From: Parvularcula dongshanensis
GTDB taxonomy: Bacteria; Pseudomonadota; Alphaproteobacteria; Caulobacterales; Parvularculaceae
Assembly (NCBI RefSeq): GCF_014199615.1
Contig: NZ_JACHOB010000002.1
Location: forward strand, 124,001-188,000
DNA length: 64,000 nt
Direction of reading: 5' to 3'
Part shown: positions 1 to 64,000 of the stretch, in pieces
Numbering within the stretch: position 1 is the first letter of the stretch
Layout of the letters: each line of letters opens with the position of its first letter
Program-made: the position numbers and the translations under genes
The notes under the pieces: model-generated
What the model saw: only the letters and a program-made list of their open reading frames with translations
What the model was told of the DNA's origin: nothing
Databases searched by the model: none

Positions 1-2
1 AG

Positions 3-254
3 ACCCGCGCGTCGATCGACGCCGAGATCGCGGAGATGGAAGAGGAGAACGACGCCCGGCTCGACGCGAAGATCCACGCCGCCGAGGCTCGGATCGCGGA
101 GACCGCCGAACGTGCGCGCGACGCCGTCTTCCAGGCGGCGCGCGAGACGACCCGTGAGATCGTGTCGAGCCTGACCGGCGAGGCGCCCTCCGAAGCCGAC
201 GTCGACGACGCGCTTACGACCGCGAGGGAGGACATCCATGCAAGAGCAGCATGA
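3..254 (+). CDS. atpG: ATP synthase F0 subunit b' (C-terminal part, cut by window edge)
   Basis: The reading frame is open from the window edge to a stop at 252-254 and gives about 83 residues of Glu/Ala/Arg-rich amphipathic helix, as in the peripheral stalk of F-type ATP synthase. The stalk dimer (b plus b' in alphaproteobacteria) holds the F1 alpha3beta3 ring against the membrane part so that proton flow drives ATP synthesis. The membrane anchor would lie upstream, outside the window. The next gene overlaps it by 17 nt and encodes the partner stalk subunit. The b' assignment rests on the usual atpB-atpE-b'-b order; from the helix alone it could be either b-type subunit. Confidence 0.85.
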   Translation, partial: TRASIDAEIAEMEEENDARLDAKIHAAEARIAETAERARDAVFQAARETTREIVSSLTGEAPSEADVDDALTTAREDIHARAA

Positions 255-852
255 TCTTCAGAACCCGAACGACGACTTCGTCGACGATGTCCGGGACGAG
301 TTGACGCTCGACGACGGCACCCTCGTCGACTCTCACGCCCAGGTCGACGACCACTCGGCCCATGGCGCCTGGTACGAGGATACGAACCTGTGGGTCCTCG
401 TGGCCTTCCTGCTCGTGCTCGGCCTGCTCGCCTGGCAGGGCGTGCACCGCAAGGTCGGCGGCGCCCTCGGCGCGCGTAGCGATCGCATCCGGGGCCAACT
501 CGACGAGGCGCGGTCGCTCCGGGAGGAGGCGCAGCGCCTGCTCGCCGAGTACCAGAAGCGCCAGCGCGAAGCCGAAGAGGAAGCCAAGTCGATCATCGAG
601 CAGGCCAAGGACGACGCCAAGATCATGACGTCCGACGCCCGCGTGCACCTCGATGAGCAGCTGGCGCGCCGGACCCGTGCCGCGGAGGACCGGATCGCCC
701 GGGCCGAAGCGCAGGCTATCGCCGACGTTCGTGGTCATGCAGCCGACCTCGCCGTCGCCGCCGCGCGCCGGATCATCGCGGAGAAGGCGGCTGACGGGCG
801 GGACCCGCTCATCGACCGGGCGATTTCGGACGTTGCCGTCCGGCTCGGCTGA
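238..852 (+). CDS. atpF: ATP synthase F0 subunit b
   Basis: A 204-residue stalk subunit. One membrane helix (residues about 50-69, NLWVLVAFLLVLGLLAWQGV) is followed by a long charged coiled coil with the family pattern RSDRIRGQLDEARSLREEA. It anchors the peripheral stalk and links F0 to F1. It overlaps the end of the b' gene by 17 nt, so translation is probably coupled. The oddity is an acidic, Asp-rich extension of about 48 residues before the membrane helix; this subunit normally starts only a few residues before it. No downstream ATG lies before the membrane segment, though an in-frame TTG near 301 would shorten the extension. Confidence 0.93.
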   Translation: MQEQHDLQNPNDDFVDDVRDELTLDDGTLVDSHAQVDDHSAHGAWYEDTNLWVLVAFLLVLGLLAWQGVHRKVGGALGARSDRIRGQLDEARSLREEAQRLLAEYQKRQREAEEEAKSIIEQAKDDAKIMTSDARVHLDEQLARRTRAAEDRIARAEAQAIADVRGHAADLAVAAARRIIAEKAADGRDPLIDRAISDVAVRLG

Positions 853-958
853 ACGGGGGCCGGGGTACAGCGAATAGACTGTAACCCAACGTTGACTGAA
901 AGAAGGGCGCGACGCCCCATAATAATTGACGCGTCAGACATCATAGGGAGCGGGCCTC

Positions 959-1534
959 ATGCGATCCATCCTAGCGAACGGCATCCTCGCGCTTTGCGCG
1001 TTGCCTCTCGTCGCCTGCAGCTCCATCGGGGGTAAGGAGGACAACTTCGCCTCCCAGATCTCGGACATTGCCGATGCGTGGCGGGACGGGAAGGACGACG
1101 TCGAGAAGGGCCGCCGAACGGTCGAGAAAGGCCGCGACGAGGTCAAGGACGGCCGAGAGGACGTTCAGGACGCAACGAAGCAGCTCGCCCGCTACGAACG
1201 CGACCTGAGCCAAGCGCGCGAAGCCTACAACGCCGCTCTGCTTCTCTCCGGCGCTTCGGCCGCGCGCAGCGCGACCACCGGGACGCCAGTCGCGGAGGAC
1301 GAAGAAGACGACTCCCTTCAGCGTCTAGAGAAGCGGGTCGCCAAGCTGCAGGACGACGTCAAGGACGAGCGGAAGAAGATCGAGCGGGGCCGCAAGGACA
1401 TCCGCGACGGCCAGGACCGGATCAAGAAGGGCGAGGACCTCATCCGGCAGGGTGAACGCAAGATGATCGAGGCGGAGACGGCCTACGCGCGCGATGGCGG
1501 CGGCGATCCCAACTTCTTCGAACGGCTGTTCTGA
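959..1534 (+). CDS. Lipoprotein with glycine-heptad coiled coil, function unknown
   Basis: A 191-residue protein with a lipoprotein signal ending in LVAC (Cys20 is the likely lipidated residue). The mature part is highly charged and helical. Two blocks have a glycine at every seventh position: Gly44, 51, 58, 65 (units such as VEKGR and VKDGR) and Gly144, 151, 158, 165 (IERGR, IRDGQ, IKKGE, IRQGE). Between them lie a Leu/Ala segment and an acidic linker. A membrane-anchored periplasmic coiled coil is likely, perhaps a hairpin whose two arms pair. I do not recognise a named family. It follows atpF after about 105 nt and ends just before a strong terminator. Confidence 0.85.
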   Translation: MRSILANGILALCALPLVACSSIGGKEDNFASQISDIADAWRDGKDDVEKGRRTVEKGRDEVKDGREDVQDATKQLARYERDLSQAREAYNAALLLSGASAARSATTGTPVAEDEEDDSLQRLEKRVAKLQDDVKDERKKIERGRKDIRDGQDRIKKGEDLIRQGERKMIEAETAYARDGGGDPNFFERLF

Positions 1535-1553
1535 GCCGGATCGGATATCGTAC

Positions 1554-3029
1554 TTAGAAGGGACGCTTCGGCGTCCCTTTCTCTTTGCGACGCACGATCG
1601 TGACGGCCTGCGCACCGAGCAGGAAGACGAGCGGGATCGCGCCCGTCACCGCCATGGCGCGCGTGACCGCCTGACCGCCCGCCGACCAGATCGCGGCCCC
1701 CGTCATCGCGGCCAGGACCACGCCCCAGTAAAGCCGTTCCGCGATCGGCGGCTCGCCGCCGCCTCGGCTCAAGAGGCCGAGGACGTAGGCCCCGCTGTCC
1801 GCGCTGGTCACCAGGAACAAGAAGACGAGGAGCAGCGTCACGGCCTGAGTGAGCGCCGCCAACGGGTAGTGCCCGAGAAGCGCGTAGGTCGCTCTTGGCG
1901 CCGTCGAGAAGTCCGCCACGCCGAGTTCCGCCCCCGATGCCTGCACCTCGAGCGCGGCGCCGCCGAAGACGCCGAACCATAGGAGCGTCGCGAGTGCCGG
2001 CACGAGGACGACGCCCGTGACGAACGCTCGGACCGTGCGTCCCCGGCTGATGCGCGCGACGAAGACTCCGACGAAGGGCGTCCACGCGACCCACCACAAG
2101 AAGTAGGTCAAGGACCACTCCCGCGTCCACGCCCGCCCGGCCCCCTCGGGCCGGAGGCGGACGGACAGCTCGGGCAGCGCCTCCACATAGGCTCGCCCGG
2201 CCTTCCCCACGGTCTCGAGAAGCGTGGCGGTCGGCCCGGTTGCCAGGACGAAGACGAGCAGGAGAAGCGCGAGCGCGACGTTGACGAGCGAGAGGACGGC
2301 GATGCCGCGCCGAAGGCCGCTGGCGGCGGAAGTGCCGTAGGCGGCGAGGAGGACGAGCAGGAGGACGAGCTGCGTCGCCCTGCCCGGCGGTGTCCCCAAG
2401 ATGAACCCCGCCCCCGCGCTCATCTGAAAGAGACCCTGGCCCAGGCTGGCGACCAGTCCGAACAGCACCGCGACGAGCGCCGTCCAGTCGAGGAGGCGCC
2501 GCGCCCGCCGGGGCGCCGCCTCGAAGGGTGCGCTCGGCAGCGGCGCTTCGCCCGCCTTCGTTGCGAGCGCGACGGCGAGCGCTGCGACGGCGTAGATCGC
2601 CCAGGCGTGGAGCGACCAGTGGAACTGCGTAAGCGCGTGCGCCTGCGCGGTCGGATTGCCGCCGATGACCGAGCCGGGCGGCGGCGAGCCCGCGTGGATC
2701 AGGGGCTCGGCCGCGCCCCAGAAGACGAGGCCCGCCCCCATGCCTGCGGCGAACAGCATGGAGAGCCAAGTCAGTGTCCGGAATTCGGGCCTCGCGTCCG
2801 CGCCGCCGATCCGGCGTCCCCCCCAGGGGGGCAGCAGCATCAGCGCGCAAAGGAGGAGGCACGCCGTCGCGCCCCAGAGCGTCAGCCAGTCGAAGCGGCG
2901 GAGGAACCAGCGGGCGGCGGCCTGCAGGACGGCCGCGCCCTCACCCGGCGCTAGGACGAAGCCGAACGCGACGACGCCTACGGCGAGATGCGGCGCCCAC
3001 CGCCGCGCTGCGCTACCCCTTCGGTGCAC
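1554..3029 (-). CDS. BCCT-family transporter (betaine/carnitine/choline type)
   Basis: A 491-residue inner-membrane protein with about 12 hydrophobic segments. Family landmarks are GMGAGLVFWGAAEPL near residue 97 and WVAWTPFVGVFVARISRGR near residue 318, the BCCT signature with its Trp/aromatic substrate cage. BCCT carriers import quaternary ammonium compounds such as glycine betaine or choline, usually with Na+ or H+. The GTG start lies inside the SURF1 gene (17-nt overlap), so it is read as the last gene of the ctaE-DUF983-SURF1 run. Substrate cannot be fixed from sequence. Its last codons double as the terminator hairpin of the opposing lipoprotein gene. Confidence 0.88.
   Translation of the reverse strand: MHRRGSAARRWAPHLAVGVVAFGFVLAPGEGAAVLQAAARWFLRRFDWLTLWGATACLLLCALMLLPPWGGRRIGGADARPEFRTLTWLSMLFAAGMGAGLVFWGAAEPLIHAGSPPPGSVIGGNPTAQAHALTQFHWSLHAWAIYAVAALAVALATKAGEAPLPSAPFEAAPRRARRLLDWTALVAVLFGLVASLGQGLFQMSAGAGFILGTPPGRATQLVLLLVLLAAYGTSAASGLRRGIAVLSLVNVALALLLLVFVLATGPTATLLETVGKAGRAYVEALPELSVRLRPEGAGRAWTREWSLTYFLWWVAWTPFVGVFVARISRGRTVRAFVTGVVLVPALATLLWFGVFGGAALEVQASGAELGVADFSTAPRATYALLGHYPLAALTQAVTLLLVFLFLVTSADSGAYVLGLLSRGGGEPPIAERLYWGVVLAAMTGAAIWSAGGQAVTRAMAVTGAIPLVFLLGAQAVTIVRRKEKGTPKRPF
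1558..1586 (+). terminator. Rho-independent terminator of the lipoprotein gene
   Basis: A 9-bp stem (1558-1566 with 1571-1579) has a UUCG tetraloop and is followed on the + strand by a pyrimidine tract ending in TTT. It lies 24 nt after the lipoprotein stop codon. There is no T-run on the other side, so it should act on + strand transcripts only. The hairpin falls inside the last codons of the reverse-strand BCCT gene. Confidence 0.8.
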
Positions 3030-3717
3030 GCGACGCGGCCAGGTAGACGGCGAGGAGGGCCGCCGCGAGGCCGTACCAGGTCAGGACGTAGCCGAGGTGG
3101 CGATTGCTGAACTCGATCCGCGTCGTGCCGCCCTCGGGCAGTGCGGTCGGCAGGGTGCTGTCGAGGTAGAAGGGCAACGCCGTCCCGCCGACATCGGCGA
3201 ACGCCTCGTAGAGCGGGTCGGCTCTGCGTGAGAAGTAGGACCCTGCTGCGGGTTCGTCCGGCGGCGCGATGGCGGCGGCGAGCCCCCTGCCCGATTCGAA
3301 GCGCCGGACGAGGCCCGTCATGGCTGCGGCATCCGGCGGCGTGTAGGTCGGCTGGCGTGCCTCGTCCGGCACGAAGCCGCGATTGACGAGGAGCGTTTCG
3401 TCCGTGCCGTCGGGTCTGAAAGGTTGGAACACGTACCAACCCGCGACGCCGTCATAGGTGCCGAAGACGTGGGCGGTCCGATCTGTCAGAAATCCTCCCT
3501 GGACCTCGACGGGAAGGTACTCGGGGTCTTGCCCCGCCCCTATCATCGAGAGCGGTTCGCCGAGGGGAACCGGCGGCTGATCGACCCGCGCTTCGACCTT
3601 GGCGATCAGGTCCTCCTTCCAGGCCAACCGGCGCACTTGCCAGGTGCCCAGCGAGACGAGAACGATCAGGCCGAGAAGCGTCGCGCCCGTCAGAACGGGG
3701 CGGAAGCGGAACCTCAC
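3013..3717 (-). CDS. SURF1 family protein (cytochrome oxidase assembly)
   Basis: A 234-residue protein with the SURF1 layout: N-terminal membrane helix ending in LGTWQVRRLAWKEDLI, a periplasmic domain with the LLVNRGFVP strand, and a C-terminal helix preceded by FSNRHLGYVLTWYGLA. SURF1 helps insert heme a/a3 into subunit I of aa3-type oxidase. The GTG start overlaps the stop of the DUF983 gene as GTGA. The position right after ctaE and DUF983 is the standard alphaproteobacterial arrangement and supports the assembly role. Confidence 0.92.
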   Translation of the reverse strand: MRFRFRPVLTGATLLGLIVLVSLGTWQVRRLAWKEDLIAKVEARVDQPPVPLGEPLSMIGAGQDPEYLPVEVQGGFLTDRTAHVFGTYDGVAGWYVFQPFRPDGTDETLLVNRGFVPDEARQPTYTPPDAAAMTGLVRRFESGRGLAAAIAPPDEPAAGSYFSRRADPLYEAFADVGGTALPFYLDSTLPTALPEGGTTRIEFSNRHLGYVLTWYGLAAALLAVYLAASRAPKG

Positions 3718-4109
3718 CGTGCCCGCCCCTCCGACGCTTGGTTCTTGTACTGAAGCGCGACCATCAGCGCCTTGGCCGGGCGCAAGAGGAGAAGCGTGAG
3801 ACCGAGCGTCAGGAGGATCGCCAGGATCAGGACCGCGCCCGCCGGAAGGCCGAAGGCGAACCGCAGGGCGAAGGCGAAGGCGACCGAGACGAAGCCGACC
3901 GCCGACATGACGAAGAAGGCCGGTCCGTCGCCCGAATCGGCCTTCGAGTAGTCGAGGTCACAGACCGGGCAGCGGTCCTTCAGCCGCAAGAACCCCGCGA
4001 AGAGCTTTCCCTTGCCGCAGCGCGGACACTTGGCGCCGAGCGCCGCGGCGCTCGGCGGGACCGGCGGGACCGGCGGGTAGTAAGGCTCTCGCGCGATGGG
4101 TGGCCTCAG
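3714..4109 (-). CDS. DUF983 zinc-ribbon membrane protein, oxidase-associated
   Basis: It has two CxxC pairs (CPRCGKGKLF and DRCPVC), the DUF983 phrase DSGDGPAFFVM, and two C-terminal membrane helices, and it sits between ctaE and SURF1 as this family usually does. Its exact role in oxidase biogenesis is not established. The start is uncertain: there is no in-frame ATG or GTG before the first CxxC. I place it at CTG 4107-4109, which overlaps the ctaE stop as CTGA and so mimics the GTGA overlap at the other end of the gene (131 aa). An in-frame TTG at 4188-4190 would give 158 aa but a long, unlikely overlap. Confidence 0.82.
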   Translation of the reverse strand: MRPPIAREPYYPPVPPVPPSAAALGAKCPRCGKGKLFAGFLRLKDRCPVCDLDYSKADSGDGPAFFVMSAVGFVSVAFAFALRFAFGLPAGAVLILAILLTLGLTLLLLRPAKALMVALQYKNQASEGRAR

Positions 4110-5041
4110 CTCAACAGGCCTTCGTTCCCCAGCACGTAGATCGCCGCGAAGAGGAAGAGCCAGACGACGTCGACGAAGTGCCAGTACCAAGCCGCCGCCT
4201 CGAAACCGAAGTGACGCTCCGGGGTGAACTGGTGGCGAAGCCCTCGGATCAGGCAGACGAGCAGGAACAAGGTCCCGATGATGACGTGGAGGCCGTGGAA
4301 GCCCGTGGCCATGAAGAAGGTCGCGCCGTAGACCGAGCCGTTACCGAACGCGAACATGTTGAAGCGCAGCGCCTCGAAGTACTCGACCGCCTGTAGGCAG
4401 GAGAAGAAGGCCCCGAGCGCGATCGTGACGATCATGCCGACCTTGAAGCCCTGCCGGTCGCCGATCTGCATGGCGTGGTGCGCCCAGGTCACCGTCGTCC
4501 CTGACAGAAGAAGGATGATCGTGTTGACGAGCGGCAGACCCCAGGCCGCCAGCGGTTCGACACCCTGAGGCGGCCACTGCCCGCCCAGGTGATGGAACTT
4601 CGCATCGTTCATGAGGTAGGCGGGAAGCCCTTCGGCGTTCAGCATCTGGCTGCCGTCGGACAGGACGATCGCGGGACCCGCGTCGGGGAAGAGCGCGCCG
4701 GCGAAGAAGGCCCAAAACCAGGCGACGAAGAACATCACCTCGGACAGGATGAACAGCACCATCCCGTAGCGCAGACCGATGCGCACGACGGCGGAGGTGT
4801 TCTCGCCCCGCATCGACTCGGCGACGACGTCGCGCCACCAGCCCGCCATGGTGAAGAGGACGCCAAGGAGGCCGACGAAGAACACCCAAGCGCCGGACAT
4901 GCCGTAGAGCGTCTGATCGCCGCCGGCGCTGTAACGCCAGACGACGGCTCCTAGCATCATCACCATCGCTGAGATGCTGCCCACCAGCGGCCAGGGGCTG
5001 GGTGAGACGAGATGGTAGTCGTGCTTGACGTCGCCGGCCAT
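4106..5041 (-). CDS. ctaE: Cytochrome c oxidase subunit III
   Basis: A 311-residue protein with seven membrane segments. Clear subunit III landmarks are KHDYHLVSPSPWPLVGS at the N-terminus, SEVMFFVAWFWAFF (with the conserved Glu), TGFHGLHVIIGT, and the C-terminal FEAAAWYWHFVDVVWLFLF. It is part of the aa3-type terminal oxidase in the cytoplasmic membrane and stabilises proton uptake and assembly of subunit I. The usual upstream genes (subunits II and I, ctaB, ctaG) are not in the window; the gene begins a reverse-strand run with a 147-nt gap to the divergent stress gene. Confidence 0.97.
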   Translation of the reverse strand: MAGDVKHDYHLVSPSPWPLVGSISAMVMMLGAVVWRYSAGGDQTLYGMSGAWVFFVGLLGVLFTMAGWWRDVVAESMRGENTSAVVRIGLRYGMVLFILSEVMFFVAWFWAFFAGALFPDAGPAIVLSDGSQMLNAEGLPAYLMNDAKFHHLGGQWPPQGVEPLAAWGLPLVNTIILLLSGTTVTWAHHAMQIGDRQGFKVGMIVTIALGAFFSCLQAVEYFEALRFNMFAFGNGSVYGATFFMATGFHGLHVIIGTLFLLVCLIRGLRHQFTPERHFGFEAAAWYWHFVDVVWLFLFAAIYVLGNEGLLS

Positions 5042-5188
5042 GAAATCCTCGAACTCTCGGCCTCCGGAGGCCGCCTGACGGGGGAGTAGCGCCGAGCGGA
5101 ACCGAGATCAACGCGGCACGCCGCCTCTTGGTCGAACCGAAGGCGCTACGTCCTTGTTCGCTTTCCAGGACGCGAACCGGAGCCCCCC

Positions 5189-5572
5189 ATGCATAAACAC
5201 GTCACCGCCCACTTTCCCGACCGTGCCAGCGCCGAGGCGGCACACGACGCGCTCGAACGGGCCAACATCTATGCGCACGACATTCACATGGAGGAAGAAG
5301 CCGGCGGCATCGCCGTGCGAGCCTACGTTCAACCCGAGGAGGTCGATCGCGCGGTCGCGATCCTCAAAGGCGATCGCGATCCGAACGACACGCGCGGCGT
5401 GAACGCTTCCGAGGCACCGCGCGCGGGCGCCGGCACGACCCACATGCAAGGGGGTCCGGAAGGCAGCTGGAGCCGTGAGGACCAGGTCCGCCCCGACGGC
5501 TCGGCCGGCGAAGCGCGCGACTACGACGGATCCAAGGAGCAGGCGTCCGATCCCGGCAAGATTGTGCGGTAA
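5189..5572 (+). CDS. Small YflT-like (general-stress) domain protein
   Basis: A 127-residue soluble protein. Residues 1-65 form an alternating beta-alpha fold (HVTAHFPDRASAEAAHDAL, then VRAYVQPEEVDRAVAIL) that matches the N-terminal domain of the gene at 6148-7041 (IVTAVYPNRQQAESAKEAL, then VQARVDEDDVTEAVRIL). The latter carries a longer insert between the two halves. This is the YflT/general stress protein 17M type of domain. Residues 66-127 are Gly/Asp/Ser-rich, hydrophilic and probably disordered. It is the first of three same-strand genes that share two domain types. Function is not known beyond association with stress proteins. Confidence 0.8.
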   Translation: MHKHVTAHFPDRASAEAAHDALERANIYAHDIHMEEEAGGIAVRAYVQPEEVDRAVAILKGDRDPNDTRGVNASEAPRAGAGTTHMQGGPEGSWSREDQVRPDGSAGEARDYDGSKEQASDPGKIVR

Positions 5573-5633
5573 CTTTCTGATTCGTCACCTAGTTGCGCAG
5601 TAACGCCTCCCGATCGTCCGTGTTCCGAGGTTT

Positions 5634-6134
5634 ATGGACGATCGAGACGAAACAGACGCAGAAAAGGGCCGGTCCGCCGCGAACGGCGATCCGGCCGAAA
5701 CCCGGCTGACCCTCGCCGAAGAGCGGATCCGCGTCGCGAAGCGGACCGTCGATCGCGGCGGCGTGCGCGTCTCGACCGTGACGGAACACGAAGACGAGAC
5801 GGTCGAGACCCCCCTGCGCCGCCAGTGGGCGAAGCTCGACCGCATGCCCGTCGAACGCTTCGTCGAGGCCGCACCGGAGCCGCGCGTCGAGGGCGACACC
5901 GTCGTCATCTCGGTCGTCGAGGAGCGGGCCGTCGTCACAAAGCAGCTCGTCGTGATCGAAGAAGTCCGTGTCCGCCTCGACGAACTGACCGAAACGGACA
6001 GCCGGACGGTGCGCGTTGCGAAGCAGCACCTGCGGATCGACGAGATCCCGGCCCGGGACGAGAGCGTTACCAGTACCTCTCGACCTGCCGCCGGCGATGC
6101 CCCCGCCCGCCCCCTCACCGCCACCAGAGACTGA
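5634..6134 (+). CDS. DUF2382 (YsnF/AvaK) domain protein
   Basis: A 166-residue charged protein with the DUF2382 pattern: LTLAEERIRVAKRTVDRGGVR at residues 24-44, then RVEGDTVVISVVEERAVVTK and VIEEVRVRLDEL. It aligns with the C-terminal half of the next gene (LVEERLNIGKRDVDRGAVKV). DUF2382 proteins are found with general stress genes, and their biochemical role is not established. No signal peptide or membrane segment is present. It lies 61 nt after the YflT-like gene and 13 nt before the fusion gene, so all three are probably co-transcribed. Confidence 0.85.
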   Translation: MDDRDETDAEKGRSAANGDPAETRLTLAEERIRVAKRTVDRGGVRVSTVTEHEDETVETPLRRQWAKLDRMPVERFVEAAPEPRVEGDTVVISVVEERAVVTKQLVVIEEVRVRLDELTETDSRTVRVAKQHLRIDEIPARDESVTSTSRPAAGDAPARPLTATRD

Positions 6135-6147
6135 AGGAGACATTCCG

Positions 6148-7041
6148 ATGAACCGCATCGTAACCGCGGTCTACCCGAACCGCCAACAGGCCGAATCTGC
6201 GAAGGAGGCCCTCAAGGCCGCCAAGGTGGACGCCGATAAGATTCACATCATCGACCGTGCAAGCGAGCTCGAAGGAGGCAGATACGACGAGTCCTCCAAG
6301 CGCTATAGCTACCTTCGCGACAGCGCTATCCCCGGCGACGAGCTTCACACCTATCACGACGCGCTCGAGCGCGGCGAGACGCTGGTCCAAGCCCGTGTCG
6401 ATGAGGACGACGTGACCGAAGCCGTCCGCATCCTCGAAGGCGGGGCGGCGCTCGACCTCGACGAGCGCGAGAAGTCCTATACGGACGAACATCGCTTCGG
6501 CACCCGCAACGCCTATCGCCGCGACTATGCGGACCGGGCGGGCTTCTTCGGGGCCGGCCGGGCTGCGGAAGATGACGGTCGGACCGCCGAGGACCGCCGC
6601 GACGCCGCGCCGAGCCAACTGGACGCAGATGATTCCGGGCATATCGACCTGGTCGAGGAACGCCTGAACATCGGTAAGCGGGACGTCGACCGGGGCGCCG
6701 TGAAGGTCCGCTCCTACGTCGTCGAGAAGCCCTTCGAGCAGGACGTCACCCTGCGTGAAGAAGAGGTCTTCCTCGATCGGCATCCTGCGAACCGCGTCCT
6801 CTCCGCCGATGAAGCGAACGCCGCGTTCCAAGACCGCACGGTGGAAGTCCACGCGCGCGGCGAGGAGCCCGTGATCGAGAAGGAAGCCGTAGTCAAAGAG
6901 GAAGTGGACGTGAGGAAGGCCGCGACCGAGAAGACGCGTCACGTGGTCGACAAGATCCGTTCGACGGAGGTCGACGTCGAAGAAGGCGAAGACTTCGTCC
7001 GCAAGGACTCCGACCGGGACGACCTGCGCGCCGACCGCTGA
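6148..7041 (+). CDS. YflT-like plus DUF2382 fusion stress protein
   Basis: A 297-residue protein. The ATG at 6148 has AAGGAGA 8 nt upstream; the frame is open further upstream but only across the previous gene. Residues 1-105 are a YflT-like domain (MNRIVTAVYPNRQQAES ... ETLVQARVDEDDVTEAV), and residues about 165-280 are a DUF2382 domain (LVEERLNIGKRDVDRGAVKV). The two upstream genes are each one half of this architecture. That implies physical or functional pairing of the domains, probably in a surface or cytoplasmic stress response. A strong terminator follows 22 nt after the stop. Confidence 0.87.
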   Translation: MNRIVTAVYPNRQQAESAKEALKAAKVDADKIHIIDRASELEGGRYDESSKRYSYLRDSAIPGDELHTYHDALERGETLVQARVDEDDVTEAVRILEGGAALDLDEREKSYTDEHRFGTRNAYRRDYADRAGFFGAGRAAEDDGRTAEDRRDAAPSQLDADDSGHIDLVEERLNIGKRDVDRGAVKVRSYVVEKPFEQDVTLREEEVFLDRHPANRVLSADEANAAFQDRTVEVHARGEEPVIEKEAVVKEEVDVRKAATEKTRHVVDKIRSTEVDVEEGEDFVRKDSDRDDLRADR

Positions 7042-7062
7042 GCCTCGGCAACGTCGACAAAG

Positions 7063-7090
7063 AAGGGCCCCGCTTCGGCGGGGCCTTTTT
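7063..7090 (+). terminator. Rho-independent terminator after the stress module
   Basis: An 11-bp GC-rich stem (7063-7073 with 7078-7088) has a UUCG loop and runs directly into a TTTTT tract. It ends the transcript of the three YflT/DUF2382 genes. Confidence 0.9.
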
Positions 7091-7162
7091 GTTCGCGGCC
7101 GGCCCTTACGGGCGAGAGGCTGCGTCGGGCCAGGTGTTCGCCTCGCTTCAAAGAAAGCACCC

Positions 7163-10100
7163 ATGGCCGAAGCCCTTCCGACCACCCTGCCCGTCCTGTC
7201 GTCCGCCGCCCACGCCGGTTTCATCCTCGCCGATCTCGTGTCGCGCCCCGGCGCCGCGATCGTCGTTGCAAACGGAATGGCGCGGCTCGCTGCGCTCTCG
7301 GAGGCCCTGCGGACGATCGCGCCGGACCGCACGATCGTGACCCTGCCCCCGTGGGACGTGCTGGCGCAGGAACGGCGGGCCCCCTCCCCGGAGAGCGCGG
7401 GCCTTCGTGCCGCCGCCCTCGCGCTGCTCGCGGAAGGTGGGGATCCGGTGGTCTTCGTCACGCCGGAAAGCCTGCTTCAGCGTGTGCCGCCCCTCGAACC
7501 GCTCGCCGCGCTCTGCTTGTACTTGAAGCGTGGCGAGAGGGGATCCGCCGATCGTCTGGGTGCCGACCTAATCGCCCGCGGCTACCGTGCGGCCCCGCGC
7601 GCCGACACGCCGTGCACCGTCGCGGTCTCGGGCCAGGTCGTGGACGTCGTCCGGGCAGACGGAACCGGCCTGCGCGTGACGTTCGGCGGTGATACGATCG
7701 AGACGATCCTGGCCTTCGACATCGAGACCCAGCGATCGGAAGGCAGGCCGCTGCGCGCCGTCACCCTGTCCCCGGCGAGTGAGCTTCTGACCGAAGCCCT
7801 GCTGGACGAACCAGACCGGGAAGCGAGGCTGACGACGCTCCTCCCGGGCATGACCTCCATCCCGGAGCTGTGGCCTTCGGCGGTCCTCGTGCTCGACCAC
7901 GGCGCCTCGGACCGGATCGAGGTCCTCACAGGCGCCTACGACGCGCTGCGAGAAGACGCAGCGCGGTTTCAAACCCTCTACGTCGGAAGCGAGGATTGGC
8001 AGGCCGTCAGTGCCGCGCACTCCGCCGTCTCCTTCACGGCGCCGAACCCGAGCGAAGTCCGCCCCGCTCCCTCCCTCGCCACGACCCGCGCACCGCGAAG
8101 AGCGCTCAAGCGCTTCTTCGCCGAGTGCCAAGAGAGTGGACTGACGGTGGTCCTCGCGGGGGAGAGCGACAGGCGGCTCGAGCGGATTCAAGAAGCGGTC
8201 GCGGCTGACGGCGACGTCCAGGAAGCGAGGCTCGGGTCCATCTGCGGATCGAAGCACGAAGGCACCTACGCGGTCCGGGGACGGCTCGACGCTGGCTTCG
8301 CCGACCCGGCCCTCGGCGTGGCCCTCGTGACGGATCGGGACCTTCTCGGCGCTGGCGATCATGCCGAGCATGCTGAGGGCGCATACGAGTCGCTGCTCTT
8401 CGGCGACCAGGCGCTGTCGATCGGCGACGCGGTCGTCCATCTCGATCACGGCCTCGCCCGGCTCGACGGCCTCGAGACGGTCGTCCTCGGAGAAGAAGAG
8501 GCGGAGGTCGTCCGCCTGACCTTCGCGGACGATGAACGCCTGCTCGTACCGGTCCACGAGGCGGACCGGCTTTGGCGATATGGCGGCCGCGCCGACGACG
8601 TCAGGCTGGACGACCTCGGCGCGGAGGACTGGGCCGAACGCAGGGCAGAGACCGTACGGGAGATCCTCGCCTCCGCCGAGGAGGTCGCGAAGATGATCGA
8701 TCGGCGGGATGCCGAGGACGCGCCAGAAATCAAGCGCCCGGGCGCGGTCTTTCGCCGGTTCTGCGCCGGCTTTCCTCACCCCGTGACGGGCGATCAAGCC
8801 TGCGCGGTCGATGCCGTCGTGAAGGACCTGGCCTCGGGGAAACCGATGGACCGCGTGCTCATCGGAGACGTCGGCTACGGGAAGACCGAGGTCGCTCTGC
8901 GGGCCGCCGCTGCCGTCGCGCTCCGCGGTGGGCAGGTCGCCTTCTGCGTGCCGACCACCATCCTCGCGACGCAGACGCTCGCCGCGCTGCAGGCGCGGTT
9001 CGAAGGCTTCGGCGTCGAGGTCGCCGCCCTGACCGGCGCCACGTCGGATACGGATGGCCGCACCGTGCGGGAGGGACTGGCCTCGGGCGAGATCGGCATC
9101 GTCGTCGGCACGCAGGCCCTGCTCTCCGAAGACATCTCCTTTTCGAACCTCAGCCTCGTCATCATCGACGAGGAGCAGCTCTTCGGCGCGGCGGACAAGG
9201 AAGCGCTGCGCCAGCGGACGCGCGGCTGTCATCGCCTTTCCATGACCGCGACGCCGATCCCCCGCACCCTCGCGGCGGCCGGCGCCGGACTGCGAACGGT
9301 TTCGGTCCTGGCAGATCCGCCGCCGGGCCGCTGGCCGGTCAGAACGCGGATCGCGCCGCTGAGCGACGACGCGATCGTCAGCGCGATAACGCGGGAGGCC
9401 AGGCTCGGGGGGCGAAGCTTCGTCGTGTGTCCCCGCATCAACGGGATCGATCCGTTGGCGAAGATGCTAGAGGACCGCGCGCCGGACCTTCGTCTCAGGA
9501 TCGCTCACGGCGACCTGCCGGCGGACGAAGCGGCCCGTGCCGTCGACGACTTCGCGAACGGGGATGCCGACGTCCTCCTCGCCACGTCCCTGGTGGGCAA
9601 CGGCGTCGACGTCGCGCGCGCGAACACGATGATCGTCGCCGGGGCCGAACTCTTCGGCCTCGCGCAGCTTCATCAGCTACGCGGACGCGTCGGTCGGGGC
9701 GGCGGACGAGCCGTCTTCTGGCTCCTGCACGAGGACGATCTGTCGGACGCGCAGGAAGCACGTCTCGGTGCGCTCGCAGCCGAGGACCGGCTCGGCGCCG
9801 GCTTCGCCCTCTCCGCCAGCGACCTGGACCAGCGCGGCGCGGGCGACCTCTTCGGTGACGAGCAGGCCGGTCACCTCCACGTGCTCGGCGTCGGCCTGTA
9901 CCGACACCTCCTGACCGCCGCGCTCGCCGGCCGCGAAGCGACGGGCGCGCTTTCTACGCGGCTCGAGGTCGGACCCGGCGGCCGCCTGCCTGAAGCCTAC
10001 ATTCCCGACGAGACCGCCCGGCTTCGTCTTTACGCCCGCCTCGCGCACGCCAACGACGTGTCGGCGGTGGATGCGCTATCGGAGGAGACCGAGGACCGCT

Positions 10101-10369
10101 TCGGCCCGTTGCCGGAGGCCGCCCGCCTGTTCCTGGACGTCGCGCGGCTTCGTGCGGCCTGCCGGACCGCGGGCATCGCGGCGCTCGACGCGGGCCCCAA
10201 GGCGGTCGCGATCACTCTGAGCGACGAGCGCCAGGATGGTGCCCGTCTTCTCGGTTCGGTCGGCAGAACCGAAGAGAATGACGGCCGCCTCCTCCTTCGC
10301 GAGGAGAGCGAAGCGGGCAGGCCCCGCGTCGCCCTCGCGCTCAAGGCCGTCGAGGCCCTTACCTCTTAG
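7163..10369 (+). CDS. mfd: Transcription-repair coupling factor, short divergent Mfd type
   Basis: A 1068-residue helicase with the full Mfd order. The N-terminal UvrB-like region ends in VTFGGDTIETILAFDIETQRS. A CarD-like RNAP-interaction domain follows (GDAVVHLDHGLARLDGLETV), then Walker A GDVGYGKTEVA near residue 568, Walker B DEEQLFG near 669, TATPIPRT, motif VI QLRGRVGRG, and a C-terminal D7-like domain (RFGPLPEAARLFL). Mfd removes RNA polymerase stalled at lesions and recruits UvrA. The protein is 80-100 residues shorter than typical and divergent at usually strict positions (VGNGVDVARANT where LxSGxDVPxANT is common), so it may be a paralogue rather than the only Mfd. Confidence 0.85.
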   Translation: MAEALPTTLPVLSSAAHAGFILADLVSRPGAAIVVANGMARLAALSEALRTIAPDRTIVTLPPWDVLAQERRAPSPESAGLRAAALALLAEGGDPVVFVTPESLLQRVPPLEPLAALCLYLKRGERGSADRLGADLIARGYRAAPRADTPCTVAVSGQVVDVVRADGTGLRVTFGGDTIETILAFDIETQRSEGRPLRAVTLSPASELLTEALLDEPDREARLTTLLPGMTSIPELWPSAVLVLDHGASDRIEVLTGAYDALREDAARFQTLYVGSEDWQAVSAAHSAVSFTAPNPSEVRPAPSLATTRAPRRALKRFFAECQESGLTVVLAGESDRRLERIQEAVAADGDVQEARLGSICGSKHEGTYAVRGRLDAGFADPALGVALVTDRDLLGAGDHAEHAEGAYESLLFGDQALSIGDAVVHLDHGLARLDGLETVVLGEEEAEVVRLTFADDERLLVPVHEADRLWRYGGRADDVRLDDLGAEDWAERRAETVREILASAEEVAKMIDRRDAEDAPEIKRPGAVFRRFCAGFPHPVTGDQACAVDAVVKDLASGKPMDRVLIGDVGYGKTEVALRAAAAVALRGGQVAFCVPTTILATQTLAALQARFEGFGVEVAALTGATSDTDGRTVREGLASGEIGIVVGTQALLSEDISFSNLSLVIIDEEQLFGAADKEALRQRTRGCHRLSMTATPIPRTLAAAGAGLRTVSVLADPPPGRWPVRTRIAPLSDDAIVSAITREARLGGRSFVVCPRINGIDPLAKMLEDRAPDLRLRIAHGDLPADEAARAVDDFANGDADVLLATSLVGNGVDVARANTMIVAGAELFGLAQLHQLRGRVGRGGGRAVFWLLHEDDLSDAQEARLGALAAEDRLGAGFALSASDLDQRGAGDLFGDEQAGHLHVLGVGLYRHLLTAALAGREATGALSTRLEVGPGGRLPEAYIPDETARLRLYARLAHANDVSAVDALSEETEDRFGPLPEAARLFLDVARLRAACRTAGIAALDAGPKAVAITLSDERQDGARLLGSVGRTEENDGRLLLREESEAGRPRVALALKAVEALTS

Positions 10370-10372
10370 CGG

Positions 10373-11812
10373 CTACTTCCTGTTGATCATCCGCTCGACC
10401 GGCAGGTCGTCGAGCAGAAGCTTCGCACACAGGTCACGGAGCGAAGTCCTGATCGCTTCCTCCGTGCAAGGGTGATAGAAGGGAATACCGAGCGCCTCGG
10501 GCGCGCAGAGCCCTTGTGCGATGAGCGCCGCGAGGAGGTGGGCGTGGTGCTCGGCGTCGGGCGCGATCAGCTCCGCGCCGAGAAGGATGCCCGTCTCCCA
10601 CTCGCCGTAGAGCCGCAGGAGCCCCCGCGCCCTATCCTCGATCACCGCGCGGCCCTGATCGGCGAAGGACGCCTCGCCGACCTCGAAGCGGCGGCCGCTC
10701 TTAACGATCTGCGCGTACCGCATACCTGCCGTGGCGATCGAGGGCTTCGTGTAGGTGATGAAGAGGTCGGTCTTGCGGCGATGCGCCTTCACATGCGGCC
10801 AACGCCCCGCATTGTCGCCCGCGATGCGGCCATCGTCCGAGGCGACCGGCAGGACGGGCGCATTGCCCTCCGCGTCGCCCGCGATGAAGACCGCGACGGC
10901 GCTCGGGCTCTCGCCGGCCTCGCACAGGCAAGTCGCGCGATCGGACAGGGGCACGCCGTGCTCGTCTAGCTTCAGTCCCGCGTTCTCGATGTCGAGCCCG
11001 CCCATGTTGGGAACACGCCCCGTCGCCACGAGCGCGCGCTCGAAGGTCTCGGTTCTCGCTTCGCCATCGATCGTGAAGGTCACGTGGACGCCGTCCTGAT
11101 CATTCCTGACCTCGTCGATCTGGGCGTCGAGTTCGACCGGAAATTCTCCGCCCAGGATCTCGTGGGCGGTCTTGGTGATCACGGGATCGGTCAGCATGGC
11201 GACGTCTCCGCCCTTCGACAGGCATCGGACCCGGACGCCGAGCCGCACCAGCGCCTGCGCCGCCTCGACGCCGATCACGCCGGCGCCGAAAACGACAACG
11301 CTTTCAGGCAGGTCCCGAAGCTCGAACAGGTCGGCGATGGTCAAGAGCCGTGCGCCCGCGCCCTCGCGCAGCTGATCGGGAATGCGGGAGACGGACCCCG
11401 TCGCGATGACGATCCTCTGTGCGCGTAGCATCTCGCCCCCGACCTCGAGGACACCGGGCTCGCGGAAGCGTGCGTGGCCGCGGAGGCGGCGGGCTTCCGG
11501 AATGGCCTCGGTCTGCGCGACCACGCCCTCGAGGAAGTGGTCGCGCAGGTCTTGCAAGCGACGCATGACAGCGGGACCGTCGACCGTCACCTCGCCTGTC
11601 TCGATCCCGAAGACCTTCGCGCCGCGGGCTTCGTGCGCCCGCTCCGCCGCTGCGATCAGGAGCTTGGATGGCATGCAACCCGAACGCGCGCAGGTCGTTC
11701 CGTAGGCACCGTCTTCGATCAAGACGATGGAGTCGGTCCAATGCCTCGCCGCAGCGTAGGCCTGAAGCCCCGCCGTGCCGGCTCCAATGATAGCGACATC
11801 GACCGTTCTCAA
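10373..11812 (-). CDS. FAD-dependent pyridine nucleotide-disulfide oxidoreductase (dihydrolipoyl dehydrogenase-like)
   Basis: A 479-residue flavoprotein. It has an N-terminal FAD Rossmann motif (VAIIGAGTAGLQAY), a redox disulfide CARSGCMPSK, an NAD(P) Rossmann motif (VVFGAGVIGVEAA), FIAGDAEG, and a C-terminal dimerisation domain with FYHPCTEEAIRT supplying the His-Glu dyad. It differs clearly from the genuine LpdA at 38245-39663 (CLNWGCIPTK, HPTLSEMMHE), so a role outside the 2-oxoacid complexes is likely. The substrate is unknown. The TTG start overlaps the stop of the upstream esterase as TTGA, so the two form an operon. Confidence 0.85.
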   Translation of the reverse strand: MRTVDVAIIGAGTAGLQAYAAARHWTDSIVLIEDGAYGTTCARSGCMPSKLLIAAAERAHEARGAKVFGIETGEVTVDGPAVMRRLQDLRDHFLEGVVAQTEAIPEARRLRGHARFREPGVLEVGGEMLRAQRIVIATGSVSRIPDQLREGAGARLLTIADLFELRDLPESVVVFGAGVIGVEAAQALVRLGVRVRCLSKGGDVAMLTDPVITKTAHEILGGEFPVELDAQIDEVRNDQDGVHVTFTIDGEARTETFERALVATGRVPNMGGLDIENAGLKLDEHGVPLSDRATCLCEAGESPSAVAVFIAGDAEGNAPVLPVASDDGRIAGDNAGRWPHVKAHRRKTDLFITYTKPSIATAGMRYAQIVKSGRRFEVGEASFADQGRAVIEDRARGLLRLYGEWETGILLGAELIAPDAEHHAHLLAALIAQGLCAPEALGIPFYHPCTEEAIRTSLRDLCAKLLLDDLPVERMINRK

Positions 11813-12660
11813 AGCTGCGATCCTTTCGAAGCGAAAAACTCGGTCACGTCCCGGACCACAGGCAGGCGCCGGGGAAAGGCGACGGCGATTATCGTGTCCG
11901 TGTGGCTTGCGCCGTCATAGGTCCGGAGCGCCGCCTCGGCACCGGCCGCTCGAAGCGCCTCGGCGAGCACGGCGCTGTTCCGAGGACGAACCGTCTTATC
12001 GCCGGTCCCCGTCAGAAGAAGCATCGGGGGCGCCTTCGCGCCGACGCGCGCGACCGGCTGCGTTGCTTCCAGGTCCGGCGCCCTTCCGAAGGCCGCCTGC
12101 GCCGCGCCGGGGTCGAGGGGTAGGAAGTCGTAGGGACCCGACAGGCCCGCGACGGCGCCGATGCGCGCCGGATCGATGTCCTCCGCCTCGAGGAACTCGG
12201 TCGCGAGGGCGAGTTGGACTGCGATGTACGCGCCCGCGGAGTGGCCGACCAGGAACACGCGGGCGGGGTCTCCGCCTCGCGTTGGCGCTTCCCTCAGCAC
12301 GGCGGCGAGCGCAGCGGCCGCGTCCTGCATGAACACCGGATAGGCGCCGTCCGGAACCAGCGTGTAGTTCGGCACGGCCGTCAGGAACCCTTCCGCCGCG
12401 AACCGCCGCCCTGCGAAGACGTAGCCGTCCTTGTCGCCGCTCGCCCAAGAGCCGCCGTGGAAGAAGACGAGGATGGGGTGCGGTCCGGGCGCCGACGGCA
12501 CGTAGAGATCGTAGGCCCGGCGGTCGCCTTCGCCGTAGGAGAGGTCCGAAACGCGCGAGACCGTTCGGTCAGGGTTCGGCGCGACGGCGTTGAGCAGGGT
12601 CAGGCCCGAACAGCCCGGCAGCAAGAGCAGGAGGAAGAGAATGCGGGCCACGACGGGCAC
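11809..12660 (-). CDS. Alpha/beta hydrolase esterase, probable lipoprotein
   Basis: A 283-residue protein starting at GTG. The N-terminus ILFLLLLLPGCSG is a lipoprotein signal (Cys at LPGC), so the enzyme is probably anchored at the envelope. Catalytic features are the oxyanion motif FFHGGSW, the nucleophile elbow GHSAG, an Asp in GTGDKTVRP and a His in YDGASHTD. This is the carboxylesterase/HSL-like arylesterase group; the substrate cannot be told. Its stop overlaps the start of the flavoprotein gene, so the two are co-translated. Confidence 0.87.
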   Translation of the reverse strand: MPVVARILFLLLLLPGCSGLTLLNAVAPNPDRTVSRVSDLSYGEGDRRAYDLYVPSAPGPHPILVFFHGGSWASGDKDGYVFAGRRFAAEGFLTAVPNYTLVPDGAYPVFMQDAAAALAAVLREAPTRGGDPARVFLVGHSAGAYIAVQLALATEFLEAEDIDPARIGAVAGLSGPYDFLPLDPGAAQAAFGRAPDLEATQPVARVGAKAPPMLLLTGTGDKTVRPRNSAVLAEALRAAGAEAALRTYDGASHTDTIIAVAFPRRLPVVRDVTEFFASKGSQL

Positions 12661-12716
12661 TTAAGGCGGGTCCGCCTCGCGTCGACCGTCTTTGCGGAGA
12701 ACCGCGACGAGAGGCG

Positions 12717-12998
12717 TCAGAAAGCGGGCGCGGTCCGCTCGATCGTCGTCTGAATGACCCGGGGACAGCGATGCGCATGCTTGATGAGCACGACGTCGAA
12801 ACCGGGCGCGCGGCGGCGAAGGCTGCGGATGACCGTCTGCGCCGGATCGAAGTAGGGGGCGAGAAACGCCAGCCCGAGCGCGATCAGCGGCAGGCCGAGG
12901 GGGATCGGAAGAGGAAGGAAAACCGCACCGCAGACCAGCATGGTCGAACCGAGAAACTTGTGCGCCAGAATAAGCGCGCCAGACGATACCGCTTCCAT
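12717..12998 (-). CDS. Small membrane protein, PGPGW-like
   Basis: A 93-residue protein starting at ATG 12998, with AGGAGA 8 nt upstream; a GTG 33 nt further up is a poorer choice. A hydrophobic hairpin (MLVCGAVFLPLPIPLGL, then LIALGLAFLAPYF) is followed by a basic, Arg-rich tail (IRSLRRRAPGF). The Pro-rich turn and following helix resemble the PGPGW family of putative membrane proteins, but the match is by eye and weak. It stands alone, 56 nt upstream of the start of the esterase gene and on the same strand. Confidence 0.6.
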   Translation of the reverse strand: MEAVSSGALILAHKFLGSTMLVCGAVFLPLPIPLGLPLIALGLAFLAPYFDPAQTVIRSLRRRAPGFDVVLIKHAHRCPRVIQTTIERTAPAF

Positions 12999-13159
12999 GC
13001 CGTCTCCTATCCCTAATGTGACGTTAATCACATCGGTGTGCGGTCACAACATACGATGTGCAGTTCTATCACGAGATTGCTGCGGTTTCATCGAGTTGAA
13101 CCGAAGGGTTAGGTCCTGCGGCGAAAGTTGGGCGAAGGACTCGCTCGCAGGGGAAGTCC

Positions 13160-13480
13160 TCAGATCCGCTTCCGTGCGGACAGGCGGCGTGCGTTCGCTC
13201 GCAAAGTCCGCCGCCCCGGGGCAACCCAGGCCTCGTAGGCATCGGCGAAGGAGTCAGCGCTCGGTGGGTTCGACCACATCATCAGGCTCGCTTTCATACA
13301 ATAAGCCTGCCAAGCGAGCGTACCGTCCCACGCAGCCTGCACCTTCTCGGCGATCATCCGTTCGGCCTCGCGCTGGCGCGTAGCGTTCGGCGTCATCATC
13401 AGCATGGGCAGGCGGAAGGCGAGCACGGTTGCAACGTCGATCGCGTCGGTGAGGCTCGTCGAGGCGGAGGATTTCGTCAT
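13160..13480 (-). CDS. Hypothetical helical protein
   Basis: A 106-residue protein starting at ATG 13480, divergent from the GST gene. The body is predicted helical (DAIDVATVLAFRLPMLMM, then REAERMIAEKVQAAWDGTLA and AWQAYCMKASLMMW) with a basic tail (RRTLRANARRLSARKRI). No signal peptide is present. Trp- and Met-rich helices of this kind occur in phasin-like granule proteins, but I cannot assign it to a family. The product could be a nucleic-acid- or granule-binding protein; that is a guess from composition. Confidence 0.6.
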   Translation of the reverse strand: MTKSSASTSLTDAIDVATVLAFRLPMLMMTPNATRQREAERMIAEKVQAAWDGTLAWQAYCMKASLMMWSNPPSADSFADAYEAWVAPGRRTLRANARRLSARKRI

Positions 13481-13567
13481 GGCGGTGCCTTGTGCGCCGC
13501 GGGCTTGCGGCGACCGCCCCTTCCCCGGTCCAAGGGTGCAACGCCAGTCACGAGCACGAGGCCGCGC

Positions 13568-14182
13568 ATGAGCCTGACCGTCTACCACGCCCCGCCCGCC
13601 CGCTCCGTCAGGGTCGTCTGGCTCCTAGAAGAGCTGGGCGTGCCCTACGAGACGGTGGCGATGCCGCTCGACCGGAAGGTCCTGACCGGCGACGAGTACC
13701 GGGCGGTGAACCCGACAGGAAAGATTCCCGCTCTCAAACACGACGACCTCATCCTGTTCGAGAGCGTGGCCATCATGGAGTACCTGCTCGCCCGCTTCGG
13801 CCCGGGGGACTTGGCGCCCGCACCAGAGGACCGTCTGTACGGTCCCTACCTTCAATGGCTTCACTACGGCGAAGCGGGGATGGGGCCCTCCGTCACGATG
13901 GCGCTCGGCCACCGGCGCCTTCTTCCCGAAGCGGCGCGGATCGAGGCGATGGCGAAGTGGGGCGAGCGGGAAGCCGCCGCTTGCTTCGACGTGCTCGCGG
14001 GGCCGCTATCGGCGAACGACTACCTGCTGCCGAGCGGGTTCAGCGCGGCGGATATCTCCGTCGCCTACATGCTCCTTCTCGCGAAGTTCGCCGGCATGTC
14101 GAAGGCGTTCCCGGCAGCGGTGAGCGCCTACTTCGAGCGCTGCACCGCCCGGCCGGGCTGGAAGGTCGCGACCCGCGGGTGA
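13568..14182 (+). CDS. Glutathione S-transferase
   Basis: A 204-residue cytosolic GST starting at ATG 13568 (MSLTVYHAPPARSVRVVWLL); the frame is open upstream but the domain begins here. The N-terminal thioredoxin fold has the NPTGKIPAL cis-Pro loop and ESVAIMEYLLARF, which binds the gamma-glutamyl part of glutathione. The C-terminal domain is all-helical, with GFSAADISVAYML as the conserved N-capping box. It conjugates or reduces electrophiles with glutathione. It is monocistronic; the substrate class is not apparent. Confidence 0.92.
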   Translation: MSLTVYHAPPARSVRVVWLLEELGVPYETVAMPLDRKVLTGDEYRAVNPTGKIPALKHDDLILFESVAIMEYLLARFGPGDLAPAPEDRLYGPYLQWLHYGEAGMGPSVTMALGHRRLLPEAARIEAMAKWGEREAAACFDVLAGPLSANDYLLPSGFSAADISVAYMLLLAKFAGMSKAFPAAVSAYFERCTARPGWKVATRG

Positions 14183-14203
14183 ACCGCGGGCCGCGTGGGC
14201 AGC

Positions 14204-14887
14204 CTACTCGATCTCGCCGCTCGAGACGTTCGGGTCCTGAATGCGCAGGTTGTTCTGGACGTGGGTCACGCCGGAGATGTCGTGCGCGATGTCCTCGGCC
14301 AGACGCTTCTGGCTGCGCGAGTCGACGACGCCGTCGAGCGTGACCTCGCGGTCCTGAACGGTGACGGTGATCTCGCTCGCGTCGAGTTCGTGATCGTCGG
14401 TCAGCCAGTCGTTGACCTCTTCCAAGATGCGCTCGTCGGACCGGACGTAGTTCTTGGGTCCCTTGCCGCGGTGGCTTGGGCGATCGGCGGCCCCGAAGGT
14501 CCCTGCGTTCCGGCCGCGATCGTCGAAGTCGCGGGCGTAGCCGCCCTGCCCCATATTGCGCTCGGCGAGGCGTTCGTCGTCACCATAGCGGCGGTTCTGC
14601 CGGGAGAGCGTCCGGCTCATCCCGCCGCCAATGCGCCCGCGGCCAGGCCCGCCGCCAAGGCCGAAGTCTGCGTCCTCGAAGTCGTCCTCGACGTCGTTGA
14701 TCGTGCCGCCTTCGGACCGGCGCGTCCGGCCGTAATAGCCGCGCATCCGGTCGTCGTTAGAGCGTTCGGCATCGTAGAAGCGGTCTCGGTCCTGGCCCCC
14801 GCGCATGTAGGCGCCCTCATCCTGGCCGTAGCGGCCGCCGCCGCGGCGGCCTTCGTTCCTGTCGCCCGAGTAGTTTCGGTCTGCCAT
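14204..14887 (-). CDS. BON-domain protein with long disordered N-terminus
   Basis: A 227-residue protein. Residues 1-135 are dominated by Arg, Gly, Asp and Tyr (GRRGGGRYGQDEGAYMRGGQ) and are probably disordered. Residues about 140-215 form a BON domain: KGPKNYVRSDERILEEVNDW, then ITVTVQDREVTLDGVVDSR and HVQNNLRI. BON domains bind phospholipid or help keep envelope integrity under osmotic stress. There is no signal peptide, so the protein is likely cytoplasmic. It is monocistronic, with a 123-nt gap to the helicase gene that precedes it on the same strand. Confidence 0.85.
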   Translation of the reverse strand: MADRNYSGDRNEGRRGGGRYGQDEGAYMRGGQDRDRFYDAERSNDDRMRGYYGRTRRSEGGTINDVEDDFEDADFGLGGGPGRGRIGGGMSRTLSRQNRRYGDDERLAERNMGQGGYARDFDDRGRNAGTFGAADRPSHRGKGPKNYVRSDERILEEVNDWLTDDHELDASEITVTVQDREVTLDGVVDSRSQKRLAEDIAHDISGVTHVQNNLRIQDPNVSSGEIE

Positions 14888-15010
14888 GGTTCGTCTCCTC
14901 TGGGCGCAGCGGCCGTTACGCCGCGCCGTCTGGAAATGCTGTGAACGGACGAAGGGGGGACACGGAGGCCCGTGCGCCCGTTCGGTTACAACCCGGAGAG
15001 AGAGCCAGCG

Positions 15011-17491
15011 TCAGCTCATCATCTCGGCCAGAAGCTCGTCTTGCAGCTCGGCCAGGATCGCCTCGTTCGCGCCGCCGACGATCGTCTCCCGCCCCGCTTC
15101 CATCATCACGGGGACGGCCATCGGCGAGACGTGCGCCAAGTGCTTCACGATCAGGTGCCCCTGGATCCGCGCGAGGAGGTCCGACAGGCGGCGGATGTCG
15201 AGGAAACCCGCCGCCGCGTCGTTCCACGCCGCCTGCAGGAGGATGTGATCGGGCTCGTGCTCACGCAGGACGTCATAGATGAGCGAGGCTGAGAAGCTGA
15301 CTTGACGGCCGGACTTCTCCTGGCCCGGATGCTGCCGTTCGATCATGCCGGCGATGAGAGCGCAGTAGCGGAAGGTGCGCTTCATCAGCTCGGCGTCGGC
15401 GAGCCAGCTGTCGAGGTCGTCGCCCAGCATGTCCTGATCGAAGAGGGCGTTCATATCGAGGCCGCGCGGATCGCGGCGCATCCAGATGGAGAGCGCGTAC
15501 TCGGTTGGGCAGAAGCCCAAGGGCTGCATCCCCGCCCGCTCGAGCCGTCGCGTCAACAGCGTGCCGAGCGATTGATGCGCGATGCGGCCGTCGAAGGGGT
15601 AGCAGACGAGGTAGAACTTCTCCGCCCGTTCGAACGTCTCGATGAGGAGCTGGTTCGGCCCGGGGATGACCGACTTCCGCTTCTGCAGCTGTAGCCACTC
15701 CTGGACCTGGGGCGGGAGCTGCCGCCAGCGTTTGGGATCGTTGACGATGTCGCGGACGCGGGCGGAGAGGAAGCTCGACAAAGGGAACTTCGCGCCCCGC
15801 CAGGAGGGAATCATGACGTCGTCGGACGCGGCGCGGGTGACGAAGAGGTCCATGTCCTGAATGCCCTCGAAGCGCAGCACTTCGCCAGCGAATAAGAACG
15901 TATCGCCCGGCGTCAGCTGGCTCGAGAACCACTCCTCCATCGTGCCGAGCTTGCGCCCGCCCCGCGCCCGGCCGGGGCGCCCGTCCTCTCGGGTCACGCG
16001 GCCGTAGCGCACGGTGTAGACCGGCATCTCGACGATCGTGCCCGCGTTGAGGCGATAGAGCTGCGCGGTGCGGGGGTCCTTGATCCGCATGCGGCCGTCC
16101 GGCATCGGCACGATCCGCTTGTACCGGTCGTAGGCGCGCATGGCGTAGCCGCCGTTCGTCACGAAGCCCAAGGCCCGGTCGAAGACCTCGCGCGGCAGTC
16201 CGGCATAGGGCGCGGCGGAGGTCACCTCGCGGTAGAGCGCGTCCGGACGGAATGGCTCGGCGCAGGCCATGCCCCAGATGTGCTGGCAGAGGACGTCGAG
16301 CGCGCCGGGCTTCTGCCCTTCGCCGTCCAGCAGACCTGCGTCTACGGCTTCCTTCGCGGCGACGCACTCCAGCACCTCGAAGCGGTTGGCAGGGACGAGC
16401 AGCGCACGGCTCGGCTCGTCCATTCGGTGGTTCGCCCGGCCGATCCGCTGGACGAGGCGCGAGGCGCCCTTTGGCGCGCCCAGGCAGATGACGAGGTCCA
16501 CCGCGCCCCAGTCGATTCCCATGTCGAGGGTCGCCGTGCAGACGACCGCTCGAAGCTGGCCCGCGCTCATCGCCGCCTCGACCCGCTCTCGCTGCGCCCG
16601 CTCGAGGCTGCCGTGATGAAGCGCGATGGCGAGGTTGTCGTCGTTCATCCGCCACAGTTCTTGGAAGCAGACCTCGGCTTGGGAGCGGGTGTTGGTGAAG
16701 ATGAGCGCCGTCGTGGCGCCCTTGATCGCCTCGTAGACCTGCCCGAAGGCGTGGCGCCCTGAGTGCCCGGACCAGGGAATGCGGTCCTCGGCGGTCAGGA
16801 CACGGACGTCCGGCTTCACGCCGCCCTGCCCCACGATCAGCGCGGCCTCCTCGGTGCCCTCCTCGGGCTGCGGCACGAGGTAGCGCTGTAGCGGCACGGG
16901 GTCGGCGACGGTGGCGGAGAGGCCGACCGTCCGCATGCCCGGCGCGAGCGTCCAGAGCCGAGCGAGGTCGAGCGCGAGGAGGTCGCCGCGCTTGGAGCCT
17001 CTGAGGGCGTGGAGTTCGTCGAGGATGACGCATCTGAGGCTCGAGAACAGCGTCTCCGCCGAAGGGTGCGCGAGGAGCAGCGCGATCTGCTCCGGCGTCG
17101 TCAAGAGCATGTCGGGCGGGGTGTGCCGCTGGCGCTGCCTCACGGAGGACTTCGTGTCGCCCGTCCGGCTCTCGATCTGAACGTCGAGACCCATCTCCGT
17201 GACGGGCGTCATCAGGTTGCGCTGGATGTCGACGGCGAGCGCCTTGAGCGGGCTGACATAGAGGGTGTGAAGGCTCCGCTGGTTCTGCGGCCGCTCCGCG
17301 AGGTCGATCAGGGACGGCAGGAAGCCCGCGAGCGTCTTGCCCCCGCCCGTCGGCGCGATCAGCAGGGCGGAGCGGTCCGCTCGCGACGCCAGGAGCACGT
17401 CGCGCTGATGATCGCGCAGGCGCCAGCCGCGCCCTTCGAACCAGTCGCGGAAGCGGGGCGGGAGGATGTCGAGGTCGGAACCGTCAGCCAT
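15011..17491 (-). CDS. Lhr-type DEXH helicase (ligase-associated DNA damage response family)
   Basis: An 826-residue SF2 helicase. Motif I is IAPTGGGKTLAGFLPSL, motif II is ILDELHALRGSKRGD, motif III SATV is present, and motif VI is LVQRIGRANHRMDEPSRALL. A long C-terminal DEAD-associated/Lhr domain ends in RRLSDLLARIQGHLIVKHL. This matches the bacterial Lhr-like helicases usually encoded with an ATP-dependent DNA ligase, an exonuclease and the PdeM phosphoesterase. None of those partners is in this window. It probably unwinds DNA or RNA:DNA 3'-5' during repair. It is divergent from the mannose genes with a gap of about 100 nt. Confidence 0.9.
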   Translation of the reverse strand: MADGSDLDILPPRFRDWFEGRGWRLRDHQRDVLLASRADRSALLIAPTGGGKTLAGFLPSLIDLAERPQNQRSLHTLYVSPLKALAVDIQRNLMTPVTEMGLDVQIESRTGDTKSSVRQRQRHTPPDMLLTTPEQIALLLAHPSAETLFSSLRCVILDELHALRGSKRGDLLALDLARLWTLAPGMRTVGLSATVADPVPLQRYLVPQPEEGTEEAALIVGQGGVKPDVRVLTAEDRIPWSGHSGRHAFGQVYEAIKGATTALIFTNTRSQAEVCFQELWRMNDDNLAIALHHGSLERAQRERVEAAMSAGQLRAVVCTATLDMGIDWGAVDLVICLGAPKGASRLVQRIGRANHRMDEPSRALLVPANRFEVLECVAAKEAVDAGLLDGEGQKPGALDVLCQHIWGMACAEPFRPDALYREVTSAAPYAGLPREVFDRALGFVTNGGYAMRAYDRYKRIVPMPDGRMRIKDPRTAQLYRLNAGTIVEMPVYTVRYGRVTREDGRPGRARGGRKLGTMEEWFSSQLTPGDTFLFAGEVLRFEGIQDMDLFVTRAASDDVMIPSWRGAKFPLSSFLSARVRDIVNDPKRWRQLPPQVQEWLQLQKRKSVIPGPNQLLIETFERAEKFYLVCYPFDGRIAHQSLGTLLTRRLERAGMQPLGFCPTEYALSIWMRRDPRGLDMNALFDQDMLGDDLDSWLADAELMKRTFRYCALIAGMIERQHPGQEKSGRQVSFSASLIYDVLREHEPDHILLQAAWNDAAAGFLDIRRLSDLLARIQGHLIVKHLAHVSPMAVPVMMEAGRETIVGGANEAILAELQDELLAEMMS

Positions 17492-17595
17492 CGAGTAGAC
17501 TTAGTGCGGTGACGGGTCGCCGTCCCCCGCCGCCGGGGCTATGTCCGGAGCCCTGTGACCGCGTTAAGCGGGCCGAACCAGTTTCTCGAGGTCCC

Positions 17596-18669
17596 ATGCC
17601 CTCCATCACCCCCGTCATCATGTCCGGCGGCTCCGGCACGCGGCTGTGGCCCCTGTCCCGCCACGCCGACCCGAAGCAGTACCGCCCCCTCGTCTCCGAC
17701 CGCACCATGCTGGAGGAGACCGCCGTCCGCGTGACGCAGGCCGGAGCGGACGTGAAGCGGCCGGTCGTCATCTGCTCCGAGGCGCATTGCGGGCGCATCA
17801 CCAGCCTCCTCGCCGAGATGGGCGGCCCGTCCGCCGTCATCACCGAGCCTGTGGGCCGGAACACCGCCCCGGTCGCCATCGTCGCCAGCCTTCACGTAGC
17901 ACAGGACGATCCCGAGGGGATGGTTCTCCTTCTGCCCGCCGACCACTTCGTACGGGACGTCGAAGGGTTCTGGCAGGCCGTGCGCCGCGGGGAGGAGGCC
18001 GCCCGTCGCGGTCACCTCGTCACCCTCGGGATCAAGCCGACCGCGCCCGAGAGCGGCTATGGCTACATCAAGCGCGGCGCCCCGCTGACGGAAGGGGTCT
18101 ACGAGGTGGAGGCGTTCCGGGAGAAGCCCGACGTCGAGACCGCGAAGTCCTACCTCGAGGATGGCTCTTACGCTTGGAACGCAGGCATCTTCCTGTTCCG
18201 GGCCCGCGACCTGCTGGAAGAGGCCCAGCGCTTCGTGCCGGAGATGATGGCCGAGGTCAGGAAGGCCTACGACCGGGCGGTGCAGGACGGCACGACGCTC
18301 CGCCTCGACGAGGCCAGCTTCGCGCAGGTCCCGGCGGACTCGATCGACTACGCGATCATGGAGCGGACCGAGCGCGCGGCCATCGTGCATCCCGTCGACG
18401 TCGGCTGGGACGACATCGGCTCGTGGAGCGCGGTCGCGAGCCTCGCCCGCGGGGCGGACAGCGTCGCGGCGAAGGGCGACGTCGTGACGATCGACTGCGA
18501 GGATACCTATGTCCGCTCCGAAGGGCCGCTGGTGGCGGCGGTGGGCCTGAAGGGCGTGATCGTCGTCGCGATGGACGACGCGGTCCTCGTCATCGACGAG
18601 AGCCGGTCGCAGGACGTCAAGGCGATCATCGAGCAGCTCAAGGCCGGCGATCGGAGCGCGCTCCTATGA
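17596..18669 (+). CDS. Mannose-1-phosphate guanylyltransferase
   Basis: A 357-residue nucleotidyltransferase starting at ATG 17596. The signature GGSGTRLWPLSRHADPKQY (residues about 9-27) binds GTP, FREKPDVETA is the sugar-phosphate motif, and VGWDDIGSWSAV is conserved in GDP-mannose pyrophosphorylases. It makes GDP-mannose from mannose-1-phosphate and GTP for surface polysaccharide. At this length it lacks the C-terminal cupin (phosphomannose isomerase) domain of the longer ManC/AlgA enzymes. The next gene, overlapping as ATGA, encodes an AGE-fold isomerase that could supply that missing step. Confidence 0.92.
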   Translation: MPSITPVIMSGGSGTRLWPLSRHADPKQYRPLVSDRTMLEETAVRVTQAGADVKRPVVICSEAHCGRITSLLAEMGGPSAVITEPVGRNTAPVAIVASLHVAQDDPEGMVLLLPADHFVRDVEGFWQAVRRGEEAARRGHLVTLGIKPTAPESGYGYIKRGAPLTEGVYEVEAFREKPDVETAKSYLEDGSYAWNAGIFLFRARDLLEEAQRFVPEMMAEVRKAYDRAVQDGTTLRLDEASFAQVPADSIDYAIMERTERAAIVHPVDVGWDDIGSWSAVASLARGADSVAAKGDVVTIDCEDTYVRSEGPLVAAVGLKGVIVVAMDDAVLVIDESRSQDVKAIIEQLKAGDRSALL

Positions 18670-19814
18670 CCGACCTTTCCGCCGCCAATGCGCGCCTCAA
18701 GTCCTGGATGATCGAGACCTGCCTGCCCATGTGGTCGCGACGAGCGCGGGACCATCGCGGCGGCTTCTACGAAGCGCTGACGCCCGACGGCGCGCCGCTC
18801 ATGGACCGGAACAAGCGCTTCCGCGTGCAGCCGCGCCAGGCCTACGCCTTCGCCCACGCGGAGCACCTCGGCTGGACCGAGCAGGGACGCAGCGCGTCCG
18901 ACCATGCCTTCGCCTTCGCGCTCGAGGCGGGGACGGACGACCACAGCCTGGCGGGCGACGGCACCTTCACCGGCTTCGCACACGTCCTGTCGCCCGAAGG
19001 CGCCGTGGTGGACGCGAAGCGCGACACCTACGACCACGCCTTCGTCCTCTTGGCCTGCGCCTGGCGCGGAATCGCCTTCGGCGATGCGCAGTCGCGCGAA
19101 GTCGCGGAGCGCACCATCGGCTTCCTCGACACCATCGGGCAGCCCGACGGCAGCTACCTGGAGGGCAAGCCCGACGCCCTGCCCCGCCGTCAGAACCCGC
19201 ACATGCACCTCTTCGAGGCGTTCATGGCGCTTCACCGCGCAGGGCTGGACGGCGCGCTCGACCGTGCGAAGGCCATCCATCGTCTCTTTACGGAGCGCTT
19301 CTGGGACGGTGAAGTCCTGCGCGAGTTCTTCGCCGAAGATCTTACCCCCGATCCCGAACGCGGGGACGTCATCGAACCCGGCCACATGGTCGAGTGGGTC
19401 TGGCTTCTCGACGCTTACGAAGAGCTGACCGGCGAGGACCAGTCGGCGCTGATGCACGCGCTCTACGAGGCGGCCGAGCGCACCGGCATGGGCCACGACG
19501 GCTGGCTCATCGACGAGGCGAAGGCGGACGGCACGCCGCTTCGCACGACGCGCCGTTCCTGGGTCGCGATCGAGCACGCCAAGGCAAGCCTCGTTCTAGC
19601 GCGGCGGGGCGAAACGGCGATGGAGGGGAAGGCCGCGCGCCTGATCGACGGCATGCTCGGCAGCTACTTCGATGCCCCCTTCCCCGGCGGTTGGAACGAG
19701 CAGTACGACGCGGACGGACGGGTCGTGAGCGAAGACATGCCGACCAGCATCCTCTATCACGTGGTCAGCCTCGCGGCGGAAGCGGACCGGACGGCGACTG
19801 CGTTGGGACGCTGA
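18666..19814 (+). CDS. AGE-family sugar epimerase/isomerase
   Basis: A 382-residue (alpha/alpha)6-barrel protein of the N-acylglucosamine 2-epimerase family. The start ATG 18666 overlaps the stop of the guanylyltransferase gene. Family landmarks are RFRVQPRQAYAFAHAEHLGW near residue 42, DTYDHAF, QNPHMHLFEAFMAL and PGHMVEWVWLLD; the His residues form the catalytic set. The family includes N-acetylglucosamine 2-epimerases, mannose isomerases and mannose-6-phosphate isomerase-like members. The tight coupling to GDP-mannose synthesis favours interconversion of mannose or fructose (phosphate), but this is inference. Confidence 0.9.
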   Translation: MTDLSAANARLKSWMIETCLPMWSRRARDHRGGFYEALTPDGAPLMDRNKRFRVQPRQAYAFAHAEHLGWTEQGRSASDHAFAFALEAGTDDHSLAGDGTFTGFAHVLSPEGAVVDAKRDTYDHAFVLLACAWRGIAFGDAQSREVAERTIGFLDTIGQPDGSYLEGKPDALPRRQNPHMHLFEAFMALHRAGLDGALDRAKAIHRLFTERFWDGEVLREFFAEDLTPDPERGDVIEPGHMVEWVWLLDAYEELTGEDQSALMHALYEAAERTGMGHDGWLIDEAKADGTPLRTTRRSWVAIEHAKASLVLARRGETAMEGKAARLIDGMLGSYFDAPFPGGWNEQYDADGRVVSEDMPTSILYHVVSLAAEADRTATALGR

Positions 19815-19853
19815 ACGCCGCGCAGCGAGACCGGAAGCGAGGCAGCCGTTCGC

Positions 19854-20198
19854 GTCCGCTCGCGCGGTGGTACGATGGTCCGGGGTGTCCCGCGCGCGGC
19901 TCGCCGCAGCGAAGGGTTTGATTTGGAGTTGCTGCGGCGTGAAGGGTCCCACACCGTAGCCTGACGCGCGGTACGGGACCCTCCACCTCCCTCGAGGCGA
20001 TCCGCCGGGGCCGTTCTTCAGCTCGCCCGGCGCGTGTCTGGCCTGACCAAGTGGGATGCATTCCATCATCCAGACTTCGTCAGCACGTGACCTCGTGGCG
20101 GCAGGCAGGGGAGACGTCAGCTGTCCGCCCCGCCCCGGTCCTGCCGCGACGGGGGGAGAATGGCACGGGGCCAAGGGGGCGGGGATAAGTCGTAGGGC
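19854..20198 (+). repeat. Dispersed intergenic element, copy A
   Basis: It matches 33115-33439 at both ends. The first block (19854-19912) aligns nearly end to end with 33115-33171 and includes a 23-nt exact match (19890-19912 with 33149-33171) and the shared ATGGTCCGG. The second block (20116-20198) aligns with 33359-33439 at the same internal spacing (GTCAG to GGGATAAG is 66 nt here, 65 nt there), sharing AGAA.GGCA.GGG and GGGATAAG. The middle is poorly conserved. Block one folds as a stem, with CGCGCGG pairing to CCGCGCG. The strand shown is arbitrary. Confidence 0.65.
19939..19986 (+). repeat. Inverted repeat (48-nt hairpin) inside copy A
   Basis: The arms 19939-19950 and 19975-19986 pair over 12 bp with one A-C mismatch, and ACCG/CGGT can pair again inside the loop. 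No T-run follows on either strand, so it is not an ordinary terminator. Copy B has a weaker inverted repeat (AGGCAG 33173-33178 with CTGCCT 33217-33222) of similar span. Confidence 0.6.
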
Positions 20199-20345
20199 GA
20201 CTGCGCGGGCACGAACGCCGAGGCGGCGCGCAGGGAATGCCCGCAGCCTCGGGGCCGGACGATAAGACATCGCGAGCGGCAAGGTCGGTGCGCGGCTGCC
20301 GGAGAGGCCGGAAGCCGTCGGTGGCAGTGTGGCCGGGCAGCCGCC

Positions 20346-22553
20346 CTACGCGGCCGCCTTCTCTTCGCCGTAGAGCGATTGGCCCTTCTTCGCCATCTCG
20401 CGGAAGGCTTCGGGCGGAGAGAAGCGGTCGCCGTGCTTGGCGGCGAGACGGTCGGCTGTCTCGACGAAGGTCTTCACCCCGACCATGTCGATGTAGCTCA
20501 TCGGGCCGCCGGTCCAGGGACAGAAGCCCCAGCCGAAGATGGCGCCGAGGTCCGCCGACTGCGGATCGTGGACGACGCCCTGCGCGTACATCCGCGCCGC
20601 GTTGACGAGCTGGTTGTAGAGGAGACGTTCCTTGACCTCCTCTGCGCTCGGCTGCTCGGCCGCATGCGGATAGTGCTCGGTCAGGCCGGGCCAGATGCGT
20701 TTCTTCTCGCCCTCGGGGTAGTCGTAGAAGCCCTTGCCGACCTTGCGGCCCTTCCGGCCGAGCTCGTCCACGAAGAGCTCCAGCATGTCTTCGACGCCCG
20801 TGGGGACGTAGGCGTCGCCCATGTCGCGCTGGGCCGAGCGAGTAATCGAGAGGCCGAGCTCCTGGCTCGTTTCGTCCATGAGAGCGAGCGGCCCCACCGG
20901 CATGCCCATGTGGACGGCGCAGTTGTCGATGAGGGCGGCGGAGATTCCCTCCTTCACCATCAGCGCCGCCTCGTTGAGGTAGGGCACGACGACGGAGTTG
21001 CAGTAGAAGCCGCGCGCATCCGAGACCACGATCGGCGTCTTCTTGATCTTCGCCACGTAGTCGAGCGCGGTGGCGAGCGCCTTGTCGCCCGTGCCCTCGG
21101 GGCGGATGATCTCAACCAGCGGCATCTTGTCGACGGGCGAGAAGAAGTGGATGCCGATGAACTGGTCCGGCCGCTTCGAGTTCGCGGCCAGGCTGGCGAT
21201 CGGAATGGTCGAGGTGTTGGACGCGAAGACGACGTCCTCGGGGATCACCGCTTCGGTCTTCTCGGTGACATCCCTTTTGACGCCCGGGTCCTCGAACACG
21301 GCCTCGATGATGAGGTCGACGTCCTTGAGGTCCGCATAGTCCGTCGTCGTCTTGATGCGGGCCAGCATCTCTTCGGAGGCTTCCTTGGTCAGCTTGCCCC
21401 GGCCGATGCCCTTCTCGTTGAGCTTGGCTGAGTAGGCCTTGCCCTTCTCCGCATACGACATGTCGCGGTCGAGGAGGACGACCTCCATGCCGGCGCGCGC
21501 CGTGACGTAGGCGATGCCCGCGCCCATCATGCCGGCGCCGAGGACGCCCACGCGTCTGAGGTCAGACTTCGGCACGCCTTCGGGGCGGGCCATGCCCTTC
21601 TCCGCCGCCTGCTTGTTCACGAACAGGGTACGGATCATGTTCTGCGCCTGCGGCTCCATCAGGCACTTGGTGAAGTACTTCGATTCGATTCTGAGGCCGG
21701 TGTCGATCGGGACGATCGAGCCCTCGTAGATCGAGGAGAGGATGCGCTGAACCGCGGGGTAGTTGTGGTTGGTCGTTCCCTGCGCCATCGCGCTCGCGCC
21801 CGCGAAGATCGGCACGACGCGCGGGTCCATCGCGCCCGCGCCGCCAGGGATCTTGAAGCCCTTCTTGTCCCAGCGCTGGGTGGACTTAGGGTTGTCGCGG
21901 CACCACTGCTTGGCGCGATCGATCAGTTCGCCCTCGGGCACGATCTCGTCGAGGAAGCCCGCCGCCTTCGCCTCCGCTGCCTTCATGGGCTTGCCGAGGG
22001 AGCAGGTCTGAAGCGCCGTTTGAACGCCCGCGAGGCGCAGCGTGCGCTGCGTGCCGCCCGCGCCCGGGATGAGGCCGACCTGCACCTCGGGTTGGCCCAT
22101 CTGGACGCGCCCATTGTCCGCCGCGAGGCGGTAGTGGCAGGCGAGCGCCAGCTCCATCCCGCCGCCGAGCGCGAGGCCGTTCACCGCCGCGACCACGGGC
22201 TTGGCGGTCGCCGCGCCCTTGAGGAGGTCCTTGGGCGCCCTGCCCGCCGTCTCCATCTTGCGAAGGAGGGATTGGAGCTTGAAGTTCTCTTCGAAGACCT
22301 GCGCGGCGGTCGCGTCCGCCGGCACGTCGCTCAGCATGCGGAGGTCGGCACCCGCGAGGAAGCCAGACGCCTTGCCGGAGGTGACGACGAGGCCGGTGAT
22401 CGCATCGTCGCTCGCGAAGCGGTCGATGACTGCCGAGAACTCCTCGATCAGCGCCCGGTTCCAGACGTTCATCGAGGCGTCCGGCAGGTCGATCGTGACG
22501 AGCGCGATGCCGTCTGCGTCGATGTCGAGGGTCAGGGTATCGTAGTCTGACAT
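20346..22553 (-). CDS. Multifunctional enoyl-CoA hydratase / 3-hydroxyacyl-CoA dehydrogenase (FadB/FadJ type)
   Basis: A 735-residue protein starting at ATG 22553 (MSDYDTLTLDI). The N-terminal crotonase domain has GGGMELALACHYRLA and PEVQVGLIPGAGGTQR with the two catalytic Glu regions. The dehydrogenase part has the NAD motif VGVLGAGMMGAGIAYVTAR, IGIHFFSPVDKMPLVEII with the catalytic His, and the C-terminal helical domains. It performs hydration and NAD-linked oxidation of enoyl-CoA in beta-oxidation. It forms an operon with the upstream thiolase, with a DUF805 gene inserted between them. Confidence 0.95.
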   Translation of the reverse strand: MSDYDTLTLDIDADGIALVTIDLPDASMNVWNRALIEEFSAVIDRFASDDAITGLVVTSGKASGFLAGADLRMLSDVPADATAAQVFEENFKLQSLLRKMETAGRAPKDLLKGAATAKPVVAAVNGLALGGGMELALACHYRLAADNGRVQMGQPEVQVGLIPGAGGTQRTLRLAGVQTALQTCSLGKPMKAAEAKAAGFLDEIVPEGELIDRAKQWCRDNPKSTQRWDKKGFKIPGGAGAMDPRVVPIFAGASAMAQGTTNHNYPAVQRILSSIYEGSIVPIDTGLRIESKYFTKCLMEPQAQNMIRTLFVNKQAAEKGMARPEGVPKSDLRRVGVLGAGMMGAGIAYVTARAGMEVVLLDRDMSYAEKGKAYSAKLNEKGIGRGKLTKEASEEMLARIKTTTDYADLKDVDLIIEAVFEDPGVKRDVTEKTEAVIPEDVVFASNTSTIPIASLAANSKRPDQFIGIHFFSPVDKMPLVEIIRPEGTGDKALATALDYVAKIKKTPIVVSDARGFYCNSVVVPYLNEAALMVKEGISAALIDNCAVHMGMPVGPLALMDETSQELGLSITRSAQRDMGDAYVPTGVEDMLELFVDELGRKGRKVGKGFYDYPEGEKKRIWPGLTEHYPHAAEQPSAEEVKERLLYNQLVNAARMYAQGVVHDPQSADLGAIFGWGFCPWTGGPMSYIDMVGVKTFVETADRLAAKHGDRFSPPEAFREMAKKGQSLYGEEKAAA

Positions 22554-22563
22554 AGTCTGCGCC

Positions 22564-23010
22564 TCAGCTGAAAGTTGTGGCCAATTCTTCATGATAGTCG
22601 CCACGACCGGTTTCATGGTCGGGGCCGAAGCGGTTTCGCCTGCGTTGGCCAGGCAGCACGGCCCAATAGAATAGGAGTAGTATCCCGATTATCGTCACTG
22701 CGAGGAGCAACCACCAGCCACTCCTTCCGACATCGTGCAGCCGCCGAACGTTCAGTGCCAGGCTCGGGATGAGCGTGATCAACGAGAAGAGCATACCAAG
22801 CGGGCCATTGTCTTGCTCCCACCCGACGATCATTCCGTCCAGCAAAGCAAGTCCAACGTTGATGAGGACGCTGGCCAGCATCCACCACCAGAACGCGCCG
22901 CGGGACGAGCGCCCTTCGAACTTCAGGTAGTTACGAAAGAAAAGCGGGATCGAGTCGACGAACGAAACGTACCTGCTCTGTGGGTAATCGAGAGCATTCT
23001 TCTCGCTCAT
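22564..23010 (-). CDS. DUF805 inner-membrane protein
   Basis: A 148-residue protein with three to four membrane helices and the DUF805 hallmarks: [16 protein letters not shown] near residue 30, [18 protein letters not shown] in the middle, and the terminal [11 protein letters not shown]. The function of the family is unknown. It sits between the thiolase gene (4-nt gap) and the multifunctional beta-oxidation gene (10-nt gap), so it should be co-transcribed with both. Its sequence is visibly richer in A and T than its neighbours, which suggests a later insertion into an existing fad operon. Confidence 0.9.
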
Positions 23011-23014
23011 ATCG

Positions 23015-24229
23015 TCACGCCACCCGCTCGATGATCGTCGCGGTGCCCATGCCGCCGCCGACGCACAAGGTCACGAGCGCCGTGCCCTTCCCCGTGCGCT
23101 CGAGCTCGTCGAGCACCGTGCCGAGGATCACCGCGCCGGTCGCGCCCAAGGGGTGGCCCATCGCGATGGCGCCGCCGCAGACGTTGATCTTGTCGTGGTC
23201 GATGTCGAGCGCCTGCATGTAGCGCAGGACGACGCTGGCGAAGGCTTCGTTGAGCTCGAAGAGGTCGATGTCGTCCCTCGTCATGCCGGCGCGGTCCAGG
23301 ACCTTGCGGGTCACGAACTCCGGCCCCGTCAGCATGATGGTCGGCTCCGAGCCGATGGACGCCATGGCGCGGATGCGGGCGCGCGGCTTCATGCCGAACT
23401 TCGATCCCATCTCGGCAGAGCCGATCAGCACGCCCGCCGCGCCGTCGACGATGCCCGAGCTGTTGCCCGCCGTGTGGACGTGGTCGATCTTCTCGACCTC
23501 GGGGTACTTCTGGATCGCGACCTTGTCGAAGCCCGGCATCATCTCGCCGAGGCCCAAGAAGGCAGGGTTGAGCGCGCCGAGGGACTGCATGTCCGTGTTC
23601 GGCCGGATCGTCTCGTCGGTGGAGAGGACGTCCATGCCGATGACGTCCTTCACCGGGACGACCGAGCCCTTGAAGCGGCCCTCTTCCCAGGACTTCGCCG
23701 CGCGCTTGTGGCTCTCGACCGCATAGGCGTCGGCGTCGTCGCGGCTGATCCCGTAGCGGGTCGCGATGAGGTCGGCCGAGATGCCCTGGGGCACGATGTA
23801 GTTCTTGAAGGTGACCGCGGGGTCCGAGACCATGGCGCCGCCGTCCGAGCCCATCGGCACGCGGCTCATCGCCTCGACCCCGCCGCCGATCGCCATCTCC
23901 GCCTCGCCGGTCATCACCTTGGCGGCGGCCATGTTCACGGCCTCGAGGCCGCTCGCGCAGAAGCGGTTGACCTGAACTCCCGCCGTCGTCTGCGCGTAGT
24001 CCGCCATCAGGACGCAAGTGCGTGCGATGTCCGAGCCTTGCTCGCCCACCGGCGAGACGCAGCCGAAGATGACGTCGTCGACGTGCGCCGTGTCGAGCTC
24101 ATTGCGGTCGCGCAGCGCCTCGAGCACCTGGGTGCCGAGCGCGACGGGGGTGATCTCGTGCAAGGAGCCGTCGGGCTTGCCCTTGCCTCGCGGCGTTCGG
24201 ACGGCGTCGTAGATGAGAGCGTCTGCCAT
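23015..24229 (-). CDS. Acetyl-CoA C-acyltransferase (thiolase of beta-oxidation)
   Basis: A 404-residue thiolase. The acyl-accepting Cys is in [16 protein letters not shown], the His in [15 protein letters not shown] and the second Cys in [11 protein letters not shown]. It cleaves 3-ketoacyl-CoA with CoA to release acetyl-CoA. As first gene of the operon with DUF805 and the FadB/J-type enzyme it completes the beta-oxidation spiral. A good ribosome site (GAGGAG) precedes the ATG at 24229. Biosynthetic thiolases look similar; the operon partner favours the degradative role. Confidence 0.95.
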
Positions 24230-24405
24230 GGGGTCTCCTCGCGCGGGCGTTCGGGCGCCCTTTGTTTTGACCTATTAGGCCACCCTATCGCTTGCAACGG
24301 AAGCGGGCACAGCGCCGCTGCAACCCCTGCTTGCGAAGAGCCCGCTGGACCTCGCCCGTTCGGACGGGAAGAAGAGGGGATGCGAATCTTCGGAGTCCGC
24401 CCGCC

Positions 24406-24777
24406 TTGTCCCCTGCCCTGCGCCTGACGATCGGCTGCCTCGCGACGGCGCTGTTGGGTCTCGCCACCGTCCATGCGGGGCTGATCGGTCCGTCGCATGG
24501 CGAGGTGTCGGCCAAGCTCGAAGTCGCTGTTACGGCTGCGCTTCTCGCGGAGGGGCATGACTGGGCCGCGGTCCGGATGGACGGCCAGCGGGCGATCCTG
24601 CTCGGCACGGCGCCGAGCGCGGACGCGCTGCGGGAGGCCCGGCGCGTCGCCGTCCGGGCCGTCTCGGTCGGCGGACCCGTCGCGGGCGGGGTGACGGGCG
24701 TCGATATAAGGCAGGCTGATGTCATGCCTGCATCGGACGAAAGAGCGGCGCTGCGCCTGCGGGGAGTCCGGCGGTGA
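24406..24777 (+). CDS. Small membrane-anchored protein with BON-like segment
   Basis: About 123 residues from a TTG at 24406; another in-frame TTG at 24292 would add 38 basic residues, and no ATG is available. An N-terminal hydrophobic helix (LRLTIGCLATALLGLATVHAG) is followed by VTAALLAEGHDWAAVRMDGQ and RAILLGTAPSADALREARRV. This BON-like unit normally precedes an OmpA domain in larger alphaproteobacterial envelope proteins. Here the OmpA domain is absent, so the gene may be a stand-alone BON protein or a shortened relic. It overlaps the next gene by 4 nt. Confidence 0.6.
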   Translation: MSPALRLTIGCLATALLGLATVHAGLIGPSHGEVSAKLEVAVTAALLAEGHDWAAVRMDGQRAILLGTAPSADALREARRVAVRAVSVGGPVAGGVTGVDIRQADVMPASDERAALRLRGVRR

Positions 24778-25160
24778 TCTGGCTGATCGGACAGATGTGG
24801 GCGGCGCTGCTGATCGCCTTCGCGCTCGGGGTCTTCACCGGCTGGTGGGCGCGCCCCCCGCGCGAGCCGCGGCGTCCGGTCCCCCTGCCCGACCCCGGCA
24901 CGGTGCGCAGCGCCGCGCCGCGGCCGGCCCCGCAAGCGCCGCCGCCGCCCGACGGTCCCTTCGACGACCTGACCCGCATTCAGGGCATCGGTCCGCACTA
25001 CGAGCGGCTGCTGCGGGAGAACGGGATCGGGACCTACATCCAGCTCGCCGAGCTGACGGACGCGCAGATCGCCTGGCTCGACGAGAAGCTCGGCGCGGGC
25101 GAGCGGATCAGGCGCGAGGACTGGCCCGGCCAGGCGAAGGCGCTGCTGCGGCGGCTGTGA
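24774..25160 (+). CDS. Membrane-anchored protein with helix-hairpin-helix-like C-terminal domain
   Basis: A 128-residue protein starting at GTG 24774 (GTGA overlap). One N-terminal membrane helix (LIGQMWAALLIAFALGVFTGWW) is followed by a Pro-rich linker and a C-terminal domain (LTRIQGIGPHYERLLRENGI, then IAWLDEKLG, then REDWPGQAKALL). The domain is the helix-hairpin-helix-like fold seen at the end of some NADH dehydrogenase subunit E and ribosomal L21-type fusion proteins. Function unknown. Co-translated with the BON-like gene and followed by a tRNA gene. Confidence 0.75.
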   Translation: MIWLIGQMWAALLIAFALGVFTGWWARPPREPRRPVPLPDPGTVRSAAPRPAPQAPPPPDGPFDDLTRIQGIGPHYERLLRENGIGTYIQLAELTDAQIAWLDEKLGAGERIRREDWPGQAKALLRRL

Positions 25161-25218
25161 GCCCGGGGCCCAAGAGCTTGGGAAGAGCGGCGTTCGGTGC
25201 TACGCGTGACGCCCCGTC

Positions 25219-25291
25219 GGGGGCGTAGCTCAATGGTTAGAGCTGGCGGCTCATAACCGCTAGGTTGGGGGTTCGAGTCCCTCCGCCCCTA
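25219..25291 (+). tRNA. tRNA with CAU anticodon (Ile2 or elongator Met)
   Basis: A complete 73-nt cloverleaf: acceptor GGGGGCG/CGCCCCT (first pair G-U), D arm GCTC-GAGC, anticodon arm GGCGG-CTCATAA-CCGCT, and T arm GGGGG-TTCGAGT-CCCTC. The discriminator is A; CCA is not encoded. The anticodon CAT reads as Met, but the short D loop (AATGGTTA) and the GGCG.CTCATAA.CGCT stem resemble lysidine-modified tRNA-Ile2. The initiator C1:A72 mismatch is absent, so it is not the initiator. It lies 85 nt upstream of uvrC. Confidence 0.93.
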
Positions 25292-25375
25292 CGGGCTCGA
25301 TGATGCCGGGCTTGCCGGAAGGCCCTTCCGGATTCACATGAAGGGTCCGCCCCTTACCGAGCCGTTCTGTCCCGC

Positions 25376-27301
25376 ATGCCCGCCGCAGCCACGAAGCCCG
25401 ATTCCAAGCTCACAGGCTCCGCCCTGATCGCGGACTACGTGAAGCGGCTGCCCGCCAAGCCCGGCGTCTACCGCATGCTGAACGCGTCGGGCGACGTCCT
25501 CTACGTGGGCAAGGCCAAGTCGCTGCGTAACCGCGTCTCGAACTATGCGAGCATGAACGGGCACTCGAACCGCATCGCCCGCATGATCGCCGAGACGCGG
25601 CAGATGGAGTTCGTCGTCACCGAGAGCGAGACCGAGGCGCTCCTGCTCGAGGCGAACCTCATCAAGACGCTGAAGCCGCGCTTCAACGTCCTCCTGCGCG
25701 ACGACAAGAGCTTCTCGAACATCCTGATCGCGACCGACCACGCCGTGCCGCAGATCCTGAAGCATAGGGGCGTTCAGAAGCGGCCCGGGCAGTACTTCGG
25801 CCCCTTCGCGAGCGCGGGCGCGGTCAACCGCACGCTGAACACCATGCAGAAGGCCTTCCTGCTGCGCTCTTGCTCGGACAGCGTCTACGACAGCCGCACC
25901 CGGCCCTGCCTGTTGCACCAGATCAAGCGATGCTCCGCGCCCTGCACCGGCGAGGTGACGAAGGCGGAGTATGACGAGCTTGTGGACGAGGCGCTCGCCT
26001 TCCTGAAGGGCCGCAACCGCGACGTGACCAAGCGGCTGTCGAAGGAGATGGAGGAGGCGTCCGAGCGCATGGAGTTCGAACGCGCCGCGCGCCTGCGCGA
26101 CCGTATCCGCGCGCTCGCCTTCATCCAGGAGACCCAAGGCATCAACACCGCCTCGGTCGGCGAGGCGGACGTCTTCGCGGTCCATGCGGACGGGGGCGCC
26201 GCCTGCGTCCAGGCCTTCTTCTTCCGGGCGGGGCAGAACCTCGGCAACGTGCCCTACTTCCCCAAGGTCGACGACGACGTGCCGACCGGCGAGATCATGG
26301 GCGCCTGGATCGCGCAGTTCTACGACGGGCGGATGCCGCCGGCCTTGATCCTGCTGTCCGAGGACGTGCCCGAGCGCGAGCTTCTCGCCGAGGCGCTGAC
26401 GATCAAGGCGGGGCGGAAGGTCGAGATCCTGGTCCCCGCCCGGGGCGACCGGCGCGAGTTGACGCGCCACGCCCTGATGAACGCGCGCGAGGCGCTGGGC
26501 CGCAAGCTGTCGGACACGCAGAGCCAACGCAAGCTGATGGCGGAGCTACAAGAAACGCTGGGCCTGTCCGCCCCGCCCCGCCGGGTCGAGTGCTACGACA
26601 ACTCCCACCTCGGCGGGACGGGCCAGGTCGGCGCGATGATCGTCTCCGACGAGGAGGGCTTCGCGCGGGCGAAGTACCGCAAGTTCAACATCAAGGACGA
26701 GACGCTGTCGGCGGGCGACGACTTCGGCATGATGCGCGAGGTGATGAAGCGCCGCTTCTCGCGCCTCCTCAAGGAATCGAAGCCCGGCGACGACGACTGG
26801 CCGAGCCTCGTCGTGATCGACGGCGGCGAGGGCCAGCTGGGCGCCGCGCGCTGGGCGATGGCCGCGGCGGGCATCACCGTGGGCACGAACACCGCCGAGG
26901 GCGAGGTCGCCCTCGTCTCGATCTCGAAGCCCCGCCGCGAGACCGCCTCCGGCGCCCGCGTCGCGGACCGCTCGGCGAGCGCCGCGGCCGAGCAGATCCA
27001 CATGCCGGGGCGGCAGACCTTCCTGCTGCCCCCGCGCAGCCCGGTCCTCTACTACCTGCAGCGCCTACGGGACGAGGCGCACCGCTTCGTCATCGGCGCG
27101 CAGAAGGCGAAGCGCGCGCAGGAGATGAAGCGCAACCCGCTGGACGCGATCGAAGGCGTGGGGGCCGGCCGCAAGAAGGCGCTCCTGAACCACTTCGGCA
27201 GCGCGAAGGCCGTCGCGCGGGCGAAAAGGGCGGATTTGGAGGCCGTGGACGGCATTTCCGAGCAGCTTGCCGAGCGCATCTACGACCACTTCCACGGCTG
27301 A
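25376..27301 (+). CDS. uvrC: UvrABC system protein C
   Basis: A 641-residue excision nuclease subunit. The N-terminal GIY-YIG nuclease (PAKPGVYRML, DVLYVGKAKSLRNRV) makes the 3' cut. A Cys cluster (CLLHQIKRCSAPCTG), the UVR domain that binds UvrB (EEASERMEFERAARLRDRI), the RNase H-like nuclease for the 5' cut (CYDNSHLGGTGQVG) and C-terminal tandem HhH motifs (IEGVGAGRKKALLNHFG) follow. It acts in nucleotide excision repair. It is monocistronic, after the CAU tRNA. Length and motifs are normal. Confidence 0.98.
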   Translation: MPAAATKPDSKLTGSALIADYVKRLPAKPGVYRMLNASGDVLYVGKAKSLRNRVSNYASMNGHSNRIARMIAETRQMEFVVTESETEALLLEANLIKTLKPRFNVLLRDDKSFSNILIATDHAVPQILKHRGVQKRPGQYFGPFASAGAVNRTLNTMQKAFLLRSCSDSVYDSRTRPCLLHQIKRCSAPCTGEVTKAEYDELVDEALAFLKGRNRDVTKRLSKEMEEASERMEFERAARLRDRIRALAFIQETQGINTASVGEADVFAVHADGGAACVQAFFFRAGQNLGNVPYFPKVDDDVPTGEIMGAWIAQFYDGRMPPALILLSEDVPERELLAEALTIKAGRKVEILVPARGDRRELTRHALMNAREALGRKLSDTQSQRKLMAELQETLGLSAPPRRVECYDNSHLGGTGQVGAMIVSDEEGFARAKYRKFNIKDETLSAGDDFGMMREVMKRRFSRLLKESKPGDDDWPSLVVIDGGEGQLGAARWAMAAAGITVGTNTAEGEVALVSISKPRRETASGARVADRSASAAAEQIHMPGRQTFLLPPRSPVLYYLQRLRDEAHRFVIGAQKAKRAQEMKRNPLDAIEGVGAGRKKALLNHFGSAKAVARAKRADLEAVDGISEQLAERIYDHFHG

Positions 27302-27313
27302 CGGACCGGTGGG

Positions 27314-27838
27314 CTAGCCGGCGGCGTCCGGTTCGGCGATCCTGATCACCTTCGCCGGGATCCCGACCGCGACGCCGTAGGGGGGCACGTCGGACAGGAC
27401 GACGGCATTGGCACCAATCGCGGCGTTGTCGCCGATCTGCACGCCCCCGAGGATCGCGGCGCCCGGTCCGACGTCGACGCCGTTCCCCAGCCGGGGCAAG
27501 CCTCCCTTGCCGTTCGTGCCGATCGTCACGCCCTGCATGACCAGGCAGTTCACGCCGAGTTCGGCCTCCGGATGAATCACGATCCCGAACGGGTGCGGCA
27601 TGAGGAGGCCGCCGCCCGCGTTCAGCGTGAGGGGAACCTCGGACGAGCAGACTGCCGACCAGAAGCGGTGCCGTAGGACCGCCGCGACGCGGCCCAGGCG
27701 GGAACCGGCCCGCTGATAGTCGCGGACGGCGCCGATCAGTCGGCGGCTCGGCTCCCACCACCGCTCGGCGCGCTCGCGGGACCAGTCCGGAACGGGCGAG
27801 GAGGCGTGACGGGTCGCAGAAGGGGGAGTCTCGAGCAC
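27314..27838 (-). CDS. Hexapeptide-repeat O-acetyltransferase (serine acetyltransferase-like)
   Basis: A 174-residue protein starting at GTG 27838. The C-terminal left-handed beta helix has the CysE-type catalytic stretch HPFGIVIHPEAELG, VMQGVTIGTNGKGG and GNGVDVGPGAAILGG, ending in VPPYGVAVGIPAKV. The N-terminal helical region is shorter than in CysE, as in polysaccharide-modifying acetyltransferases of this family. It transfers acetyl from acetyl-CoA to a hydroxyl; serine or a sugar are both possible. It is convergent with uvrC and stands alone. Confidence 0.87.
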   Translation of the reverse strand: MLETPPSATRHASSPVPDWSRERAERWWEPSRRLIGAVRDYQRAGSRLGRVAAVLRHRFWSAVCSSEVPLTLNAGGGLLMPHPFGIVIHPEAELGVNCLVMQGVTIGTNGKGGLPRLGNGVDVGPGAAILGGVQIGDNAAIGANAVVLSDVPPYGVAVGIPAKVIRIAEPDAAG

Positions 27839-27963
27839 GGGCTTCCTCTATCGCGGCGGGAGGATACGGGAAAATCGCGCGCGCCGCAGCAGACGCGCGC
27901 CGGACAGGCCCGCCTCTTGCGTGTTAGAGGTTAATTCCGCCTTGGGGGCACGAGGGAGAAACG

Positions 27964-29100
27964 ATGCCGGACGGCTACAAGGTTGACACCGACTTCGCCG
28001 AGGAACGAGCGGCGCGGCGGTCGACGGCGACTTGGCCGATGATCGGCTTGTTCCTGATCGCGATGGTCGGCGTCTTCATCTACGCCAAGGCGCTCCTGAT
28101 GCCGGTGATGTTCGCCTTCCTGCTGGCGCTCACCTTCAGCCCGATCCGCCGCGTCCTCGAACGCCTTCACATCCCGTCGGGCATCACGGCTCTCTTGATC
28201 GTCGTCGGCCTCCTTGCCGGGCTCGTCGGCTTGGTGGCCGGACTGTCGGCACCGGTTTCGAGCTACATCGCCAATGCGCCGGAGATCCTCGAGCAGGCCG
28301 AAAGCAAGCTGCGCGACGTCTCCGACACGGTCAGCCAGGTCGCGGAAGCCGGCGACAGCATCGAGTTGCTGTCGAAGGAGGGCACGGACTCGCCTCAGGA
28401 AGTCGTGGTCGCCGAACCCGGCGTCGTCGAGAAGATCGCCGCCATCGCGCCCTTCATCCTGGCGCAGACCGTGCTGACGCTCGTCCTCCTCTTCTTCATC
28501 CTCGCCTCGGGCGACATGTTCTACGAGAAGATCGTCCACTCGATCGGCCGGTTCCGGGACAAGCGGCGCGCGGTGCAGATCATCTACGACATCGAGGCGA
28601 AGCTCAGCCGCTACTTCTTCACGATCACCGTCATCAACGCGGGCCTGGGCGTCGCGATCGGCCTCGCCATGTGGTCGATCGGCATGCCGAACCCGCTCCT
28701 CTTCGGGGTCGCCGCCTTCGTCTTCAACTTCATCCCCTATCTCGGCGCGCTCGCCGGCATCGCGCTTTGCACCGTGATCGGCCTCATCACCTTCGACACG
28801 ATCGGTCAGGCAGCCTTCGCGGGCTTCCTCTTCTTCGCCCTCACCTCGCTCGAGGGACAGTTCGTCACGCCCTACGCCGTCGGGCGCAGCCTCAAGCTGA
28901 ACACCGTGGTCGTGTTCCTCGCGGTCGCCTTCTGGGGCTGGGCTTGGTCGGTGATCGGCATGATCGTGGCGATGCCGATCCTGATCGCCGTCCGCGCCTT
29001 CTCGGAGCACATCCCGAAGCTGCGCGGGCTCGGCGACTTCCTCTCGGCCCGGCACGCCGAACTCGAGCCGCCGCGCTCGGAGAAGCCGATAGAAGCCTGA
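27964..29100 (+). CDS. AI-2E family transporter (PerM/YdiK-like)
   Basis: A 378-residue membrane protein, with GAGGGAGAAACG just before the ATG. About eight helices are seen: two at the N-terminus, a central soluble segment (residues about 95-160), then the conserved core [36 protein letters not shown] and [20 protein letters not shown]. Members export autoinducer-2 or act as Na+/H+ antiporters, and many are unassigned. Divergent from the acetyltransferase gene; 43 nt upstream of cobT. Confidence 0.92.
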
Positions 29101-29143
29101 TCGTCCCTGGCCAGACAGGGCCGCGAGGCTTACCTCGCAGACC

Positions 29144-30994
29144 ATGTCGTCTGCACCCGAGACACCGACCGACCGCTTCAAGCGCGTGCTGACCGGCGCG
29201 ACGCGCGCCCTGTCCGCCGAGCGGGACGTGGAGGTCCGCTATGGCGGCGACGCGCCGCTGGTCGAGGGCGCGAACGCGCGCCTTCCCCTGCCCCCGCGCA
29301 AGCTCGACCGGCGCAAGGTGGCGATCAGCCGGGGGCATGCCGACGCGGCCGCCCTGCGCCTCGCCCATCACGACGCCCGCCTTCACGCTTCGCTCGCCCC
29401 GCAGAACGGCGAGGGCCGAGCGGTCTTCGCCGCCCTCGAGGCGATGCGGATCGAGGCGATCGGCGCCAACGCCCTGCCGGGCGTCGGCGACAACCTCGAC
29501 GCCGCCCTCGCCCGCAGCCTCGAGGAGAAGGGCTATCAGCGGATGGAGGACCGCCAGGACGTCCCCCTGACGGACATCATCGGCCTCCTCGCACGCGAAC
29601 GCATGACCGGTCGTCCCGTCCCCGCGCCCGCGCGCAAGCTCGTCGACGCCTGGCGCGAAGAGGTGGAACGCAAGGCCGGTCCCGCGCTCGACGCCCTCGC
29701 CGAGCACGCGGCGCAGGACAGTCAGGACGCCTTCGCCCAGCTCGCCCGCCGCCTGATCGACGACCTCGACCTCGGCGACGAGCGCGGCGAGGACGAGACC
29801 GAGGAGGAAGGCGAGGACGATGCGCCCACGGAGGAGGGCGACAAGAACGAACGGGACGAGCGCGACGACGAGCAGGACGACGGCGCCGCCGACGAGCCGG
29901 AGGACGAGACCCCCGACTTCGGCGAGCAGCCTTCCTCGGAGAGCGAACCGTCCGAGGAACTGACCGACGCGCAGGAAAGCCCCGCCGAGCAGGACGACGA
30001 CCAGCTTCAGGCGGGCGTCTCGCGGCCCGACTTCGCGGGCGATTCAGGCTCGCGCTACGCCCCCTACACGACCGAGTTCGACCAGATCGCGGCGGCGACG
30101 GAGCTTTGCGATCCGAGCGAGCTCGGGCGTCTTAGAGCCACCTTGGACGGCCAGCTCGACACCATGCACGCGGTCATCGCCCGGCTCGCCAATCGGCTTC
30201 ACCGGCGCCTTTTGGCCCAGCAGAGCCGGGCCTGGCAGTTCGACCTCGACGAAGGCGTGCTCGACGCCGCACGCCTCGCCCGCGTGGTCGTCGATCCGAT
30301 GCAGCCCTTGAGCTTCAAGCAGGAGAAGGATCAGGAGTTCAAGGACACGATCGTCACCCTGCTGATCGACAACTCCGGGAGCATGCGGGGCCGTCCCATC
30401 ACGGTCGCGGCGATCTGCGCGGACATCCTGACCCGAACGCTGGAGCGCTGCGGCGTGCGGGTCGAGGTGCTCGGCTTCACGACCAAGGGTTGGAAGGGCG
30501 GTCAGACCCGCGAGAAGTGGGTCGTGGACGGACGGCCGAAGAACCCGGGGCGCCTCAACGACCTCCGCCACATCATCTACAAGCCCGCCTCCGTGCCCTA
30601 TCGCCGCTCGCGCGACAGCCTCGGCCTGATGCTGAAGGAAGGGCTCCTCAAGGAGAACATCGACGGCGAGGCGCTGCTCTGGGCGCATGAGCGCCTGCTC
30701 GGCCGGCCCGAGGCGCGTCGGATCCTGATGGTGATCTCGGACGGGGCGCCCGTCGACGACGCGACGTCCAGCGCGAATGGCGGCGCCTACCTCGAACGGC
30801 ACCTGCGCGAGGTCATCGGCTTCATCGAGACGGCCTCGCCGGTCGAACTCCTCGCGATCGGGATCGGACACGACGTCACGCGGTTCTATCGCCGTGCCCT
30901 GACGATCGCGGACGTCGACCAGCTCGCAGGCGCCATCACGGAGCAGCTGGCCGCACTGTTCGAGGCGGACACGCCCGCGACGGGCCGCCGGTGA
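29144..30994 (+). CDS. cobT: Cobaltochelatase subunit CobT
   Basis: A 616-residue protein. The N-terminal helical domain ([20 protein letters not shown]) is followed by a very acidic linker at residues about 205-300, rich in Asp/Glu. A C-terminal von Willebrand A domain has the MIDAS motif [13 protein letters not shown] near residue 408 and [10 protein letters not shown]. CobT pairs with the AAA+ subunit CobS to drive cobalt insertion by CobN in aerobic cobalamin synthesis. Many alphaproteobacteria carry cobST away from other cob genes. Here cobS is not adjacent, and the preceding gene is a permease. Confidence 0.93.
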
Positions 30995-31974
30995 TCCTCG
31001 CTCTCCTCGCGCTCGTAGGGCCGATCGACGTGCGCTCCGAGCCCTTCCCGGCCCTCGACGAGCCGCGGCAAAGCGGTTGCCTCGTCGTGCGGGACGCGAT
31101 CACGCTGACCGGCAGCGCGCCCTTCGGCGGGTACTCGGATATCCTCCTGGACGCGGAAGGCGGCAGCGCGCTCGCGATCTCCGATACGGGCCACGTCCTG
31201 CCCCTCGCCCTGACCTTCGACGCCGAAGGCGACGTCACGGCGGCGACGGCGTCCCGATGGCATCCGATGATCGACGCCCAAGGCCGCACGCTCGACAAGC
31301 AGACGGGAGACGCGGAGGGATTGGCGCCCGTCGCGGACGGCTACGTCGTCACGTTCGAGGGCGAGGACCGGCTCGTGCCCATGACGGCGAAGGGCAGGCT
31401 CGGCGCAGCGCAAGCCCCGGCCGAGGAGGACGAAGACGTCCTGGGCGCGAACTCGGGCTTCGAGGGCCTCGCGCGCCTTCGGGACGGCAGCCTCATCGCG
31501 ATCTCGGAGGGCAAGCGGGACGGCTTGGCGATCGTCCGCTCGGGACGGCAGGACGAGGCGTTCTCGGCGTGGCGAAGGTCGGCCTACAGGCCCGCCGAGG
31601 ACTTCGCGGTGACGGCGGTGCGCCAGGACGCGGCGTCGGGCGACCTCTTCGTCCTGGAGCGGGCCTGGTCGCCCTGGCGCGGGGCGCGGGCTCGGCTCGT
31701 CCGGGTGCCGGAAGACCGAATCGGCGACGCGGTCGTCGAGGGCGAGGCGCTCGGAAGGCTCGGCTTCCTCGAAGGGATCGACAACATGGAGGGGATGGAC
31801 CTCGCCCCCGCGCCGGACGGCAGCCTTCGTCTCTACCTCTTGTCGGACGACAACGTCTCGCCGGTCCAGCGCACTGTGCTGATGACGGTCGGCCTCGCGG
31901 CGGGCTGCGGCTCAGGCGCCGCCGAGGCCGCCGCGGGGACGGATGCGCCGGCGCAGGAGCCGGTAGAGGACTAG
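30991..31974 (+). CDS. Phytase-like esterase-family protein
   Basis: A 327-residue beta-propeller-like protein starting at GTG 30991, overlapping the cobT stop as GTGA. Features of the esterase-like phytase family are [21 protein letters not shown] near residue 45, [38 protein letters not shown], and [20 protein letters not shown] with LLSDDN. The N-terminus [13 protein letters not shown] looks like a short signal peptide, so a periplasmic location is likely. Substrate is unknown. Its 3' end overlaps the convergent membrane gene by 63 nt. Confidence 0.85.
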
Positions 31975-32679
31975 GAAGGCGGCGGCGGCCAGGACCTTGA
32001 GGCAGAAGTCGAGGAACATCCACGACGCCCACGGCACGTCCGCCCCGCCATAGGCGATCGGGAAGAAGAGCGCGACCTCCACGCCGAATCCGAACAGCGC
32101 GCCGTAGAAGGGCGCGCGCCACCAGGCGCTGCCCCGCACCGTGTCGTAGACCTGGATCGCCACCTGCTGCCCCGTGAACCAAGCGACGATGACGCCGAGC
32201 ACGTAGCGCATGGGCGGCATGTCGGCCTCGGTCAGCTGCGGCGCGAGGTAGACGAGCATGACGGCGGACAGGCCGACCGCAAGGATCCAAGACAGGCCTT
32301 GAACGCGGGTGACGACCAGCGCGCCGTAACGACGGGTGAGGAGGATGAGAAGGAAGATCGACGCCGCAAGCAGCGCCTCGCCTCGGCTGACCCACTGGCT
32401 CGCCCGGAGGGCGTCGTTGTGGACCCAGCCGTCGAACCAGCCGAGCGGCAGGTCGAGCGTGATGAGCGCGGCGAGAAGGAGCGGCAGGACGAAGACGCTG
32501 AGGCCGGCAACGAGGCCGAGGCGGCGCAGTCCTTCTTGAAGACGGCGCACCGCACGGGCGCGGGCGGTGTAGTCCTCGCGCCGGTCCTGCTCACCGATCA
32601 GCAGGTCCTGGATGCTCGCCAGGTTGCGCTCGGCGAGGCGCGAAGCCCCGCTTCGGTTCAAGGTCGCACTCGCCGTCAT
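31912..32679 (-). CDS. VUT-family-like membrane protein (possible queuosine-precursor transporter)
   Basis: A 255-residue protein starting at ATG 32679 with GGAGG 5 nt upstream; a TTG 36 nt further up is weaker. Six or seven membrane helices follow a soluble N-terminus. The region VIVAWFTGQQVAIQVYDTVR, FYGALFGFGVEVALFFPIAY and [18 protein letters not shown] resembles the YhhQ/VUT family, whose members import queuosine precursors. The N-terminal half is less typical, so this is a moderate call. Its last 63 nt overlap the convergent phytase-like gene. Confidence 0.72.
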   Translation of the reverse strand: MTASATLNRSGASRLAERNLASIQDLLIGEQDRREDYTARARAVRRLQEGLRRLGLVAGLSVFVLPLLLAALITLDLPLGWFDGWVHNDALRASQWVSRGEALLAASIFLLILLTRRYGALVVTRVQGLSWILAVGLSAVMLVYLAPQLTEADMPPMRYVLGVIVAWFTGQQVAIQVYDTVRGSAWWRAPFYGALFGFGVEVALFFPIAYGGADVPWASWMFLDFCLKVLAAAAFLVLYRLLRRRIRPRGGLGGA

Positions 32680-32722
32680 GCCGCCCTCCGCTTCGTCCGG
32701 CGGCAGCCCGGTCAAGAGCGGG

Positions 32723-33001
32723 TCAGCCGGCCGCGACGATGTCGCGCTTCACCTTGCGGGCACGATCCGAGAGGACGTCGTCCTTTGCCTTGGCGAGGAA
32801 CGCGTCGAGACCGCCCACATGGTCGACCGAACGCAAGGCGTGTGCCGAGATGCGGAACTTGAAGCTGCGCTCGAGCTTGTCGCTCATCAGCGTGACCTTG
32901 CACAGGTTCGGCAGGAAGCGACGCTTGGTCTTGTTGTTGGCGTGAGACACGTTGTGGCCCGTGATGGGACCTTTACCGGTGAACTCGCAGACGCGGGACA
33001 T
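32723..33001 (-). CDS. rpmB: 50S ribosomal protein L28
   Basis: A 92-residue L28 with the diagnostic [20 protein letters not shown] and [12 protein letters not shown] at the N-terminus and [20 protein letters not shown] in the middle. It is an alphaproteobacterial-length form without the zinc-binding Cys set of other L28 types. It is transcribed alone from a good promoter about 50-80 nt upstream, and the VUT-like gene follows 43 nt downstream. Confidence 0.98.
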
Positions 33002-33051
33002 GGGAAACCTCGAAGGCGGGCGGCGGGTGCCGGAAATGAAAATGAGCGCGG

Positions 33052-33080
33052 CTGCTAGCGTCGGGGCGCCGAACGGTCAA
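33052..33080 (-). promoter_or_regulatory. Promoter of rpmB
   Basis: On the reverse strand TTGACC (33080-33075) is separated by 17 nt from TAGCAG (33057-33052), within the context GCTAGCA. This fits the alphaproteobacterial housekeeping form TTGAC-n17-GCTA. It predicts a leader of about 45 nt before the rpmB ATG. Seen by inspection only. Confidence 0.55.
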
Positions 33081-33667
33081 GTTGGAGGATCGGGGATGCC
33101 GTGCAGCCCTTCTCGTCCGCTGCGCGGTGATAGCATGGTCCGGCGGATCCGCGCGCGGCTCGCCGCAGCGAGAGGCAGGGAAGACGATACTGTAGCTACG
33201 GCGTTCGGGGATCCTACTGCCTAGACCGCACGCGGTCGCACGGCTTCTTCGCAGGCCCTGGCTAGAGTTCGCCCTGCTGCCATGGGACCGAAGGAGGAGA
33301 AAAGCGGCGAACCAGCCCCTGTCCCTTCAGCCGAAGCCATGCGGCGACGAACGGGAAGGTCAGGCGGCCGTCCCACCCCCGGTTGCCCGCCGCGCAGACA
33401 GAACGGCATGGGCGGCGCGGGCAGGGATAAGCCTAGAGCCCCCGCGATGCGAGGCTGAGCGATCATCAGCGCGTCGCGTTTCCGTGGCTCATAGAACCGA
33501 TGGCAGACTTGCCATGACCTTCCGACGCTTCCCAAGCCTCGACCCAGAATGAAAACCAGCGCACTGCCCGCCCCCCTTGGAAAAACGCAAGGTCAGTTCA
33601 AGGACGTGTAGACCTCAGATTAACCGGCACGTTGCAAGCGGAGGTGGTTGTCGAGAGAGCGCTACCG
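33081..33667 (+). other. 587-nt gene-free region, holds repeat copy B
   Basis: It lies between the divergent rpmB and two-repeat lipoprotein genes. Repeat copy B occupies 33115-33439. The remaining 33440-33667 is less GC-rich than the neighbourhood and has no convincing gene. A 104-codon reverse open frame at 33221-33535 has no ribosome site and is not conserved in register in copy A. I see no clear promoter for the lipoprotein gene. Confidence 0.65.
33115..33439 (+). repeat. Dispersed intergenic element, copy B
   Basis: The counterpart of 19854-20198. Block one (33115-33171) folds as GCGCGG...CCGCGC and contains the 23-nt exact core (33149-33171). Block two runs from GTCAG at 33359 to TAGAGC at 33439 and contains GGGATAAG at 33424-33431. 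It is about 20 nt shorter than copy A, the difference lying just after block one. Its left edge is 35 nt upstream of the rpmB promoter. Confidence 0.65.
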
Positions 33668-35188
33668 ATGAATGTCCGCCATAAGTTCAGTATCGTCCTG
33701 ATGCTCGGTGCCTGCGCAACGAATCCTTATAGCGCCAGGGAAACCTCGTCCGCCGTTACACCGGTCGACCTAGTCGAGCCTATCGTGCCTGGGGCCACCG
33801 GCATCGTCGCGAAGAATGACGTCATCGTCGTCGGGTCTGCGCGGCCCCGCTACGTCGCCGTCATCGACGAGGACAGCCACGCCGGCACCTGGACAATCCC
33901 CGCCGGAACGCCGTTCTTCGCCGCCCTTCTCGGCGCGAAGACATCCGATACAGCTCTGCCAAGCGATACGAGCAAGATAGCCTGGTGTGACAGCCGCGAG
34001 CCGGGCACGTTCGGTCGAAGCGCCATTCCCTGCCTACGCGATCGCGATGGCGACGGTGCGTTCGATGAGTTGATGCAGTCGCAGACGCTCGGCGGAACCA
34101 TCTCAAATACGGCGTTGGCTTGGTCTCCGATCGTCCAGATTCGCGACCTCGCCGAACCCATACCTTACCGCCGTCTAGACCAAGGTGCCGGGCCGGCGCG
34201 TAAGATCGGGTACCGGCGGTGCGGGGACGACACCCCGGCGCGCTTCGCGAGCGTCATCGAAAGGCACGATGGCAAGTGGACGAGTGCGGGGCGCTGTCCG
34301 TTCGGCGAACGACAGGAGGACGGAAACCTCGTCGTCGATACGCTCGTCCTCAAGACGGAAGAAGCAAGCGACGCCCTTGCCTACGAAGTCGTCGAAGCCC
34401 CCAGCGCCGGCGCGCTTTACATCGAAGACAACAACGAGCCGTTCCAGTCCGCCGCCACGGCGAAGACGAAGATGCAGCGCGGCATCGAGAATCTGGTTGC
34501 GCTCGCGAAAGAACCCACTCTGGTCGCTCGAGCGGACCCAACTCTCGCGTCGGAGGGCGCTACACTCGAGGAAGGCGATGTCGTCCTCTCCGTGCCCGTA
34601 CGGCACGGCATCACCGGCGTGCTGACGAAGGAGGTCAAAGCCAAGGGCTGGATCAACATCGCCACTGCCCCGGTGCCTGCCGGAACGCCCGTCTACGGCA
34701 CTCCTCTCGTCAGCGCGGCGGGGATAATGCGCGGTGCAAAGATGGACTATACTTGGTGCGCGCCGCGACGGCGCGACAAAGGTGACGGCGCGTTCGGTTG
34801 GAGCACTGTTTGCTTTCCGCTGGGCCGCTGGGTTCCAAGCGAGGGCGATCTTCTGTCGACCCGACTAGGATATTCCGGCAGCACCTCCATGGCGTCCGCC
34901 GTCGACGTCGAGCGCCAGCCGACCGATGTCGGCATGACGTTGACCATGACTGTCGTGTTCCACGAGTGGAAGGAGAATGGCGCCGTCTTCGACATCTGGT
35001 TGGCCGAGCTTGGCGGGGAACGCCAACGGATAGCGAGAATGGATGCGCCTCTCACTAACGAAGGCGCGGCGTTGACGCTGGGCAGAAGCGATACCGTCGT
35101 TCGAGTGGCGCGCGAGGACGAAGCAGGCGAGTCGGCCGTTCTGACGAGGATCGAGACCGGGATCGGCAAAGGCGTCGGTATCTACTGA
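33668..35188 (+). CDS. Lipoprotein with two related halves, family not recognised
   Basis: 506 residues from ATG 33668. The N-terminus NVRHKFSIVLMLGAC is a lipoprotein signal (Cys16). The mature protein looks beta-rich and has two related segments. The first has PAGTP (78-82), WC (106-107), then Cys122; the second has PAGTP (337-341), WC (363-364), then Cys382. Each is followed by a long acidic or polar stretch. A Cys pair at 185/210 lies between them, so disulfides in the periplasm are likely. Codon use is visibly less GC-biased than in the neighbours, and the gene sits in a gene-poor stretch; recent gain is possible. I cannot name a function. Confidence 0.8.
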   Translation: MNVRHKFSIVLMLGACATNPYSARETSSAVTPVDLVEPIVPGATGIVAKNDVIVVGSARPRYVAVIDEDSHAGTWTIPAGTPFFAALLGAKTSDTALPSDTSKIAWCDSREPGTFGRSAIPCLRDRDGDGAFDELMQSQTLGGTISNTALAWSPIVQIRDLAEPIPYRRLDQGAGPARKIGYRRCGDDTPARFASVIERHDGKWTSAGRCPFGERQEDGNLVVDTLVLKTEEASDALAYEVVEAPSAGALYIEDNNEPFQSAATAKTKMQRGIENLVALAKEPTLVARADPTLASEGATLEEGDVVLSVPVRHGITGVLTKEVKAKGWINIATAPVPAGTPVYGTPLVSAAGIMRGAKMDYTWCAPRRRDKGDGAFGWSTVCFPLGRWVPSEGDLLSTRLGYSGSTSMASAVDVERQPTDVGMTLTMTVVFHEWKENGAVFDIWLAELGGERQRIARMDAPLTNEGAALTLGRSDTVVRVAREDEAGESAVLTRIETGIGKGVGIY

Positions 35189-35194
35189 AGAAAG

Positions 35195-35217
35195 ACCGGC
35201 GTTCCGCGCTCGCCGGT
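35195..35217 (+). terminator. Possible terminator hairpin after the two-repeat lipoprotein gene
   Basis: A 7-bp stem, ACCGGCG (35195-35201) with CGCCGGT (35211-35217), and a 9-nt loop lie 6 nt after the stop codon. No T-run follows, so termination would be weak or Rho-assisted. The remaining 227 nt up to purM show no gene. Confidence 0.4.
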
Positions 35218-35444
35218 TCGAAACGCGCTGCGGCGCGTGAATAGGTCCGGCTCTCCTTTCTCGATGAGTGGATGAGTGGGGTTGATGTTCCAGCAGCGGT
35301 GCATGGTCTCGTTCGGGAACGAGCAGGTCATTCTACCTCGAAGGCAACCGCCGAATGTGCAACCGCTACGGGGGTTTGCGTGGAGCTGGCTGGTACGGAC
35401 GCCGCACTCTGGACCCGCCTCGCGACTGCGCGTAACCCCGCCGC

Positions 35445-36440
35445 ATGAGCGAAGCGTACAAGCGTGCCGGTGTGGACATCGAGGCGGGGGACGCCCTGGT
35501 GCGGGCGATCTCGCCGATCGCCAAGGCGACGGCGCGGCCAGGGGCCGACGCCGCGCTGGGCGGCTTCGGCGGGCTCTTCGACCTCAAGGCGGCGGGCTAT
35601 GACGACCCGCTGCTGGTCTCCGGCACGGACGGCGTCGGCACGAAGCTGATGCTGGCCTTCGCCATGGGACGGCACGACACGATCGGGATCGACCTCGTCG
35701 CGATGTGCGCCAACGACGTCCTTGCGCAGGGCGCGGAGCCTTTGTTCTTCCTCGACTACTTCGCGACCGGCAAGCTCGAGCCCGGCATTGCGGAGGCGGT
35801 CGTCGCCGGCATCGCCGAGGGCTGCAAACGCGCGGGCTGCACCCTGATCGGCGGCGAGACGGCCGAGATGCCGGGCATGTACGAGCCCGGGCATTACGAC
35901 CTCGCCGGGTTCTGCGTCGGCGCCGTCGACCGGGCCCGCCTCCTGCCCCGGACGGGCGACATGGCGCCAGGCGACGTGCTGATCGGCCTGCCGTCCTCCG
36001 GCGCCCACTCGAACGGCTACAGCCTGATCCGGCGTATCGTCGCCGATCAGGGACTCCTTTGGGACGACGCCTCGCCCTTCGGCGAGGGCACGATCGGCGA
36101 CGCCTTCCTGACGCCGACGCGGCTCTACGTCAGCGACGTCCTGCCCCTCCTGCGCGGCGGCGCGGTGAAGGGCTTCGCGCACATCACCGGCGGCGGGCTG
36201 ACCGACAACGTGCCGCGCGCCCTGCCCGAAGGGCTGACCCCCGCCTATGACGACGCCGCCCTCGCCCTGCCCCCGCTCTTCTCGTGGCTCAAGGAGGCGG
36301 GCGGCCTCTCGGAAGCCGAGGTTCGGCGCACCTTCAACGCGGGCATCGGCGCGGCGCTGATCGTCGCGCCGGAGAGGGTCGACGCCGTCCTCTCCGCCTG
36401 CGCCGACGCGAAGGCGATCGGCGAGCTGCGGCCTGCATGA
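35445..36440 (+). CDS. purM: Phosphoribosylformylglycinamidine cyclo-ligase (AIR synthase)
   Basis: A 331-residue enzyme with the N-terminal [20 protein letters not shown] and [29 protein letters not shown], and the [11 protein letters not shown] loop. It closes the imidazole ring of AIR with ATP in purine synthesis. It starts at ATG 35445 and overlaps purN as ATGA, the common purMN arrangement. Confidence 0.97.
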
Positions 36441-37045
36441 CGGCGCGGGTCGCCGTCCTCATCTCAGGTTCCGGCAGCAACCTTCAGGCGCTGCTGGAGG
36501 CTTGCGCCGACGAGGCGTTTCCCGCGGAGATCGTGAAGGTCGTCTCGAACCGGCCGGGCGTCTACGGCCTCGAGCGGGCGGCCGCAGCGGGCGTCCGGAC
36601 CGAGGTCATCGACCACAAAGCCTATGAAGGCCGGGCGCCCTTCGAGGCGGCGTTGCGCGGCTCGCTCGAGGAGGCCGCGCCGGACGTGATCTGCCTTGCG
36701 GGCTTCATGCGGGTCCTCGCGGCGGACTTCGTCCGCGCCTTCGAGGGACGGATGCTGAACATCCACCCGAGCCTCCTGCCCGCCTTCCGCGGTCTCCACA
36801 CTCACCGGCAGGCGCTGGAGGCGGGCGTGAAGATCGCGGGCTGCACGGTACACGTCGTCACGCCCGCGCTCGACGACGGGCCGATCGTCGGCCAGGCGGC
36901 CGTGCCGGTCCTGCCGGGCGATACCGAAGACAGCCTCGCCGCGCGCATCCTGAAGGCGGAGCACAGGCTCTATCCGGCGGCGCTCCGGGCCTTCGTCGAG
37001 AAGCGCGCGGCGGAAGCCGAAGGCGCTTCGCTCTTCGTGGTCTGA
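36437..37045 (+). CDS. purN: Phosphoribosylglycinamide formyltransferase
   Basis: A 202-residue formyltransferase. [19 protein letters not shown] binds GAR phosphate, [15 protein letters not shown] and [17 protein letters not shown] carry the catalytic Asn and His, and the catalytic Asp is in [13 protein letters not shown]. It uses 10-formyl-tetrahydrofolate to formylate GAR. It is translationally coupled to purM and ends 3 nt before the convergent gene at 37049. Confidence 0.97.
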
Positions 37046-37048
37046 ACG

Positions 37049-37771
37049 TCAGAGCAGGCGCGAGACGGTCTGCTTGACCTCTTCGAAGGGCATGTCGACC
37101 ACGTCGCCGTCCTGCGGCTCGCCGAGGGCGAGGCTGATCGCCTCCCAGGCGTCGGGCGCGTCGACGTAAGGGGTATCGCCGATGCCCGCGAGGCGCTGCC
37201 CCTTGGCCTCGAACTCCGTGACGTTGCCCGAGCCCAGGAGCTTCAGCCAGCGCCAGTTGCCGCGGTGCATGTCGCCGTTGACGTAGAGGAACCAGCGCGG
37301 GTCGTCCCCCGTGCCGTCGACGTCGAAGTAGAGGGTCCGGCCGTCGCCCGAATCGGCGAGGACGATGACGCCGTGCTCGTGCTCGTAGAAGGAAGGCCGC
37401 GTCTTCAGCAGGAGGTCCGCCGCCACGCCCCGTCCCGCCTTGAGGTCGGCCTTGGCCTGGCGCTGGGCGGTCATGTGCCGGGCATACGCTTCGCGGATGT
37501 CGTGCCGGTTCACGTACCAGGCGCCGAGCAGGAAGGCGATCGCGGTCAGGCCGAACGTGCCCGCGACCTCGACCATGGTGGTGAAGTCCGACACGGCGTA
37601 GACGAAGGCGACGAGGATCGGCCCGATCAACGCCGCCGCCGCGGCCACGGGTTGCCTGAACCCTGCCAGGTGCTCCTTCAGGAACTCGCCCCAGCTCTCC
37701 GAGAACGCGGCGCGCTCGGCCAGGCGCCGGGTCACGCTCTCAGGCAGATCGACCGTAGCAACCCTGAGCAT
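37049..37771 (-). CDS. Hypothetical membrane protein with soluble C-terminal domain
   Basis: A 240-residue protein. A soluble N-terminus is followed by two adjacent membrane helices (AAAALIGPILVAFVYAVS and VAGTFGLTAIAFLLGAWYV). A cytoplasmic or periplasmic domain with YEHEHGVIVLADSGDGRTLY, FDVDGTGDDPRWFLYVNGDM and NWRWLKLLGSGNV follows. The second part looks like a small mixed beta domain. I do not recognise a family. It is convergent with purN and has its own start; no operon partner is evident. Confidence 0.75.
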   Translation of the reverse strand: MLRVATVDLPESVTRRLAERAAFSESWGEFLKEHLAGFRQPVAAAAALIGPILVAFVYAVSDFTTMVEVAGTFGLTAIAFLLGAWYVNRHDIREAYARHMTAQRQAKADLKAGRGVAADLLLKTRPSFYEHEHGVIVLADSGDGRTLYFDVDGTGDDPRWFLYVNGDMHRGNWRWLKLLGSGNVTEFEAKGQRLAGIGDTPYVDAPDAWEAISLALGEPQDGDVVDMPFEEVKQTVSRLL

Positions 37772-37849
37772 GACCCCGTTCCGCGCGACTGGACCGGTGT
37801 CCTAGCCACGCGGGGTTTCCGGCCTCTTAAGGTTGTCCCGGAATCGAGG

Positions 37850-38146
37850 TCAGACCCGATGGGCTTCGAAGGGCGCGTTGCCGAAGGCGCCGAGCTTGAC
37901 CGTGCCGTTGATCATGTCGCCGGATTCCTTGCCTTCGAAGGACAAGGTCAGCGGCATCGGCTTGGTCACGTCGACGTCCCACATGGCGGTGTCGTCCTCG
38001 ACCCGTCCGTTCTTGATCGGCACGGAGTCGCCGCCCTGCTCCATCGTCCCGGACAGCGTGCCGCCCGCCTCTTCGAGGGTCAGGATGCCCTCCTGCCTGC
38101 CCATGGGGGTGTTGATGGTGACGTTGTACTTGCCGCTCAGCGCCAT
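37850..38146 (-). CDS. Conserved hypothetical small beta-rich protein
   Basis: A 98-residue protein, with AAGGAG before the ATG. It alternates short strands: GKYNVTINTPMGRQEGILTL, GGTLSGTMEQGGDSVPI, NGRVEDDTAMWDVDV, LTLSFEGKESGDMINGTVKL, ending GAFGNAPFEAHRV. Proteins of this pattern occur widely as small cytosolic domains that fold as a lipocalin-like barrel. No ligand is known. No signal peptide. Confidence 0.8.
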   Translation of the reverse strand: MALSGKYNVTINTPMGRQEGILTLEEAGGTLSGTMEQGGDSVPIKNGRVEDDTAMWDVDVTKPMPLTLSFEGKESGDMINGTVKLGAFGNAPFEAHRV

Positions 38147-38244
38147 GGGGGGCTCCTTCTCGCTTCACTCTCGTAGCTAGGACGAGGACGCGCTGCGGGC
38201 CAGTGAGGACCGCAGCGCATGTCCGCTATTCGCCGTATCGATGA

Positions 38245-39663
<1,419 letters not shown>

Positions 39664-39829
39664 AGGGGGCGCTTAGCGGCTAGAAACCGGATTGCCGAGA
39701 GGCTTGCGAGCCCGCGCGGGACTCAGATGCAGCGGGATGCGCAGGCCGCCCGGCCGCCGCGGGGCTGACGAGGCGCATGGTCCGCATGCCCCGGCGCCGC
39801 TAGACTGCGGAAAAAATCCGGGAGGACTC

Positions 39830-41083
39830 ATGAAGATCGCCGCTCTCTTCGCCGCCGTCACGGTCGTCGCCGCCCTGCCCGCCGCCGCTGCCGCCCAGAC
39901 GGACCCCGCACCGGACGAGCCGCTGAAGATCAGCAAGGAGCGGATCGGCAAGGCGCTCAACGGCGTCCTCGAGCGCGGCGAGGCCATGGGGCTCGTCGCC
40001 CGCGTCTATCAGGACGGCGAGAAGGTCTACGAGGCCGCGTTCGGCGAGGCGGACCTCGAGGCGAACGAATCGATGGCGCAGGACACGCTGTTCCGCATCT
40101 ACTCGATGACGAAGCCCATCACCGGCGTCGCGCTGATGACGCTCTACGAGCAGGGGCTCTTCGACCTCGACGACCCGATCACGGACTACGTGCCCGAGTT
40201 CGAGGACGTGCGGGTCTTCGAAGGCCTGGACGAGGACGGCGAGCCGATCCTCGTCGCGCCCGAGCGGATGCCGACCGTGCGCGACTTCACGCGCCACACG
40301 GCGGGGCTCGGCGGCGGCGACATCGGGGGCTACCCGCAACGGGCCTATGAAGAGGCGGGCGTGCGGGACATGGACATCACCCTGGAAGAGGAGGTCCGCC
40401 GGCTCGCCAGCGTCCCCCTCGCCTATCAGCCCGGGACGCAGTGGCACTACTCCGACGCGGTCGAGGTCCAGGCGTTGATGGTCGAGCGGCTGTCCGGCAT
40501 GCCGTTCGACGCGTACGTCCAGAAGACGATCCTCGACCCCCTCGACATGAAGGATACGGGCTACGTCGTCCCCGAAGAGGACCGCGACCGGCTGGCCGAG
40601 GTCTACACCTTCGAGGACGGCGAGCTGGTCCCAGCGACGGGCGAAGCCTCTCTCGCCTTCAACCTCTCCGAGCACGCGCTGACGCCGGGAAGTTGGGGCC
40701 TCGTCTCGACCATCCGCGACTACTCCCGCTTCGCCCGGATGCTGCTCGGCGAGGGCACGTTCGAGGAGGTCACGATCCTGAAGCCCGAGACGGTCGAGCT
40801 GATGGCGACGGACGCCCTGCCGGATGGTTTGACCGACACGCACTTCCTGCCGAACAAGGGACAGGTCGGCTTCGGCATCGACTTCGCGGTGCGCACGGCG
40901 CCGCCCGCGAGCCCCGACGAGAACGTCGGCGCGATCGGCGAGTTCACCTGGGACGGCTACGCGAGCACGCTCTTCTGGGTGGACCCCGCCAACGACCTCA
41001 CGGCGCTGATCTTCTACCAGATCGTGCCCTTCGACGACACGCCGCAGAAGGCGTTCCGCAAGGCGGTCTACGGGGCGGACTGA
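39830..41083 (+). CDS. Secreted serine hydrolase (class C beta-lactamase fold)
   Basis: A 417-residue protein starting at ATG 39830 with GGGAGG upstream. A signal peptide (MKIAALFAAVTVVAALPAAA, cut near AQT) exports it. The nucleophile motif SxxK is in RIYSMTKPITGVALM, the second motif Tyr is in WHYSDAVEVQAL, and TRHTAGLGGG precedes it. A distal GYASTLFWVDP supplies the third-motif region. Members include esterases, D-Ala-D-Ala peptidases and lactonase-like enzymes; a true beta-lactamase is unlikely. Substrate unknown. Confidence 0.9.
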   Translation: MKIAALFAAVTVVAALPAAAAAQTDPAPDEPLKISKERIGKALNGVLERGEAMGLVARVYQDGEKVYEAAFGEADLEANESMAQDTLFRIYSMTKPITGVALMTLYEQGLFDLDDPITDYVPEFEDVRVFEGLDEDGEPILVAPERMPTVRDFTRHTAGLGGGDIGGYPQRAYEEAGVRDMDITLEEEVRRLASVPLAYQPGTQWHYSDAVEVQALMVERLSGMPFDAYVQKTILDPLDMKDTGYVVPEEDRDRLAEVYTFEDGELVPATGEASLAFNLSEHALTPGSWGLVSTIRDYSRFARMLLGEGTFEEVTILKPETVELMATDALPDGLTDTHFLPNKGQVGFGIDFAVRTAPPASPDENVGAIGEFTWDGYASTLFWVDPANDLTALIFYQIVPFDDTPQKAFRKAVYGAD

Positions 41084-41143
41084 GACGCGGAGGGAACGGC
41101 CGGGGCACGCGTCCTGTTGGCGCTCTCGATATAGGAGGGACCT

Positions 41144-41320
41144 ATGGGACTACTCGGCTTCGCCATTCTCTGCGTCGTGATCGCCGTCATCGCCGGCGCG
41201 CTCGGCTTCACCGGCATCGCGCGGGGCGCCGCGAACATCGCGCGGATCATCTTCGCGATCTTCCTCGTGCTCGCGCTGATCATCTTCTGCCTGGTCGCGC
41301 TCGGGGTCGCGGCGGCCTGA
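41144..41320 (+). CDS. DUF1328 small membrane protein
   Basis: A 58-residue protein with AGGAGGGA directly upstream of ATG 41144. Two membrane helices (LLGFAILCVVIAVIAGALGF and IFAIFLVLALIIFCLVAL) flank the family motif TGIARGAANIARI. DUF1328 (YtjA type) proteins are common in proteobacteria, often stress-induced, and of unknown function. It is monocistronic and convergent with the DUF1178 gene 12 nt away. Confidence 0.9.
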   Translation: MGLLGFAILCVVIAVIAGALGFTGIARGAANIARIIFAIFLVLALIIFCLVALGVAAA

Positions 41321-41332
41321 GCGAGGGGCGGC

Positions 41333-41782
41333 TCAGTTGAGCTTCTTCTTGACCTCGTCGGGCGTCGGCTCGGGCTGCGGGAGGGGGGCGATGGTGACGC
41401 CCTCCTCGACCAGGGCCTTCGCCTCGTCCGGCGTCGCCTCCCCGTAGATGGGGCGGTCCTTCGCCTCGCCGTAGTGGATCTTGCGCGCCTCCTCGGGGAA
41501 GCGCTTGCCGACGCCCTCGAAGTTCTTGTGGACGTAGTCGCGGGCCTTCCGTGCGCTCTCGTTGATCGCCTGCCTGACGACGGAGAGGCGCTCTTCCGCG
41601 GCGGCCTCGGAGCGGCGGCTGGTCGCGACGTAGGGCGCCATCAGCGCCTTGCCGACCTCGGACGAGCCGCAGACCGGACAGGCCAGGAGGCCCTTCTGCG
41701 CCTGCGCGTCGTAGTCGGCGCTGTTCGAGAACCACCCCTCGAACCGGTGCGCGTCGTCACACTTCAGGGCGTATTTGATCAT
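41333..41782 (-). CDS. DUF1178 family protein
   Basis: A 149-residue protein with the family N-terminus IKYALKCDDAHRFEGWFSNS, one CxxC (LACPVCGSSEVGKALMAP) and the stretch RDYVHKNFEGVGKRFPEEAR followed by GEATPDEAKAL. The single CxxC plus the Cys8 region may form a metal-binding ribbon. Function unknown. It overlaps the nitrilase gene by 4 nt at its start and ends the ComF-grxC-nitrilase-DUF1178 block, a very common alphaproteobacterial order. Confidence 0.95.
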   Translation of the reverse strand: MIKYALKCDDAHRFEGWFSNSADYDAQAQKGLLACPVCGSSEVGKALMAPYVATSRRSEAAAEERLSVVRQAINESARKARDYVHKNFEGVGKRFPEEARKIHYGEAKDRPIYGEATPDEAKALVEEGVTIAPLPQPEPTPDEVKKKLN

Positions 41783-42612
41783 GCCTTATAGGTGCGCAGG
41801 ATCGGTGCCGTTTCAAGCTGCAGGGCGGGGATACGGGCCCTGGTGTCGCCGACGCGCGACAGGTCGAGATCGGCGAAGAGGAGCCCCGGCTCGTCGTCCT
41901 CCTTGCGTGCGATCACCGTGCCCCAGGGGTCGACCACGAGGCTGTGCCCGTAGGTGACCCGGCCGTCCTCGTGCTCGCCGCCTTGCGCCGGGGCGAGGAC
42001 GAAGGACCCCGTCTCGATCGCGCGCGCGCGCAGGAGGACCTCCCAATGCGCCTGCCCCGTCGGCACCGTGAACGCGGCGGGTACGCAGAGGACGTTGGCG
42101 CCGCTCCGGGCGAGCCGCCGGTAGAGGGCGGGGAAGCGCAGGTCGTAGCAGATCGAGAGCCCGAGCACGGCCTCGCCCGCATGCGCGATCACGGCCTCCG
42201 CCCCCGGCGCGTAGGTCGAGGACTCCTTCCAGCTCTCCCCCGTCGGCAAGTCCACGTCGAAGAGGTGGACCTTGTCGTAGTGCGCGATCCGGCCGTTCGG
42301 GCCGAAGAGGATCGAGCGGTTCGCCGCCTGCCTCTGTCCCGGCTCGGCGTTCAGCACCACCGCGACCGAGCCGATCAGGAGGTGGATGCCGAGCTCGCGC
42401 GCGAGCGCTTCGAAGCGGGCGACCGCCTCCGGCTCTCCGACGGGCAGCGTCTCGAAGAGGCGGCGGGGCCGTTTGTCGACGACGAGCGTCATCTCGGGCG
42501 TCGCGACGAGGGACGCCCCCTGCTTCGCGGCGTCGCGGACGCAGCGCTCGACGTCGCGCGCATTGGCGGCCGGGTCGAGCCCGGAGCGCATCTGGACGAG
42601 GGCCGTTCGCAC
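41779..42612 (-). CDS. Carbon-nitrogen hydrolase (Nit2/omega-amidase type)
   Basis: A 277-residue nitrilase-superfamily enzyme starting at GTG 42612. The catalytic Glu is in VATPEMTLVVD, Lys in HYDKVHLFDVDLP and Cys in LGLSICYDLRFPALYRRLA. This branch includes omega-amidase and the deaminated-glutathione amidase that repairs glutathione by-products. Its place 3 nt after the glutaredoxin gene supports a glutathione-related repair role; that is inference from context. Confidence 0.93.
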   Translation of the reverse strand: MRTALVQMRSGLDPAANARDVERCVRDAAKQGASLVATPEMTLVVDKRPRRLFETLPVGEPEAVARFEALARELGIHLLIGSVAVVLNAEPGQRQAANRSILFGPNGRIAHYDKVHLFDVDLPTGESWKESSTYAPGAEAVIAHAGEAVLGLSICYDLRFPALYRRLARSGANVLCVPAAFTVPTGQAHWEVLLRARAIETGSFVLAPAQGGEHEDGRVTYGHSLVVDPWGTVIARKEDDEPGLLFADLDLSRVGDTRARIPALQLETAPILRTYKA

Positions 42613-42615
42613 GGG

Positions 42616-42873
42616 TCAGTCCGCCAGCATCGGGTCGAGCTTGCCCGCTTGGTCCAACGCGTAGAGGTCGTCGTACCCGCCCACATGCGTGTCGCCGATG
42701 AAGATCTGCGGGAAGGTCGCCCGGCCACCCGAGCGCTGCACCATCTCGGCCTTCTTCTCGCGGTCGAAGGCGGCGGGGATGTCGGTGAAGTCCACGCCTT
42801 TTTGTTTCAGCAGCTTCTCGGCACGGGCGCAGTAAGGGCAGAACGCCTTGGTGTAGAGGGTGACGGGCTTCAT
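42616..42873 (-). CDS. grxC: Glutaredoxin 3
   Basis: An 85-residue thioredoxin-fold protein with the dithiol site CPYCARAEKLL at residues 11-21, the cis-Pro in RATFPQIFIGDTHVGGYDDL and a short C-terminal helix. It reduces protein disulfides and ribonucleotide reductase with glutathione. It lies between comF and the nitrilase gene. Confidence 0.96.
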   Translation of the reverse strand: MKPVTLYTKAFCPYCARAEKLLKQKGVDFTDIPAAFDREKKAEMVQRSGGRATFPQIFIGDTHVGGYDDLYALDQAGKLDPMLAD

Positions 42874-42930
42874 GCGCGGTCCTTTGCGTTAAGGGGGTTC
42901 GAGGCGCGAACACCGTGCGTAGCGAGGCGT

Positions 42931-43716
42931 TCAGCCGCGGACCACCCTCGCGAGGGTCAGGGCCGTCACCTCAGCTGCGCCGGCCCGCCTGAGCGCCCGG
43001 GCGCAGGAAAGAAGCGTCGCACCGGAAGTCAGGACGTCGTCGACGAGGACGAAGCGCCCCGCCTCGGCGCCGCGCCGCGCCGCGAAGGCACCCGCGACGT
43101 TCCGGCGGCGGGCGGCGGGGCTCAGGCCCTTCTGCTTCGGTGTCGCTTTCAACCGGGCAAGGAGGCGGGCGTCGTGCGGCAGGCCGGTGAGCTTCGAAAG
43201 AGCGCCCGTCAGCAGGGCCGCCTGATTGTAGCGCCGCGCGGCGAGACGGCGCCGATGGAGCGGCACGGGAACGAGCGTCACCCCCGTCGTCAGAAGCTCC
43301 TCCCCGCAGCGGGCGAGGAGGCGAGCCAGGGCCGGTACGCCATCGTGCCGGTCGCCGTATTTGAGCGCGAGGATGAGCGGCGCGCTCTCCTCGTCGTAGC
43401 GCAGGGCGCAGCGGAGGCGGTCGAGCCGGCCCTTGCCCGTCAGCCGCCCCGGGAAGCCGGTCGTCGCGGCGCAAGCCATGCAGAGCGGCGCGGCCGGATC
43501 GGTCAGGGCGAAGGGCAGGCCGCAGGCATCGCACCAGGGCGGTGCGATCATCTCCGCCCGCGCCCAGGCGGCCGCCGAGAAGGCCCCGTGGCTCGTCACC
43601 GCCTCGCCTGTCAGCGGGCAGACGGGCGGGTAGACGAGGTCGAGGAGACGCCGACCGGCTTGGCCGAACGCTCTGGCAGGGCCATGTGGCGGGTACGCTG
43701 CCTCCGGCCTCTCCAT
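42931..43716 (-). CDS. ComF family protein (phosphoribosyltransferase fold)
   Basis: 261 residues from ATG 43716; a further 16 codons upstream would run into the divergent gene. The N-terminus has a zinc-ribbon region (VYPPVCPLTGEAV, then WCDACGLPF and LCMACAATT). The PRTase core has LKYGDRHDGVPALARLLA, LVPVPLHRRRLAARRYNQAA and the PRPP loop VLVDDVLTSGATLLSCA. It is related to the DNA-uptake protein ComFC, but in most alphaproteobacteria its role is not established. The ATG shares the palindrome CATG with the start of the opposite-strand methyltransferase gene. Confidence 0.93.
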   Translation of the reverse strand: MERPEAAYPPHGPARAFGQAGRRLLDLVYPPVCPLTGEAVTSHGAFSAAAWARAEMIAPPWCDACGLPFALTDPAAPLCMACAATTGFPGRLTGKGRLDRLRCALRYDEESAPLILALKYGDRHDGVPALARLLARCGEELLTTGVTLVPVPLHRRRLAARRYNQAALLTGALSKLTGLPHDARLLARLKATPKQKGLSPAARRRNVAGAFAARRGAEAGRFVLVDDVLTSGATLLSCARALRRAGAAEVTALTLARVVRG

Positions 43717-44590
43717 GTCTTCGCCCCGCCCCTCGATCTTCTCCGCCAGCGCCCGTCGCGCCAAGCTCGGCCGCGCCGCATCGAGCGTAGCCGGCGCCGA
43801 CTTCCTTCATAGGCGCGCCGCCGAAGAAGTCGTGGACCGACTCGAAACGGTGCTGAAGGACTTTCCGCGCGCCCTCCTCTACGGGCCCGGAGCGCCGGCC
43901 GTCCTCGAGGCGCTGACCCCTGCTGCCGGGGTGGGCGAGGCCGTGGTGGCGGGGGAGTCGGCGCGCCTCCTGCGCGCGCTCGGCGCGCCCGATCCCGTCG
44001 AGGCGGCACCGGAGGCCCTGCCCTTCGAAGACCGAAGCTTCGACCTCGTCGCCTCCGTCTTCTCGCTCCACGCCGCGGACGACCTGCCGCGCGCGCTGCT
44101 GGAGGCGCGGCGGGTCCTGAAGCCCGACGGTCTCCTCGTCGCGCTCTTCCCCGGAGAGAGGACGCTGCACGAGCTGCGGGGGGTTCTGCAGGCCGCCGAA
44201 GCCGGGGTGACGGGCCGGGTCGCCCCGCGCGTCTCGCCGATGGTCGCGGTCAGGGACGGCGGGGGTCTGCTTCAGCGCACCGGTTTCGCCCTGCCGGTCG
44301 CGGATACCGTCAACGTGCCGGTGCGATACGGCGATCCGCTCAGGCTCCTCGCGGACCTCCGCGCCATGGGAGAGACGAGCACGCTCGCTGCGGGACCGAA
44401 GGGCGCCCTGCGCCGCGACGTGCTGGCAGCAGCGATGACGGCCTATGCGGGGCTCGCGGACGAGGACGGCGTGCCGGCCAGTTTCGACCTCGTCGCGCTG
44501 ACGGGTTGGGCGCCGCACGAAAGCCAGCCCAAGCCGCTGAAGCCCGGCAGCGCGAGGGCCTCGCTGGCCGAGGCCGTAAAGGGGCACTGA
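43715..44590 (+). CDS. Class I methyltransferase, NDUFAF5/BioC-like
   Basis: A 291-residue protein whose N-terminus (PSIFSASARRAKLGRAAS, then FLHRRAAEEVVDRLETVLKD) fits the family of methyltransferase-like proteins usually adjacent to ComF and supports the ATG at 43715. It has the later motifs FEDRSFDLVASVFSLHAADD and ALLEARRVLKPDGLLVALFPG. Motif I is degenerate (LLYGPGAPAVLEAL in place of LDLGCGTG), so SAM binding may be altered or lost. Relatives hydroxylate or methylate partner proteins of respiratory complex I, or act on biotin precursors; the role here is not certain. Confidence 0.88.
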   Translation: MSSPRPSIFSASARRAKLGRAASSVAGADFLHRRAAEEVVDRLETVLKDFPRALLYGPGAPAVLEALTPAAGVGEAVVAGESARLLRALGAPDPVEAAPEALPFEDRSFDLVASVFSLHAADDLPRALLEARRVLKPDGLLVALFPGERTLHELRGVLQAAEAGVTGRVAPRVSPMVAVRDGGGLLQRTGFALPVADTVNVPVRYGDPLRLLADLRAMGETSTLAAGPKGALRRDVLAAAMTAYAGLADEDGVPASFDLVALTGWAPHESQPKPLKPGSARASLAEAVKGH

Positions 44591-45004
44591 TCAGCCGGTC
44601 AGAAGGTCCCGCACGGCGGCCGCGATCGGCTTGTCGGCGGGCGGCGTGTCGTGGCCGAGGAGCTTGCCGGGCAGGGTCCAGGACAGCGTCTGACCTTCGC
44701 GCGGGGCGGGGAAGCCCCGCCATTTCCGGCAGGCATAGGCCAGGAGGACGAGCGAGCGCCCCCCGCTCGTGTCCGTGCCGAAGGCGAGCGGGGCGAGGCA
44801 GCTCTCCTCGGTCGCGATGCCGAGCTCCTCTTCGAGTTCTCGGATAAGCGCCGATTCGGGCGCCTCCCCGGGCTCGACCTTGCCGCCGGGAAACTCCCAG
44901 GCCCCCGCATAGGGCTTGCCGTCGGGAATCCGCGTCAGGAGCACGCGGCCATCGGCGTCGATCAGCGCGGCGCAGACGACGAGGAGCGGCGGGATCGGCG
45001 TCAC
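44591..45004 (-). CDS. mutT: Nudix hydrolase, 8-oxo-dGTP diphosphatase type
   Basis: A 137-residue Nudix protein starting at GTG 45004 (GTGA overlap with the PPIase stop). The Nudix box GGKVEPGEAPESALIRELEE is complete, preceded by RIPDGKPYAGAWEFPGG, which is typical of MutT. It removes oxidised dGTP from the nucleotide pool. Its stop codon abuts the stop of the convergent methyltransferase gene with no spacer. In many relatives argJ lies between the PPIase gene and mutT; it is absent here. Confidence 0.93.
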   Translation of the reverse strand: MTPIPPLLVVCAALIDADGRVLLTRIPDGKPYAGAWEFPGGKVEPGEAPESALIRELEEELGIATEESCLAPLAFGTDTSGGRSLVLLAYACRKWRGFPAPREGQTLSWTLPGKLLGHDTPPADKPIAAAVRDLLTG

Positions 45005-45954
45005 TGGCCCGCCCGGGCCTCTCGCACCTCGTCCCCCGCCACGCGCGTGATCTGCGCCTTGAGGCGCGCGGTCTCGGCGGCGCGGCGCATCGCCTGCTCG
45101 CGCAGGCGGGCGGCGATCTCGGGCGCGCGCTCCTCGAAGGGCGGAATGCGGACGGCGTTGCGGGCGTCTATGCGGACCAGGTGCCAGCCGCCCTCGCCCT
45201 CGATCGGGTCCGAGACGGCACCGATCGGCAGGGACTGGGCGGCGTCGCGGACCGCGCCCGGCAGATCGGCGAGCGGAACCATGCCGAAGCTGCCGCCCTC
45301 GCCGCGCGTGTCCATGTCGAGGGATTGGCGCTGGGCGAGTTCGGAGAAGCTCGCCCCCCGCTCGATCCGGGCGCGAAGGTCCGCGGCCTCCTCCTCGCTG
45401 GAGACGAGGATGTGCGCGGCGGCGACGCGCTGCTCGCCGTCCAGCGCCGCGACCTCGGCGTCGTAGGCCGCGCGGACCTTCTCGTCGGAAGCCGCTTCCT
45501 GCACGGCGAGGTCGAGATAGGCCTCGGCAAGCACCCGGCGCCGCGCGAGCGCCAGGGCCGCGCGGACCTCGAGCGCCTGGTCGAGGCCGTCGGCCTCGGC
45601 CGCCATGGCGAGGGTGAGTTGTTCGGCCGCATCCTCGACGTAGCCTTCGCGCAAGAGCGCGGTCGGGCTCGCGTCGCGCCCCTCGGGCCCGGCCTGCGCG
45701 CGCGCGTCGGAAAGGCGAATCGGCACGGCGCCGACGGCGACGAGAACGGGGTCCTCCGGCGTCGCTTCGCTCAGGGCGGGCGCAGGCCCGCGAAGCGGAA
45801 GGACGTTCCCGCCCGTCGCGCCGTAGGCGAGCGCCCCCGCGACGACGAGGGCGAGGAGGCCGGCGCCCAAGACGCGGCCCTCCGCGCGAAGCGGCAGGCG
45901 GCCCAAGAAGGCTATCCCACCGGCGCTCTGTGTTCTCGGATGCTGCTCGGTCAT
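45001..45954 (-). CDS. Membrane-anchored parvulin peptidyl-prolyl isomerase
   Basis: 317 residues from ATG 45954; a GTG lies one codon upstream. One membrane helix (RVLGAGLLALVVAGALAYGA) anchors it, and the rest is periplasmic. A helical SurA/PrsA-like region is followed by a PpiC domain: VAAAHILVSSEEEAADLRAR, GASFSELAQRQSLDMDTRGE, SFGMVPLADLPG and GWHLVRIDARNAV. It assists folding of exported proteins. It is divergent from secA, a conserved arrangement that fits a role in folding translocated substrates. Confidence 0.92.
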   Translation of the reverse strand: MTEQHPRTQSAGGIAFLGRLPLRAEGRVLGAGLLALVVAGALAYGATGGNVLPLRGPAPALSEATPEDPVLVAVGAVPIRLSDARAQAGPEGRDASPTALLREGYVEDAAEQLTLAMAAEADGLDQALEVRAALALARRRVLAEAYLDLAVQEAASDEKVRAAYDAEVAALDGEQRVAAAHILVSSEEEAADLRARIERGASFSELAQRQSLDMDTRGEGGSFGMVPLADLPGAVRDAAQSLPIGAVSDPIEGEGGWHLVRIDARNAVRIPPFEERAPEIAARLREQAMRRAAETARLKAQITRVAGDEVREARAGQ

Positions 45955-46026
45955 CACCGCCTCAACCCGAAGGCCTCCCTAGCTCACGGCCCCCCGGCCC
46001 CCAAGCGTTTCTGACTCGGCTGTCGT

Positions 46027-46055
46027 TTGACAGTCCCCCGGCCCTTTCCTATCTG
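46027..46055 (+). promoter_or_regulatory. Promoter of secA
   Basis: TTGACA (46027-46032), a 17-nt spacer and TATCTG (46050-46055). The -35 box is perfect and the -10 is fair. It would give a leader of about 140 nt before the secA ATG. That leader is G/C-rich and contains inverted segments, so leader-based control is possible but not shown. Confidence 0.6.
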
Positions 46056-46200
46056 ACCGCCACCTCGGATTCCCCTCTCGGGAAACGGGGGTGACGCTGC
46101 GCCTGCCCGCAGCTTGGCCGGGCCCGGCAGAGGCTTCGGCCGGGGGCTTGCAAGGGGCGCGCCTCCCCCGCCCCCGGACAGCCTCGAAGGCATTCACATA

Positions 46201-49188
<2,988 letters not shown>

Positions 49189-49195
49189 GGTTCTT

Positions 49196-49220
49196 AGGGC
49201 GGTCCTTCCAAGACCGTCCT
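49196..49220 (+). terminator. Hairpin between convergent secA and channel genes
   Basis: A 9-bp stem with one G-U pair (49196-49204 with 49212-49220) and a 7-nt loop lies 7 nt after the secA stop, with its 3' arm entering the stop codon of the opposite gene. No T-run is present on either side, so its effect as a terminator is uncertain. Confidence 0.45.
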
Positions 49221-50322
49221 ACCGCCGCTCGGGAATCCACCTGTCGGCGTGCTGCCACCAAGCTTGGCTCGTCGTCCGCTCGATGACGTAGCGCTCCAGC
49301 GGCTCGGCCAGGGCCGACCCCTCCGGCAGCGCCATGGTGACGAAGATCGGGTCGGCGAGCGTTCGGGTGACGCGGACGTTCAGGCTCTCCTTCTCCTTCG
49401 CCGAGAGGAGCGCGGGCGCGGCGTGGGCGAAGAGGTCGATCTCTCCGTCCGCGACGGCGTTCAGGCCCTCGCTCAAGTTCGCGTAGCCCTTCGGCTCGAC
49501 GCCGCTGCTGCGCAGGTAGGCAGCGCTGGTCGACCCCTCCACGATGCCGACGCTCTTGTCGCCAATATAGGCCGCGACGTCGTCGGGCGGGCCTGAGCTC
49601 GTTCCCGCGGCCGAGACGACGGCGGCCGTCAGCGACGCGCTGACCGCGAGGCCGATCAGCATCCACAGCATGGCGACGGCCCGGCCGGGCAGCGTCGCGG
49701 GCGCCTTGTCGCCATAGCCGATGGTGGTGAGCGTCACGCCCGCCCACCAGAAGCCGTCGCCGAGGCCCCTGACCGGAGAGCGCGCGAACTGCTCCTCGTT
49801 GCCGCGCCGCTCGAGGAGCCAGATGAGCGCGCCGACGACGAGGAGGAGCGCCGAGAGGTAGAGGATGATGCGAAGGAACTGCCAGGAGAAGAGGCTCGTC
49901 GCCGTCTTCACGACGCCCGACGAGCGGCGCTCCGCGATGCCGAGGGTCGCGGTGTAGAAGGGAAAGACGAGGTCGGCCTTTGCCGCCTGCTCCTCGCTCG
50001 CATAGACCGGCAGCGCGACGTCGACACGGCCGGACGAGACGGCGTCGGCGATCTCGCCCTCCGAAAGCTCCACGAAGGCGTAGTCCGCGTCCATCTTCTC
50101 CGCGCCCGTGCGCCAGAGGTTGACCGCGAGCCCCTGCCAGCTGCCGCTCTCGTCCTTGGACGCGAAGGGGGGCCGCTCTACGATGCCGACGCGCAAGGGC
50201 GCGTCGCTCCGCACGACCGGCCCTGCGGCAGGCACGAGGCTCTGCGCCGCGGCGGGCACGAGGACGGACAGGGCGACGCCGAGCGCCGCCGCGAGGGCGA
50301 AGAGGAAGGATCTGCGCGGCAT
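49219..50322 (-). CDS. Bacterial glutamate-receptor-like potassium channel (GluR0 type)
   Basis: A 367-residue protein that combines a split periplasmic binding domain with a K+ channel pore. A signal peptide (to about residue 27) is followed by lobe S1 (LRVGIVERPPFASKDESGSW ... VDVALPVYASEEQ), one membrane helix (151-170), a pore helix with the potassium filter TTIGYGDKAP (199-208), a second helix, and lobe S2 (DKSVGIVEGSTSAAYLRSSG). This is the GluR0 architecture, a ligand-gated K+ channel of four subunits. At the position of the usual amino-acid-binding Arg the sequence reads SEEQ, so the ligand may not be an amino acid. Confidence 0.85.
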   Translation of the reverse strand: MPRRSFLFALAAALGVALSVLVPAAAQSLVPAAGPVVRSDAPLRVGIVERPPFASKDESGSWQGLAVNLWRTGAEKMDADYAFVELSEGEIADAVSSGRVDVALPVYASEEQAAKADLVFPFYTATLGIAERRSSGVVKTATSLFSWQFLRIILYLSALLLVVGALIWLLERRGNEEQFARSPVRGLGDGFWWAGVTLTTIGYGDKAPATLPGRAVAMLWMLIGLAVSASLTAAVVSAAGTSSGPPDDVAAYIGDKSVGIVEGSTSAAYLRSSGVEPKGYANLSEGLNAVADGEIDLFAHAAPALLSAKEKESLNVRVTRTLADPIFVTMALPEGSALAEPLERYVIERTTSQAWWQHADRWIPERR

Positions 50323-50384
50323 GGGCAGGTAATGGGCGCAGCCGCCGCCTGGTTCCTATCGCGGCTGCGACTGAGAGCCTGCCC

Positions 50385-52199
50385 CTACCCCGCGATCACC
50401 GGCAGGAAGTGCTCGGCGTACTCCTCCGCCTTGCGCATGCCGACGCCGTAGACGGACAGAAGCTCCTCCTTGGTCGTGGGCTGGCGCACGGCCATGTCGA
50501 TGAGGGTGCGGTCCGAGAAGACGGTGAAGGCCGGGGCGCCGCGGGCCTTGGCGAGCTCGAGGCGCTTGTCCTTGAGGCGCTGGAGGAGCTCGCGGTTGAC
50601 GTCGTCGGGCATCTGGGCGGCGGTGCGCTGCGCCCGCGCGGTCTTCTTCGTCGGGCGATCCTTCTTGAGGGCGACTTCGCGCTCGCCGCGCACGACCTCC
50701 TTGCCCGCCGGGGTCAGGACGACGGAGGAGTACTCGCCCGCGACGTCGATGAGCCCTTGCGCGAAGAGCTGCCGGACGACGCCGCGCCACTGGGCGCCCG
50801 TTCGCTTCGCCCCGCGTCCGAAGACGGCGAGGTCGTCGTGGCGGGCTTTGAGGACCTTCTCGGTCTCCTCGCCCCGCACGATGTCGATCAGGTGGTTCTG
50901 CCCGTAGACTTCGCCCGTCTGCGCGGCGGCGGTGAGGATGAGGTCCGCCGCCTCCGTCCCGTCCACGGCCTCCGGCGGCTCGCGGCAGACGTCGCAGTTC
51001 CCGCAAGGCTCGGAGTGCCGCTCGCCGAAATAGGCGAGGAGCACGTTCCGCCGGCACTCATGCGCGTCGCAATAGGCGATGAGGGCGTCGAGCTTTCGCC
51101 GCTCGGCCCGCTTGACCGCTTCGGGCGCGCCCGACTCGTCGATCATCTTGCGGCGGAACTTGAGGTCGCCATAGCCGAAGAGGAGGATCGCCTCCGCGGG
51201 CTGTCCGTCCCGCCCCGCCCGGCCGATCTCCTGATAGTAGGCCTCGGGGCTCGAGGGCAGGTCGCGGTGGATGACGTAGCGGATGTCCGGCTTGTCGATC
51301 CCCATGCCGAAGGCGATCGTCGCGCAGACGACGAGGTCCGCTTCCGAGATGAAGCGGTCGAGGATCTGCCCCCGGTCCTCGTCCGACAGCCCCGCGTGAT
51401 AGGCGACGGCGTTGTGCCCCGCCTCCTGCAGCTTCTCAGCGACGGCCTCCGTCCCCTTGCGCGAGAGGCAGTAGACGATCCCCTGGGCGCCGCGCCGCTC
51501 GCCGACGAGTTCCACCACGCGGGCGTCCGCGCGGGACTTCTCCTCGACGGTGACGGCGATGTTCGGCCGGTCGAAGCCGCCGATGAAGACCTGGACGTCG
51601 CCGTGGAAGATGCGGTCGACCATGTCCGACCGGGTCTGGTCGTCCGCCGTCGCCGTGAACGCCGCGACCGGCACGCCGGGATGGATCTTCTTGAGCTCGC
51701 CGAGCGCCATGTATTCGGGCCGGAAGTCATGGCCCCACTGGCTGATGCAGTGCGCCTCGTCGATCACGAACATCGAGACGGGCGCCTTGGCGAGCGCGTC
51801 CTGCATCCTCTGCGTCGCGAGGCGCTCGGGGCTCATGTAAAGGAGCTTCACCCGGCCCTCGAGCGCGCCCTTCCAGTCGGCGACGCTCTCTGTCCGGTCT
51901 CTGCCGGAGTGAATCATGCCGGCCTCGATCCCGAAGGACCGCAGGAGCGCGACCTGGTTCTCCATCAGCGCGATGAGCGGGCTGACGACGACCGCGAAGC
52001 CTTCCGACATGACCGCCGGAAGCTGGAAGCAGAGCGACTTGCCCGCGCCCGTCGGCATGACGGCGAGGACGTCGCGCCCTTCGAGGAGGCAGTCGACGAT
52101 GGCCTCCTGGCCGGGACGGAAGGCACCGAAGCCGAAGGCGGCTTCGAGCGCGGCGAGCTTTCCGGTCTGCGCCGTCTCAGCCATCGCCGCCTGCCCCAT
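50385..52199 (-). CDS. recQ: ATP-dependent DNA helicase RecQ
   Basis: A 604-residue helicase starting at ATG 52199. Motif 0 is [20 protein letters not shown], motif I is [17 protein letters not shown], motif II is [19 protein letters not shown] and motif VI is [10 protein letters not shown]. The zinc-binding Cys set ([16 protein letters not shown], then [11 protein letters not shown]) and a winged helix follow. One HRDC domain ([20 protein letters not shown]) ends the protein. It unwinds DNA 3'-5' in recombination and fork repair. The length matches the standard RecQ-RQC-HRDC form. Confidence 0.97.
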
Positions 52200-52323
52200 C
52201 CTCTGCTCCTTCTGCCCGGAGGGCGGGTGAATCAGACCGGCGCGCCCGCCGCAAGTGTGAAGGGCGTTAGGGTCTTACGGACCTGATCGCTACATCGTCT
52301 GAGCCGCCTAGGAGGATTCGCGA

Positions 52324-53304
52324 ATGGCCCCCATCACGATCGACCCGGCGCTCTTCACCGAGGACGCGATCGCGCCGGAGACCCGCGCGACGAACGAGCG
52401 GGTCGAGGCGATCCTGAAGGAGCAGCCCACCATCATCGAGCTCGGCCCCGAGACGGTGCGGGCGACGCGCGGCGACGGTCAGGGTCTCCTCGGCAAGCAG
52501 CCCGCCCACGAGATGGCGCGGTGGGAGACGGCGAGCGCGCTCGGCCTCGACGTGCCGGTCAGGGTCTTCCGTCCCGACGGCGCGCTTCGCGGCGTCTACC
52601 TGCACATTCACGGCGGCGGGCACGTCATCGGCACCGCCGACAGCCAGGACCAGGGTCTCGCCATGATGGCGCAGGGGCTTCGGATCGGCGTCGTCTCGGT
52701 CGAGTACCGCCTCGCGCCCGAGAACCGCTGGCCCGCCCCCGCCGACGACTGCGAGGCGGCGGCGCTGTGGCTGGCGCAGGGCGCCGCGGCGGACCTGTTC
52801 GGGACGGACAGGCTGCTCATCGGCGGAGAGAGCGCGGGCGCGCATCTGTCGGCGGTGACCCTGCTGCGGCTGAAGCACCGGCACGGCCTTACGCCCTTCT
52901 CGGGCGCGAACCTCGTCTACGGCGTCTACGACATGGCGCTGACCCCGTCCGCCAAGCGTTGGGGCGACCGGAACCTAATCATCTCGGGGCCGATCATGGC
53001 GTGGTTCGGCGAGCAGCTGCTGCCGGCCGCGCAGTTCTCTCAAATGGATAAGCGCGACCCCGACCTCTCGCCCCTCTACGCCGACGTCTCGGGTCTCTGC
53101 CCCGCCCTCTTCACCTGCGGCACGCTCGACCCGCTGATCGACGACACGCTGTTCATGGCGTCCCGTTGGACGACGGCGGGGAACGAGGCCGAACTCGCGA
53201 TCTATCCGGGCGGGATCCACGCCTTCAACGCGCTGCCGGACCTGCCGATCGCGACGGCGGCGAACCTGAAGATGGCGCAGTGGCTCGCAGAGAAGCTGGA
53301 ATGA
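52324..53304 (+). CDS. Alpha/beta hydrolase, hormone-sensitive-lipase family
   Basis: A 326-residue esterase without a signal peptide. The oxyanion motif is LHIHGGGHVIGTADSQ, the nucleophile is in LLIGGESAGAHLSAVTLL, the Asp is in CGTLDPLIDDTLFM and the His in YPGGIHAFNALPDL. HSL-family enzymes hydrolyse short acyl esters; the natural substrate is unknown. Its stop overlaps the start of the small PopZ-motif gene as ATGA. Confidence 0.92.
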   Translation: MAPITIDPALFTEDAIAPETRATNERVEAILKEQPTIIELGPETVRATRGDGQGLLGKQPAHEMARWETASALGLDVPVRVFRPDGALRGVYLHIHGGGHVIGTADSQDQGLAMMAQGLRIGVVSVEYRLAPENRWPAPADDCEAAALWLAQGAAADLFGTDRLLIGGESAGAHLSAVTLLRLKHRHGLTPFSGANLVYGVYDMALTPSAKRWGDRNLIISGPIMAWFGEQLLPAAQFSQMDKRDPDLSPLYADVSGLCPALFTCGTLDPLIDDTLFMASRWTTAGNEAELAIYPGGIHAFNALPDLPIATAANLKMAQWLAEKLE

Positions 53305-53468
53305 ACGAGGCGGACCAGTCCGCGCCGAAGAAGCGCTCGCCGGGAGACGGGCGCACCCTCGAGGAGCCCCCCATCGAAGAGATCCTGCGGACCATCCGGC
53401 GGATCCTCGCCGAGGAGGACAAAGCCGACCTCGACAGGCTGCCCGAGGGGCCGGTCTGGACGCCCTGA
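53301..53468 (+). CDS. Microprotein with PopZ-type N-terminal motif (DUF2497-like)
   Basis: A 55-residue protein from ATG 53301, translationally coupled to the esterase gene. A Lys/Ser-rich start is followed by EEPPIEEILRTIRRILAEED, which closely matches the N-terminal helix of PopZ-family proteins (EPTMEEILASIRRIISED). PopZ uses that helix to bind its partners at the cell pole. The proline-rich linker and the C-terminal oligomerising helices of PopZ are absent; the protein ends 17 residues later. It could bind PopZ partners without forming a polar matrix. The real popZ is not in the window. Confidence 0.75.
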   Translation: MNEADQSAPKKRSPGDGRTLEEPPIEEILRTIRRILAEEDKADLDRLPEGPVWTP

Positions 53469-53532
53469 GCACCTCCTGCGTTGAAACCGCCGCCCGCATC
53501 TGCGATGCCGCGGGACCGCGAAGAGAGGTTTC

Positions 53533-55017
53533 ATGTCGGACTGGACGACCGTCAAAACGCCGGACGAGGCCGTCGAAGCGCTGATCACGCGCTACGAGGC
53601 GAGCGCCGGACGGCTGCGCCGCGCCTTCGAGGCTTTCGTCCGGGACGGCACCCAGCCGGCCCCCGCCCCGTTCGACTTCGCCTACCCCGCGCTTCGCATG
53701 GAGTACGCGCCCGGCACCGCCGTGCCGCCGCTTTCCTCGGCCTTCGGCAAGTTCGAATCGCCCGGCACCTATCAGACCAACATCGCCCGGCCCGCCTTGT
53801 TCAGGGACTATTTGTGCGAGCAGATCGGCATGCTGATGGGCCGGTACGAAGTCGAAGTGTCCGTCGGCCCGTCCCGGGAAGACATTCCCTACCCTTACGT
53901 CCTCGAATCGGCGAGCGGGGTCGACGTCGAGGCCGTGCCGCCCTCCGAGCTCGCGCGGATCTTCCCGACGCCGGACCTCGCCTCCATCGACGACGGGATC
54001 GCCAATGGGGACTGGGCGACGACCTCGCTCCTCGCCGTGGACGAGCCGCAGCCCAAGCCGCTGGCGCTCTTTCCCGCGCTGCGCACGGACTACTCGCTGC
54101 AGCGCCTGCGCCACTATACGGGGACCGAGCCCGAAGACTTCCAGCAGTTCATTCTGTTCACGAACTATCACCGATACATGGACGAGTTCGTGGAGCTGGC
54201 GGTCGAGCGGCTTCAGTCGAAGAACGGCGTCGGCGCGGACTACAAGGAGCTCGTCGCGCCGGGCGGCACGCGGGTCTCGGCGGACACCAAGGATGCGGTC
54301 CGCAAGGTCCAGTCGAGCCCGTGGCGGCGCCACCAGATGCCGGCCTACCACCTGACGGCGCCGGGCGGTCAGGGGATCACCCTCGTCAACATCGGCGTCG
54401 GGCCGTCCAACGCGAAGACGATCACGGACCACCTCGCCGTCCTCCGCCCGCAGTGCTGGATCATGATCGGCCATTGCGGTGGGCTCAGGCACTCCCAAAG
54501 GCTCGGCGACTACGTGCTCGCCCACGCCTACCTGCGGCGCGACCACGTCCTCGACCGCGACCTGCCGCCGGACATCCCGATCCCGGCCATCGCAGAGGTC
54601 CAGCTCGCGCTGACCGCGGCGGCGGGCACGGTCACGGGCGACGGGCCGAAGGCGCTCAAGCACCGCCTACGGACGGGCACGGTCGTCACGCATGACGACC
54701 GGAACTGGGAGCTGCGCTTCGAACGCGAGGCCAGGACGCTCGGCCACGCCCGGGCCATCGCCATCGACATGGAGAGCGCGACGGTGGCCGCGAACGGCTA
54801 CCGCTTCCGCGTACCTTACGGCACGCTCCTCTGCGTCTCGGACAAGCCGCTGCACGGCGAGATCAAGCTGCCCGGGGCCGCGAACCGCTTCTACGAGCGG
54901 GCCATCGGCGAGCACATGAAGATCGGCATCGAGGCGCTCGAGATGCTTCGCCGCGACGGGGCCTCCGCGCTTCACAGCCGCAAGCTGCGCAGCTTCGACG
55001 AGCCGCCCTTCCGGTGA
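53533..55017 (+). CDS. amn: AMP nucleosidase
   Basis: A 494-residue enzyme of the Amn type. The N-terminal domain (EALITRYEASAGRLRRAFEA, YPALRMEYAPGTAVPPLSSA) is followed by a phosphorylase-like catalytic domain with GITLVNIGVGPSNAKTITDH, MIGHCGGLRHSQRLGDYVLA, IAIDMESATVAANGYRF (the catalytic Glu region) and CVSDKPLHGEIKLPG. It splits AMP into adenine and ribose 5-phosphate. Length and motifs match E. coli Amn. Confidence 0.96.
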   Translation: MSDWTTVKTPDEAVEALITRYEASAGRLRRAFEAFVRDGTQPAPAPFDFAYPALRMEYAPGTAVPPLSSAFGKFESPGTYQTNIARPALFRDYLCEQIGMLMGRYEVEVSVGPSREDIPYPYVLESASGVDVEAVPPSELARIFPTPDLASIDDGIANGDWATTSLLAVDEPQPKPLALFPALRTDYSLQRLRHYTGTEPEDFQQFILFTNYHRYMDEFVELAVERLQSKNGVGADYKELVAPGGTRVSADTKDAVRKVQSSPWRRHQMPAYHLTAPGGQGITLVNIGVGPSNAKTITDHLAVLRPQCWIMIGHCGGLRHSQRLGDYVLAHAYLRRDHVLDRDLPPDIPIPAIAEVQLALTAAAGTVTGDGPKALKHRLRTGTVVTHDDRNWELRFEREARTLGHARAIAIDMESATVAANGYRFRVPYGTLLCVSDKPLHGEIKLPGAANRFYERAIGEHMKIGIEALEMLRRDGASALHSRKLRSFDEPPFR

Positions 55018-56117
55018 GCGCCCACGGCCATACGGATCCGCGCTTCGAAGGGGTCCGCGACGCCTTCGAAGCGAGCCTCGCGGCGGGAGACGACCTCGGC
55101 GCCGGCGTCTGCGTCATCGTGGATGGCGAGCCAGTCGTGGACCTGTGGGGCGGCCATCAGGACCGCCAGAAGACGACGCCTTGGGAGGAGGACACGCTCG
55201 CCTGCGTCTACTCCTCGGGCAAGGCGGTCCTTTCCGCCGCGATCCTCGGCGCGGTCTCGCAGGGCGCGCTCGATTACGCCGCACCCGTCAGCGAGGTCTG
55301 GCCCGAGTTCGGCGGGGCCGGAAAGCAGAGCGTCACCCTCGTCCAGGCGCTCTCCCATCAGTCCGGACTGCCCGGCTTCGCCGCGCCGAAGGACCCCTCG
55401 ATCTGGCTCGATTGGGACGACACCTGCGCCGCCCTCGCCGAGATGGAACCGATGTGGCCGCCCGGCACGGCGAGCGGCTACGGCCCCCAGACCTTCGGCT
55501 TCATCGCCGGCGAGGTCCTGCGCCGCGCCACGGGCCGCACGATCGGCGAGCACCTGCGCACCCTCGGCCTCGAGGTTCATTGCAGCGTGCGCGGCGAGGC
55601 GGCCGGCCGCGTCGCGCGGATGATGAAGCCGCCTCGGGCGCCCGACCTCGGCGAGATCACGCCCGAGACCCGCGCCGCCTTCCTGGAGCCCTGGTCCTCG
55701 CCCGCCGGCGTCGATCGGGACGCCTGGCTCGCCGCCGAGATCCCGGCGTCGAACATGCACGCGACCGCGCGCGGCCTCGCCGAGGTGATGCAGGTCTTCG
55801 CGACCGGACGAATGGGCGGGAAGCCGTTCGCGACGGACGAGGCGCTGCGCGCCGCTCTCGCCGAGCGCGTCCACGGTCCCGACCGCGTCCTGCCCTTCGA
55901 GCTTTCCTGGGGCGCCGGGGTCATGCGGGAAACGCTCGGCGTCTTCGGCGGCTCCCCCACCGCCGTCGGCCATTACGGCTTCGGCGGATCCTGCGTCATG
56001 GCGGACCCCGCCCGCGGGTTGTCCTTCGCCTACGTGCCCAACAAGATGTCGCCGCACCTGGTCGGCGATCCGCGCGCCACCGCCCTCCTGAGGGCCGTGA
56101 CCATGGCGCTTCGGTAA
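55014..56117 (+). CDS. Serine hydrolase, EstB/beta-lactamase-like
   Basis: A 367-residue cytosolic protein starting at GTG 55014 (GTGA overlap with amn). The nucleophile is in CVYSSGKAVLSAAIL (SxxK), the Tyr motif in GTASGYGPQTFGFIAGE, and a distal GHYGFGGSCVMADP carries the third motif. ALSHQSGLPGF precedes the Tyr region. There is no signal peptide, unlike the homologue at 39830. EstB-type members are esterases or lactamases with broad substrates. Coupling to amn has no obvious meaning. Confidence 0.9.
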   Translation: MSAHGHTDPRFEGVRDAFEASLAAGDDLGAGVCVIVDGEPVVDLWGGHQDRQKTTPWEEDTLACVYSSGKAVLSAAILGAVSQGALDYAAPVSEVWPEFGGAGKQSVTLVQALSHQSGLPGFAAPKDPSIWLDWDDTCAALAEMEPMWPPGTASGYGPQTFGFIAGEVLRRATGRTIGEHLRTLGLEVHCSVRGEAAGRVARMMKPPRAPDLGEITPETRAAFLEPWSSPAGVDRDAWLAAEIPASNMHATARGLAEVMQVFATGRMGGKPFATDEALRAALAERVHGPDRVLPFELSWGAGVMRETLGVFGGSPTAVGHYGFGGSCVMADPARGLSFAYVPNKMSPHLVGDPRATALLRAVTMALR

Positions 56118-56208
56118 CCCTGCACAACGGTCATTTGGCGTCTTCGCTAACCAACCGTTAGCCTTGTTTCGGGCACGAGTTAACTTCGCAACAAGACAGG
56201 GCGATAGG

Positions 56209-57411
56209 ATGAGGAAGCGTCTCGCCGCCACGATCAGCGTTCTCGCGCTCGGTCTGGTTACCGCCAGGGCACAGGCCGACAGCGACTTCGACACCTTCCG
56301 CCAGCAGTTCCGCATCGACGCCGCCGCGGCGGGCGTCGATCCTACGCTTTACGACCGCGAGATGGCGACGGCGCAGCCGCTGGCCGTCATCCTCGAGCGC
56401 AACGACAACCAACCCGAGTTCAACCGCCCGATGTGGGCCTATGTCGACGGCGCGACCTCCGCCGCCCGGATCAAGGGCGGCCAGGAAGGCTACGCGGCGG
56501 AGAAGGCGCTCCTTTCCAAGATCGAGGACGAGTACGGCGTCGCCGCCGAGGTGGTCGTCGCGATCTGGGGCATGGAGTCGAGCTATGGACGCATCATGGG
56601 CGACCACGACATCGTCTCCGCCCTCGCCACGCTCGGGTTTCAGGGGCGCCGCCAGTCCTTCGGCCGGACGCAGCTGATCGCCGCCCTCAAGATTCTTCAG
56701 TCGGGCGCGGCGGACCGGGACGAGCTCAAGGGCTCCTGGGCGGGCGCGATGGGACAGACGCAGTTCATTCCCACGACCTACATCGAGCATGCGGTCGACC
56801 ATGACGGCGACGGGCACAAGGACCTCTGGTCCGACAGAGGCGACGTCTTCGCTTCGACCGCGCACTACTTGGCGCAGTCGGGCTGGCGCGAGGGCGTGCC
56901 CTGGGGCTTCGAGGTGAAGCTGCCCGCGGGCTTCGACTTCGCCCATGCCGACGCCAAGCACGCGCGGACCGCAGGCGACTGGCTCGCGCTCGGCGTCGAG
57001 GCGGCGAAGGGATCGGTCTCCGAACGCATCGACCTCAACGAGCGCATCTCGATCATCCTGCCCGCCGGCGCCCGCGGCCCCGCCTTCGCGATCACCAACA
57101 ACTTCCGCGCCATCCTGCGCTACAACAACTCGACCGCCTACGCGCTCGGCGTCTCCTTCCTCTCGGACGCCGTCGCGGGCCGCGACACGAGCCTCGCCCA
57201 GGACTGGCCGCGCGACGACCGGCCGCTGACCCTCGCCGAGCGCAAGTCCCTGCAGCAGGCGCTGTCCGAGAAGGGCTACGCGCCCGGTCCCGTCGACGGC
57301 ATCGTCGGCGCGGGCACGCGCGCCGCGCTCCGCGCCTGGCAGAAGGATCAAGGCATGCCGGCCGACGGCTACGCCTCCGCCGTGGTGCTGGCACGCCTCC
57401 TCGAGGCGTGA
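56209..57411 (+). CDS. Lytic murein transglycosylase (MltB type) with peptidoglycan-binding domain
   Basis: 400 residues from ATG 56209; earlier codons in the frame are not supported. A signal peptide (RKRLAATISVLALGLVTARA) exports it. The catalytic Glu is in VVVAIWGMESSYGRIMGD, followed by GSWAGAMGQTQFIPTTY and the calcium-like DHDGDGHKDLW. The C-terminal PG-binding-1 domain reads RKSLQQALSEKGYAPGPVDG. It cuts the glycan strand of peptidoglycan with 1,6-anhydro end formation. The next gene (mnmC) starts inside its stop codon. Confidence 0.95.
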   Translation: MRKRLAATISVLALGLVTARAQADSDFDTFRQQFRIDAAAAGVDPTLYDREMATAQPLAVILERNDNQPEFNRPMWAYVDGATSAARIKGGQEGYAAEKALLSKIEDEYGVAAEVVVAIWGMESSYGRIMGDHDIVSALATLGFQGRRQSFGRTQLIAALKILQSGAADRDELKGSWAGAMGQTQFIPTTYIEHAVDHDGDGHKDLWSDRGDVFASTAHYLAQSGWREGVPWGFEVKLPAGFDFAHADAKHARTAGDWLALGVEAAKGSVSERIDLNERISIILPAGARGPAFAITNNFRAILRYNNSTAYALGVSFLSDAVAGRDTSLAQDWPRDDRPLTLAERKSLQQALSEKGYAPGPVDGIVGAGTRAALRAWQKDQGMPADGYASAVVLARLLEA

Positions 57412-59273
57412 CGAGCCTTCCCTCCGCCGACCTCACCGTCGAGGACGGCACCCCGCGCTCATCGCGCTTCGGCGACGTCTACTACTCGGCCGCGGACGGC
57501 TTCGCCGAAGCCTGGCACGTCTTCGTCGAGGGCAACGACCTGCCCCGCCGCTTCGCGGCGCTGCGGGAAGGTCAGACCTTCACCATCGGCGAACTCGGCT
57601 TCGGCACCGGCCTCAACGTCGCCGCCGCGCTCCTCGCCTTCTACCGGCGGGACCATGATCGCGGCAGGCTCGCCATCTGGTCCGTCGAAGGATTTCCGGT
57701 TCCGCGCGAACGGTTCCGGTCGCTCGCCGAAGAGGCGGCCGAGCGCTGGGCGGAAGCCGCGCCGGTCCTGAGGGCTCTGGCTGCCGCCTATCCGGACCCC
57801 GTGCCCGGCCAGGCGGCGCTACGCATCGAAGCGGTCGACCTCGTCCTTTCCTTCGGAGAGGTGCGGCCTTCCTTGCAGAGCGCGCTCCTGCGCGCCGACG
57901 CCTGGTTCCTCGACGGCTTCGCGCCCTCGCGAAACCCGGACATGTGGTCGGAGGCGGTCATGCGCCTCGTCGGCGCCCGTTCGGCCATCGGCGCGACGGC
58001 TGCGACCTTCACCGTGGCGGGGGCGGTTCGGCGGGGGCTGCAGGCGGCGGGCTTCGACACCGAGAAGACGCCCGGCTTCGGCCGCAAGCGCGAGATGACC
58101 CGGGCCCGCCTTCTCCGCCGCCCGAGCGAGGAGTCGGTGCCCGCACCCCTGCGCCTCACCCCGCTGCTCGGCGTCCCCGCGCCGGAAGGGCCCGTCGCGA
58201 TCCTCGGCGCGGGCATCGCGGGGGCCTCTCTCGCCTGGCACCTTCGGCGGGCGGGGCGGGAGGTCGTCCTCTTCGATCCGAACGGCGCCGCCTCGGGCGC
58301 GTCGGGCAACCCCGTCGGGCTCGTCACGCCCCGTTTGGAGGCGGGCGGCGGGTGGGCGGCGCGCTTCTATCGCGACGCCTACCGCTACGCCCTGTCGCTC
58401 TACGAGGACGCGGCGAGCGCTGCTCTGTCGACGCGGGGGGCGGACATCGCCGCGGACGATGCCCGCGCGGCGAAGACGATCGCGACCGGCTTGTGGCCGG
58501 AAGCGATGCTGCGCCTGGAACGAGAAGGGCTCCGCGCGGATGGCGCTGCGGCCTTGCGGCCGGCCATGGTCGTCAGAGCACTGATCGGGGACACCCCGCT
58601 CCTCGAACGGACAGGAACGCTATCCGCCGGCGCGGGAGGCTGGCGCGTCGGCGCAGACGGGCCCTTCGCGGCCGCGGTCGTTGCGTGCGGTCCCGACGCC
58701 GCGGCTCTCGGCGGGTTGCATACGGAACTTTCCGCCTCGGACGGGCAGATCGACCTTTTCGGCGGCCCCGCCCCGGCCCGGGTCCTCTCCGGAAGGGGCT
58801 ACGCCGCCCCCTATGAGGACGGCGTCGCGGTCGGCGCGACCTACGCGCCCGGCCGGATCGGGGCGAGACCGGCCCCGTCCGCCGACGCGACCGAAGAGAA
58901 CGAGGCGCGCGGCGAGGCGCTGCTCGGCAGCCGCCCGAGCGGATGGCGGGCGGCGGTCGCCTCGCAGCGCGCGGTCACGCCGGATCGCCACCCCGTCGCC
59001 GGGCCCCTCTTCGATCGCACCCTCTTTGCCGAGCGGTTCGAGGGCCTGCGCACGGGCCGCGTCGGCGATGCCGATCCGCCCTACGCCGAGGGGCTCTTCG
59101 TCCTGAGCGGCCTCGGCAGCCGAGGCCTGTCGGCTGCGCCGCTGCTGGCCGCTCATCTCAGCGCCCTGATCACGGGCGGACCGTCGCCCCTTGATGCGGG
59201 CGAGGCGAGCGGTGTGCACCCCGCGCGCTTTCTCATGCGGCGCATGAAGCGAGGTGATGCGGAACGAGGCTGA
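57408..59273 (+). CDS. mnmC: Bifunctional tRNA modification enzyme MnmC
   Basis: A 621-residue protein starting at GTG 57408. The N-terminal methyltransferase half has FTIGELGFGTGLNVAAAL and ADAWFLDGFAPSRNPDMWS. The C-terminal FAD oxidoreductase has VAILGAGIAGASLAWHLRRA, GASGNPVGLVTPRLEAGGG and the closing GLFVLSGLGSRGLSAAPLLA. It converts cmnm5(s2)U34 to mnm5(s2)U34 in tRNA wobble positions. Both halves are intact. Coupled to the transglycosylase gene. Confidence 0.95.
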   Translation: MTSLPSADLTVEDGTPRSSRFGDVYYSAADGFAEAWHVFVEGNDLPRRFAALREGQTFTIGELGFGTGLNVAAALLAFYRRDHDRGRLAIWSVEGFPVPRERFRSLAEEAAERWAEAAPVLRALAAAYPDPVPGQAALRIEAVDLVLSFGEVRPSLQSALLRADAWFLDGFAPSRNPDMWSEAVMRLVGARSAIGATAATFTVAGAVRRGLQAAGFDTEKTPGFGRKREMTRARLLRRPSEESVPAPLRLTPLLGVPAPEGPVAILGAGIAGASLAWHLRRAGREVVLFDPNGAASGASGNPVGLVTPRLEAGGGWAARFYRDAYRYALSLYEDAASAALSTRGADIAADDARAAKTIATGLWPEAMLRLEREGLRADGAAALRPAMVVRALIGDTPLLERTGTLSAGAGGWRVGADGPFAAAVVACGPDAAALGGLHTELSASDGQIDLFGGPAPARVLSGRGYAAPYEDGVAVGATYAPGRIGARPAPSADATEENEARGEALLGSRPSGWRAAVASQRAVTPDRHPVAGPLFDRTLFAERFEGLRTGRVGDADPPYAEGLFVLSGLGSRGLSAAPLLAAHLSALITGGPSPLDAGEASGVHPARFLMRRMKRGDAERG

Positions 59274-59366
59274 GTGCCTATTCGTAGCCTTCGTCAAACC
59301 TTTGTTCGCCTCCCCCTGCCCCTGACAGCAGATCGTGCTAGATCGTGGCGAAGAAGGGGAGAGTTC

Positions 59367-59810
59367 GTGGAAGTCGATGGCAAGGAGCGCCAGGCTCAAG
59401 GCGTAGCGCAGATCTTGACGCAGCTGTCGCGGCAGGTGCTCGAAAAGAGAGAGGTCGATGACCTGCACGCCGTGCAGTGGTCGGCCCTTCGGTACTTTCA
59501 AAGGGCGGGACGGCGGGCGTCGACCGTCATGGGTTTGTCTCGCTACCTCGGCAACACGACCGGCTCTGCCTCGAGGACCGCGAAGTCCCTCCTCGACCGC
59601 GGACTCATTCGCGGCGAGCCCGCCCGGCACGATGGCCGCTCGGTGCTCTTCTCCCTCACAAAGGCTGGCCAAGCGGCCCTCCAGCGCGACCCGCTGCTCG
59701 ACGTCGTCGCGGCCCTCTCGGTGCTGGAGTCCGACGAGCTGGCCCTTCTCGGCGATCTGCTCGACAAGGTGCAGGTCGCGATGACGGAAGCCCGGAATGG
59801 AGCGGTCTGA
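59367..59810 (+). CDS. MarR-family transcriptional regulator
   Basis: 147 residues from GTG 59367, with GGGGAGA 5 nt upstream; the frame is open to the mnmC stop but the domain starts here. It has the MarR winged helix: STVMGLSRYLGNTTGSASRT (HTH), KSLLDRGLIRGEPARHDGRS and VLFSLTKAGQAAL (wing). N- and C-terminal helices would form the dimer. It overlaps the histidine kinase gene by 14 nt, so it probably controls or belongs to that signalling operon. Ligand unknown. Confidence 0.9.
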   Translation: MEVDGKERQAQGVAQILTQLSRQVLEKREVDDLHAVQWSALRYFQRAGRRASTVMGLSRYLGNTTGSASRTAKSLLDRGLIRGEPARHDGRSVLFSLTKAGQAALQRDPLLDVVAALSVLESDELALLGDLLDKVQVAMTEARNGAV

Positions 59811-61320
59811 CCAGACGGCCGACATCTTGAGCGCCTTCGACGACGCGGGCATCGGCTACGCGGTGACGGACCGCGAGGGCCGCCTTCTCTCCGCCTCCCC
59901 GGCCTTCCTCGCCGAGACCCAGCTTCCGCCGGACGCCGTGCCCTCTAAGGCGGCGTGGTTCACGCTCGACGCTTCCGAGGCGGTGGTCCAAGCGGTGCGC
60001 GGCGCCCTCTGGCGAGACCTCGTCGGGGGCGGGCAGGTCTGGCGCGGCTGGGTCCGCTGGCGGCTGCCCGACGGCGAGACGAAGTTCTTCGAAGGGACGG
60101 CCAAACCACTCAGCGACACGCGCGTCGTCCTGATCGCGAACGACCACTCCGATCTCATCGAGGCCGACCGGGCCCTCGAAGAGTCCGAAGCGACGCTCCG
60201 CACCATCCTCGATCGTTTGCCGCTCTCCGTGACGCTCCAGGGACCGGACGGCCGGATCGCCTACATCAACGACTACCTGCCCAGGCGGTTGGGCCTGCCG
60301 CGGACGGCCTTCTTGAACAAGGGGCCCGGCGACGTCCTCGTCTCGAAGCCCGGCGAGGCGGTCGCCGACGCGATCCGCCGGGCCCTCGATCGCCGCGAGG
60401 CGCTCGACGCCTGGCCGCTCGACATCACGATCGGTCCCCTGGCAGGCACTAGCTGGCTTCTCTTCACCCGGCCGATCCTGGGGCATGGGGGAGACCTTCG
60501 GCGTTACCTCATCATCGCCGTCGACCGCAGCGCCGAGGCGGCACTCGCCCAAGAACGGGAGCGCTTCGCACGCACCCTCGCCGAGACGCAGAAGGTCGGC
60601 GCGCTGAACGACTTCGCCGGCGCGCTGGCCCACGAGCTCTCGAACATCCTCCACCCCGCCGGCGTCTATGCGAGGGCGCTCGCCAAGGACCCCGACCAGG
60701 TCGACCGAGGCGTCCTGGCGGGCCGTATCGCCGACGCGGTACGCAGCGCCGGCGATATCCTACGGCGTACTCTCCTCATGGCGAGGGGCGAGGCCGAGCC
60801 GCGCAAGGTGCAGGATCTGCGGCCCTTCCTGCACGAGGTGGTGGAGACGGCGCGAGACCTCGCGCCGCGTGGCCTGACCTATGCCGTCGACCCGCCCGAG
60901 GGGGCGGTCTCCGCCGTCCTCGTCGCGACCGAGTTCCGCCAAGTGCTCCTCAACCTGCTCAACAACGCGGCCGAGGCTCAGGCACATAAGGGCCGCATCC
61001 TGATCCGGGTGGAGGACGAGGCACCCTTGCCGGCGAACCTCCTCGTGCAGCCGACGGCGAGCGGCCCCTTCGCCCTCGTCGCCGTCATCGACGAGGGCGA
61101 AGGCATGGACGTGGCGACCGCCACGCATACCTTCGAGCCCTTCTTCACGACGAAGAGCGCCGGACGCGGCACGGGGCTGGGCCTGCCCGTCGTCCTCGGC
61201 CTGGTTACGGGTTGGGGCGGCACCGTTTCCGTTGACAGCGCCCCGGGCGAGGGGTCCACCTTTTCGATATGGGTTCCGAAAGGGAGCCCGAAGCGCTGGG
61301 AGGAACGAGGAGAGGTGTGA
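59797..61320 (+). CDS. Soluble PAS-PAS sensor histidine kinase
   Basis: A 507-residue kinase without membrane helices. Two PAS-like domains (residues about 8-120 and 128-255; AVTDREGRLLSASPAFLA and TLQGPDGRIAYINDYLPRRL) are followed by the H-box FAGALAHELSNILHPAGV (His279). The ATPase domain has N-box LLNLLNNAAEAQAH, G1 VIDEGEGMD, F-box FEPFFTTKSAGRGTGLGLPV and G2. It senses an intracellular cue. The H-box AHELSN is of the NtrB/hybrid-like type. It is followed 1 nt later by a single-domain response regulator, its likely partner. Confidence 0.94.
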   Translation: MERSDQTADILSAFDDAGIGYAVTDREGRLLSASPAFLAETQLPPDAVPSKAAWFTLDASEAVVQAVRGALWRDLVGGGQVWRGWVRWRLPDGETKFFEGTAKPLSDTRVVLIANDHSDLIEADRALEESEATLRTILDRLPLSVTLQGPDGRIAYINDYLPRRLGLPRTAFLNKGPGDVLVSKPGEAVADAIRRALDRREALDAWPLDITIGPLAGTSWLLFTRPILGHGGDLRRYLIIAVDRSAEAALAQERERFARTLAETQKVGALNDFAGALAHELSNILHPAGVYARALAKDPDQVDRGVLAGRIADAVRSAGDILRRTLLMARGEAEPRKVQDLRPFLHEVVETARDLAPRGLTYAVDPPEGAVSAVLVATEFRQVLLNLLNNAAEAQAHKGRILIRVEDEAPLPANLLVQPTASGPFALVAVIDEGEGMDVATATHTFEPFFTTKSAGRGTGLGLPVVLGLVTGWGGTVSVDSAPGEGSTFSIWVPKGSPKRWEERGEV

Positions 61321-61321
61321 G

Positions 61322-61702
61322 ATGAGTGCCATTCTGGTGGTCGACGACGATCCGGCGGTGGGAGAGTCGGTCCGCTTCGTCCTCGAGCGCGCCGGCTACG
61401 CCGCTACGGGGGCGAGCACGGTCGCGGCGGCCCGCGAGGCGTTGATGGCGGACGACACGGCGTTGTGCATCCTGGACGTGTGGATGGACGGCGAGGACGG
61501 GCTCGACTTCGCGGCCGAGGTGGCCCGGTCCGGCGCCCCGTTCATCGTCATGTCGGGGGGCGGGCCGGGGCGGAGCCTCGAGAGCGTCACGGCGAAGGCG
61601 GACGCGCTCGGCGCTGTCGCGGTGCTCTACAAACCCTTCGAGGACGAAGAGTTGCTGAACGCCGTTCGGGCGACGCTCGGAAAGAAGAGCTCAGAGCTCT
61701 GA
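61322..61702 (+). CDS. Single-domain response regulator
   Basis: A 126-residue receiver from ATG 61322. The acidic pair is in ILVVDDDPAVGESVRFV, the phosphoacceptor Asp52 in LCILDVWMDGEDGLDFA, the Ser in FIVMSGGGPGRS and Lys104 in AVLYKPFEDEEL. There is no output domain, so it acts through protein contact or as a phosphate relay. Co-transcribed with the kinase and MarR genes. Its last 12 nt overlap the convergent mtgA gene. Confidence 0.93.
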   Translation: MSAILVVDDDPAVGESVRFVLERAGYAATGASTVAAAREALMADDTALCILDVWMDGEDGLDFAAEVARSGAPFIVMSGGGPGRSLESVTAKADALGAVAVLYKPFEDEELLNAVRATLGKKSSEL

Positions 61703-62455
61703 GAGGACGCAACCATCGAGCCCTTGCGCGCGGACCGTATCCATGCGCGCGCGGAGCGTTCCGGCACGCGAACGGACGTAGGGGCCCGGCGGGTCGACCC
61801 GCCACTTCGCCGGGTTCGGCAGGACCGCGGCGAGGAGCGCCGCCTCGCCCTTGTTCAGCTCGCGGGCCGTCTTGCCGAAGCGTGCCTTCGCCGCGGCCTC
61901 CGCACCGAAGTTACCGTCGCCCCACTCGGCGACGTTGAGGTAGACTTCCAAGATCCGGCGCTTGGACCAGAAGAGTTCCTCCAGGCCGGTGAACCAGACC
62001 TCGAGGCCCTTCCGGACCCAGCCCCGGCCCGGCCACAAGAACACGTTCTTCGCCGTCTGTTGGGAAAGCGTCGACGCGCCGCGCATGCGCCGGCCGGCCT
62101 TCGCCTCTTCGATCGCCTTCTTGATGTTCTCGACGTCGAAGCCGGGATGCGCGCAGAACTTCGTGTCCTCAGCCGCGATGACCGCCGTGACCAGGTAGGG
62201 CGAGACGTCCTCGATCCGGACCCATCGCCGTTCGATCGTCTGGCCCTGATGGGCACGGAGCATCATCAACGAGGTCGGGCCGACGGGGATGAACGCGTGC
62301 GCGGCGACCCACAGGACCGACAGGACGATCGCGGCGACGCCGAAGAGCAGAACGCCCTTCAGAACCCGCCAGACGGGCGACCCTCGGCGCCCGCGCCGCC
62401 CCCTGCCCCGCTTCGCCAATGGCTCAGCCCGCCTCGGCGTGCGCGATGCCGGCAT
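61691..62455 (-). CDS. mtgA: Monofunctional biosynthetic peptidoglycan transglycosylase
   Basis: A 254-residue GT51 enzyme. A basic N-terminus and one membrane helix ([20 protein letters not shown]) lead to the catalytic domain with [19 protein letters not shown] (catalytic Glu), [40 protein letters not shown] (second Glu) and [13 protein letters not shown]. It polymerises lipid II glycan strands. Its start lies inside the 3' end of glyQ (32-nt overlap), so it may be read from the same message. Confidence 0.95.
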
Positions 62456-63359
62456 TGGGGCCCCGGCCCTGCGGGCTGTCGAGCCACGCCTCGCAGCACA
62501 TCCTGGCGAGCTTGCGTACGCGCAGAATGTAGGACTGCCGCTCGGCGACCGAGATCACGCCGCGGGCGTCGAGCAGGTTGAAGAGGTGGGAAGCCTTGAT
62601 GCACTGGTCGTAGGCCGGAAGCGCGAAGCTGCGACCCTCGTCGCGTCCGCGCTGCAGGATCGCGGCGCAGGCGGCCTCCGCCTCGCGGAACTGGTCCAGC
62701 AGCACGTCCGTGTCGGCGAGCTCGAAGTTGAACCCCGAGAACTCGACTTCCTGCTGGTGGAAGACGTCGCCATAGGTCACGCCCTGCCCGTTGTAGTCGA
62801 GATCGTAACCGTTGTCCGTGCCCTGAACGTACATGGCGAGGCGCTCTAGGCCGTAGGTCAGCTCGCCCGTGACGGGCTTGCAGTCGAAGCCGCCGACCTG
62901 CTGGAAGTAGGTGAACTGCGTCACCTCCATGCCGTCGCACCAGACCTCCCAGCCAAGGCCCCAGGCGCCGAGCGTCGGGCTCTCCCAGTCGTCCTCGACG
63001 AAGCGGATGTCGTGGAGCTTCCTGTCGATGCCGATGGCATCGAGGCTGCCGAGGTAGAGGTCCTGGATGTCCTCGGGGCTCGGCTTCAGGACGACCTGGA
63101 ACTGGTAGTAGTGCTGGAAGCGGTTGGGGTTCGCGCCGTAACGGCCGTCGCCCGGCCGCCTGCAAGGCTGGACGTAGGCCGCGCGCCAGGGCTTCTCGCC
63201 CAAGGACCGCAGCGTCGTCGCGGGGTGGAACGTCCCCGCGCCCATCTCGAGGTCGTAGGGCTGCAGGACGACGCATCCCTGGTCGGCCCAATAGCGCTGA
63301 AGGCGCAAGATCAGCTCTTGGAAGGAGGGGGCCGCCGGCGTCTTTGGGGTCGTGCTCAT
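62424..63359 (-). CDS. glyQ: Glycyl-tRNA synthetase alpha subunit
   Basis: 311 residues from ATG 63359; the open frame continues upstream without support. Class II motifs are present: [74 protein letters not shown] and [20 protein letters not shown]. It forms an alpha2beta2 enzyme with GlyS. glyS normally lies just downstream, but here mtgA follows instead and overlaps by 32 nt. Confidence 0.97.
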
Positions 63360-63370
63360 GACGAGGGCGG

Positions 63371-64000
63371 TTAGCGGCGGGGCCCGCCACCGGCAAGCTG
63401 GGCCGGACGGCCCGGCTCGCCGACGCGCTCCTTGATCAGGGCGCGGGCCCGCGTGACCAAGGGGTCGGGCGCGAAGGCCTCGAGCCGGGCGAGGAGGCCG
63501 TCCGCCTCGGAGAGGTTTCCGGCGACCGCCCGGCAGAAGGCGACCATCCGGAAGGCGTCGAGCGCCCAAGCGTCGACCTCGAGCCGCGCCTCCGCCGCCG
63601 TGCAGGCCTTCTTGTCGATCGCCTGGCCGCCGAGCGATTCGAGGGCCGAGGCGAGGGTCACCGGCGGTCCCTCGGCGGCGAGACGTCCGAGGGCGGCGTC
63701 GAGCGCGCCCACGGTGTCGGCGGGGGCGGCGTGAACCTCGCGAAGGTCGAGGTCGAAGCAGAGCGATTGCGGACCGCACAGCGTGGCTTCGACGGCGCGG
63801 GGCGGCGTCCGGGTCTCGATGTCGAGGCGAGACCCGCTCCTTTCAGCCGTGACGCTGATCCGCCGAAGCGAGGAAGGATCGTCCTCAAAGTCCACGCTCA
63901 GAGAGTCGTCGACGCCCGTCAGCAGAAAGCCGCCATCCGCTGCGGGCTCGGCGCTGCAGGGCGCGCTGCAGACGAGAACCACTCTGGCGATGCCGTCCTC
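63371..64000 (-). CDS. Hypothetical protein, N-terminus beyond window edge
   Basis: At least 209 residues are open to the window end; a GTG at 63982 is in frame but the frame continues past it. Cys-containing strands ([13 protein letters not shown]) are followed by an all-helical C-terminal region ([56 protein letters not shown]). I do not recognise a family; the helical part could be a short TPR-like repeat. It ends 11 nt upstream of glyQ, so the two are probably in one operon. Confidence 0.65.

What the first reader, a model, noticed from the sequence alone, without database searches (positions are those of the whole stretch)
19854..20198. Structured intergenic element present twice in the window (partner 33115-33439)
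Two gene-free regions 13 kb apart share a 23-nt exact core (19890-19912, 33149-33171) inside a longer similar block, and a second similar block at the same distance (GTCAG to GGGATAAG 66 vs 65 nt). The first block folds as a stem. The one open reverse frame crossing both copies is in a different register at GGGATAAG (codons begin at 20189 in A, 33430 in B), so protein coding is not what is conserved. A dispersed non-coding RNA, a non-autonomous mobile repeat or a nucleoid/regulatory repeat would all fit. The middle has diverged while both ends are kept.
Basis: seen in the sequence. Interest (0 to 1): 0.7.

Follow-up and report, generated by a model that had tools for sequence, protein, structure and literature searches.

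The report
Many-copy RNA genes with a GTA-like promoter
The two look-alike intergenic stretches belong to an apparently undescribed family of folded RNA genes, scattered in up to about twenty copies per genome in one bacterial genus, and they share a promoter signal with genes of the bacterium's virus-like gene-transfer particles.

Summary
A is one of 17 close copies in its genome; B is a diverged member. A covariance model from 13 copies gives 70 matches in 8 of 10 genomes of the genus (which includes Parvularcula mediterranea) and none in 52 other genomes of the family. In 23 of 24 modelled pairs, paired changes occur on both sides: a structured RNA. Folding energy and promoter position favour the strand opposite to the one read. 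The kept block GGGGATAAGT is, reverse-complemented, ACTTATCCCC, a promoter box. In this genome it occurs 23 times (reversed control 0): 14 copies like A, 6 copies of a second RNA-like family and 3 protein genes, one with gene-transfer-agent (GTA) domains, two matching phage families. In other genomes of the genus it precedes phage/GTA-type terminase, spike-base, DUF2793 and DnaA-like regulator genes, and lies upstream of capsid genes, inside the protease gene. Best reading: free-standing RNA genes of a GTA-type regulon. Transcription and molecular role are untested. Copies persist in two species without the capsid gene.

The parts
20181..20190 (-). Copy A promoter box ACTTATCCCC (GGGGATAAGT on +)
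   Evidence: 23 exact copies in the genome, 0 of the reversed control; shared with phage/GTA-type genes
20157..20162 (-). Copy A -10-like element CATTCT, 28 nt from the first base of the box
   Evidence: promoter alignment (sequence); A itself lacks the TA; inferred
19855..20150 (-). Copy A inferred RNA body (start and end approximate)
   Evidence: element limits from the copy alignments; strand from folding energy
20098..20147 (-). Copy A helix P6, arms 20140-20147 and 20098-20105
   Evidence: arms seen directly; similar arms changed on both sides in other copies, but the search procedure did not separate clearly from a shuffled control
20004..20031 (-). Copy A hairpin P4, loop with CGAGCT
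   Evidence: 46 of 51 copies examined have at least 5 of 6 pairs, 23 distinct arm pairs (arms chosen among several offsets, no control run for P4)
19877..19982 (-). Copy A three-way junction P1/P2/P3 (model R1 match, 97.7 bits; A was in the training set)
19947..19953 (-). Copy A P3 loop, TGTGGGA on the transcribed strand
   Evidence: alignment A2
19911..19930 (-). Copy A P2 loop, variable and G-poor on the transcribed strand
   Evidence: 55 distinct loops in 69 copies, 6.1% G; diversity profile
19856..19867 (-). Copy A terminal hairpin H0 (CCGC-loop-GCGG)
   Evidence: seen directly; a hairpin in this place seen by eye in other copies
33423..33432 (-). Copy B degenerate promoter box GCTTATCCCT (2 mismatches)
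33110..33392 (-). Copy B inferred RNA body, ending about 110 nt upstream of rpmB (32723-33001, same strand)
   Evidence: alignment to the family
33136..33246 (-). Copy B three-way junction P1/P2/P3 (model R1 match, 73.3 bits; B was in the training set)

Best explanation
A and B are members of a many-copy family of about 300-nt structured non-coding RNA genes (class I here), found in 8 of 10 genomes of the genus. They are transcribed from the minus strand of the window, as free-standing units, from a promoter made of the box ACTTATCCCC and a -10-like element at a nearly fixed distance. The same box heads phage/GTA-type genes (terminase, head-spike base, DUF2793 proteins; also inside the protease gene upstream of the capsid gene) and, in several genomes, the gene of a small protein with a DnaA-type DNA-binding domain. 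So the RNAs are inferred to be made when the GTA programme is switched on by a GafA/GafY-like activator that binds the box. SHOWN by sequence: family, conserved structure, shared box, lineage-specific subfamilies. INFERRED: strand and transcription, activator binding, timing. PROPOSED mechanism: many promoters give a large dose of a compact RNA whose scaffold (three-way junction with a conserved P3 loop, TGGGA or close variants) binds a common partner, while the exposed, G-poor, copy-specific P2 loop offers variable single-stranded contacts: trans-acting RNAs of the GTA-producing cell. Mosaic alleles suggest recombination between copies.
For: Own genome: 17 places at 82-100% plus B and one more found by the model. 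Model R1 (13 sequences from G000, G002, G003, G005): 70 matches at E<=0.01 in 8 of 10 genus genomes, 27 of them in G001, G004, G008 and G009, which gave no training sequence. 69 were carried on; G001:C173:173-282 was left out by oversight. Pair test on 65 distinct rows: 88.3% of cells paired (shuffles 71.3, slid structures 28-54), 224 double-change cells (shuffles 51.0, slid 10-63) (alignment fitted to the model). Strand: minus-strand folding energy lower in 60 of 68 copies, mean 9.8 kcal/mol. Box with at most 1 mismatch in 54 of 69 copies (one too short to scan) against 1 of 133 control stretches. TA 27 nt from the first base of the box in 16 of 23 protein-gene sites (13 of 18 without the five inside the protease gene), 19 of 29 other RNA-like sites, 15 of 33 distinct class I sites. 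Own-genome box sites: 14 class I, 6 second family, 3 protein genes. Protein identities. Box with 0-1 mismatch before the DnaA_C small protein in G000, G002, G006, G007, G008. 17 of 19 own-genome class I copies do not overlap a coding-like ORF, with mixed neighbour orientations.
Against: No transcript data. Strand by wobble pairs is mixed: G.U 53 against A.C 57 over all pairs; P1 and P2 lean to minus, P3 to plus; the G002 subfamily folds better on plus. The five box sites upstream of capsid genes lie inside the protease reading frame, so protein coding may explain part of their conservation. G000 (19 copies) and G002 (10) have no phage capsid match and a fused terminase-tail ORF, so the RNA is not needed only for making particles. 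G006 and G007 carry the box before terminase but no class I match. The box is not above its control in G006 (3 and 3) and hardly in G004 (5 and 4). Some box sites precede genes with no known GTA link (Ffh, a RepC-like protein, others). B's box has 2 mismatches. The DnaA-like protein is not shown to be GafA/GafY: the one scanned matches PRK06030-type hypothetical proteins and DnaA below cut-off, and no box was found before it in G004.
Confidence: 0.7

Rival explanations
1. A non-autonomous mobile element (MITE- or SINE-like) that carries an RNA gene and has captured a GTA-type promoter; the RNA serves the element's own spread, and copies accumulate in intergenic repeats.
For: Lineage-specific subfamilies with many copies; B's rpmB site is empty in 9 of 9 other genomes and A's site after the epimerase gene is filled in 1 of 9 (a 17.8-bit match in G002 at E 0.41 not counted); many copies abut other repeats such as CGTAGGGCGG palindromes.
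Against: No protein family recurs near the 69 copies beyond frames inside the repeat and shared neighbours; no inverted-repeat ends or target duplication seen by eye in the flanks (no formal scan); at least three copy pairs in different species share flanking genes, so some copies are inherited in place; no match in phages or plasmids.
Confidence: 0.3
2. The repeats act as DNA: dispersed decoy or nucleation sites for the GTA activator or for DNA packaging, and the RNA is a by-product.
For: The box is among the most constant parts and resembles a DnaA box (consensus recalled); many sites per genome could titrate an activator.
Against: Compensatory changes in a stretch of about 100 nt well away from the box, in 8 genomes; a -10-like element at a nearly fixed distance; the second family repeats the promoter-plus-body design.
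Confidence: 0.1
3. A cis-acting leader or terminator/antiterminator target, comparable to the GC-rich 150-bp direct repeats that terminate transcription in the Caulobacter GTA cluster.
For: GC-rich hairpins behind a GTA-type promoter; B lies upstream of rpmB on the same strand; such repeats are reported for Caulobacter (PMC11150451, passages seen).
Against: Neighbour genes of the 19 own-genome copies lie in mixed orientations, 7 with an upstream gene on the same strand and a downstream gene on the opposite one; in the DUF2793 and spike-base genes the start codon is only 45-66 nt after the box, leaving no room for such a body (one G003 DUF2793 gene has a second box 159 nt before the start).
Confidence: 0.08
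4. An ordinary dispersed intergenic repeat with no function.
For: Hairpin-rich intergenic repeats are common in bacteria (recalled); folding alone is cheap in DNA of 69% GC.
Against: Paired changes far beyond shuffled and slid controls; box kept with the body in 54 of 69 copies.
Confidence: 0.05

Closest known systems
GafA / GafY-controlled GTA regulons (Rhodobacter capsulatus, Caulobacter crescentus)
   Same: GafA has a DnaA-like N-terminal domain (PMC6363796); Caulobacter GafY was found upstream of the GTA cluster, distant loci and gafYZ itself (PMC9632790). Here one box heads phage/GTA-type genes, RNA genes and, in several genomes, a DnaA-HTH gene.
   Different: The terms non-coding, ncRNA (and small RNA or noncoding) gave no hit in PMC11150451, PMC9632790 and PMC13236601 (main text only, supplements not seen). 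In Caulobacter the GafY site lies at -123 to -113; here the box lies in the -35 region.
GOLLD and ROOL RNAs
   Same: Large folded phage- or prophage-linked RNAs of unknown function; GOLLD rises during phage lysis (PMC12286853, passages seen).
   Different: No Rfam match at gathering score; about 300 nt rather than 659 nt or over 800; many copies per genome.
terGTA repeats of Caulobacter
   Same: GC-rich repeats with inverted repeats in a GTA transcription unit (PMC11150451).
   Different: Three direct 150-bp repeats behind the first gene of one cluster; here dispersed units with their own promoter. Sequences were not compared.
Intergenic mosaic repeats (ERIC, RIME, REP type; recalled)
   Same: Dispersed, intergenic, hairpin-forming, mosaic.
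   Different: As far as I recall these lack a shared dedicated promoter and a covarying three-way junction; not tested.

Membership tests
Any of the 4227 Rfam families | covariance-model match at gathering score | tested here: not met
   Window: only a tRNA. Eleven element loci at E<=5: no match on an element reached gathering score; one mir-74 match of 20 bits (gathering 57) overlaps a copy in L099
GTA regulon (GafA/GafY type) | promoter shared with GTA structural genes | tested here: met
   same exact box before the terminase or fused terminase ORF in G000, G002, G003, G005, G006, G007, G009. GTA domains were shown for G000 and G002 only; elsewhere GTA is inferred from gene order
GTA regulon (GafA/GafY type) | activator with DnaA-like DNA-binding domain encoded in the genome | tested here: inconclusive
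   small PF08299 protein beside DnaA in 10 of 10 genomes; orthology to GafA/GafY not shown; no search for a GafZ-like protein
GTA regulon (GafA/GafY type) | activator binds the promoter and induces the gene | not testable with these tools
   needs ChIP-seq and RNA-seq
GOLLD/ROOL | Rfam model match and length above 600 nt | tested here: not met
   element about 345 bp including promoter
MITE | terminal inverted repeats and target duplication | tested here: inconclusive
   none seen by eye in the flanks of 18 copies; no formal scan, no empty site aligned
RNA guide of IscB/TnpB/IS110 type | associated nuclease or recombinase gene | tested here: not met
   no protein family recurs within about 1.5-2.5 kb of 69 copies; a partner elsewhere in the genome was not sought
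RNA guide of IscB/TnpB/IS110 type | variable segment matches the flanking target | tested here: not met
   P2 loop shares exact words of mean 6.2 nt with own flanks and 6.1 nt with flanks of other copies

The most novel reading that the evidence does not exclude
Gene-transfer-agent programmes in this genus have an RNA arm: two or more families of structured RNAs, up to about 25 gene copies in the own genome, class I copies carrying G-poor variable loops, fired together with terminase and spike genes. The RNAs act in trans (as antisense or decoy RNAs with a common scaffold, or as RNA assemblies), and they outlive the loss of the capsid gene in two species.
Probability: 0.3. Interest if true: 0.92.

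Novelty: categorically new. Interest (0 to 1): 0.78.

Why it matters
GTAs are treated as protein machines run by a cluster and a few accessory loci. A set of many-copy RNA genes under the same promoter would mean that structured RNA is a main product of a GTA-on cell, with a new role to find: host take-over, timing of lysis, packaging or immunity. It also gives a one-line test (does the RNA appear in GTA-on cells?) and a search tool: a 10-bp box whose 23 occurrences in the own genome are all accounted for by two RNA families and three GTA- or phage-type genes.

Tried and rejected
Rejected: protein coding (1-2 nt indels among copies). Rejected: known Rfam family. Rejected: element-borne enzyme or guide system (no recurrent neighbour protein; loops do not match flanks). 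Rejected after first favouring it: a plus-strand RNA whose P3 loop pairs with the 3' GGGA; on the minus strand that GGGA is promoter. Rejected: B as a conserved leader of rpmB (site empty in 9 other genomes). Led nowhere: P6 covariation by automatic stem search (all 8 pairs in 39 of 61 copies, but also in 25 of 68 shuffled stretches); phage, plasmid and viral-contig searches (no match); papers on Parvularcula and RNA or repeats or on GTAs and RNA: nothing on such RNAs in the titles and abstract starts listed. Second family: consensus energy -23.3 on the transcript strand against -21.5 on the reverse, single-sequence folds 11 to 8, so its strand and structure are only weakly supported (19 of 23 loci picked passed the motif filter, and 3 of the 6 own-genome copies were among those dropped by it).

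Full report
What was checked. The two stretches were read. A blastn of A against its own genome (3,134,647 bp, 16 contigs) gives 17 near full-length places including itself at 82-100%, and B at E = 8e-15 over 69 bp. B finds the same family. So A is one of 17 close copies and B a diverged member. A further diverged copy lies at C1:1112376.

Family and structure. Blastn picked up relatives in 4 of 60 other genomes, all of the same genus. From 13 sequences (G000, G002, G003, G005) I built model R1 of a three-way junction P1/P2/P3: 107 positions, 24 pairs. R1 gives 70 matches at E<=0.01 in 8 of 10 genomes of the genus: G000 19, G003 11, G001 11, G002 10, G008 8, G009 5, G004 3, G005 3, none in G006 and G007. 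I carried 69 on; one in G001 (C173:173-282) was left out by oversight. At E<=0.001, with stricter filters and 63 candidates scored per genome, it finds none in the 52 genomes of other genera of the family. 27 of the 70 lie in four genomes that gave no training sequence. On 65 distinct rows 88.3% of pair cells are standard pairs (shuffles 71.3%), 23 of 24 pairs show changes on both sides, and 224 cells do (shuffles 51.0; structures slid by 1-3 columns 10-63). The alignment was fitted to the model, which favours it.

Which strand. Single-sequence folding of the inferred body is better on the minus strand (window sense) in 60 of 68 copies, by 9.8 kcal/mol on average. Consensus folding agrees for the G000, G001 and G003 subfamilies and disagrees for G002. 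Wobble evidence is mixed: over all pairs G.U 53, A.C 57; without one P3 pair 27 and 57; P3 alone favours plus. The promoter evidence decides for minus.

The promoter. Six places in the own genome matched only the last part of A. Read on the minus strand they begin ACTTATCCCC and continue into a different, mutually similar body of about 300 nt. The 10-mer occurs 23 times in the own genome, its reversed control 0 times: 14 class I copies, those 6, and 3 protein genes. The proteins: an 800-aa ORF with Terminase_6N, GTA_TIM, Phage-tail_3 and Rcc01698_C domains, 253 nt after the box; a DUF2793 protein 60 nt after it, which also matches phage families including a tail fibre; and a 175-aa protein 60 nt after it that matches phrog_1544 of unknown function. 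That DUF2793 and Rcc01079-family proteins belong to GTAs is recalled.

In the genus. Box and reversed-control counts: G003 26/1, G000 23/0, G009 18/0, G001 13/2, G005 12/1, G008 12/4, G007 8/3, G002 6/1, G004 5/4, G006 3/3. I read 60 fetched stretches at box sites, not all sites of all genomes. Confirmed by profile: terminase in G003, G005, G006, G007, G009 and the fused ORF in G002; spike-base proteins of the Rcc01079 family in G003 and G009; DUF2793 proteins in G002, G003, G007, G008, G009; a DnaA_C protein in G007. Boxes also lie about 0.7 kb upstream of the capsid match in G001, G003, G005, G007, G008 and G009, 6 of the 8 genomes with a capsid match (coordinates); in the five of these that I read, the box is inside the prohead-protease frame, so its conservation there may partly reflect the protein. 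Sites with no known GTA link exist: Ffh in G005 and G009, a protein weakly like RepC in G005 and G009, GDT1, a beta-lactamase-fold protein and others. Aligned at the box, TA of a -10-like element starts 27 nt from its first base in 16 of 23 protein-gene sites (13 of 18 without those inside the protease), 19 of 29 other RNA-like sites and 15 of 33 distinct class I sites. Of 69 class I copies 35 have the exact box and 54 have at most one mismatch; one was too short to scan; of 133 control stretches 1 has at most one mismatch.

A candidate regulator. PF08299 (DnaA domain IV type) finds DnaA plus a small protein in each of the 10 genomes (G008 has a third, weak match). A box with 0-1 mismatch lies 138-156 nt upstream of the domain in G000, G002, G006, G007 and G008; G003, G005 and G009 have TTATCCAC at about -130; G001 has TTATCCCC; none was found in G004. 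By coordinates the gene lies about 14-20 kb from the terminase box or capsid match in G000, G003, G004, G005, G007 and G009, but not in G006. R. capsulatus GafA has a DnaA-like N-terminal domain, and Caulobacter GafY was found upstream of the GTA cluster, other loci and its own operon (PMC6363796, PMC9632790; passages). That ACTTATCCCC resembles a DnaA box is my comparison with a consensus from memory.

Second RNA family. Box-led bodies with a shared TTnAAG(T/C)GCT element occur in G000, G003, G005 and G009. Support for its structure is weak so far.

Variation. Within the subfamilies of four species, alleles reassort in blocks. In the P2 loop I count 55 distinct forms among 69 copies, with 6.1% G on the transcribed strand; in the G003 subfamily that loop is nearly constant. 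It does not match the flanks of its own copy better than other flanks. The variable tail of nearly fixed length is a promoter spacer on this reading.

Against. The PF05065 capsid match is absent from G000 and G002 and present in the other 8, and both have a fused terminase-tail ORF. These two still carry 19 and 10 class I matches. So either the regulon has outlived the particle or the RNA serves something else. G006 and G007 have the box before terminase but no class I match.

Judgement. Real structured RNA family: near certain. Minus strand with this promoter: likely. GTA-type regulon: likely by shared promoter, untested. Molecular role: open; trans-acting RNA is my best guess. I found no report of such RNAs in the searches named, which cover open-licence papers only; of the papers I saw listings, starts of abstracts and the passages cited, and no supplements.

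Noticed in passing
L258:9365-11767 (G000:C1 about 1077.4-1079.8 kb) and L299:611-2901 (G002, runs to the end of the fetched stretch): An open frame (800 aa, and at least 763 aa) fusing a terminase N-terminal domain to GTA_TIM, Phage-tail_3 and Rcc01698_C domains; no phage capsid match in either genome. It looks like a shared internal collapse of the GTA cluster that stayed open.
   Followed up: partly
20341-20350 and 59076-59085 in the window; beside the box of many copies: CGTAGGGCGG-type repeats lie directly beside the promoter box of many class I copies in G000 and, as CGTAGGGTGG, in G002.
   Followed up: no
Upstream (window sense) of copies such as L002, L003, L005, L006, L011, L015, L017: A further repeat (GCTACCGGCGGGCTGACCGCC...) lies near the terminal-hairpin side of many G000 copies.
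   Followed up: no
L265 (G005) and L273 (G009): ACTTATCCCC also stands about 180 nt upstream of the SRP protein gene ffh in two species (the G009 protein judged by its near-identical start).
   Followed up: partly
L270 (G005) and L284 (G009): The box precedes a 396-421-aa frame weakly like replication protein RepC on a small contig in both species.
   Followed up: partly
L061:669-802: Two sub-threshold matches to whalefall-1 RNA (32.4 and 31.3 bits, gathering 37), about 0.7-0.9 kb from a class I copy in G003.
   Followed up: no
L105:2789-2890: A sub-threshold match to the alphaproteobacterial sRNA ar14 (33.2 bits, gathering 58.8), about 1.2 kb from a class I copy in G004.
   Followed up: no
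L278 (G009:C2:138354 and 139268): Two class I copies with near-identical promoter-proximal halves, about 0.9 kb apart; the first looks truncated.
   Followed up: no
17646-19814: The epimerase ORF is called at 722 aa but the family match covers only residues 373-707; the true start is probably further downstream.
   Followed up: no
L285, L320: DUF2793 proteins behind the box have different C-terminal parts (beta-helix, SASA esterase), as one would expect of glycan-binding or glycan-degrading spikes.
   Followed up: partly
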